Shown here: positions 1-33,797 of the stretch, piece after piece
How positions within the stretch are numbered: the first letter of the stretch is position 1
Layout: the number at the start of each line of letters is the position of its first letter
Translations under genes and position numbers: made by a program
DNA from: Candidatus Moraniibacteriota bacterium
GTDB taxonomy: Bacteria > Patescibacteriota > Minisyncoccia > Moranbacterales > UBA1568
NCBI GenBank assembly: GCA_018062205.1
Contig: JAGOSP010000012.1
Coordinates: 1 to 33,797 of the forward strand
Direction of reading: 5' to 3'
Length of the DNA stretch: 33,797 nt
The notes under the pieces: model-generated
The model's input: the letters and a program-made list of their open reading frames with translations, nothing else
Database searches by the model: none
What the model was told of the DNA's origin: nothing

Positions 1-120
1 CCATCTCACAGGCTCTGGCTCGAAGCCTGGGAAGATTGGGATTTATTGTGTAGGCCATAGGTGGAAATGCCTGATTAAAGCTAACGGATTAGTGTAGCAG
101 GTGTTTCCAAGCTATTGAAC
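1..120 (+). rRNA. 3' end of 23S rRNA (partial)
   Basis: No credible reading frame covers this stretch. It follows the usual 3' end of bacterial 23S rRNA: a GGCTCGAAG-like block near 18-26, GGGAAGATTGGG near 29-40, TAGGCCATAGGTGGAAA near 51-67 and AGCTAACGGATTAGT near 80-94. These match by memory the conserved TAGGCCGGAGGTGGAAG and AGCTGACCGGTACTAAT of helices 100-101 and the 3' strand. The exact 3' end is uncertain (about 113-120). The gene continues off the left edge. No 5S rRNA is recognisable between here and the next gene, whose promoter starts at 134. The call rests on pattern memory, not an alignment. Confidence 0.65.
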
Positions 121-133
121 CATAACGAGTTCC

Positions 134-162
134 TTGACTATTTTCAAAAAAAACAGTACAAT
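134..162 (+). promoter_or_regulatory. Promoter TTGACT-17-TACAAT of the 239-883 gene
   Basis: The -35 box TTGACT is at 134-139 and the -10 box TACAAT at 157-162, with exactly 17 bp between. The predicted start of transcription is near 169, giving a leader of about 70 nt. The box shows that the in-frame TTG at 134 is promoter, not a start codon. Confidence 0.7.
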
Positions 163-238
163 TTTTGTTTATGTGCTCTTGCGCATATTTCTCGGCACTT
201 TTACAACGGCAATTATATTCTCGAAAGGAGAAAAACCC

Positions 239-883
239 ATGCAAGCAACATCACTCCGAGTCACCAATAATCATCGACAGCAGCATCGGGCATTTCAAGT
301 CCGGACCGAACACCGCCTCCCCCTTCCGCATCAGAGTATTAATCCTCGGCAGTATTGGAAAGCACTTGCTTGGAAATTGAAAACAATGCTTCCGTCGGAC
401 AATGGAGGAGAACAAGCGTGGAATAAGTGGGTCGCTGAAAATGCGCATCATACGGATCTTAATCGCTTACTCATCGCCGAACATTCAGAAGAGAGCACTG
501 AATTCCGGCTGCGGGCAGCAGTGATTCTTCTTGTCCCTGCTGTGTCAGACTTTCATCTCTTTGCACGCCCTGCTTGCCAGGAATATCGGAATCTCCTGCA
601 CATCGCACGCCTCTGGTTTGCGTACGCCAAGCACCTCCCTGACAAGGAACAGGTGTTTGTCTGCAAGCTCATCCTCCTGAGTGCTCACACGACGCTCGCC
701 AAAGGAAAAGACTTACTCACGTACGCCTGGTGTGCCGCCGAGGCTATTTCCTGGCAGCTACCAATTGTTGTTAAGCGGAAATTGGTCGAGTTTCTCGAAA
801 GCATGCTCCCTCTAGCCGAAGATGCTGACAGCCATCTCTTCGATCGGCTCAAAACTGCCATCCTCAAAGCAAAAGCGCAATAA
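239..883 (+). CDS. Hypothetical protein, 214 aa
   Basis: I do not recognise this family. The ATG at 239 is chosen because AAAGGAG lies at 224-230, eight bases upstream, and because the longer frame back to 134 would start inside the -35 box. The protein is soluble-looking and probably mostly helical, with many Leu, Ala, His, Arg and Trp residues; it has no signal peptide and no clear membrane segment. The N-terminal 35 residues are polar and rich in His, Gln and Arg. A central stretch (about residues 85-180) has alternating hydrophobic helices resembling a helical-repeat or four-helix fold. It stands alone, between the rRNA end and a shared terminator at 915-939, so context gives no function. 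That it is a real gene rests on the matched promoter, SD and terminator. Confidence 0.6.
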   Translation: MQATSLRVTNNHRQQHRAFQVRTEHRLPLPHQSINPRQYWKALAWKLKTMLPSDNGGEQAWNKWVAENAHHTDLNRLLIAEHSEESTEFRLRAAVILLVPAVSDFHLFARPACQEYRNLLHIARLWFAYAKHLPDKEQVFVCKLILLSAHTTLAKGKDLLTYAWCAAEAISWQLPIVVKRKLVEFLESMLPLAEDADSHLFDRLKTAILKAKAQ

Positions 884-914
884 ATCAACAGGAACACAAT
901 GTGTCTCTGCTGAT

Positions 915-939
915 AAAAACCCCGGAAACCGGGGTTTTT
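915..939. terminator. Bidirectional intrinsic terminator
   Basis: AAAAACCCCGG (915-925), loop AAA, CCGGGGTTTTT (929-939) form a perfect 11-bp stem. The A/T ends supply a U-tract in both directions, extended on the plus strand by TCTTTTCTT-like sequence. It sits between convergent genes ending at 883 (+) and 946 (-), so it can serve both. Confidence 0.85.
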
Positions 940-945
940 CTTTTC

Positions 946-2652
946 TTAAAATTTCTTCTCAATACGCTCATCCAGACGTTTAAGATTCCGGAGAATATTC
1001 GGCATCAGTCGTTCACGATACGCCTCGAGATTCACAAGCGGTTCAATACTGCCCGCTTCAAGAAGAAAGAGGACGTCCAAGCGCATATGCTCAATAAACC
1101 GCCGATCATGCGTCACCAAGACAATGGTCCCCGAAAAATCTTCCAACGCTTCTTCCATAGCTTCAATCGTCTCAAGGTCAAGATGATTTGTCGGCTCATC
1201 AAAGAAAAGTGTGTTGGCTCCAGATGCAACAAGGAGTGCCAATGCTACACGTACCCGTTCCCCCGGACTCAAATATTTCACACGTGTCTCCGCCAAATCA
1301 ATTGAGAAACGAAATTGTCGCAAAAGAATACGCAATTTTGCTTCTGCTTCCTCACCAAAACGACGCTCAAAAATCTGTGCCGGTGTCTTAGCGCGATTAA
1401 TATCCTCATGCTCTTGCATAAGATTTCCAATGACAATATCTTCACTTCGATCCACTGATCCAGAAAGTGGTGCCAATTCGCCAGATAAAGTACGAAGCAG
1501 GGTTGATTTACCAGCACCATTCAAACCAAAAAAGCCAACTCTCTGACCAGCAGAAAGAGAAAATGTTACTGGATCAGATTGAAAGCCTACTGGATATCCA
1601 AAGACAACATCTGTGGCTGAGAGCACTGGTGCTGGCGCTTCTGTCTCTGGAAAAGAAAAGAGAATTGGATCGTGTACTGCTGGTCGGTCAAGCTTGTTCA
1701 GGCGTTTTGCTCGACTGGTCAGTGTCTTCGCTTGTGTCCCAAGCTTCCGTTCTGAACGATCACGATGATACCCCTGCGACATATGATCATTGTCCGGCAT
1801 CACCTGTTTCGATCCAATGTCCGCCCATTCGCGCTTCTCTTCAGAAGATGCAAGAACACGAGCCTTTTCTGTTTCTTGAGCTCGATATGCTTCAAGATAC
1901 GTTCGCACCTGATGCGCTTTCATAGCTGCATACTCTGTCCAGCCTCCTGCATAGAGAGTCGCCTTCTTCGTCAGTGAATCAAGCTCAATCACGCGACTCA
2001 CCACCGTATCAAGAAACTGCCGATCATGTGAAGCAACCAAGCACGCAGCCTTTGTTTTCGTTACATACCGCTCCAACCACAAAAGAGCCGGCAAATCTAA
2101 ATTATTAGTTGGCTCATCAAGTAGCAAAAGATCAACGCCTCGCAAGAGCACCCCGGCTAAGGCTGTTTTACGCCGTTCCCCACCAGAAAGCTGATCCAAC
2201 GGACAATCTTCAGAGATATGAGACAGGGCCAATCCTTCAAGGATACCCCGAGCGCGCTGTCGAAATTGATACCCTCCCAAACGCTCAAAAGTTTTTTGCC
2301 ACTCTTCATACTCTGCTAATTTTTCTGGCTGTTCAAGTGAATGTTCAAGTCTTGCCATATGTCGTCCCGCTTCACCAACACCAGACATGCGCTCGAGATA
2401 AGTGATGAAGGTTTCTTCACTCGACTCTGACAGGGCTTCTTGTGGAAGATACCCAACCAAAATACGATTCACCTTCACCATCTCGCCTCGGTCATAACTT
2501 TCTTCACCAGCAATAATTTTCAGAAGCGTTGACTTTCCGACACCATTCTCTCCCACAAGTGCCATCTTCTGACCTTCACCCATACTGAAAGACACCCCCT
2601 CAAGAATACGGCGTGTTTCATATCGTTTACGAATGTCTCGGAGTGTTAACAT
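946..2652 (-). CDS. ABC-F family ATPase (ribosome-associated)
   Basis: A 568-aa protein with two ABC ATPase domains and no membrane segments, the ABC-F layout. Domain 1 has Walker A GENGVGKST (residues 34-42), signature LSGGERRK and Walker B LLLLDEPTNNLD. Domain 2 has GLNGAGKST, signature LSPGERVR and FFDEPTNHLD. Between them is a charged linker of about 80 residues, corresponding to the P-site tRNA interaction segment. Family members bind the ribosomal E site and relieve stalled or antibiotic-blocked ribosomes; whether this one is an EttA/Uup-like factor or a resistance protein cannot be told from sequence alone. The ATG at 2652 has no SD just upstream; the nearest (AAGGAG) is about 40 nt away. 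The gene has its own promoter and a terminator hairpin in its leader, which suggests conditional expression. Confidence 0.9.
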   Translation of the reverse strand: MLTLRDIRKRYETRRILEGVSFSMGEGQKMALVGENGVGKSTLLKIIAGEESYDRGEMVKVNRILVGYLPQEALSESSEETFITYLERMSGVGEAGRHMARLEHSLEQPEKLAEYEEWQKTFERLGGYQFRQRARGILEGLALSHISEDCPLDQLSGGERRKTALAGVLLRGVDLLLLDEPTNNLDLPALLWLERYVTKTKAACLVASHDRQFLDTVVSRVIELDSLTKKATLYAGGWTEYAAMKAHQVRTYLEAYRAQETEKARVLASSEEKREWADIGSKQVMPDNDHMSQGYHRDRSERKLGTQAKTLTSRAKRLNKLDRPAVHDPILFSFPETEAPAPVLSATDVVFGYPVGFQSDPVTFSLSAGQRVGFFGLNGAGKSTLLRTLSGELAPLSGSVDRSEDIVIGNLMQEHEDINRAKTPAQIFERRFGEEAEAKLRILLRQFRFSIDLAETRVKYLSPGERVRVALALLVASGANTLFFDEPTNHLDLETIEAMEEALEDFSGTIVLVTHDRRFIEHMRLDVLFLLEAGSIEPLVNLEAYRERLMPNILRNLKRLDERIEKKF

Positions 2653-2708
2653 AGAGGAAAAATCTCTGATTCTTAGTTTATTATGTGTTCTCCTTCTTTT
2701 GCTATCAA

Positions 2709-2733
2709 AAAAGACCGATACCTTCGGCCTTTT
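2709..2733 (-). terminator. Candidate attenuator/terminator in the abcF leader
   Basis: On the minus strand AAAAGGCCGA (2733-2724), loop AGGTA, TCGGTCTTTT (2718-2709) makes a 10-bp stem with one G-U pair, followed by more T (to 2707). It lies between the abcF promoter and the abcF start. It could instead end the transcript of the upstream 78-aa gene, but it would then also stop abcF transcription starting near 2740. Confidence 0.6.
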
Positions 2734-2746
2734 CTCTTACTTCTCT

Positions 2747-2775
2747 ATTATAATACAAATCCTGAAAAGAATCAA
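2747..2775 (-). promoter_or_regulatory. Promoter TTGATT-17-TATAAT of abcF
   Basis: The minus-strand -35 TTGATT (2775-2770) overlaps the stop codon of the upstream 78-aa gene, and the -10 TATAAT is at 2752-2747 with 17 bp between. Transcription should start near 2740, leaving a leader of about 88 nt that holds the hairpin at 2709-2733. Confidence 0.7.
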
Positions 2776-3008
2776 TACTCCTCAGGGTCGTTTCCAATTT
2801 CCCCAAAACGATGCTTCAGATCAGCACGCAACTGGGCCAAATCATCATGCTTAGTCAAAACACCATCATCCAACTTCTCAGCAATGACCTCTGTCACCAG
2901 ATCAAGATACTCATTCAAATCAGTGACGCTCTGTTCATTCGCACGCCGTTTCACTTCGAAAAAAATATTCTGTTCAAATGAACGATTTGGATCAATATCA
3001 TATGACAT
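2772..3008 (-). CDS. Conserved-looking small protein, 78 aa, unknown function
   Basis: A small acidic soluble protein with no signal peptide or membrane segment. I do not recognise a named family. It begins MSYDIDPNRSFEQ and is predicted helical, with charged repeats of hydrophobic residues in the middle (VTDLNEYLDLVTEVIAEKLD). The ATG at 3008 is preferred over the in-frame TTG at 3014 because the SD AAGGA is ten bases from the ATG and only four from the TTG. The gene lies 48 bp after the Nudix gene on the same strand and may share its transcript. Its SD sits inside a small palindrome described separately. Confidence 0.6.
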   Translation of the reverse strand: MSYDIDPNRSFEQNIFFEVKRRANEQSVTDLNEYLDLVTEVIAEKLDDGVLTKHDDLAQLRADLKHRFGEIGNDPEEY

Positions 3009-3017
3009 ACACAATAT

Positions 3018-3029
3018 ATCCTTATGGAT
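3018..3029 (-). promoter_or_regulatory. SD-containing mini-hairpin upstream of the 78-aa gene
   Basis: The 12-bp palindrome ATCCATAAGGAT (minus strand) can fold as ATCC-AUAA-GGAU. The 3' arm is the core of the SD for the start at 3008. The identical 12-mer occurs before rplL at 14751-14762. Confidence 0.45.
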
Positions 3030-3056
3030 TATGAGTTATAAATATAATACCGTTCT

Positions 3057-3593
3057 TTACCTCTCTTCTGCTTTCCTCTTTTTTTGCAGATAATCTTCAC
3101 TTCTTTCTAGCACTTTTCGAGCATTTGTAAAAGTCACTTTCTCCAAGGCCTCTGCAAACGGAAGCCAAAGCCATTCTCGATGTTCATGAGAAAGTTGAAT
3201 TTCTTCTTCGGTGGTTTGTGCTGGATAAAAAAAGGCTCGTTTAAAAATCCATATCCCTCGTTTTTCTCGCTCTCGTCGAGCTTTTTCACTTCCATGTGCC
3301 ACATAGAAAAAACGATTCTCTGTTCGGAAAGGATAGATTTCCATTTCCTTCACCCCTGTTTCTTCCTCCACCTCTCGCCGCAAAGTCTCTTCTTCTGTCT
3401 CGCCTTCTTCCGCATGCCCACGAGGAAACTCATAATGCCCGCTCGGATATCGAAGTAACAAATATTCTCTCTTTATCCCTGTTTCCCGAAAAAGCACTGC
3501 TCCAACTGACTTTTCCCAAATCACGGGCGCGCCAAGCCAACGAAGAAGCATATAAAGTGGTTTGATAACTGGAAGTTTCATAAATACAAACAT
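3057..3593 (-). CDS. Nudix hydrolase
   Basis: A 178-aa protein with a complete Nudix box at residues 59-80: G-x5-E-x7-REVEEETG, fitting the consensus with the metal-binding REVxEE glutamates. Nudix enzymes hydrolyse nucleoside diphosphates linked to another moiety, for example Ap4A, oxidised dNTPs or RNA 5' caps. The YPSGHYEFPRGH run just before the box resembles bis(5'-nucleosyl)-tetraphosphatases, so an Ap4A-type substrate is the best guess but unproven. The N-terminal 28 residues are hydrophobic with basic residues and may be an extra helix; a start at residue 5 is equally possible since neither ATG has a clear SD. It is transcribed divergently from the PBP gene. Confidence 0.85.
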   Translation of the reverse strand: MFVFMKLPVIKPLYMLLRWLGAPVIWEKSVGAVLFRETGIKREYLLLRYPSGHYEFPRGHAEEGETEEETLRREVEEETGVKEMEIYPFRTENRFFYVAHGSEKARREREKRGIWIFKRAFFYPAQTTEEEIQLSHEHREWLWLPFAEALEKVTFTNARKVLERSEDYLQKKRKAEER

Positions 3594-3676
3594 TTCTTAA
3601 AATAAATACCCTTGCCTCAGAAAAGCAGCTCATTAGTTACCAAAAAAAACCGAGGACTTCACGTCTGCCCTCTCTT

Positions 3677-3726
3677 AGGGTACACTGAAAAACCGCGCTT
3701 GACAAAGTTTATTCTCTGATTATTCT
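3677..3726. promoter_or_regulatory. Overlapping divergent promoters (Nudix gene / PBP gene)
   Basis: Plus strand: TTGACA (3699-3704), 16 bp, TATTCT (3721-3726), driving the PBP gene. Minus strand: TTGTCA (3705-3700), 17 bp, TACCCT (3682-3677), driving the Nudix gene; its -10 is weaker. The two -35 boxes overlap because TTGACAA is nearly self-complementary, so the promoters should compete for polymerase. A weak hairpin (3652-3672) followed by eight T lies just inside the minus transcript. Confidence 0.55.
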
Positions 3727-3732
3727 CTCTGT

Positions 3733-5802
3733 ATGTCCGTCCGACTTCCTTCGTTTTCTGCAATTTTTCTTCGAGTTATCAAAGAATCCAGCTGGCTGGC
3801 CTCCCTTTTAATTTTGGGGATTCTCCTCGGAGGAAGTGCTATTTTCTGGATAGGACTGCCTTCTTTGGAGCACATTCGCGATCTCCCTCGTGACCGCACA
3901 TCAATTCTTTTTGATCGAACTGGTACACAAGAGCTCTATCGCCTCTACGGTGAAGAAAACCGTATCGTTCTCACGCACGAGGAAATACCCGACATTGTCC
4001 GACAAGCAACTCTCGCTGCCGAAGACCGTGGATTTTTTAATCATCCAGGAGTTGATATTTCTTCTCTGTTTCGTGCTCTGATGAAAAATCTCCAATCCGG
4101 AAGTATCCGCCAAGGAGGGTCTACTGTTACTCAGCAGGTCGCCCGAACTCTTTATCTAACACGCGAAAAAACTTTCTCCCGAAAACTCAAGGAGGTTATC
4201 CTTGCGCTGAAAATTGAACGTACGCTCAGCAAAGATGAAATTCTTGATCTCTACCTCAATACAGTCCCCTACGGCGCCAATACCTACGGTATTGAAACTG
4301 CTGCCAATACATACTTCAGCAAATCAGCAATCAATCTTACCCTCGAGGAAGCGGCGCTCCTTGCTGTTCTCCCCTCTGCTCCTTCGGCACTTTCTCCTTA
4401 TGGTGATAGAAAAAATGAACTCACACAAAAAAAACGACATATTCTTATTACCCTACACGAACTTGGATTCATCACAACCGAAGATTTTAAGAAAGCCGAT
4501 GCCGTTGATCTCCTTGCGCGCATTCAACCAAGACAAGAATCCATACGGGCACCTCATTTTGTTTTCTTTATTCTTGATGAACTCAAGAAAACCTTTGATG
4601 AAAATACCCTCCGCACTGCTGGCTTACGCATAACTACTTCCGTCGACCTTCGACTTCAGACTACTGCAGAGCAAACAGTTGTCGATGGTGCTAAAAGTAA
4701 TGCCTCCCGAAAAGCAAGCAATGCTTCTCTTGTTGCTACCGATCCTCGTACTGGAGAAATTCTGGCCATGGTCGGATCAAAAAACTATTTTGATACAACC
4801 ATTGACGGCAATGTCAATACAACTCTCCGTGAACGACAGCCGGGATCAACATTCAAACCATTCACTTACGCAACTGCTTTCAGTAAGGGCTATGAACCAG
4901 AAACAAAAATTTACGATGTCCCTATTAATTTTGGACCCGACGGTTCAGGAGCAAGTTATATCCCCCGTAATTATGATGGAAAATTTCACGGACTCCTCAC
5001 TATGCGTCAGGCTCTCGCTATGTCACTCAATGTCCCGGCAGTCGAAACTCTCGTTCTTGCTGGCATAGATGACACCATTAACACCGCTACCCGCCTCGGC
5101 ATAACCACTCTGACAGAACCAAGACGTTATGGGCTTTCCTTAACGCTTGGAGGCGCTGAAGTCCGACCGCTTGATATGGCGCGAGCATTTGGAGTATTTG
5201 GACAAGAAGGTATTGCTCACGAAATACTCCCCATTCTATCTATCACAAACACTCAAGGTCAAACTATTTTTGAGGCTGTCCCATCAGAAGGAGAACGCGT
5301 TCTTGATAGAGAAGTCGCTCGAAAAATCAATTCTATACTTTCAGACAACGCCGCCCGTACCCCTATTTTTGGCCCAAAAAGCCCCCTCGCATTTCCACCA
5401 GGAGTTGCGGTTGCGGCTAAAACAGGAACTTCACAAAACTTTAATGATGCCTGGACCGTTGGATATACACCATTTATTGCTGCGGCTGTCTGGGTTGGAA
5501 ATAATAATCACACTCCAATGACCGTTGGTTCAGATGGCATTTTCGTTGCCGCTCCTATTTGGCGATCATTTATCAATGCCGCTGGCTTTGATGCTCCTGA
5601 GACTCCTTTTACTACTTATACACCATCACAAACCCTTAATCAGATTCCCGTTCGCCCCCCGGGTCTTCAACTAACTCCAATTGAGAAAAAAATCCTCTAC
5701 ATCGATAAAAAAACAGGCCGAGAGATTTCCTTGCAACAAGCACAAAAAATGAAAAAGAATCGTTACCAGAAAATTGAATCTGATCCGTTTGTTGTTGAAT
5801 AG
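3733..5802 (+). CDS. Class A penicillin-binding protein (PBP1A-type transglycosylase/transpeptidase)
   Basis: A 689-aa bifunctional peptidoglycan synthase anchored by one N-terminal membrane helix (about 20-43). The GT51 glycosyltransferase domain (about 65-235) has the catalytic EDRGFFNHPG motif (E97) and RQGGSTVTQQ. The penicillin-binding transpeptidase domain has the nucleophile motif STFK (S372), SLN (431-433) and KTGTS (K563), all intact. It polymerises and cross-links glycan strands outside the cytoplasmic membrane. The C-terminus (about 635-689) is basic with a Pro-rich linker. There is no SD: the ATG is only six bases after the -10 box TATTCT, so the mRNA is probably leaderless. It is monocistronic, with a convergent neighbour ending at 5837. 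Confidence 0.95.
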   Translation: MSVRLPSFSAIFLRVIKESSWLASLLILGILLGGSAIFWIGLPSLEHIRDLPRDRTSILFDRTGTQELYRLYGEENRIVLTHEEIPDIVRQATLAAEDRGFFNHPGVDISSLFRALMKNLQSGSIRQGGSTVTQQVARTLYLTREKTFSRKLKEVILALKIERTLSKDEILDLYLNTVPYGANTYGIETAANTYFSKSAINLTLEEAALLAVLPSAPSALSPYGDRKNELTQKKRHILITLHELGFITTEDFKKADAVDLLARIQPRQESIRAPHFVFFILDELKKTFDENTLRTAGLRITTSVDLRLQTTAEQTVVDGAKSNASRKASNASLVATDPRTGEILAMVGSKNYFDTTIDGNVNTTLRERQPGSTFKPFTYATAFSKGYEPETKIYDVPINFGPDGSGASYIPRNYDGKFHGLLTMRQALAMSLNVPAVETLVLAGIDDTINTATRLGITTLTEPRRYGLSLTLGGAEVRPLDMARAFGVFGQEGIAHEILPILSITNTQGQTIFEAVPSEGERVLDREVARKINSILSDNAARTPIFGPKSPLAFPPGVAVAAKTGTSQNFNDAWTVGYTPFIAAAVWVGNNNHTPMTVGSDGIFVAAPIWRSFINAAGFDAPETPFTTYTPSQTLNQIPVRPPGLQLTPIEKKILYIDKKTGREISLQQAQKMKKNRYQKIESDPFVVE

Positions 5803-5836
5803 ACTATTTCAAATTTAATTCCTTTCTTTGAATTCT

Positions 5837-7099
5837 TTATTCCTTTCGAAGAGCTTCCATTGGCGAAAGACGAGAAGCTCGGTATGCGGGCGCTAAACCA
5901 AAAACAATACCAACTAAACCAGCAAATCCAACCCCCAAAAGAAAGGATCGGAGAGTAAAAGTGAGTTCTAGGCCGTACCCAAGCTGTCCAGAGAGGAATG
6001 TGAGTCCCCAAGTGATAATCACACCAAGAAGAACTCCAATAAGGCCACCAAGGATAGTGATAATGAGCGCCTCAAAAAGAAATTGCCACAAGACACTCTT
6101 TGATGATGCTCCCACTGCCTTGCGTAGTCCGATTTCACTTGTCCTTTCGGCAACCGATACATACATCACGTTCATAATACCCACTCCGCCAACTACCAAC
6201 GAAATTGAAGTCAAAAACATGAGGAGAAGACTCATTGCACCAAGAATAGAAGAAACGGTCTCCTGTGCTTCACGAGCAGAAGTCACAACAAAATCATCCC
6301 GATCTGGATTTGTGATATCATGTCGTCTCCGCAACGTCTCACGGATCAAGGCCACTGTTTCAGCCTCGCGTGAAACATCGCTCATTTTCGAAGTAAAAAA
6401 AGCGATATGATTCACCCCAAGAATCTTTTTTTGAAGAGTCTGCACTGGCACATAGGTCATTTCATCAAAATTCAAAAAAACCACGGACCCGCGTCGAGCC
6501 AAGACACCAATAACTTTATACCCTTGACCTTTGATGCGAATAGTTTCTCCAATCACGTCACTCTTTTTCCCAAACAGGGCATCTTTAATATCAGCTCCCA
6601 ACACGACCACTTGCGCCAACCCATCATCTTCATCTCCTGAATAGAAACGTCCTGATTCTAGTTTTAGATTTGGATCCACGATTGGCGCTGTCGCAGAAGC
6701 CCCAAAAAGAAGAATGCGCTTATGTGTCCCTCGATAACTTGCGCGTTCCTGACCAATGCTTCCAGCGTATACTTCGGAAACATTTGGCAAACGCCGTATC
6801 GCTTCGGCATCATTAATTTTTAATGTTGTAATAGTCAGCCGTCCCAAAGCTTGTCCCGAAGGAGAGTTTCCGGCACCAGGCATCTGTGTTTCGACTTGAA
6901 TGAAATCAGAACCAAAACTCGCTACCTGACCCAAAACGAACCCTTTTACCCCATCACCAAAGGATGTGATGACGATAATCGAGAGAACACCAATAACGAC
7001 ACCTAGTAAAGCCAAAAATGTTCGCGCTTTGTGAGAAAGAATCGTCCGAAGTGCAAACAAAAATGATTGGGCATGATGAGAAAGGAATTGAAATAGCAT
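5837..7099 (-). CDS. MacB/FtsX-type ABC transporter permease (no ATPase in its operon)
   Basis: A 420-aa permease with the MacB architecture. One membrane helix (about 22-46, containing LALLGVVIGVLSIIVI) is followed by a large extracytoplasmic MacB-type domain (about 50-285), then three C-terminal helices including the conserved SEIGLRKAVGAS and LGGLIGVLLG stretches. Such permeases pair with a LolD/MacB-like ATPase for lipoprotein handling, peptide or drug export, or envelope signalling. It is the last gene of the ApbE/ferric-reductase operon, nine bases after the cytochrome gene, and that operon has no ATPase. A paralogous permease with its ATPase lies at 10003-11960 and could supply one. 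No SD is visible before the ATG. Confidence 0.85.
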   Translation of the reverse strand: MLFQFLSHHAQSFLFALRTILSHKARTFLALLGVVIGVLSIIVITSFGDGVKGFVLGQVASFGSDFIQVETQMPGAGNSPSGQALGRLTITTLKINDAEAIRRLPNVSEVYAGSIGQERASYRGTHKRILLFGASATAPIVDPNLKLESGRFYSGDEDDGLAQVVVLGADIKDALFGKKSDVIGETIRIKGQGYKVIGVLARRGSVVFLNFDEMTYVPVQTLQKKILGVNHIAFFTSKMSDVSREAETVALIRETLRRRHDITNPDRDDFVVTSAREAQETVSSILGAMSLLLMFLTSISLVVGGVGIMNVMYVSVAERTSEIGLRKAVGASSKSVLWQFLFEALIITILGGLIGVLLGVIITWGLTFLSGQLGYGLELTFTLRSFLLGVGFAGLVGIVFGLAPAYRASRLSPMEALRKE

Positions 7100-7108
7100 A
7101 CAAAAAAG

Positions 7109-8017
7109 TCAAGAATTGGAAATAGAACTCTCTGTCGATGACTGGCTATTCGATACCGTCTTCATTGTTCGCCACTTCGGCACAATCATCCGAGAAAAAA
7201 TACGGATAACAATCAAAAGAGAGACCAGCGTCAAAGACACGATATACAAAACTCGCACCCAGGTTTCTCCGGAATCAGAACCAGCCATAAAGCCATGCAA
7301 TACAAAAGTAATATAAGCAAAGAAACTCACATAATGAGTTCTTCTCCAAACTCGTTGTGAAATCCGAGCACGAAATTCAGATGTCAAAAGGAGAATCAGC
7401 ATGAAATACAGTCCAGCTATGCCAAAAGCAACCGCTAATCCCATATCATACCCAAGCGCTGACGTAAAACTTCGCTTCAGAACTCCGGGTATTACCGCTT
7501 CAACCAAACGAATACGCAAAAAATCATCAAAGAAAAAGCTCCCAACATGAAGAAAAACCGCTCCTAAAGCCACCCAAGAGAGCGTACGATGTAATTCATA
7601 AGCCACTGCTCCAGAAATCATTTTCTGAAATATACGAGAACTCATCACTAGTCCATACACAGCACCAAATGTCAATAAAATAAAGGCAAGCAGCCCTGTT
7701 GAGCGACCAACATACCAGGCCCATTGTGCTTTATTTCCAAAAATACCGACATCCGTACGAGATAAATCAAGCAATCGAGAGCTTTCTGGATTAAGCGGGT
7801 TTGTTCCGCTGACCACTTCTTCACCATCTCCTGCACCATCGCCATCCGTATCAAAAAGAGCTGGATCGGTTTGATAGACTGTTATTTCGCTTTCATCAGT
7901 CAAGTTATCAAGGTCTGCATCTTTAATAGCCGCCATGACTGACTGAGACCACATAAATATACTCCCACCGGTCAATAGGCCTATCAGTATTATAATTCTT
8001 ATGTGTGATTTTCCCAT
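7109..8017 (-). CDS. Calcium-repeat / ferric-reductase-like membrane cytochrome b
   Basis: A 302-aa protein. The N-terminal signal sequence (about 7-30, ending VMAA) leads into two DxDxD-type thrombospondin-3-like calcium repeats (about 33-44 and 55-70), then about five to six membrane helices of the ferric-reductase/YedZ type (about 100-275). Four histidines, H143/H157 and H228/H241, are spaced 14 and 13 residues apart in two helices, as needed for two stacked b hemes. It probably carries electrons across the membrane; the Ca-binding head would face outside. The ATG at 8017 is chosen because the signal peptide then starts the protein and the overlap with apbE is only 19 bp; a longer frame to 8107 adds no domain. 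No cytosolic FAD/NAD domain is fused, so the electron donor is unknown. Confidence 0.75.
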   Translation of the reverse strand: MGKSHIRIIILIGLLTGGSIFMWSQSVMAAIKDADLDNLTDESEITVYQTDPALFDTDGDGAGDGEEVVSGTNPLNPESSRLLDLSRTDVGIFGNKAQWAWYVGRSTGLLAFILLTFGAVYGLVMSSRIFQKMISGAVAYELHRTLSWVALGAVFLHVGSFFFDDFLRIRLVEAVIPGVLKRSFTSALGYDMGLAVAFGIAGLYFMLILLLTSEFRARISQRVWRRTHYVSFFAYITFVLHGFMAGSDSGETWVRVLYIVSLTLVSLLIVIRIFSRMIVPKWRTMKTVSNSQSSTESSISNS

Positions 8018-8949
8018 AAAAAAGGCTTCATAAACTCGTTGATTTGTATTGTACCATTTTTCATAAGAAAAAAAGCAGGGAGACGATTCCTTTGGGCGAA
8101 AGACCAACCTCTTTCTCTCCCGAGAATACAGAGTGTCTTTGCCATTACATCTGCATCTACCGTCGAAAATGCAATTGTGGTCGCTGTCAAAATATCTCCC
8201 ATTACACTTTCACTTTTTTCAACATCAATAAGATGTGATTTTTCTTTTCCTTCACTTTGCCAACGCCGCCGATTCACCCCAGAAGTTGCTACTGCTTGAT
8301 CAGAGACCAAGAGAAGCGCTGCTCTCGCTTTTTCTTCAAAAGCATTTTCAATCTCAATGGCAAAATATGGTAAATGGTCGCCATGATTCTTTCCCGATGC
8401 ATACATGTCGCCACCAGCATCAACAAGAAAATCCTGATAGTACTCCGATAGCATGCGTGCCACACAATCAACGGCATATCCTTTCCCAATACCCCCGAGA
8501 TCAATCCGACAATCAAGCGGCTTTGAAATAGTCTGCGTAAGAGTATCAATCTGAATATCAGCAAATGTATACCGCCGATTGCTTTTCCCTCCAATCCGTA
8601 CGCCAAAATTTTCCGTTCCAAAGCTTGATTGATATCCTTCTTGTTCCAAAATTGGAAGTATGGTCGGATCAAATATACCTCCAGTCTCCTTGTAATATCT
8701 CTGGCACAAAAGCATTATTTCAAGTAAATCATCAGATACTCGACAAACAGTTGATTGGTTCAGATCAGCAAGCTCATTCTCTTCTCGAAAACGACTAAAA
8801 CGAGATTCGAAACTACGGAACATTTCAAATGCTCGATCCAAATCTGCTTCCATTAATCTTTCATCGCGACTTTCTGAAAAAACTTGAACAAAGACATCTG
8901 TTCGCATGATTTCTCCCGCCACCTCTCGTTCTCGTTGCCCCCATGCCAT
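7999..8949 (-). CDS. apbE: ApbE-family FAD:protein FMN transferase
   Basis: A 316-aa protein with the family's motifs in order: SRFREENELADLN (about 51-63), GGIFDPT, the FAD-binding DLGGIGKGYAVD, FLVDAGGDMYASG, AVATSGVNRRRW, HLIDVEK and the C-terminal metal/FAD segment around TATTIAFSTVDADVMAK. ApbE transfers FMN from FAD to a Thr/Ser of extracytoplasmic electron-transfer proteins. Odd points: no signal peptide or lipobox is visible (an in-frame stop lies 15 bases before the ATG), and the usual HIIDPxTG is degenerate (HLIDVEKSE). It overlaps the ferric-reductase-like gene, which supports a joint redox function. The usual acceptor, an FMN-bind domain, is not in this window. Confidence 0.9.
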   Translation of the reverse strand: MAWGQREREVAGEIMRTDVFVQVFSESRDERLMEADLDRAFEMFRSFESRFSRFREENELADLNQSTVCRVSDDLLEIMLLCQRYYKETGGIFDPTILPILEQEGYQSSFGTENFGVRIGGKSNRRYTFADIQIDTLTQTISKPLDCRIDLGGIGKGYAVDCVARMLSEYYQDFLVDAGGDMYASGKNHGDHLPYFAIEIENAFEEKARAALLLVSDQAVATSGVNRRRWQSEGKEKSHLIDVEKSESVMGDILTATTIAFSTVDADVMAKTLCILGRERGWSFAQRNRLPAFFLMKNGTIQINEFMKPFLWENHT

Positions 8950-9002
8950 ATTAGGTAAAATTTACACCGCTTCATTTCAGAAAAAAAATACAACAAAAAA
9001 TC

Positions 9003-9521
9003 TCATTTCTCTTCCTTCCTAAACGTGTCCACAAAAGAATCCAGAAGACCATCTTTATTCCCGTCGTCTTCATCATCAAAGACAAAAAAATCATCTTCAC
9101 CTGGATATACATCTAACGCGTTAGGAATCGCATCTTCATCATCATCCGTAAAATATTCTGCTTCAGGAACAGTTGGGTGAGGATCAAGACCGTCTACCAA
9201 AAGATCCCCATCTGTATCAACACGAAATTTTTCATCCAATATCGTCACCGTTTTCTCTACCAGTCGATACGTTGTAACAACAGACTCCTTTATTTTAATT
9301 TTACTTGAACTCCTTTCATCATCTGTATCTTTAACTTTTCTTTTGTCTTCATCTTCGTCTTCCTCATCTTCCTCTTCTTCGTCGTCATCTTCCGCCAACA
9401 CAACCCGAAAAAATAGAGGTGCTAGCGTCTCCTGCTCTTTTTGATACAAAAAAACACGGGAATCCGCAACAAATACCCCGAGAGAAAGAAGGACAAAAAG
9501 AATTATTGATTGGCGAAACAT
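9003..9521 (-). CDS. Secreted or anchored acidic calcium-repeat protein
   Basis: A 172-aa protein starting with a hydrophobic signal or anchor (about 5-20), then a very acidic Asp/Glu run (about 44-60), a basic/Ser patch, and three Asp-rich thrombospondin-3-like loops: DTDGDLLVDGLD, DDDEDAIPNALD and DDEDDGNKDGLLD (about 101-165). These loops are typical calcium ligands outside the cell. The gene lies between the coiled-coil protein and apbE in one operon, and the downstream cytochrome has the same repeat type, so the two may share a surface or wall location. Start at 9521: SD AAAGGA lies eight bases upstream, inside a small hairpin. No FMN-attachment motif of the SGAT type is visible. Confidence 0.65.
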   Translation of the reverse strand: MFRQSIILFVLLSLGVFVADSRVFLYQKEQETLAPLFFRVVLAEDDDEEEEDEEDEDEDKRKVKDTDDERSSSKIKIKESVVTTYRLVEKTVTILDEKFRVDTDGDLLVDGLDPHPTVPEAEYFTDDDEDAIPNALDVYPGEDDFFVFDDEDDGNKDGLLDSFVDTFRKEEK

Positions 9522-9527
9522 GCAAGT

Positions 9528-9545
9528 ATCCTTTATTTTTAGGAT
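9528..9545 (-). promoter_or_regulatory. SD-containing hairpin upstream of the 9003-9521 gene
   Basis: On the minus strand ATCCT (9545-9541), 8-nt loop, AGGAT (9532-9528). The 3' arm is the SD. It includes the stop of the preceding gene (9539-9541), so a ribosome finishing that gene could open the hairpin (translational coupling). Confidence 0.4.
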
Positions 9546-9925
9546 GTTTTTGTTTTTCGAGTTGCTTTTGGCCGAGAAACAGCCACCGGTGTCGTCACCT
9601 TAGTTTGAACCGGGACAGTGACCATCTGCGTAGTTGTGGTTTGATTCTGCGCAATAGAGTCTGATTGATTCTTCAATAGCTCTTCGTACTGACGCTTACT
9701 ATCCGCCATACCAGAACGTAGTTCTATTCGTTTCGCCGTAACACTTTCAAAATACCGCTTCCGCTCCTGTTCAATTAACTTTTGTTCTTCGAGGAATACT
9801 TGCCGATCGAATTCCGCTTTTGCTATGCGTTTCTCTTGTTCATGATAAAGCACTCCAAATAAAAATCCAAAAAAAACAACAAACACGACAATCAACACAG
9901 CAAATCTTATTTTTCCTTTCTCCAT
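9539..9925 (-). CDS. Single-pass membrane coiled-coil protein, unknown function
   Basis: A 128-aa protein. After a short basic start there is one strongly hydrophobic helix (about 7-28), a charged heptad-like coiled coil (about 29-90, rich in E, K, Q and R) and a Thr/Val-rich tail ending in a basic segment (TRKTKTS). I do not recognise a family; it resembles FtsL/DivIC-size bitopic proteins only in layout. It is the first gene of the operon that runs through the calcium-repeat protein, ApbE, the cytochrome and the permease. The ATG at 9925 is chosen because it lies just downstream of a strong promoter; the longer frame to 9976 starts in the -35 box. Confidence 0.6.
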   Translation of the reverse strand: MEKGKIRFAVLIVVFVVFFGFLFGVLYHEQEKRIAKAEFDRQVFLEEQKLIEQERKRYFESVTAKRIELRSGMADSKRQYEELLKNQSDSIAQNQTTTTQMVTVPVQTKVTTPVAVSRPKATRKTKTS

Positions 9926-9947
9926 ATTTCTTTCGTCATGAACCCGC

Positions 9948-9976
9948 ATTATACCTTCCGATGATGAGATTCTCAA
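9948..9976 (-). promoter_or_regulatory. Promoter TTGAGA-17-TATAAT of the redox operon
   Basis: Minus-strand TTGAGA (9976-9971), 17 bp, TATAAT (9953-9948). Start of transcription near 9941, a leader of about 16 nt before the ATG at 9925. It separates the redox operon (9925 to 5837) from the MacB-type pair upstream. Confidence 0.75.
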
Positions 9977-10002
9977 AAAAACTCGACTTCTCTCTCATAT
10001 TA

Positions 10003-11244
10003 TTATTCATAACGCAAAGCCTCCATTGGACTTACTTTTGATGCCTTTTGTGCTGGGTATAATCCAAATACCATTCCTATTACGAAACACACCCCGAATG
10101 AGACCCACACCGAGGAAAGTGGCACAAGAAATTGCCAGTCATAGCCTAATTTTGGAATAACAAGCGAAGCAACATATGCAAACGAAACACCGATAGCGAT
10201 ACCAATCAATCCGCCAAGGAGTGTAATAATAATTGATTCCAAAAGAAACTGAAACAAAATTTCGCTCGGACGAGCACCGACTGCTTTCCGAAGACCGATT
10301 TCCCGAATACGAGCATTCACCGCAATCAGCATGGAATTCATAATGCCAATCCCACCAACCAGAAGGGAAATAGCTGCAATTGAAACCAGAAAAAATTTCA
10401 GGACATTTGTCAGAGAACGAATAATATCCAATGCTGATTCAAGACTTCGAACTGAAAAATCAGACTCTTGACCCGGATCAATACGATGTCGCTGGTCGAG
10501 TAAGCGATAGACATCTGCCTTCACCTGATTGATATCTCCTTTTTGGCTTACCTTCGCTCTCATGTAATTGAGATATTTGATACCAAGCAATTCTTTTTGT
10601 GCGGTATCAAGCGGGATATGAATCACATCATCGGTATTTGAAAAAGCGCCAGAGCCACGTTTTTTTAATACTCCAACTACCGTAAACGGGATACGCTTCA
10701 TGGTCACTACTTTCCCGATTGAGTCTCCATTTGGAAACAATTTTTCCGCTACTCCACCTCCAAGCACTGCAATATGTGCCAATCGTGTATCCTCCTCTGA
10801 AAAGAAAAATCGCCCGCTCTCTACCTTCACTGATTCCACATCGGGTAAGCTAGCGCTCACTCCCTGATAACTCGCTATGATATTTTCAGAATCAGATTCA
10901 GCAATGGCTGTTCCGGTCACATATCCGACAGCAGCGATAATCTCAGGTATATTTTTCCCATCCTGCAGTGCCTCAAGGTCACCATTAACGAGTGTTTTAG
11001 ACACGATACCAAAAGCCATTGCTGGTGGACCATTTTCTTCTGAAGCACCCGGCAGCACAGCCAATAGATTCGATCCAACAGACTCTACCTGACCCAAAAT
11101 AAGTTGCTGTGCGCTTGCACCGGCACTCATAACCAAAATAACAGATGCAACACCGATGACAATTCCTAACACTGTCAAAAAAAATCGCAACCGCGATGCC
11201 GACAGGGCCTGATAGGCTATTTTATAAGGGTCGGAGAGTTTCAT
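10003..11244 (-). CDS. MacB/LolC-type ABC transporter permease
   Basis: A 413-aa permease with one N-terminal helix (about 20-44, LTVLGIVIGVASVILVM), a MacB-type extracytoplasmic domain (about 48-275) and three C-terminal helices with REIGLRKAVGAR and LLGGLIGIAIG. It is a paralogue of the 5837-7099 permease, sharing the same motifs at both ends. Its ATG overlaps the stop of the ATPase gene in an ATGA arrangement, so the two are translationally coupled and form one transporter. No MacA-type adaptor is encoded nearby, so the substrate is unknown; lipoprotein release, peptide export or envelope-stress signalling are all possible. Confidence 0.9.
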   Translation of the reverse strand: MKLSDPYKIAYQALSASRLRFFLTVLGIVIGVASVILVMSAGASAQQLILGQVESVGSNLLAVLPGASEENGPPAMAFGIVSKTLVNGDLEALQDGKNIPEIIAAVGYVTGTAIAESDSENIIASYQGVSASLPDVESVKVESGRFFFSEEDTRLAHIAVLGGGVAEKLFPNGDSIGKVVTMKRIPFTVVGVLKKRGSGAFSNTDDVIHIPLDTAQKELLGIKYLNYMRAKVSQKGDINQVKADVYRLLDQRHRIDPGQESDFSVRSLESALDIIRSLTNVLKFFLVSIAAISLLVGGIGIMNSMLIAVNARIREIGLRKAVGARPSEILFQFLLESIIITLLGGLIGIAIGVSFAYVASLVIPKLGYDWQFLVPLSSVWVSFGVCFVIGMVFGLYPAQKASKVSPMEALRYE

Positions 11245-11960
11245 TTCAACAAAGTGTTTTCTTGATCGGCGAAACGACGATTGGCCACTAATTCATCAGA
11301 AACAACGCGCCCGTCCATCATACGTAAAATACGCTTCGCGTGTTCAGCTGTAAAAGTTTCATGTGTCACGAGAATAATCGTTTTCCCCTCTTCGCTCAAC
11401 TTCTGAAAAATACGCATCACTTGCAACCCAGACTTTGAATCAAGATTTCCGGTTGGCTCATCAGCAAAAATAATTTTTGGATTATTTACCAGTGCCCGAG
11501 CAATAGCCACCCGCTGCTTTTCTCCTCCTGATAATTGATTCGAAAAAAAGGAAGATCGATGCTCCATGTTAACTGCTTGTAATGCTGCTGTTACCCGCTT
11601 CTGCGTATTTTCTTTGCTATTCCGGTCATAGAGCAATGGAAGCTCGACATTTTCAAAAACACTTGTCCGTGGCAAAAGATTGAATGACTGAAAGACAAAT
11701 CCGATCTCTTCATTTCGAAGCCGTGCTAATTCATCATCAGAGAGCGACATAACATCTTTTCCTTCAAGTCGATATTCTCCGCCCGTGGAGCGATCAAGTA
11801 GTCCTAGAATATGCATCAGTGTCGACTTTCCAGAACCACTCGGACCCATAATAGAGACAAATTCACCCTGGTCAATATCAAAAGTCGCATCTAAAAGAGC
11901 TGGTGTTTCAATACCTTCGTTTCGATATATTTTCGATAGTTTCCGTACCTCGATGAGCAT
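11241..11960 (-). CDS. MacB/LolD-type ABC transporter ATP-binding protein
   Basis: A 239-aa ATPase with Walker [10 protein letters not shown] (39-47), Q-loop [11 protein letters not shown], signature [15 protein letters not shown], Walker [13 protein letters not shown] and the H-loop VTHE. The ADEPTGNLD form and [20 protein letters not shown] are typical of the MacB/LolD/FtsE class. The ATG at 11960 has GGAG nine bases upstream; the frame reaches 11993 but those extra residues have no homology feel. It energises the coupled permease at 10003-11244 and possibly also the ATPase-less permease at 5837-7099. A perfect 12-bp palindrome ATGATATATCAT lies upstream at 12002-12013, of unknown role. Confidence 0.92.
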
Positions 11961-12087
11961 ACACCGCAACTCCACAATAAGAATTAGCAACAATATACCT
12001 TATGATATATCATTTCTTACTTCTTCGCGATGTACCGCCGAGGAAAAAATAAGATTTCGCCCCGAGAAATTGACACGTTCGCTTCCT

Positions 12088-14199
12088 TTATTTAAAAGTC
12101 CATTGTTTTTTCTCAAATTCATCTTCTAGCGCGATGGCAAGCTTATGCGGCAACATACCTTTTCTGGTCAGCTCACCCAAACCCTCTTCAAGCGCCTTCA
12201 CAAGGCTTCGGGTGCCAAACTGATCATTAATCTGCTCAATTTGAGCAGAATGTTTACCAGCCAGACACTCTGCTCGCTCCTGAGCATCGGTCTGAAATAG
12301 TCGATATTGTTCTATAATTTGATCTAATACCACAACGTATCCATTAGACTGAATCAGCAACCGCTCCTTAAATCGAAGTAATTCTTTCACAACCTTACGA
12401 GCAATAATCTCTTGAGCACGATAGTACATATATTGCTCTCGGACAATCTTTTCTTTCGAAGGTACTGGGTTCCACCAAGATCTCCCAAAGAGCGCCAATT
12501 GCTCAAACCAGTCCGACTTAAAACTTTCATCTAAAGACTGGAGTTGTGTTTCACCAGCTTCAACTCTTTCGCTTTGTACTGATAATTTCGTGAAGATACG
12601 CTTGTAGACCGATTCTGAAACTTCATGGTATCGGTAAAGAAGCCCGAGAAAATATCTCTCTACGCCAAGCGCATATACTCGCAATGCATATTCAAATTCC
12701 CGTGGACGACTCTGCAGAATGGAAGTGCATCGAACACGCTCTCGATCACGTTCCTTCAAACAAGTTGCATGAACTTTCGTGTATGCTGAATCGCTGATAT
12801 ATCCTTTATCATGAAAACTCGCAATTCGATCCACAGCAAAGTCATAAATAAAAGCTCGACTCTGATGATATTCCGATCGTTCCAGTGGTGACAATGCATC
12901 GAGCTTAAAGTGTTTAATAATCAAACCAATAGTTGTTGCTTTCACAAAAAGAGTGAAATAGATACAGCCAATTGTTAAGGCAGTCACAAATTCTTTGATA
13001 CTAAAACCAAAATTCCACCCCGAAACGGTCAGATCATTTGGAATTAACATCACCATAGTCACTGCCAAGGCACCACGCAAGCTTCCCCAGGCAAGCAAAT
13101 GCTGCCAAGCAAGAGGTATTTGATCTTCATGTTTCTGCTTATTCAACCAAGCAATAACCGGGTATATCGAAAAAGCTCGTGCCACGACAACAATAATCAC
13201 CGTAACCAATATCGGGACAAGAAACCGCCCAAAATCAATAGGCAAATTAGCAAACAAAAGGCCCATGGTTATAAAGACCAATGAGTTTGCAAGAAAAGCA
13301 AAATAGCCCCAGAACCGCTCCATGAAATGTTCGGTCTGATAAGAGAGTTTCGAACGTCCATAATTTCCGATAACCATAGACGCCATTACCGTCGCAATAA
13401 TCGCTGAGAGCTTGAATTCGAATCCGAATAATACCAGATGATGAGACACTACTTCTGCCAAAATAAAAGTAAGATGCGCAACCAACATGGTCAACGTGAT
13501 TTCAACGTGTTCATTATGTCCTGTCTTATCAATCAGTTTGGAAAAAATAAATCCCATCAATAATCCAAATATGATACCGCCAATAACCATGCTTCCAAAC
13601 ATCAGTACTCCATCCAAAAGACTTCCCACCCCTTCGTATCCCTTGAGTAACAGCTCCAACACAATAAGAAACACCGCAAATGAAGTACCATCATTAAACA
13701 GACTTTCTCCCTCAAAAATCAATGAGAGTCGTCTCGGTACACCAAACTCCTTAAAAAGTCCTAATACAGCCACGGGATCTGTAGCAGAAATCAGTGCACC
13801 GAATAAGAGAAATACCAAAAAAGGGACCTGAAAATGAAATAACAACGCTATTCCATACAGGGCACCAGCGATTGCAAACATAGAAATTAACAGGCTTGCG
13901 ATTGAAAGCCATGAGATCGAGCGAATATTTGCTTGCAAATTCCGAATCTGCATATTATACGCCGATTCAAAGATAAGGATAGGCAAGAAAATATAAAAAA
14001 GAAGCTCGGGAGTCAACTGAAATTCTCGAATAAACGAAAGACCTTCTAACTGAGCCAAAAAGGCCAAGACCGTCCCAACCAAAACAAGTAAGACCGTAAA
14101 AGGAACCTTGATACGCCGTGCGACTACTGAAGTTCCAATAGAAATCAGAAGGAGAGTAAATAGAGATGCAACTGAGTAGAGTGTCATAAAAAAATCCAT
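12088..14199 (-). CDS. CPA1-family Na+/H+ antiporter with long cytosolic C-terminus
   Basis: A membrane exchanger of about 700 aa. Residues 1 to about 420 form around 12 helices with the CPA1/NhaP signatures ISATDPVAV (ion-binding Asp) and FEGESLFNDGT, and GSLRGALAV further on. It exchanges cytosolic Na+ (or K+) for external protons and controls pH and salt. The remaining 280 residues are charged, helical and cytosolic, with coiled-coil-like stretches; this tail is long for a bacterial NhaP and may be regulatory. Two starts are possible: ATG 14199, which overlaps the -10 box, or ATG 14187, ten bases beyond it, which would make an almost leaderless mRNA; 14187 is more consistent with the promoter. 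No SD supports either. Confidence 0.9.
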   Translation of the reverse strand: MDFFMTLYSVASLFTLLLISIGTSVVARRIKVPFTVLLVLVGTVLAFLAQLEGLSFIREFQLTPELLFYIFLPILIFESAYNMQIRNLQANIRSISWLSIASLLISMFAIAGALYGIALLFHFQVPFLVFLLFGALISATDPVAVLGLFKEFGVPRRLSLIFEGESLFNDGTSFAVFLIVLELLLKGYEGVGSLLDGVLMFGSMVIGGIIFGLLMGFIFSKLIDKTGHNEHVEITLTMLVAHLTFILAEVVSHHLVLFGFEFKLSAIIATVMASMVIGNYGRSKLSYQTEHFMERFWGYFAFLANSLVFITMGLLFANLPIDFGRFLVPILVTVIIVVVARAFSIYPVIAWLNKQKHEDQIPLAWQHLLAWGSLRGALAVTMVMLIPNDLTVSGWNFGFSIKEFVTALTIGCIYFTLFVKATTIGLIIKHFKLDALSPLERSEYHQSRAFIYDFAVDRIASFHDKGYISDSAYTKVHATCLKERDRERVRCTSILQSRPREFEYALRVYALGVERYFLGLLYRYHEVSESVYKRIFTKLSVQSERVEAGETQLQSLDESFKSDWFEQLALFGRSWWNPVPSKEKIVREQYMYYRAQEIIARKVVKELLRFKERLLIQSNGYVVVLDQIIEQYRLFQTDAQERAECLAGKHSAQIEQINDQFGTRSLVKALEEGLGELTRKGMLPHKLAIALEDEFEKKQWTFK

Positions 14200-14227
14200 T
14201 ATAAAAAAATATACCTGCGACAAACAA
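14198..14227 (-). promoter_or_regulatory. Promoter TTGTTT-18-TATAAT of the antiporter gene
   Basis: Minus-strand TTGTTT (14227-14222), 18 bp, TATAAT (14203-14198). The -10 overlaps the first in-frame ATG (14199), which favours the second ATG (14187) as the true start on a very short leader. Confidence 0.5.
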
Positions 14228-14280
14228 GATTTGCGCATATCCAACACCGGATTATTCTACTCTCTCCTCCTTATTTGTCA

Positions 14281-14311
14281 AAAGCGTCCTAGCTAAATGC
14301 CGGGACGCTTT
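14281..14311 (-). terminator. Terminator after rplL
   Basis: AAAGCGTCC (14281-14289) and GGACGCTTT (14303-14311) form a perfect 9-bp stem with a 13-nt loop. On the minus strand it is followed by a short T-tract. It lies 26 bases after the rplL stop and before the antiporter promoter region, so it should close the ribosomal transcript. Confidence 0.7.
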
Positions 14312-14336
14312 CAAGCATGTCTTTTGTCTAGAGGCT

Positions 14337-14744
14337 CTATTTGATAACTGCGGTAGCGCCAGCTTCCTCAAGCTTCTTCAAGATTGCTTCAGCATCAGCC
14401 TTTGAAACCTTTTCTTTGATCACCTTTGGAGCAGCATCAACAAGATCCTTGGCCTCCTTCAGTCCAAGGCTTGTCACTTCGCGCACCACCTTGATAACAT
14501 TGATCTTCTGTCCACCAGCGGCGGTCAACTCAACGTCAAATTCGGTCTTTTCTTCGACAGCCTCAGCTGCACCGGCTGCTGGCATAGCACCCATCATCAT
14601 TGGGGCAGCAGCAGAAACACCAAATTTTTCCTCAAGAACTTTCACTAATTCTGAAAGATCAAGAACACTCATTTTTTCGATTTCTGCAACCAGCTTCTCA
14701 AACTTTACTGGAACGACTACTGCTTCTTTCTTTTCTTCTGACAT
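14337..14744 (-). CDS. rplL: Ribosomal protein bL12 (L7/L12)
   Basis: A 135-aa protein, slightly longer than the usual 120-130. The N-terminal dimerisation domain (about 15-50: [25 protein letters not shown]) is followed by a flexible Ala/Met/Gly-rich hinge (about 51-65) and the globular factor-binding domain (about 68-135) with the standard [14 protein letters not shown] and EEAGA segments. It forms the ribosomal stalk with L10 and recruits translational GTPases. It follows rplJ after a 122-bp spacer that contains a strong hairpin. The start has SD AAGGAT seven bases upstream, inside the same 12-bp palindrome found before the 78-aa gene. Confidence 0.97.
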
Positions 14745-14750
14745 ACATTT

Positions 14751-14762
14751 ATCCTTATGGAT
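14751..14762 (-). promoter_or_regulatory. SD-containing mini-hairpin upstream of rplL
   Basis: ATCCATAAGGAT (minus strand), identical to the one at 3018-3029. The GGAT arm is part of the rplL SD, so folding would hide it. Confidence 0.45.
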
Positions 14763-14794
14763 GAATTAGAATAACATTTCTCTCTAAACTCTTT

Positions 14795-14853
14795 TTCCTC
14801 AACAGAACGAAGAAATGCTTTTTTGTAACGCCGCTCTTCGCTCCGTTGAGGAA
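14795..14853 (-). promoter_or_regulatory. Hairpin in the rplJ-rplL spacer (processing or attenuation)
   Basis: TTCCTCAAC (14795-14803) pairs with GTTGAGGAA (14845-14853), 9 bp, and inside it CGAAGA (14808-14813) pairs with TCTTCG (14835-14840). There is no U-tract after it on the minus strand, so it is not a standard terminator. A processing site that changes rplL relative to rplJ expression is one plausible role. Confidence 0.5.
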
Positions 14854-14866
14854 CGCCTCTCTCCTC

Positions 14867-15391
14867 TTATGCTGTCTTCTTCTCTTCTACTGCCTTGAGC
14901 ACTCGAACCAAGCCACTCAAATTACCCGACAAAGTGCGCACAAAACCGCTGATTGGTGCCTGAAGGGTCCCGACCAACATCCCGCGCAACTCATCACGAG
15001 AAGGCAATTTAGCAAGTGCCTTTGTTTCATCAGCCGAAAGATACTTCTCTCCCAATGCACCCCCCTCGATGGAAAGCTTCGTACCTTTGTTTGCCTTAAT
15101 AAACTCAGCTAGAGTCTTGGCCGCAGCTACCTCATCAGATGAAAAAGCCACCCCAACCTGACCAGGTAATTCACGAACATTCCCTTCGATTCCTGCCTCC
15201 TTCAAAGCAATACTCAACAGTGTCTTTTTCATAACCTGCCAAGAAGATCCGCTCTTTGCGAGCTCTTTGCGCATACTGGTCAGACTTTTCACGGTCACCC
15301 CCTGATACTGCGCGTATACCACTGCTTTGGAAGTGCGTATTTTTTCTACCAAAATCGCAACTACCGCTTCTTTCTTTTGTCGTGTCTGCAT
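14867..15391 (-). CDS. rplJ: Ribosomal protein uL10
   Basis: A 174-aa protein of normal length. The N-terminal RNA-binding domain starts MQTRQKKEAVVAILVEKI, with VVYAQYQGVTVKSLTSMRKEL and the conserved basic KKTLLSIAL segment; the C-terminal helix (about 140-174) binds L12 dimers. L10 anchors the L12 stalk to 23S rRNA and, in many bacteria, represses its own operon by binding the leader mRNA. Here the gene has a dedicated promoter and a leader of about 187 nt with a terminator/antiterminator arrangement. No good SD precedes the ATG. Confidence 0.97.
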   Translation of the reverse strand: MQTRQKKEAVVAILVEKIRTSKAVVYAQYQGVTVKSLTSMRKELAKSGSSWQVMKKTLLSIALKEAGIEGNVRELPGQVGVAFSSDEVAAAKTLAEFIKANKGTKLSIEGGALGEKYLSADETKALAKLPSRDELRGMLVGTLQAPISGFVRTLSGNLSGLVRVLKAVEEKKTA

Positions 15392-15411
15392 AAGCTTTAT
15401 AATATCAGCTA

Positions 15412-15578
15412 CCGATAAAAAAATAATCTGCGGGAATACCGCAGACGCTTCTGTCGAAAAAAAGTATTCCTACTTCTTCTCGACTTTGCACTTCCTCTTG
15501 AGGACTTATGCAACTCCTCACTTTTTTGAAAAGATTGGAACACAGCCTCAGGTCTACGGATGGCTTCTCAAATTGTAC
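15412..15578 (-). ncRNA. rplJ leader, candidate L10-type attenuator
   Basis: The transcript from the promoter at 15585-15613 should start near 15578. Terminator: TCTGCGG (15445-15439), loop, CCGCAGA (15433-15427), followed on the minus strand by TTATTTTTTTAT. Upstream, CCGTAGAC (15559-15552) is complementary over 8 bp (one G-U) to GTCTGCGG (15446-15439), the 5' arm of that terminator, so the two structures exclude each other. A further hairpin GAGGA/TCCTC lies at 15500-15519. The known logic of L10 leaders is that free L10 stabilises the form that allows termination; assignment of the L10 site here is inference. Confidence 0.6.
15427..15445 (-). terminator. Attenuator terminator upstream of rplJ
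   Basis: Perfect 7-bp GC-rich stem with a 5-nt loop and an 11-12 nt T-rich tract on the minus strand, ending 21-36 bases before the rplJ start. Too far from the rpsP stop (over 200 bp) to be only its terminator. Confidence 0.7.
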
Positions 15579-15584
15579 TCCACT

Positions 15585-15613
15585 ATCTTACTCACAAAAA
15601 CTTCCTTCGTCAA
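15585..15613 (-). promoter_or_regulatory. Promoter TTGACG-17-TAAGAT of rplJ-rplL
   Basis: Minus-strand TTGACG (15613-15608), 17 bp, TAAGAT (15590-15585). It lies in the spacer after rpsP, so rplJ-rplL can be transcribed independently of the upstream smc-rpsP genes. Confidence 0.65.
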
Positions 15614-15654
15614 GCCTCGTGCGCCTTTCTTGAGAGCCAACAGCTCTTAAAGAC

Positions 15655-16017
15655 TTAGACTTTCGCTAAAGCCGATTCTTCTGGTGTAGCTGCTGCCGAG
15701 GCCTCTACAGCTTCCTCTGAAGCAACCGCTTCTCCTGGCTTCACTTCTGGACGCTTCATTTTCACAACGCGCTTCTTCTCTGCAGAAACAACTCCCTCAC
15801 GCACGAGAAGATTATAGACTGAATCTGAAAGCTGGGCGCCAAGGCTCATCCAATGCAAAATGCGTTCCTTTTTCAAGACTGATCCTTTCTTGTGTGGATC
15901 GTAACTCCCGAGCATCTCAATATGCCGCTTCCCAGGAGCCTGCGTTTTCTCCTGCAAGGCGATACGAAAACTCACCTGATTTTTCTTCCCAACTCGATTA
16001 AAACGAATGGTCAACAT
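15655..16017 (-). CDS. rpsP: Ribosomal protein bS16
   Basis: A 120-aa protein. Residues 1-80 are the S16 domain: MLTIRFNRVGKKNQVSFRI, the LGSYDPHKKG motif and a helix with LHWMSLGAQLSDSVYNLL. Residues 85-120 form an Ala/Glu/Pro-rich extension not needed for the fold, as seen in several phyla. S16 helps assemble the 30S body. The gene follows smc, an order that recalls rnc-smc-ftsY-ffh-rpsP of Firmicutes with ftsY and ffh missing. It has its own promoter in the spacer. Confidence 0.96.
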   Translation of the reverse strand: MLTIRFNRVGKKNQVSFRIALQEKTQAPGKRHIEMLGSYDPHKKGSVLKKERILHWMSLGAQLSDSVYNLLVREGVVSAEKKRVVKMKRPEVKPGEAVASEEAVEASAAATPEESALAKV

Positions 16018-16061
16018 AATATCATCAATACAAACATGACTTATCCCAAAATACAGCCTTT

Positions 16062-16090
16062 ACTGTAGCGTAATAAAAAGAAGCTGTCAA
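16062..16090 (-). promoter_or_regulatory. Promoter TTGACA-17-TACAGT of rpsP
   Basis: Minus-strand TTGACA (16090-16085) overlapping the smc TGA stop, 17 bp, TACAGT (16067-16062). Predicted start near 16055, a leader of about 38 nt. Confidence 0.65.
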
Positions 16091-18381
16091 CCTGAAACGA
16101 GCACCCCGTCTTTTTTAACCTGATCCAATCGAACTGAGAGGAGCTGCGAGATACCGTCACGCTGCATAGTAACGCCGTACAGAAGCCCGGCACGCGCCAT
16201 TGTCTCACGATTATGCGTAATAGCAATGAATTGCGTTTGACCAGAAAGCTCTTGGAGCATCGTGCTAAACCGACGAGAATTTGCTTCATCTAATGCGGCC
16301 TCTACTTCATCAAGCACAGCAAATGGTGGTGGATTATGCGAAATAATAGCAAAGAGAAGAGCCAGAGATGTCAATGAACGCTCCCCTCCCGAAAGCATTG
16401 AGAGATGCGTAATTTTCTTTCCTGGAGGACACGCGAAAATATCGATACCTACTCCTTCATGCTCTTCCTCATTCTGCTCATTATTACTAACATCATTCAT
16501 TTCTTCGTCCTCCCCACGACGTCTCAGTGCTATACGAACCTGAGTGATATCTGCTTTCCCTCCACCAAAAATCAAGCCAAAATAATGCACAAATCGTTTC
16601 TTAATTTCCTCAAAGGTTCCCTTAAAAGCCTGATCGATTTTTACATCCATTTCCTTGACTACCGCCCGGAGCGATTCGAGTGCCTGCTTGAGATCGGCTG
16701 ATTCGTGCGTTAAAAATTCGAAACGCTTCGCCGTCTCTTCGTATTCATCGACAATAAGCGGATCAATAGTTCCAATATGCTCCACCTCTCCCTTAAGACG
16801 ACTAATTTCACGCTCCAATCGTTCACGTTGTACCTCGGTTTCTCCGTCATACACAACGTCCTCGGGTCGCATCGCAAGTTCTTCGGACACCAATGTTACC
16901 AAGTCTTCTTCTCGCACTTCAACTCGTGCCAAGCGCACCTTCAATTCATTGAAGTTATCTTTTAGTTGTTGCAAAGTTCGTTCGCACTCACGAGACTCTT
17001 TTTCTTTTGCGAAAAATGTTTCTCTCTGTACACGATTTGCTTCACGATGAGAAGCAATCAGACGTTCTTTTTCCGCTATTTGAGCTTCACACCGAACGGC
17101 TCCTTCCTTTGCAGTCAACAACTCGTTCTCAAAAGACTGGAGTCTGATATCACTTGCTACTTTCTCCTCTTGGTTCAAACCAATAATCTGTGTTTCCCTG
17201 ATACTGCCAACGCCTGCTTTTTCTGATAATTCAAACAATTCCTGTTTAATCACTTGCGCAAACTCTCGAATATCTTGTAAATCTGCCAATTGCTCTACCG
17301 ACTGAATCCGCTCAATAAGCTGTCCTTGATCTGTGCCGATTTTTTCTATGGAACGTTTCACGAAAGCGAGGTCCACAGGAATAGTTTTCACGACCTCTTT
17401 TTCCTTTCGTCTTTCCATCTCAATCTCAATTTTCCCCTCAACAATACTCCTCGTTCGTGAAAAAGCATTAAATTCCACATGCAAAGCGCGAACTTCGTTT
17501 TGCCAAAGCTCCTCTTCCTTTTGATCCTCAAGTGCCGAGCTCACTGCGGCCACCTCTTCGCGCAAATGAACAGAACGCTCCTCAAGCTCTTGAATGACTT
17601 GCTCCGCCGTCTCTCGATCACGTACCAGTGTTCCGCGCTCCGTTTGAAACTGATGCCAAAGAAAACCATAGAGAAGGAATTGCTTTTCCTTTAATCGGAT
17701 AGCCACATCCTTTCCCTGCGAAGCCTTCTCTGCCTGACGCTTGAGATTCCGCAGATGCGGTTCAATCTCAACCAAAAGCGCATCAACTCGCACCAGATTT
17801 TCTCGGGTGCTCTCTAATTTTCGTATTGCTCGCTCTTTTTCAATCTGATATGGTTTCACGCCTGCCGCATCTTCAAAAATCGCTCGACGCTCAAGCGGAG
17901 AAGCAAGCAATACAGCGTCCGACATCCCTTGTGTGATGACACAATAACTCTCTTTCCCAATGCCAGCCTTTGCTAATATATCAACGACATCGAGCAATCT
18001 TACTTTGTTGCCATTAATAAAATATTCTCCTTCACCACTCCGGTGAATTTTCCGCGTAATCGAAACATCAGAAAATTCAATCGGAAGACGCTGATCAGCA
18101 TTGTCAAAATGGAGAGTCACGACCGCGCTCCCCATTCGCGATTTTCCTTCAGTACCAGCAAAAATAACATCTTCAGATTTTTTCCCACGCAAATTTTTAG
18201 AAGACTGCTCGCCAATGGCAAAACGAATCGCATCCGCGATATTCGATTTGCCCGAGCCATTTGGCCCGACAATAGCGGTGATACCACGTCCCGAAGCAGC
18301 CTCAGGCGAAGACGAAAAATCTAGTACCGTTTTGTTGGCAAAGGATTTGAAACCAGAAATTTCGAGACGCTTGAGATACAT
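16087..18381 (-). CDS. smc: SMC chromosome-segregation ATPase, short form without a recognisable hinge
   Basis: A 764-aa protein where typical SMC has about 1,150-1,200. The N-terminal head has FKSFANKT and Walker A GPNGSGKS (39-46), the QG(M)SDAVLLASPLERRAIFEDAAG segment and R-loop region. The C-terminal head has signature LSGGERS (from 663), Walker B FAVLDE (687-692) and the VEAALDEAN D-loop, so both ATPase halves are intact. The arms (about 170-390 and 400-590) are coiled coil. The conserved Gly-rich hinge domain of about 150 residues between them is not visible; only a short non-heptad stretch around 393-410 joins them. It should still form ATP-sandwich heads, but dimerisation must differ. 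It lies downstream of rnc, from which it is separated by the IS30 insertion. Confidence 0.85.
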   Translation of the reverse strand: MYLKRLEISGFKSFANKTVLDFSSSPEAASGRGITAIVGPNGSGKSNIADAIRFAIGEQSSKNLRGKKSEDVIFAGTEGKSRMGSAVVTLHFDNADQRLPIEFSDVSITRKIHRSGEGEYFINGNKVRLLDVVDILAKAGIGKESYCVITQGMSDAVLLASPLERRAIFEDAAGVKPYQIEKERAIRKLESTRENLVRVDALLVEIEPHLRNLKRQAEKASQGKDVAIRLKEKQFLLYGFLWHQFQTERGTLVRDRETAEQVIQELEERSVHLREEVAAVSSALEDQKEEELWQNEVRALHVEFNAFSRTRSIVEGKIEIEMERRKEKEVVKTIPVDLAFVKRSIEKIGTDQGQLIERIQSVEQLADLQDIREFAQVIKQELFELSEKAGVGSIRETQIIGLNQEEKVASDIRLQSFENELLTAKEGAVRCEAQIAEKERLIASHREANRVQRETFFAKEKESRECERTLQQLKDNFNELKVRLARVEVREEDLVTLVSEELAMRPEDVVYDGETEVQRERLEREISRLKGEVEHIGTIDPLIVDEYEETAKRFEFLTHESADLKQALESLRAVVKEMDVKIDQAFKGTFEEIKKRFVHYFGLIFGGGKADITQVRIALRRRGEDEEMNDVSNNEQNEEEHEGVGIDIFACPPGKKITHLSMLSGGERSLTSLALLFAIISHNPPPFAVLDEVEAALDEANSRRFSTMLQELSGQTQFIAITHNRETMARAGLLYGVTMQRDGISQLLSVRLDQVKKDGVLVSG

Positions 18382-18512
18382 ACATTGCTTCGCCTAAAAA
18401 TACAATTCGTCAAAAGAAAAAACCAGGCTTTGTCCTGCGTGACACTTCTTTTTCATTCAAATTTGACTCCTTTTGCTTCAGTATATCTGATTTTGAGTAA
18501 GAAAAGAAATCA
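18382..18512 (-). promoter_or_regulatory. smc leader region with a 20-codon open frame
   Basis: Between the cassette terminator and smc. A minus-strand ATG at 18456 with GGAG ten bases upstream opens a 20-codon frame to TAG at 18394-18396. Inside it, CAGG (18437-18434) and CCTG (18427-18424) form a weak 4-bp hairpin followed by a T-rich tract. It could be a leader peptide with a weak attenuator or chance. No convincing promoter was found. Confidence 0.25.
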
Positions 18513-18537
18513 GGGCGAGCACCATTGGTACCCGCCC
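18513..18537 (-). terminator. Terminator of the small-membrane-protein cassette
   Basis: GGGCG...CGCCC (18513-18517 / 18533-18537) with inner GCACC/GGTAC partial pairing and loop ATT; on the minus strand a T-rich tract (TGATTTCTTTTCTT) follows at 18511-18498. It lies 16 bases past the stop of the 51-aa gene. Confidence 0.7.
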
Positions 18538-18553
18538 CATACTACGCCCGAGA

Positions 18554-18709
18554 TTATTCAGGGCAGTTCTTGCGCCGCCCCTTCCATGCCCGCCGTATAT
18601 CCCTGGCCACGTCAAGTACAAAGTACAGAGCCAAGACCAAGGCTGCGACCAGCGCTATAGCTGTGCAGAAATTCTCTGCCAGCTGGAAAAACGTCAGATC
18701 ACGCAGCAT
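18554..18709 (-). CDS. Small membrane protein, 51 aa
   Basis: The ATG at 18709 has a near-perfect SD (GGAGGT, spacing 4-5), so translation is likely efficient. The protein has an amphipathic N-terminus (MLRDLTFFQLAENF), one hydrophobic helix (about 14-33, rich in Ala, Val and Leu) and a very basic tail (RDIRRAWKGRRKN). I do not recognise a family. The size, single helix and basic tail fit small phage or plasmid membrane proteins (holin-like, or type I toxin-like) but no specific motif supports either. It overlaps the end of the 42-aa gene by 11 bp and ends just before a terminator. GC content is clearly higher than the flanking genes. Confidence 0.55.
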   Translation of the reverse strand: MLRDLTFFQLAENFCTAIALVAALVLALYFVLDVARDIRRAWKGRRKNCPE

Positions 18710-18827
18710 GGAGACCTCCGTCGACTCGCCGTTTTGCCAAGAAATCAATGGCTACGCCAGCAAACGGCGAAGCCAAGCCAACTACCATGAGCATCAGCGT
18801 AAAGCATGCTCCCAAAAATGTTTCCAT
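18699..18827 (-). CDS. Small membrane protein, 42 aa
   Basis: The ATG at 18827 is preceded by GGAGGG with a spacing of about four bases, one of the strongest SDs in the window. The product starts METFLGA, has one hydrophobic helix (about 5-30, with Met, Leu, Val, Gly and Pro) and a short basic/polar tail (AKRRVDGG). No family is recognised. It is the first gene of a two-gene unit with the 51-aa protein and overlaps it, suggesting coupled translation and perhaps a two-part membrane complex. Its promoter, with two palindromes, lies at 18845-18887. Confidence 0.55.
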   Translation of the reverse strand: METFLGACFTLMLMVVGLASPFAGVAIDFLAKRRVDGGLHAA

Positions 18828-18844
18828 CACACCCTCCGAAGAAA

Positions 18845-18887
18845 GCCGTTCACGGCCAAAAATAGCCTCTGTTCGAGGCCTTGTCAA
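18845..18887 (-). promoter_or_regulatory. Promoter with two palindromes for the small-protein cassette
   Basis: Minus-strand TTGACA (18887-18882), 17 bp, TATTTT (18864-18859). The spacer contains the inverted repeat GCCTC-5-GAGGC (18865-18879). Another, GCCGT-2-ACGGC (18845-18856), covers the predicted start of transcription. Both contain GAAC on the minus strand. Position between and after the boxes is where repressors usually bind. Confidence 0.55.
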
Positions 18888-18915
18888 AGAAATTCTCAAC
18901 ATTCATTCCATTCTG

Positions 18916-19934
18916 AATTAGGACACTCTGGTCTAGAATGTCCGTATGAAAAAGAAAGGAAAATTGACTCGGGCGGAGCGCTTTGAAATCAGCATCCTCC
19001 TTGAGAAGCGGTATTCATACCGCAAGATCGGAGAAGCGATGGGACGGAGTCCGAATACCGTCTCGTACGAGGTGAAGGTGAACAGTGTCAACGGGGCATA
19101 CGACCCATTGAAAGCAGACAGGAAAGCGAGGGTCAGGAAGCGAGCATCGAAGTACCAGTGGAGGAAGATCAATGAAAACGGAATACTCCAGTCATATGTC
19201 ATCGACAAGCTGAAAGCCCACTGGAACCCCGACGAGATATCAGGAAGGATGAAGGAGGATAAGGAACCCTTTTTCGTGTCGAAAAACACCATCTACAAGT
19301 GGCTGTACAGTGCAAGAGGGCAACGGTATTGTCAACACCTCTATTCGGAACGGTATGATCGGAAACCACGGAAGATCAAGAAGACCAAACGGATAATGAT
19401 TCCCGACCGTGTGAGCCTCGACAAGCGGTTTCTCGGTGCTGGGAACCGCACCCGCTATGGTCACTTCGAGGGCGATACCGTCGTATCGAAACGAGGCGGC
19501 ACGGGAGGAATGAGCGTCCTCTTGGAGCGGAAGAGTCGATTACTTGTGGTACGGAAACTTCACTCGATGTCACCCACGGAGAATCTGCGGAAGATACGGG
19601 ACATGATAAGAAGACTGAACATGAAAAGCATCACTTTTGACAACGGGATAGAAAACAAACGGCATGCCTCAATCGGGGTACCGACCTTCTTCTGCGATCC
19701 GTATTCCTCCTGGCAGAAGGGAGGGGTGGAGAACGGGAACAAGATGCTGAGACGGTACTTTCCTCAGGGGACGGACTTTTCCTTGGTGGATCAGAAGGAG
19801 ATCGATCGGGCGGTGAAGATCATCAACGAAAAACCGAGGAAGATCCTCGGTTATCGTACGGCATTTGAAGTAGCACGGGCAGGTGGAGTATTATTGAAAG
19901 AGTCTCATCTTTGTTTTGATCGGGTGTCCTAATT
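18916..19934 (+). mobile_element. IS30-family insertion sequence, about 1,019 bp, apparently intact
   Basis: Left end AATTAGGACAC (18916-18926) and right end GTGTCCTAATT (19924/5-19934) form perfect 11-bp inverted repeats, with further partial matches inward (CTCTGGTC against CCCGATC). They enclose one complete transposase gene whose stop lies within the right repeat. Just inside the left end, GGACACTCT (18921-18929) and AGAATGTCC (18935-18943) make an imperfect palindrome. IS30 elements duplicate only 2-3 bp of target, and no clear duplication could be assigned. The element sits between rnc and smc. Confidence 0.85.
18946..19932 (+). CDS. IS30-family transposase
   Basis: A 328-aa protein. 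The N-terminal helix-turn-helix (about 7-45: LTRAERFEISILLEKRYSYRKIGEAMGRSPNTVSYEV) is typical of IS30. The DDE integrase core has GHFEGDTV (first Asp, about 177), SITFDNGIEN (second Asp) and WQKGGVENGNKMLRRYFPQGTDF (Glu), so the catalytic triad is complete. It cuts and joins the IS ends. There is no SD; the -10-like TAGAAT (18934-18939) is six bases before the ATG, so the mRNA may be leaderless. Codon use and GC are higher than in the flanking rnc and smc genes, consistent with recent arrival. Confidence 0.95.
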   Translation: MKKKGKLTRAERFEISILLEKRYSYRKIGEAMGRSPNTVSYEVKVNSVNGAYDPLKADRKARVRKRASKYQWRKINENGILQSYVIDKLKAHWNPDEISGRMKEDKEPFFVSKNTIYKWLYSARGQRYCQHLYSERYDRKPRKIKKTKRIMIPDRVSLDKRFLGAGNRTRYGHFEGDTVVSKRGGTGGMSVLLERKSRLLVVRKLHSMSPTENLRKIRDMIRRLNMKSITFDNGIENKRHASIGVPTFFCDPYSSWQKGGVENGNKMLRRYFPQGTDFSLVDQKEIDRAVKIINEKPRKILGYRTAFEVARAGGVLLKESHLCFDRVS

Positions 19935-19967
19935 GAGGGGTGAATTTAGGCAAAAGTACTTACTTAT

Positions 19968-19996
19968 ATTATACACTACCAACCCTTATTTTGCAA
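19968..19996 (-). promoter_or_regulatory. Promoter TTGCAA-17-TATAAT reading out of rnc
   Basis: Minus-strand TTGCAA (19996-19991, inside the end of rnc), 17 bp, TATAAT (19973-19968, within about ten bases of the rnc stop). It points toward smc but the IS30 end begins 34 bp downstream. Before the insertion it may have driven smc; now it would give antisense RNA across the transposase gene. Confidence 0.55.
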
Positions 19997-20662
19997 GGCC
20001 TGTTTAGCGGCAGCACGCTGGGCTTCCTGCTTCGAAACCCCTTCGCCTTCAGCAATAAGTTCCTCTCCAACAAACACTCCCGCAATAAAATGACGGTCAT
20101 GATCTGGTCCCCATTCTTTAATCACTCGGTAAGTTGGGGTCACTCCAAAATGCTCTTGGGCCTTCTCTTGAAAAAAACTTTTTGCATCAGCATAGAGTTT
20201 TTGATCAAGCACTTCGGGAAGATGCGAAAGAATGTGCTCCCTAATAAATGCCTGCGCAGCCGCATAGCCCTGATCAAGATACAGCGCCCCGATAATCGCT
20301 TCCATAGCATTCGCCACAATATACTGCCGAGCTCGTCCAGTATCCTTGGATTCGCCACGACTCATGAGCAGGAAATCCTCAATGCCCAATCCCTTGCCGA
20401 TAGTCGCTAGCATATCACCATTAACGAGGGCTGCTCGCCATGCAGTCATCTCACCTTCCGGACGATCATACGCATGAAAAAGATTTTCTGTCACCACCAA
20501 TTCGAGCACGGCATCTCCGAGAAATTCAAGCCGTTCATTGTGAGGTGAAGTACATCCACGATGCTCATTCAGATAGGAACGATGAATCAGGGCCTCTTGA
20601 AAAAAAGCCTTGTTTTTCACACAAATATTCAGTCTTTTCTCAAAGGTGACGACATCAAACAT
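19976..20662 (-). CDS. rnc: Ribonuclease III
   Basis: A 228-aa enzyme. The RNase III domain (about 1-150) has the signature HNERLEFLGDAVLEL (41-55) with the metal-binding E46 and D50, and ANAMEAIIGALYLD with the second Glu. The residue three before that Glu is Asn where E. coli has Asp114. The double-stranded RNA-binding domain (about 157-226) is complete, ending EAQRAAAKQAL. It processes rRNA precursors and other duplex RNA. The ATG at 20662 is preferred over the in-frame TTG at 20698, giving a normal length. It follows nusB by 64 bp on the same strand and leads into the IS30 element. Confidence 0.95.
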   Translation of the reverse strand: MFDVVTFEKRLNICVKNKAFFQEALIHRSYLNEHRGCTSPHNERLEFLGDAVLELVVTENLFHAYDRPEGEMTAWRAALVNGDMLATIGKGLGIEDFLLMSRGESKDTGRARQYIVANAMEAIIGALYLDQGYAAAQAFIREHILSHLPEVLDQKLYADAKSFFQEKAQEHFGVTPTYRVIKEWGPDHDRHFIAGVFVGEELIAEGEGVSKQEAQRAAAKQALQNKGW

Positions 20663-20726
20663 ACTGCGACTCTCACTTCGTGTTCGTATCCCGAACAAAA
20701 ATTATTTCTCTCTTCTACAAAATACC

Positions 20727-21278
20727 TTAGGTTGTCTCTCCTTTTCTCTCGATAAAACCTTCTTCTTCGGACGCTTGTAATACACCCCCCTCCATCACCC
20801 TCTCTTCTTTCCGTTGCTGAAAATGAGCATGATTTTCGGAAACATCGTTTTTAAGCGGCTCGCCCATCTCGCGATAAATAGTTCCTAAAACGCCATTGAC
20901 AAAACGCGGACTAGCATCGCTCCCAAATGACTTTGCAAGCTCAATAGACTCATTAATCGCTACTTTGGGTGGCACTTCATCGTAATTACCAAACATGAGC
21001 TCGTAAATGCCCAGCCGAAGAATATTTCTATCAATAACCGTTACCTGTTCAAGTGGCCACTCCGGAGCGCACTTCTCAATAAGCGAGTCAATAGTCTTCC
21101 GTTCTCGTAAAATCCCTTCTATCAGGTGTTTTGCAAAAATGGTTTCATCGATTCCCGGAGCGAACTCAATAATGTTTCGATCGAGAATGGTCATTGACTG
21201 GTCATCGTGCTGACCTTGGAAATCCCATTCGAAAAGGGACTGCATTGCGACTGAGCGCTGAAGATGTCTATTGGCCAT
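20727..21278 (-). CDS. nusB: Transcription antitermination factor NusB
   Basis: A 183-aa protein. Residues 1-138 are the all-helical NusB fold: [20 protein letters not shown], the [21 protein letters not shown] segment and [28 protein letters not shown]. NusB with S10 binds boxA RNA for rRNA antitermination. The remaining 45 residues are a charged extension (Glu/Arg/Lys/Gln rich) absent from standard NusB. It lies between rpmF and rnc in one likely transcript. No SD is seen before the ATG. Confidence 0.95.
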
Positions 21279-21321
21279 GGTTTTGATTTTGAAGGACTTG
21301 AGCTTGGTGTATATGGGAAAA

Positions 21322-21528
21322 TTATGCTTTTACTGCAGCGGATTTTTGCTTTGGAGCCGTGTCAATGACAACGCGTCCTTTGTAAGTCCCGCAAGTCGGA
21401 CATACTCGATGAGAAAGGGCTGCTGCTCCACACTGTTCACACTTTTTTGTCTGAATTGGAGTTAATTCGAGCTCCTTTCGGGCGCGATCGCGTCGATAAT
21501 GGGTATGTCGTTGCTTTGGAAGAGCCAT
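21322..21528 (-). CDS. rpmF: Ribosomal protein bL32
   Basis: A 68-aa protein with the L32 start [17 protein letters not shown] and a zinc ribbon of two CxxC pairs (CEQC at about 30-33 and CPTC at about 43-46), followed by CGTYKGRVV. All four cysteines are present, so it is the zinc-binding form. It is the first gene of the rpmF-nusB-rnc group. AAGTGAG eight bases upstream is a moderate SD. Confidence 0.97.
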
Positions 21529-21573
21529 AAGGGTATCTCACTTAGTCGTTTATACATTTTTCTGATTATTTTT

Positions 21574-21602
21574 AAGCTAACATTCTTTCTCCGTTTTGGC
21601 AA
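21574..21602 (-). promoter_or_regulatory. Candidate promoter of rpmF-nusB-rnc
   Basis: Minus-strand TTGCCA (21602-21597), 17 bp, TAGCTT (21579-21574), giving a leader of about 40 nt. The boxes are imperfect, but it is the best match upstream of rpmF. Confidence 0.35.
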
Positions 21603-21820
21603 GTCAACGTGGTAATTATGTCAATATTTCAGTCGCTCTATTATCAGGAAACAGCTCTTTTTTTAATTCAACCATCATTTATCTAGCTACCAAGGAAGGT
21701 AAAAAATCTTCAGAATGAACTTTGTTCTTATCGTCTTTTCTTGCCCCCACCCTAGCAGACTACTTCCTCTCTTTACAAATTAGAGCTGGCTCAGATTGCT
21801 CTCTCCAATCTAAATAGAAA
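21603..21820. other. Intergenic stretch with nothing recognised
   Basis: Between the rpmF promoter region and the pilin terminator. No reading frame with SD, tRNA fold or clear inverted repeat beyond a 5-bp AGAGC/GCTCT pair near 21782-21802. Confidence 0.5.
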
Positions 21821-21850
21821 CCGCCCGATCAATTCATACTGATCGGGCGG
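21821..21850 (-). terminator. Terminator of the type IV pilus/pilin transcript
   Basis: CCGCCCGATCA (21821-21831) and TGATCGGGCGG (21840-21850), a perfect 11-bp stem with an 8-nt loop, followed on the minus strand by TTTCTATTT. It lies 28 bases past the last pilin stop. Confidence 0.85.
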
Positions 21851-21860
21851 AAAAGAACCT

Positions 21861-22334
21861 GTTCTTTTTTGAAATTTACTAGCAACCTGCACCGAAGATA
21901 ACACCAGTGTTTCGTATCGATGCGCTATCAACAGTTTCACAAGCGACAGCAGCTGGCGAAGTTCCAAGATCGACTGACTGGACATTTACCACGAAGTCCC
22001 CATTTCCCGTAACACCACAGTTCGCTGCAGCTGTACCGGTAATAACATCGGCATTTTCGACAGCAGTATGAGCCGCAGATGCAGCTCCACCATCAATTCT
22101 GTTGTTGGCTGTCGGCATCATCGCTTCGACAATGGCCCCAGTCAGAACGGCGCCGTCACAAGCGATCATAATAGCGGCCTGCAGTGAATGTACTTGCGCT
22201 TTGAATGCAGCGACATTCGCCTTCTCACGAGCGTTTGAAAGTGAGACCAATACAATAGAAGCGAGAATACCGATAATTGCGATGACGATTAAGAGTTCAA
22301 TAAGAGTGAAACCCTTCTGAGACTGATTTTTCAT
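21861..22334 (-). repeat. Pilin tandem duplication, copy A (copy B at 22360-22833)
   Basis: Two 474-bp blocks at a 499-bp interval, each starting GTTCTTTTTTGAAATTTACTAG (as two adjacent pieces) and ending at a pilin ATG. By eye there are no gaps; the N-terminal 192 coding bases are identical, the middle differs at many sites, and the 3' third is near-identical. Confidence 0.85.
21879..22334 (-). CDS. Type IV pilin, copy 1 (weak translation start)
   Basis: A 151-aa pilin with the class III signal: short basic leader and [21 protein letters not shown], cleaved after Gly8 by prepilin peptidase, with the methylated Phe and Glu5 of the mature protein present. The hydrophobic helix is followed by a coiled stalk ([20 protein letters not shown]) and a small globular domain with four cysteines, the last at the C-terminus. 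Residues 1-64 match copy 2 exactly. In contrast to copies 2 and 3 there is no SD before this ATG: the upstream 15 bases are AT-rich. It may depend on coupling with copy 2, 43 bases upstream, or be poorly expressed as a minor variant. Confidence 0.92.
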   Translation of the reverse strand: MKNQSQKGFTLIELLIVIAIIGILASIVLVSLSNAREKANVAAFKAQVHSLQAAIMIACDGAVLTGAIVEAMMPTANNRIDGGAASAAHTAVENADVITGTAAANCGVTGNGDFVVNVQSVDLGTSPAAVACETVDSASIRNTGVIFGAGC

Positions 22335-22377
22335 AATTATTTATAAGAGTTATTATTTTGTTCTTTTTTGAAATTTA

Positions 22378-22833
22378 CTAGCAACCTGCAGCAAAAATAA
22401 CGCCGGTGTTTTGTATCGATGTGCTATCAACAGTTTCACAAGCGACAGCAGCTGGCGAAGTTCCAAGATCTGCCGATTGGACATCTATCTGGAAGTCTCC
22501 ATTCCCTGTGAGACCGCAGTTCGCTACGTCCGTACCAGTCACAATATCACCAGCCACAACGGCGTCACGAACAGCACTCGCCGTGTCACCATCTATTCTG
22601 TTGTTGTCTGTCGGCATCATCGCTTCGACAATGGCCTCACTCAGAACGGCGCCGTCACAAGCGATCATAATAGCGGCCTGCAGTGAATGTACTTGCGCTT
22701 TGAATGCAGCGACATTCGCCTTCTCACGAGCGTTTGAAAGTGAGACCAATACAATAGAAGCGAGAATACCGATAATTGCGATGACGATTAAGAGTTCAAT
22801 AAGAGTGAAACCCTTCTGAGACTGATTTTTCAT
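22378..22833 (-). CDS. Type IV pilin, copy 2
   Basis: A 151-aa pilin with the same leader, N-terminal helix and cysteine pattern as copy 1. It differs in the middle of the globular part (about residues 65-120), for example [12 protein letters not shown] and [12 protein letters not shown]. The ATG follows AAAGGAGGTGAGGGT, an extended match to the 16S rRNA 3' end, as expected for a very abundant protein. The pilin is assembled at the membrane by PilC/PilB. The globular domain carries the differences between copies, so different surfaces are plausible. Confidence 0.93.
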
Positions 22834-22864
22834 ACCCTCACCTCCTTTCTGTTTAGAATTTTTA
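22831..22864 (-). repeat. Duplicated pilin 5' leader (also at 23300-23333)
   Basis: About 34 bp including the start codon, the extended SD and an upstream AT-rich stretch are identical before copies 2 and 3. Copy 1 lacks it. Confidence 0.8.
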
Positions 22865-22888
22865 CTTTGTTCTTTCTTTTAAAACTCA

Positions 22889-23302
22889 CTAGCAACCTGC
22901 AGCAAAGATAACACCGGTTTCTTCTATAAATGTCGTCCCATCTCCTGCGCACAAAACAGCGGGGGCAGAAGTACCAATATTCACCGATTCAACAAGAATC
23001 TGGAAGCTCCCTGAACCAACAGCTCCACAATCCATTGCAGTGATATCAGCAGCAACAACCGCATTAATCCTATTATTTGATGTAGGCATGATTGAGTTCA
23101 CAAGAACTTCGTCAAAATCTGCCGTGTCACACTCGCTCAACAACGCTGTTTGCAATGAATGTACTTGTGCCTTATATGCAGCGATGTTCGCCTTTTCACG
23201 AGCGTTCGAAAGTGAGACCAATACAATAGAAGCGAGAATACCGATAATTGCGATGACGATTAAGAGTTCAATAAGAGTGAAGCCTTTTAGATTTTTTTTC
23301 AT
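22889..23302 (-). CDS. Type IV pilin, copy 3 (first in the transcript)
   Basis: A 137-aa pilin starting [14 protein letters not shown], with the same helix and stalk but a more diverged globular domain ([20 protein letters not shown]). It keeps four cysteines and the VIFAAGC ending. The ATG at 23302 is chosen because the pilin leader then has six residues and AAAGGAGGTGAGGGT lies directly upstream; a longer frame to 23371 would read through that SD. It is the first pilin after pilC (138 bp), probably with its own promoter (TACAAT at 23382-23377 with a poor -35). Confidence 0.92.
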
Positions 23303-23439
23303 ACCCTCACCTCCTTTCTGTTTAGAATTTTTATTTTTATACGAAACCCTTCTAGCTTCATTTTCAATCATAATTTATTGTACACTTCTCTCTCTAAAAA
23401 AACTAGTTCCCTGTTCCTCTGTTCCGCTCAATTTCTTCC

Positions 23440-24648
23440 TTACAGTTTCCCTGCGATATCATAAATCGGCATAAGAATACCCACTACCATAATTCCGACG
23501 CCAATACCAAGAAACACGATAAGAATTGGTTCAATAAGGGAGGTCATGTTGCGCGTAATATTCTCCACTTCCGAGCGATAAAAATCGGCTACACCATCAA
23601 GTACCTTCGCAACTGAACCTGATTCCTCACCAATCTTAATCATCTGAGATACAATAGGCGGGATCACTGGCGAACGAAGAAACACCTTACTCATTGCTCC
23701 ACCTGTTTTCACCTCTTCTGCAGAACGCAAAATAACCTCACGAAAAACAAGATTTCCTGTTACATCGCTGACAATAATAAGTGCTTTCACGATAGGAATT
23801 CCTCCATTCAAAAGCGAACTCATATTCTCTGCAAAACGCGTGATATACACATACTTCATTAAATTCCCAAATACTGGAAGTTTCAGAACCACACGATTCC
23901 AATCAGCTTGTCCTGCCGGAGTATTAATATAATAATAAAATGAAAAACTTGCTGCGAAAAAGACTAGCAATACTGCCCACCAATACATCTGCATGAAGTC
24001 ACCAATCCACATGAGGACTTCTGTATACCACGGAATAGCGACTCCAAGGTCACGAATCAAACCCGACAATTTTGGTAGAATAAAAGTTACAACGAGAAAA
24101 CCAATAATCAAAGCGGCTGCAAGAACAAATCCTGGGTAAAACAACGCCCCCTTAATCTTCGCCGAAAGCTGATAATTCTTTTCGATATTTTCAGCAACAA
24201 CTTCGATTGCTCGCTGAAGAGTCCCGGAAACTTCTCCTGCTCGAAGCATATTAATCACTAATGGTTCAAATACTGTGGGATGTTTTTCCAAACTTTCAGA
24301 AAATGATGATCCATCTTCTACATCGTCCTCTATTTCTTTAAGAACAATTCTCAAATATCTATTTGGTGATTGATCAGCAAGGGTATTCAAAGCCGAAACC
24401 ATAGGAACGCGCGCGCTAATCAATGTCGCCAATTGGCGAAACATCACCATGAGCTCTTTTTGCGACACTCCCTCCCAAAGTTTTGAGAGATCCCGAACAA
24501 AAGCAATATCACGCCGCTCTTCTTGAACGGAAAACGGGATAAGTCCATTGTTTTGAAGAACTTGAATGGCAGCTTCTCGATTCAGAGCCTCCACAATACC
24601 CGATCTCTCTTGCCCTGCTTCAGTTTTTGCTTTGAATACAAATTTCAT
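23440..24648 (-). CDS. pilC: Type IV pilus inner-membrane platform protein PilC
   Basis: A 402-aa protein of the GspF/PilC family. The N-terminus MKFVFKAKTEAGQERSGIVEALN is followed by two GspF repeats (about 65-190 and 270-395), each with an MFRQLATLISARVPMVSAL-type or TRFAENMSSLLNGGIPIVKAL-type helix pair, and three membrane helices (near 165-190, 215-235 and 370-395). It is the platform on which the PilB and PilT motors act. It is the last machine gene before the pilins. Confidence 0.95.
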   Translation of the reverse strand: MKFVFKAKTEAGQERSGIVEALNREAAIQVLQNNGLIPFSVQEERRDIAFVRDLSKLWEGVSQKELMVMFRQLATLISARVPMVSALNTLADQSPNRYLRIVLKEIEDDVEDGSSFSESLEKHPTVFEPLVINMLRAGEVSGTLQRAIEVVAENIEKNYQLSAKIKGALFYPGFVLAAALIIGFLVVTFILPKLSGLIRDLGVAIPWYTEVLMWIGDFMQMYWWAVLLVFFAASFSFYYYINTPAGQADWNRVVLKLPVFGNLMKYVYITRFAENMSSLLNGGIPIVKALIIVSDVTGNLVFREVILRSAEEVKTGGAMSKVFLRSPVIPPIVSQMIKIGEESGSVAKVLDGVADFYRSEVENITRNMTSLIEPILIVFLGIGVGIMVVGILMPIYDIAGKL

Positions 24649-24680
24649 ACCGCAAAAAATATTATTTTATCACTAATAAT

Positions 24681-25775
24681 TTAGCCTTTTTCAGCCATTT
24701 TCGCGATAATCATCTGGAGATAGTCCTGATTTTTCGCATAAGAGAAAGCATCTTCAACCGAAATTAATCCCTGACGAACCAGTTCCGCAAGAGAACGATC
24801 AAGCGACACCATACCTTCCTTGAGACTCGTCTCAATAACACCATCAATTTGATGCACCTTATTCTCGCGAATAAGATTTTCCACCGCATGATTCTTAAAC
24901 ATAATCTCGACTGCCGGTACGCGTCCTCCACCTACCTGAGGAAGAAGGCGTTGGGAAATAACCCCAAGCAAAACGCTTGCTAGCTGGGATCGAATTTGAT
25001 TCTGCTGATAGGCAGGAAACACATCTATGATACGATCGATTGTTTGTGAACTATCATTTGTATGAAGCGTTGCAAAAATCAAATGCCCTGTTTCAGCTGC
25101 GGTCATAGCAGTACTAATGGTCTCCAAGTCACGCAACTCACCCAGAAGCACGACGTTTGCGTCCTCACGAAAAACAGCTCGTAATGCTTCTGGAAAACTT
25201 TTTGCATCTCGACCAATTTCGCGTTGATTGATAATGCACCGATCCTGACTATACACGAATTCAATTGGATCTTCGATGGTCAAAATATGCTTATCATAAT
25301 TATGATTAATAAAATCAATAATCGCTGCAAGGGTGGTCGACTTTCCGTGTCCAACTGGTCCGGTTACCAGTACAAGTCCTTGCGAATATTTAGTGTAATT
25401 ATAAAGAGCTGTCGGAACATTAAGATCCTCCAGACTCCGAAGTCGGTCCATAACAAAACGCATGGTGACACTAATATACCCCTTTTGAAAGAAAACATTA
25501 ACGCGAAAACGAGCTCGCTCTTCAAATGCATATGAAAAATCCGCATGCCCCTTCGCTAATAATTCTTCCTGTTTTTCATCGGTCAAAATAGCCTGTGACA
25601 ATGCCTTCGTATCATCAGGAGTTAAAACCTTTTCCTGAACAATCGGTACCAGCTTCCCATCAATACGCAAGGTTGGATGGCGCCCAACAACCAAATGCAA
25701 ATCCGATGCTTTCTGCTGTCCGACAAGAAACAGGAGATTCTTTATCCGTTGATCTGCATGTAGATTTGTTTCCAT
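24681..25775 (-). CDS. pilT: Type IV pilus retraction ATPase PilT
   Basis: A 364-aa hexameric ATPase. The N-terminal PAS-like domain (ASDLHLVVGRHPTLRIDG) precedes Walker A GPVGHGKSTT (about 141-150), the Asp box TIEDPIEFV, Walker B VVLLGELRD and the His box HLIFATLHTNDSSQTIDRIIDVFP. Walker A has VGH where most PilT have TGS, and Walker B has GELRD for GEMRD; the catalytic Lys and Glu are kept. PilT depolymerises the pilus, needed for twitching and DNA uptake. An internal promoter lies at 25822-25851. Confidence 0.93.
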   Translation of the reverse strand: METNLHADQRIKNLLFLVGQQKASDLHLVVGRHPTLRIDGKLVPIVQEKVLTPDDTKALSQAILTDEKQEELLAKGHADFSYAFEERARFRVNVFFQKGYISVTMRFVMDRLRSLEDLNVPTALYNYTKYSQGLVLVTGPVGHGKSTTLAAIIDFINHNYDKHILTIEDPIEFVYSQDRCIINQREIGRDAKSFPEALRAVFREDANVVLLGELRDLETISTAMTAAETGHLIFATLHTNDSSQTIDRIIDVFPAYQQNQIRSQLASVLLGVISQRLLPQVGGGRVPAVEIMFKNHAVENLIRENKVHQIDGVIETSLKEGMVSLDRSLAELVRQGLISVEDAFSYAKNQDYLQMIIAKMAEKG

Positions 25776-25821
25776 AGTTTGTATTAATTCATTTGAAGTA
25801 AAGAGTTCCTCTCACTAGTGC

Positions 25822-25851
25822 ATTATAGTATATCCGAGTGAATAAAACCAA
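25822..25851 (-). promoter_or_regulatory. Internal promoter TTGGTT-18-TATAAT before pilT
   Basis: Minus-strand TTGGTT (25851-25846), 18 bp, TATAAT (25827-25822), in the 80-bp spacer between pilB and pilT; predicted leader about 40 nt. It would allow pilT-pilC-pilins to be expressed without the upstream genes. Confidence 0.5.
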
Positions 25852-25855
25852 AATT

Positions 25856-27502
25856 TTATTCTTCGTCAATTAACAACTTTCCCTCGGTGGCCCTCTCGAC
25901 TTCTGCAAGTGTTGTTATACCGAGCAACACCTTAAGGAGACCATCTTCTTTCATGCTAATCATCCCTTGATCCAAAGATTCTTTGCGTAATTCGTGCTCA
26001 TTTGCCTTATGATCAGTAATGATAGCTTTCACCGGATCGGTAATCTCAAACACTTCGTAAATTCCAACTCGACCTTTATGCCCGGTTCTCCCGCAATCCT
26101 CACATCCCATACCTTTAAACACCTTGATCTCTTGATTATCTTTCAAATTGTATGCCTTTTTCTCCTCAAGCGGTATTTCTTTATACATTTGTGTAAGACG
26201 GTCTTTCTGGAGGTCGGTAATTTTCATCTCTATCTTACATTTTTCACAAATTTTCCGCACCAAACGTTGCGCAGCAACCGACTGTAACGAAGATGCCAAA
26301 AGGAAAGACTCCACCCCCATATCAACCAATCTTGGAACGGATCCTATTGCATCATTTGTGTGGAGGGTAGAAAGAACAAGGTGTCCTGTTAGCGCAGCAT
26401 GAATGGCTAATTCAGCCGTTTCATTATCACGAACTTCTCCAACCATAATGATATTCGGATCTTGACGAAGAATCGAACGAAGGCCAGCAGAAAAAGTATA
26501 CCCGATTTCTGGTCGAATTTGACTCTGATTCACCCCATCAATGAAATATTCTACAGGATCCTCAAGTGTCACGATATTACGTTCCTCTTGATTAAGAATT
26601 TGAAGAAAAGCATAGAGAGTAGTCGATTTCCCAGAACCAGTCGGACCAGTAATGAGCACAATACCAAATGGTTCACGAATTTTACTCAGAAGAACAGTTC
26701 GGTTACGTCCCAAAAGTCCGAGTACATCAAAATCACTTACGTTACCCGCTCGGTCTAAAACGCGCATTACGACTTTCTCTCCCTCCATAACTGGCAAAGA
26801 GGAAACGCGGAGGTCAATCGCCCGGCCACTACTCTCAAAGTGAATACGGCCGTCTTGCGGCTTACGCTTCTCATCAATTTTCAGATTAGACAATATCTTA
26901 ATACGCGATACCACTGCTCGTCCAACTTCGAGAGGGAAAACTAATTGTGACTTTAAAACTCCATCTATTCGAAATCGCACACGATAATTCCCCTCAATAG
27001 GCTCGATATGAATATCACTTGCTCGCCCATCAAGCGCGTGCTTCACAATCACTTCTACCAATTTCGCAATAGGTGCATCTTGAAATACTTCACCCTGAAC
27101 AACCTTCTTTTTTTCAGATTCGAGATTAAGTCCGGATTCAGCACCTTTTTTTAAAGAAAGAATCGCATTTTGCAGCGCCTTATCCGTTCCGCTATAATTT
27201 TTCATCACCTCACCAAAAATCGCTGCAGTTGTCTGGTAAATTTCTATGCTGAGCGATTCTTTTTCCGCCAAAAAACGCAACATGTTCATCGCGTCAAAAT
27301 CTGACGGATCAAGCATTGCAATACGTAAGACAGTATCATCTCTTGAAAAACTAAACAGCTGATGCTTACGAGCGGTTGCTTCAGGAATAATTTCTAATAT
27401 CCGTTTTTCGAGCTGCTTGGGATATTCAGAAAGAACCGGTATAGAGCCAGAAGACGTATCGGAAATTTTTGGTATTACTTCTTGTGTTTTTGTTTCTTCC
27501 AT
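25856..27502 (-). CDS. pilB: Type IV pilus extension ATPase PilB
   Basis: A 548-aa GspE/PilB ATPase. An N-terminal MshEN-like region (about 25-130) leads into the ATPase with DIHIEP, Walker A GPTGSGKSTT, Asp box TLEDPVEYF, Walker B IIMVGEVRD and His box GHLVLSTLHTNDAIGSV. The zinc-binding tetracysteine pair is present (CEKC and CEDC, about 95 apart in the C-terminal part). It drives pilus polymerisation with PilC. The ATG at 27502 is preferred to the GTG six bases upstream. Confidence 0.95.
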   Translation of the reverse strand: MEETKTQEVIPKISDTSSGSIPVLSEYPKQLEKRILEIIPEATARKHQLFSFSRDDTVLRIAMLDPSDFDAMNMLRFLAEKESLSIEIYQTTAAIFGEVMKNYSGTDKALQNAILSLKKGAESGLNLESEKKKVVQGEVFQDAPIAKLVEVIVKHALDGRASDIHIEPIEGNYRVRFRIDGVLKSQLVFPLEVGRAVVSRIKILSNLKIDEKRKPQDGRIHFESSGRAIDLRVSSLPVMEGEKVVMRVLDRAGNVSDFDVLGLLGRNRTVLLSKIREPFGIVLITGPTGSGKSTTLYAFLQILNQEERNIVTLEDPVEYFIDGVNQSQIRPEIGYTFSAGLRSILRQDPNIIMVGEVRDNETAELAIHAALTGHLVLSTLHTNDAIGSVPRLVDMGVESFLLASSLQSVAAQRLVRKICEKCKIEMKITDLQKDRLTQMYKEIPLEEKKAYNLKDNQEIKVFKGMGCEDCGRTGHKGRVGIYEVFEITDPVKAIITDHKANEHELRKESLDQGMISMKEDGLLKVLLGITTLAEVERATEGKLLIDEE

Positions 27503-27528
27503 AAGCACTCTTCCCTCTTCTGTTCCTC

Positions 27529-28380
27529 CTATTTAATAAATGGATTTGTTTTTCCAAGAGGATTAGCAGCAGGCAATTCCGGGGTAACCCCCTGTTTATT
27601 CTGACGAATCATCGCGAGTGTTTCAAAATCAAGTTTTGTCTTTTCGAAAACATCGTCTCCAATAGCCGATACTATTGATACCTTTGGAAGTAATAAGAAC
27701 CGCACTGCTAGTGTTGAATAGAGAATATCAAGATTTTCTTTTTCAGCCGCAGCTCCTGTTGGCGCACCGGCTGACTGATCCTGTTCTTTCCCAAGTTTTA
27801 ACTCCTTAGGAAGAAAGAAACGTTTTGCATGGACAACACGCGAATAGAAATCCCTAGTTGCTTCGTAAGAACCAGCTGTTTTAATAGTTATACCAAGTGT
27901 ATCTGGAACATATGTTCGATGAGGAACGACCAGATCAGATTCTACTGATTCTCCATCAACTGCCTTTGCAATTAAAATCCCCGCACTATCCTGCATGACC
28001 TCTTCTGCTATAACCGGAACTAGGCCTGTTTTTTTTGCATCTTCCACAGTCACAGAAACAACGGTTACACCGCTCTGATCAGCCAGAAAATTCAATTGAT
28101 CAATTCCTCTCTCAATGTCAGAACTTGCAGGGAAATATATCTGTCGAAGAAAATCTGCGTCTGTCATCGCTGATTCGCTATCGGACTGAGATGTTGCTAT
28201 CTGCTCCTGCATCGACTTAATATTCAGCGAGATCCTCTCCAAAGAAGCCAATTGGGCACGAAGCCTCTCTAATTGATACTGTTTTTTTAATAAAAGAACA
28301 ACGTCTGGTTTCACATAGCTAATAGCAATTACCAGCGTACAAATAACCAGGAATGGTATGGCAAGCAACTTGAAGCTCAT
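27529..28380 (-). CDS. pilO: PilO-like pilus assembly protein
   Basis: A 283-aa protein with one N-terminal membrane helix (about 5-25), a coiled coil (about 33-70) and a ferredoxin-like periplasmic-type domain, the PilO layout. Sequence similarity to PilO is weak, and the identification rests mainly on layout and position between pilN and pilB. The segment IDQLNFLADQSGVTVVSV is the best PilO-like motif. With PilM and PilN it makes the alignment complex joining cytosolic ATPases to the platform. It is longer than the usual 200 residues by a C-terminal part rich in polar residues and Pro. Confidence 0.7.
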   Translation of the reverse strand: MSFKLLAIPFLVICTLVIAISYVKPDVVLLLKKQYQLERLRAQLASLERISLNIKSMQEQIATSQSDSESAMTDADFLRQIYFPASSDIERGIDQLNFLADQSGVTVVSVTVEDAKKTGLVPVIAEEVMQDSAGILIAKAVDGESVESDLVVPHRTYVPDTLGITIKTAGSYEATRDFYSRVVHAKRFFLPKELKLGKEQDQSAGAPTGAAAEKENLDILYSTLAVRFLLLPKVSIVSAIGDDVFEKTKLDFETLAMIRQNKQGVTPELPAANPLGKTNPFIK

Positions 28381-28401
28381 AACTATAAAGTATAAAAATT
28401 A

Positions 28402-28953
28402 TTATTTTTGTTCATTCCAAGCCGTAGTAATCTGAAAATTAATTACTGGTGGAGCGCCTTCTTCATCTTTTTTTTGCGAAATATTTGATACAAAAGTATG
28501 AGAAAAGAGCGGTGAAGACTTAAATGCCATGAGCTGTTGTGCTACTTCTTTGTACCCAAAAGCCTCCCCTTTGAGGGTTATAACATTGTTTTCAAAATCA
28601 TATTCAAAATCTGTCAAAAGATTTGTCGGCAAAATAACCCCTTCAAGCCCCGTTAAAATAGTTTTTGGATATATCTGATTTACTTTTTCTTGATTAATTA
28701 AACTCAAACGAGCATCCACATCAGCAATATCGTTCACCACTCCGCCCTCAAAACTCGCTTTTTTTTCTGTTATCTGTTGTTCTACTCCTGTAATTTTTTT
28801 ATCATATGAGGACATACCCACCCGAACACCCCCCCAGACCGCTAATGTCAAAAGAAACAAACCGAATACAACCAAGCGCCCCTTCTCGCTCCCACTCTTT
28901 GCCTGGTACGCTGATTTTTCTACGATAGATTGTGATAAGTTCACTCCTGGCAT
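28402..28953 (-). CDS. pilN: PilN-like pilus assembly protein
   Basis: A 183-aa protein with a short cytosolic N-terminus starting MPGVNLSQ (compatible with the INLLP-type PilM-binding peptide), a membrane helix (about 28-47), a coiled coil and a small extracytoplasmic domain. It is placed by layout and by its position directly after pilM. The N-terminal peptide would bind PilM in the cytosol. Spacing to pilO is 21 bp. Confidence 0.75.
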   Translation of the reverse strand: MPGVNLSQSIVEKSAYQAKSGSEKGRLVVFGLFLLTLAVWGGVRVGMSSYDKKITGVEQQITEKKASFEGGVVNDIADVDARLSLINQEKVNQIYPKTILTGLEGVILPTNLLTDFEYDFENNVITLKGEAFGYKEVAQQLMAFKSSPLFSHTFVSNISQKKDEEGAPPVINFQITTAWNEQK

Positions 28954-28998
28954 AATATTTCTCTTTTATTTTATGACTTCTTAATCAATGTTAGTATA

Positions 28999-30120
28999 CT
29001 ACACTTTCTTTTGAAACATAGTATTGAATCCTCCGAGAAAACCTCGCCCTTGTTTTTTTGAATTAATAAAACTTTCTGCACCTCCCAGTGCCAACCCAAT
29101 CGCTACCGCAAACGAAGCGCCTGTTTCATGAATCATCACTTGCTGTTTTTCTGTCGCTTGAATCTTTGACCATGGATGACCGATGCTCACTGGGAGCTCA
29201 AATATCGATGAAAGATATTCCACAAGACCTACTAAACGAGAGGATCCTCCTGAAAGGATAATCTCCGTCACTTTCGATTCGGGATGTTTTTCTTCGTGAG
29301 AAGCAATCACTCTTTTCGTTTCCGTGATGATCACCTGTAAAGTAGGGAAAACAACTGCTGATTCACGTTGATTTAGAAAGTCTTTTCCGCTTTTCTTGAG
29401 CTCTTCTGCCCGAGACCGAGCGACCTCAATGGTATCTGACAATGTCCGGGTCATGTCTTTCCCGCCCGTATCTATATTCCGACTCAATTTTACTGAACCA
29501 TCATTCGTCAAAATAATGTTAGTTGCGCGAGATCCGATATCAATCAAAATTTTTGCTCCTGACCCAGGACATTTTTCCAACAAAGCTCGCACTATCGCAA
29601 AAGTTTCTATCTCAAGCAAGCTCATTTCCAAGGATGCTTGCTGAATGTATGTCCGATATCGATCAACTTCTTTTCTCAGAGCAGCAACAAGAAGCACTTC
29701 CATGATCACATCTCCCTCGCTTCCTTTTCTTCTTTCGATAATCTCCCAAGAAAGAGCGACATCATCGAGCGATGCGGTTGGTACATATTTATGCGCTTCA
29801 AACTGCACTGCTTCGCTCATTTGTGATTCGTCTAACGAAGGAAATTCCACAAGTGTTATCAATCCCGTATAAGCAGGCATCCCAACACACGCCTTCTTGG
29901 CTTTTGGGTTCATTTTAACCAAAAGAGCATTCAGATACAGATTGACTGCCTCATCATATGTGTAAGTCGCATTTTTCAATTCTTCTTCAAGGCGCGAAAA
30001 ATCAGCTACTCCATAATTTACAAGGACAAGCTTTTCGTTAATCAACTCAAACTCGACTGCCTTTAAAGCAGTTGTCCCAAAATCAACACCCAAAAAACGA
30101 GGATTCCCAAAAAAAGACAT
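28999..30120 (-). CDS. pilM: Pilus assembly ATPase PilM (actin-like)
   Basis: A 373-aa protein of the FtsA/actin-like fold. Phosphate 1 motif FLGVDFGTTALKAVEF (about 9-24), phosphate 2 KILIDIGSRATNIIL and the adenosine motif IILSGGSSRLVGLVEYLS are visible. PilM binds the N-terminal peptide of PilN and, in known systems, PilB/PilT. It is the first gene of the pil operon, divergent from clpC. No SD is visible. Confidence 0.93.
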   Translation of the reverse strand: MSFFGNPRFLGVDFGTTALKAVEFELINEKLVLVNYGVADFSRLEEELKNATYTYDEAVNLYLNALLVKMNPKAKKACVGMPAYTGLITLVEFPSLDESQMSEAVQFEAHKYVPTASLDDVALSWEIIERRKGSEGDVIMEVLLVAALRKEVDRYRTYIQQASLEMSLLEIETFAIVRALLEKCPGSGAKILIDIGSRATNIILTNDGSVKLSRNIDTGGKDMTRTLSDTIEVARSRAEELKKSGKDFLNQRESAVVFPTLQVIITETKRVIASHEEKHPESKVTEIILSGGSSRLVGLVEYLSSIFELPVSIGHPWSKIQATEKQQVMIHETGASFAVAIGLALGGAESFINSKKQGRGFLGGFNTMFQKKV

Positions 30121-30150
30121 GTATTTCTTTGTTTGTATTTTGACAATTTC

Positions 30151-30180
30151 ATTTTATCACACTCAATCAAGATATAACAA
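30151..30180 (-). promoter_or_regulatory. Candidate promoter of the pil operon
   Basis: Minus-strand TTGTTA (30180-30175), 18 bp, TAAAAT (30156-30151); start near 30144 and leader about 24 nt before pilM. Confidence 0.45.
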
Positions 30181-30336
30181 TATAATACTGTTCTCGAAAA
30201 CTACTTCTTCATGAAAAAAGAGCCCACAAAAAAAAGGATGTCCTCTTTTCAACATCTCAAGTAAATTATATCCGCAATAAAGGCGATACATTTTGTCCAG
30301 AATACGAATAAAATAAAAAAAATACTATCCTTTCCA
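30181..30336. other. Divergent spacer pilM / clpC with a short repeat
   Basis: AT-rich. GCCCACAAAAAAA occurs at 30222-30234 and again at 30347-30359 inside the clpC promoter spacer. A weak AAAAGAG...CTCTTTT pairing (about 30216-30249) surrounds the first copy. No CIRCE or CtsR-type operator could be recognised. Confidence 0.35.
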
Positions 30337-30365
30337 TTGACAGAGTGCCCACAAAAAAATAGAAT
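30337..30365 (+). promoter_or_regulatory. Promoter TTGACA-17-TAGAAT of clpC-comF
   Basis: TTGACA (30337-30342), 17 bp, TAGAAT (30360-30365); start near 30372, a leader of about 38 nt with no SD before the ATG at 30410 (the upstream bases are C/T rich). Confidence 0.7.
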
Positions 30366-30409
30366 ACGCCTACCCAAATAGATAATCTTCCCTTGCTTTA
30401 CTCCCCCCT

Positions 30410-32890
30410 ATGCTAGATACCTCATTCCTCGAAAAACTCTCTCTTCATGCCCGTCACGCCCTCAAAGAATCGCGTGATATCGCCTCTTGTGCCAAAAGCA
30501 AGACCATTGAACCACAACATCTTCTTTTGGCAATTTTTCTCGAAAACGGAAGTTTGGGGAGTTTTTTACTCGAAAACATCGGTTTTGGAAAAGAACAACT
30601 CGAAAAATTTTGTCTGAAACAGAAAAAATCGAAACGTCTACCTCCTCGTTTTACCCCTCTCCTCTCACCAGTTACGTCAACCATTCTTCGTAATGCATAT
30701 CAACTTGCTCACAATCGCTCATTCCCTTACGTTGGAACCGAACACATCGTCTCGGCACTGATAAATTCAGATAACGCAGATATTCATCTGGTTGCCACCA
30801 CCTCCAATATCAATCTTTCCAAAGCAGCCACTTCTCTCGAAAACCATCTCCATTTCGAACACTTCCCCGAATTTCCAAACCTCTTTGAAAATTCAGAAAA
30901 TTCTTTCCAAAAATCATCTCTCGGTGTGAAAAAGAAATCAAAAGCACTCAGCCTTGATCAATTCGCTACCGATATCAAGGATCAAGATGGCGCAAGCATT
31001 TTAATTGGACGAGAAACAGAAATCGATCGTCTCATTACGATTCTTTCTCGTCGAACCAAAAACAATCCACTTCTTATCGGTGAACCAGGCGTTGGTAAAA
31101 CCGCCCTCGTTGCTGCGCTTGCCAATCGAATCGCCCAAGGAACAGTGCCGCCCTCTCTTCTTAACAAGCGCATCCTATCGCTCGATCTCGCGCTCATCGT
31201 TGCGGGAACAAATTTTCGTGGTGAATTCGAAGCTCGACTAAAGGATATTATGGCTGAGACAAAATCCCACACCGATATTATCCTTTTCATAGATGAAATC
31301 CATACTATTGTCGGCGCCGGGAATGCGAATGGAAGCCTTGACGCTGCCAATATCCTCAAACCAGCTCTTGCACGCGGAGAACTCCGTTGCATTGGAGCAA
31401 CAACTTTTACTGAATACAAAAGGCATATCGAAAAAGATGCCGCCCTCGAACGCCGATTTCAGCCTCTCCTTATTCGTGAGCCAACTGCCGAAGAAACTCT
31501 TGAGATTCTTGAAGCCTCAAAATCCCTCTACGAGAATCATCATCGAGTTACCCTTTCTCCAAAAATTGTTTCACTTGCTGTTGATCTTGCTTCTCGGTCA
31601 ATACCAGACCGATTCTTCCCTGACAAAGCATTTGATATTCTCGACGAAGCTGCTGCTCGAGCCTCAATAACTTCAAAGGACCACCAGAAGAAAGAGATAG
31701 ATCTCTCTCTTCTCACACAGCAGTACAAGAATACAAGTATCACCAAAGAGCGTTTCGTCAAAGAAGGCAACTTTGATGAGGCTTTTTTGTGGCACAAAGA
31801 AGAAGAGCGGCTCAAAGAACAGCTTCGAGCTCTCGCAAAAGCAACAAAATGCCATCCCATACCAGCTGTTCGTGTCACAGAAATACATGTTTTCACTGCT
31901 GTTTCTCGCATGACCGGCATCCCACTTGAAAAACTTTCTGGACAAACTCCACATCGCACCCTTGTCTCACTCAAACAAACACTCACGAAAGAACTCATCG
32001 GTCAGCCCGATGTAGCTCAAGCAATCACGCATTCTCTCTCTCGGGCACTTTCAGGAATTCATTTCCCCGGACGACCCATTGGCTCTTTCCTTCTTCTTGG
32101 TCCAACTGGTGTTGGGAAAACACATCTTGCAAAAATACTCGCTCGAGAATACTTCGGAAGTGAACAAAATCTTATCCGTATCGATATGAGTGAGTTCATG
32201 GAAAAGCACAGCGTGGCGCAAATGATTGGGTCTCCCGCAGGCTATGTCGGCTATGGTGACGGAGGAAAACTAACTGAGCGCGTCCGCCGGAATCCTTCAT
32301 CCGTTGTTCTTTTTGATGAAATCGAAAAGGCTCACCCAGACGTCCTGAATATCCTTCTTCAAATCTTAGATGAAGGTGTCTTAACAGACGCCGAAGGTCG
32401 GCAGGTAAGCTTCAAGAATGCACTCATTCTTATCACCTCCAATATCGGAACATCCGCTTTCACCGAAACGTCTGCCATCGGATTCAAAAAACATCTCCTG
32501 ACTGAAGATGTCCTCGCTCGCTTCGAAAATATCAGACACACCGTCCTCAATGATCTCAAAAAAATCCTTCGTCCTGAACTTCTTGCGCGTATCGGAGAAA
32601 CACTGGTCTTTCGACCACTTGATCAACCATCTCTCGAAGAAATCGCTGCTCTTGAACTACATGATCTCAAAAAACGTCTCGAAAAAAAGAGTGTTCTTCT
32701 TGAGTTTCCTCGAGAAATCGCCTCTTTTCTTGCCAAAAAAAGTTTTTCTCCGCAACATGGAGCTCGTCTTATCCGAAAAAACATTGAAACTCTCGTTGAA
32801 TATCCTCTGGCTGAAACACTCATCAAGCACCGTGCCAATCATGTCAAACTCTTACTGAGTCATAATACTATTGTGTGTCGCGCGCTCTAA
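30410..32890 (+). CDS. clpC: ClpC-type AAA+ unfoldase
   Basis: An 826-aa Hsp100. Clp-N repeats (about 5-150), AAA1 with Walker A GEPGVGKT (224-231) and Walker B IDEIH (D295/E296), a middle region with a UVR-like helix pair (about 440-480: KERFVKEGNFDEAFLWHKEEERLKEQL), AAA2 with Walker A GPTGVGKT (564-571) and Walker B FDEIEKAHPDV (D636/E637), then the D2-small domain. The ClpP-docking tripeptide IGF is at 690-692, so it should feed ClpP; clpP is not in the window. The UVR-like element and short middle domain fit ClpC rather than ClpB. It overlaps comF by 16 bp. Confidence 0.93.
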   Translation: MLDTSFLEKLSLHARHALKESRDIASCAKSKTIEPQHLLLAIFLENGSLGSFLLENIGFGKEQLEKFCLKQKKSKRLPPRFTPLLSPVTSTILRNAYQLAHNRSFPYVGTEHIVSALINSDNADIHLVATTSNINLSKAATSLENHLHFEHFPEFPNLFENSENSFQKSSLGVKKKSKALSLDQFATDIKDQDGASILIGRETEIDRLITILSRRTKNNPLLIGEPGVGKTALVAALANRIAQGTVPPSLLNKRILSLDLALIVAGTNFRGEFEARLKDIMAETKSHTDIILFIDEIHTIVGAGNANGSLDAANILKPALARGELRCIGATTFTEYKRHIEKDAALERRFQPLLIREPTAEETLEILEASKSLYENHHRVTLSPKIVSLAVDLASRSIPDRFFPDKAFDILDEAAARASITSKDHQKKEIDLSLLTQQYKNTSITKERFVKEGNFDEAFLWHKEEERLKEQLRALAKATKCHPIPAVRVTEIHVFTAVSRMTGIPLEKLSGQTPHRTLVSLKQTLTKELIGQPDVAQAITHSLSRALSGIHFPGRPIGSFLLLGPTGVGKTHLAKILAREYFGSEQNLIRIDMSEFMEKHSVAQMIGSPAGYVGYGDGGKLTERVRRNPSSVVLFDEIEKAHPDVLNILLQILDEGVLTDAEGRQVSFKNALILITSNIGTSAFTETSAIGFKKHLLTEDVLARFENIRHTVLNDLKKILRPELLARIGETLVFRPLDQPSLEEIAALELHDLKKRLEKKSVLLEFPREIASFLAKKSFSPQHGARLIRKNIETLVEYPLAETLIKHRANHVKLLLSHNTIVCRAL

Positions 32891-33690
32891 AAACTCTTCT
32901 GTCTCGACTCTCTCGATACGCACACATTTTCGGGTCTTTTATACTCGATATTTTTTTTCCGCTCAATTGCCTTGGTTGCGAAGAGAATGGCACACTTCTC
33001 TGCCAAGCCTGTTGCTCGAAAATGAAACCGCGCTACGAGCAACGCTGTCCTTATTGTCGTCAACATATCACCCCGCACGGCGAAACATGCTTTGCTTGTT
33101 CTTCAAAGAAAGCACTCGAAGGTATGTTCGTTTCCTATGACTATGAGCAGCCGCTCGTCAAAACTACTCTGCATGCCTTCAAATATCATTCACTTGAGTC
33201 GCTCGCTCATCCACTCTCTCAGCTCTTCATACAAACCGTTTCTTCATCTGGATTGCCCCTCCCAGATTGTATTATCCCTGTTCCGCTTCATCCGTGGAAA
33301 CTCCGTTACCGCGGGTTTAATCAATCCGAATTCCTTGGACAAGCTCTTTCTGTAACACTTTTACCGGGAATCTCAATTCCCTTCTACACGGATAACCTCT
33401 TACGACATCGCTTCACGCTCCCTCAACAAAAAATGCCCGACGTAGCTTCTCGGAAAAACAATGTCAAAAACGCCTTTTCTGTACCAAAACACACCAGCGT
33501 TCTCATGAAAGAAAAGACTATCTGGCTTATCGACGATATCGCAACAACCGCAAGTACATTGGATGCTTGCGCACATGCTCTCAGACAGGCTGGCGCCCGA
33601 AAAGTCTTCGGCGTCGTTTTTGCTCAGAAAAAATTCGTTCCAAACAAAAATCTCTCTTCTCGAAAAAATTCTACAGAAAAAACCTCGTAA
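32875..33690 (+). CDS. comF: ComF-family protein (phosphoribosyltransferase-like)
   Basis: A 271-aa protein. The N-terminal zinc finger (about 32-75) has CLGC, CQAC, CPYC and CFAC, four CxxC pairs. The C-terminal phosphoribosyltransferase domain has IPVPLHPWKLRYRGFNQSE and the PRPP-loop WLIDDIATTASTLDA. ComFC-type proteins are needed for DNA uptake in naturally competent bacteria, where they act with ComFA/DprA after DNA entry; the exact reaction is unresolved. The GTG at 32875 overlaps the clpC stop by 16 bp and is the only start giving the full zinc finger. The basic tail of about 20 residues is extra. Confidence 0.9.
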   Translation: MSRALKTLLSRLSRYAHIFGSFILDIFFPLNCLGCEENGTLLCQACCSKMKPRYEQRCPYCRQHITPHGETCFACSSKKALEGMFVSYDYEQPLVKTTLHAFKYHSLESLAHPLSQLFIQTVSSSGLPLPDCIIPVPLHPWKLRYRGFNQSEFLGQALSVTLLPGISIPFYTDNLLRHRFTLPQQKMPDVASRKNNVKNAFSVPKHTSVLMKEKTIWLIDDIATTASTLDACAHALRQAGARKVFGVVFAQKKFVPNKNLSSRKNSTEKTS

Positions 33691-33797
33691 CCTGTCGAAT
33701 CAAAATCAATGCAGCGAGTGCAAGAGTGATACCGATAATAGCTGAGGTTGCCATTTTCTTGGCTGATTTTGCTTTGTCATCTGCTCCAGCAGAACCC
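33671..33797 (-). CDS. Membrane protein, C-terminal 41 residues only (runs off the edge)
   Basis: Reading from the right edge on the minus strand gives 41 codons to a TAG at 33671-33673, overlapping the 3' end of comF by 20 bp in a tail-to-tail arrangement. The visible part has a basic patch (DDKAKSAKKM) and one C-terminal hydrophobic helix (AIIGITLALAALILIRQ) followed by VTRFFL. No family can be named from this fragment; a small pilin-like or T4SS-pilin-type membrane protein would fit but is only a guess. Confidence 0.5.
   Translation of the reverse strand, partial: GSAGADDKAKSAKKMATSAIIGITLALAALILIRQVTRFFL

What the first reader, a model, noticed from the sequence alone, without database searches (positions are those of the whole stretch)
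18513..18887. Autonomous cassette of two tiny membrane proteins
Within 375 bp there is a complete unit: TTGACA/TATTTT promoter, an inverted repeat inside the promoter spacer and another over the start site, two overlapping genes of 42 and 51 codons each with a near-perfect SD, and a strong terminator. Each product has one membrane helix and a basic tail. Such strong SDs are rare in this window. The design suggests tightly repressed, high-yield expression of membrane-active peptides, such as a phage/plasmid holin-like pair or a toxin-like system, not a known family.
Basis: partly seen in the sequence, partly recalled or inferred. Interest (0 to 1): 0.65.

Follow-up and report, generated by a model that had tools for sequence, protein, structure and literature searches.

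The report
Small membrane-peptide genes between rnc and smc
In a Patescibacteria genome, two real but tiny genes for single-helix membrane peptides sit in their inherited place between two housekeeping genes, and only look like a free-standing cassette because a transposon later landed between them and their upstream neighbour; they are found only in this genus and their job is unknown.

Summary
The features are there, on the minus strand: two overlapping ORFs (42 and 51 codons), strong SDs, a strong 3' terminator. In the window only these two short ORFs combine a strong SD with a TM helix. The 'autonomous cassette' reading is mostly wrong. All four genomes of the genus carry short single-TM ORFs with strong SDs in the same interval, nusB-rnc-[ORFs]-terminator-smc. 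The window looks isolated because an IS30-type element (18900-19950, CAA duplication) inserted between rnc and the ORFs. The 'inverted repeat in the promoter spacer' is a hairpin plus T-run that recurs at this place in the relatives: the rnc terminator or an attenuator. The TTGACA is not shared. Two relatives instead share a TATAAT promoter at the 3' end of rnc, which the IS has cut off here. ORF2 is a genuine coding gene (52% identity to G001, coding-type changes). No relative was found in phages, plasmids, viral contigs or family libraries, or convincingly beyond the genus. Holin-pair and plasmid readings are not supported; a toxin role lacks positive evidence. Most likely these are lineage-specific accessory bitopic membrane peptides, with a conserved hairpin setting their transcription. 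Target unknown.

The parts
18702..18827 (-). ORF1, 42 aa, one TM helix (METFLGACF...)
   Evidence: SD GGAGGG at 18837-18832; best 19-residue hydropathy 2.07; no match in relatives in a single-sequence search; only weak similarity to a 40-aa ORF in G003 (25%); shorter helix-less counterpart of 21 aa in G001
18557..18709 (-). ORF2, 51 aa, one TM helix, basic tail (MLRDLTFFQ...)
   Evidence: 52% identical ORF at the same place in G001 (E 4e-8), distant relative in G003 (E 2e-4); coding-type substitutions; hydropathy 2.69, C-terminal charge +4
18864..18880 (-).
   Evidence: terminator-like site; similar hairpin plus T-run at this place in G001, G002, G003
18859..18887 (-). TTGACA-17-TATTTT promoter-like match, function unproven
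   Evidence: 10 of 12; TTGACA not shared by G001-G003
18511..18539 (-). Strong intrinsic terminator after ORF2
   Evidence: 13-pair stem, MFE -22, z -4.8; equivalents in G001 (z -3.9) and G002 (z -6.2)
18900..19950 (+). IS30-type insertion element, transposase ORF 18946-19932, flanked by CAA (18897-18899 and 19951-19953)
   Evidence: HTH_38 domain, ends fixed from copies in relatives
19968..19996 (-). Likely native promoter TTGCAA-17-TATAAT at the 3' end of rnc, now cut off by the IS
   Evidence: 10 of 12; same site in G001, perfect TTGACA-17-TATAAT in G002
19976..20671 (-). rnc, ribonuclease III (start at ATG 20671 assumed; the ORF listing gives TTG 20698)
   Evidence: Ribonucleas_3_3 1e-38
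16087..18381 (-). smc-like gene, 764 aa
   Evidence: SMC_N 1e-67

Best explanation
The locus is the ancestral nusB-rnc-[small ORFs]-smc interval of a Patescibacteria genus. The small ORFs encode one-helix membrane peptides, most with basic C-terminal tails. Shown: synteny, coding constraint on ORF2, strong SDs, a recurring hairpin plus T-run upstream and a terminator downstream, and an IS30-type insertion that separated rnc from the ORFs. Inferred: ORF1 and ORF2 are translationally coupled; transcription natively starts at the TATAAT promoter at the end of rnc (or comes from the nusB-rnc operon) and must read through the hairpin, which acts as an attenuator or partial terminator; here the IS cut that supply, so expression now depends on the lone TTGACA/TATTTT match or on leakage. 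Also inferred: the peptides insert N-out/C-in and act as accessory subunits or modulators of a larger membrane protein, as studied small bitopic proteins do, with fast lineage turnover.
For: Syntenic one-helix ORFs with strong SDs in all four genus members; 9 found against 0.05 expected. ORF2 pN/pS 0.50, 27 of 63 changes at third positions, BLOSUM 102 against 40 +/- 14, 0 of 5000. IS boundaries and CAA duplication. Hairpin plus T-run at the same place in four genomes. TATAAT promoter shared by three. Hydropathy and charge. Known small bitopic proteins modulate partners: AcrZ (PMC7267776), MgrB (PMC8404706).
Against: ORF1 is poorly conserved (21 aa without helix in G001, absent in G002) and ORF2 is absent in G002, so neither is essential. 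Leader folding energies are not exceptional (z -0.5 to -1.8). No expression data and no partner. G003 lacks the TATAAT promoter.
Confidence: 0.6

Rival explanations
1. Type I toxin-like locus: the peptides are membrane-damaging toxins held down by an antisense RNA, with RNase III from the neighbouring gene removing the duplex.
For: Size, single helix, basic tail; rnc next door; RNase III silences such toxins in B. subtilis (PMC3531473).
Against: No promoter-like site on the plus strand within the cassette; no Rfam antitoxin match; single copy in the genome; rnc neighbours smc in most family genomes without any such ORF.
Confidence: 0.12
2. Phage or plasmid holin-like pair carried as a mobile cassette.
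For: Two short overlapping membrane ORFs with strong SDs.
Against: Housekeeping neighbours and genus-wide synteny; no relatives in phages, plasmids or viral contigs; no endolysin nearby among the genes identified.
Confidence: 0.03
3. The unit became truly autonomous after the IS insertion: TTGACA/TATTTT is a new working promoter that bypasses the attenuator and now drives constitutive expression.
For: TTGACA with ideal 17-bp spacing, absent in G001-G003; ORFs remain intact although the native promoter is cut off.
Against: -10 match is only 4 of 6 and is the T-run of the hairpin; such 9-of-12 sites arise in shuffles (mean 1.2 per 1.7 kb).
Confidence: 0.2
4. The ORFs are not translated; only the hairpins matter.
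For: Orphan proteins of 42-51 aa; no database family.
Against:: coding-type substitutions in ORF2, and SD plus TM helix far above shuffles in four species.
Confidence: 0.05

Closest known systems
Small bitopic bacterial membrane proteins (AcrZ, MgrB, YohP type)
   Same: Under 60 aa, one TM helix, no signal domain, own SD; working analogy only
   Different: No sequence relation found; partner unknown; genus-restricted
Type I toxin-antitoxin toxins (e.g. TxpA, YonT)
   Same: Short, hydrophobic, basic tail; RNase III in the neighbourhood
   Different: No antisense promoter found, no multi-copy pattern, not phage-borne, fixed chromosomal site
Intrinsic terminator/attenuator leaders
   Same: GC hairpin plus T-run between promoter and SD, recurring in four genomes
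   Different: No sensor or alternative structure identified
IS30-family insertion sequences
   Same: One transposase ORF with HTH_38 domain, imperfect terminal inverted repeats, 3-bp target duplication, about 1.05 kb
   Different: It is only the interrupting element, not the source of the small ORFs

Membership tests
Small single-TM (bitopic) membrane proteins | Short ORF with one hydrophobic helix | tested here: met
   Best 19-residue hydropathy 2.07 and 2.69
Small single-TM (bitopic) membrane proteins | Evidence of translation or coding constraint | tested here: met
   ORF2 by substitution pattern; ORF1 not shown
Small single-TM (bitopic) membrane proteins | Membrane location and partner | not testable with these tools
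   needs experiment
Type I toxin-antitoxin | Antisense or trans RNA antitoxin gene | tested here: not met
   no plus-strand promoter-like site in the cassette, no Rfam match; a consensus scan can miss one
Type I toxin-antitoxin | Toxicity on expression | not testable with these tools
   needs experiment
Phage holin | Lysis-gene or phage context | tested here: not met
   neighbours nusB, rnc, smc
Phage holin | Relatives in phages | tested here: not met
   none convincing (ORF1 best E 3)
IS30-family element (interrupting) | Transposase with N-terminal HTH_38, imperfect terminal inverted repeats, 2-3 bp duplication | tested here: met
   HTH_38 2.5e-11; 14-bp inverted repeat 93% (I5); CAA duplication. 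No integrase-core Pfam match was returned; the IS30 naming rests on HTH_38, size and ends

The most novel reading that the evidence does not exclude
A lineage-specific, attenuator-controlled set of bitopic peptides (two or three unrelated or barely related types swapped in and out at one chromosomal site beside rnc) that acts at the membrane of these presumably host-dependent bacteria, e.g. in self-protection or contact with the host cell, with the rnc-smc gap serving as a nursery for new membrane peptides.
Probability: 0.12. Interest if true: 0.55.

Novelty: new member of a known kind. Interest (0 to 1): 0.3.

Why it matters
It adds an undescribed small membrane protein family to a phylum whose small proteins are hardly studied, and shows how a transposon can make an inherited gene pair look like a free cassette. 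The rnc-smc gap, which in this genus repeatedly holds short membrane ORFs with strong SDs, is a compact place to study birth and turnover of small membrane genes.

Tried and rejected
Phage/plasmid origin: no convincing hits. The order-wide profile search gave four weak hits below 0.01 outside the genus; the two inspected (G109, G064) lie opposite other genes, the other two were not inspected. A weak 'paralogue' in the own genome (G000:C6:606) lies opposite another gene. Rfam: only a weak match (E 0.15) inside the IS. The boxA idea for a leader motif was not confirmed in 16S leaders. Structure prediction was not run: a single helix would tell little. Literature: the one paper found for small membrane protein plus Patescibacteria is about type IV secretion.

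Full report
Observation. The described features are in the sequence, on the minus strand. ORF1 (18827-18702, 42 aa) and ORF2 (18709-18557, 51 aa) overlap by 8 nt, have SDs GGAGGG and GGAGG, and end before a strong terminator (18539-18511, MFE -22 kcal/mol, z -4.8). A TTGACA-17-TATTTT match lies at 18887-18859. In the whole window only these two short ORFs combine a strong SD with a TM helix.

Setting. The neighbours are nusB (20727-21278), rnc (to 19976) and an smc-like gene (18381-16087), all on the minus strand. Between rnc and ORF1 lies a transposase ORF on the plus strand (18946-19932) with an HTH_38 domain. Comparison with copies in relatives puts the element at 18900-19950; it is flanked by CAA on both sides, and further fragments lie elsewhere in the same genome. 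I read it as an IS30-type insertion.

Relatives. In G001 (same genus; contig JAUPUC010000023.1, 'Patescibacteria group bacterium') the same interval has no IS: rnc, a 21-aa ORF with the same stop/start overlap, a 54-aa ORF2 (52% identical), a 65-aa one-helix ORF, terminator, smc. G002 has one 55-aa one-helix ORF there, resembling the G001 65-aa ORF (35%; BLAST aligns only the first 16 residues, E 0.005). G003 has three (40, 45, 69 aa), the last a distant ORF2 relative (E 2e-4 in a single comparison). Over the family's rnc-smc intervals, 9 forward ORFs meet the SD and TM criteria against 0.05 expected from dinucleotide shuffles and none on the reverse strand; eight are in the four genus members and one in G004. 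Three of the 28 loci could not be tested because rnc was not in them. G025 also has small one-helix ORFs upstream of smc.

Coding evidence. ORF2 against G001: 22, 14 and 27 differences at codon positions 1, 2 and 3 over 46 codons, pN/pS 0.50 (pS near saturation), BLOSUM score 102 against 40 +/- 14 when the same changes are scattered at random (0 of 5000 reach it); the other forward frames have stops. The pair was chosen by protein similarity, so this control is somewhat generous. ORF1 has only a weak counterpart (25%) and is the less certain gene.

Reading of the 'promoter'. Comparing the sequence on both sides of the IS with the relatives (my joined sequence there kept one extra base of the element) shows that the hairpin GGCCTC-GAACA-GAGGCT plus ATTTTT corresponds to GGCCTTTT..AAAAGGTC plus TTTTT in G001, GGCCT..AGGCC plus TTTTTTT in G002, and GATCC..GGATC-GG-TTTTT in G003. 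This is a terminator-type structure after rnc, not an operator in a promoter. The TTGACA has no counterpart in G001-G003. A different promoter-like site, TTGCAA-17-TATAAT at the rnc 3' end, is shared by the window, G001 and, as perfect TTGACA-17-TATAAT, G002; G003 lacks it. In G002 the SD follows the T-run directly, leaving no room for a promoter, so transcription must pass the hairpin. Whole-leader folding energies are not exceptional (z -0.5 to -1.8), so 'attenuator' is an inference from position, T-run and recurrence. In the window the IS has cut the native promoter off.

Function. No match above a curated cut-off in Pfam or NCBIfam, nothing convincing in PHROGs, none in PADLOC; no convincing relatives in phages, plasmids or viral contigs. 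In 131 genomes of the order the ORF2 profile hits three genus members strongly and four others weakly; two of the weak ones were inspected and are opposite other genes. Size, single helix and mostly basic tail fit small bitopic membrane proteins, studied members of which modulate larger membrane proteins (PMC7267776, PMC8404706). I take this as most likely, without a named partner. A type I toxin role is possible but has no positive evidence beyond shape. A holin pair is not supported.

Verdict. Ordinary in kind, new in sequence, genus-restricted, function open.

Noticed in passing
28 family genomes; e.g. G003:C5:6952-7001, G025:C32:25846-25874, G008:C1, G010:C21: GTTCTTT followed within 3-30 nt by AAGGAG and ATG occurs 69 times, against 7 for the reversed pattern and 9 for the permuted TTCTTGT, mostly before orphan genes. 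GTTCTTT resembles the core of boxA, the NusB-S10 site (from memory); boxA in mRNA leaders is known (PMC5725501). It was not found in the 600 bases before five 16S genes, so the identity is unproven.
   Followed up: partly
upstream of smc in L038, L042, L046, L047 and, more weakly, L041, L057 (genus g3): The smc leaders hold long imperfect inverted repeats (z about -2.3 to -5.2) while the genus of the window does not (60 shuffles each).
   Followed up: partly
window 18380-18540 and the same place in most family genomes: A T-rich terminator tail followed by a TATACT-type -10 element precedes smc in most family genomes, suggesting that smc has its own promoter.
   Followed up: no
window 21879-22334, 22378-22833, 22889-23371: Tandem pilin-like genes ([22 protein letters not shown]); the latter two have the very strong SD AGAAAGGAGGTGA.
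   Followed up: no
G001:C96:1790 and G002:C3:917: Two genomes of the genus share an upstream block (CCTTTTGAAGCCATAAATCAAGTATTGACA...) before a GAAAGGAG SD; in G001 it precedes a 49-aa ORF with a weak helix, in G002 only three codons.
   Followed up: no
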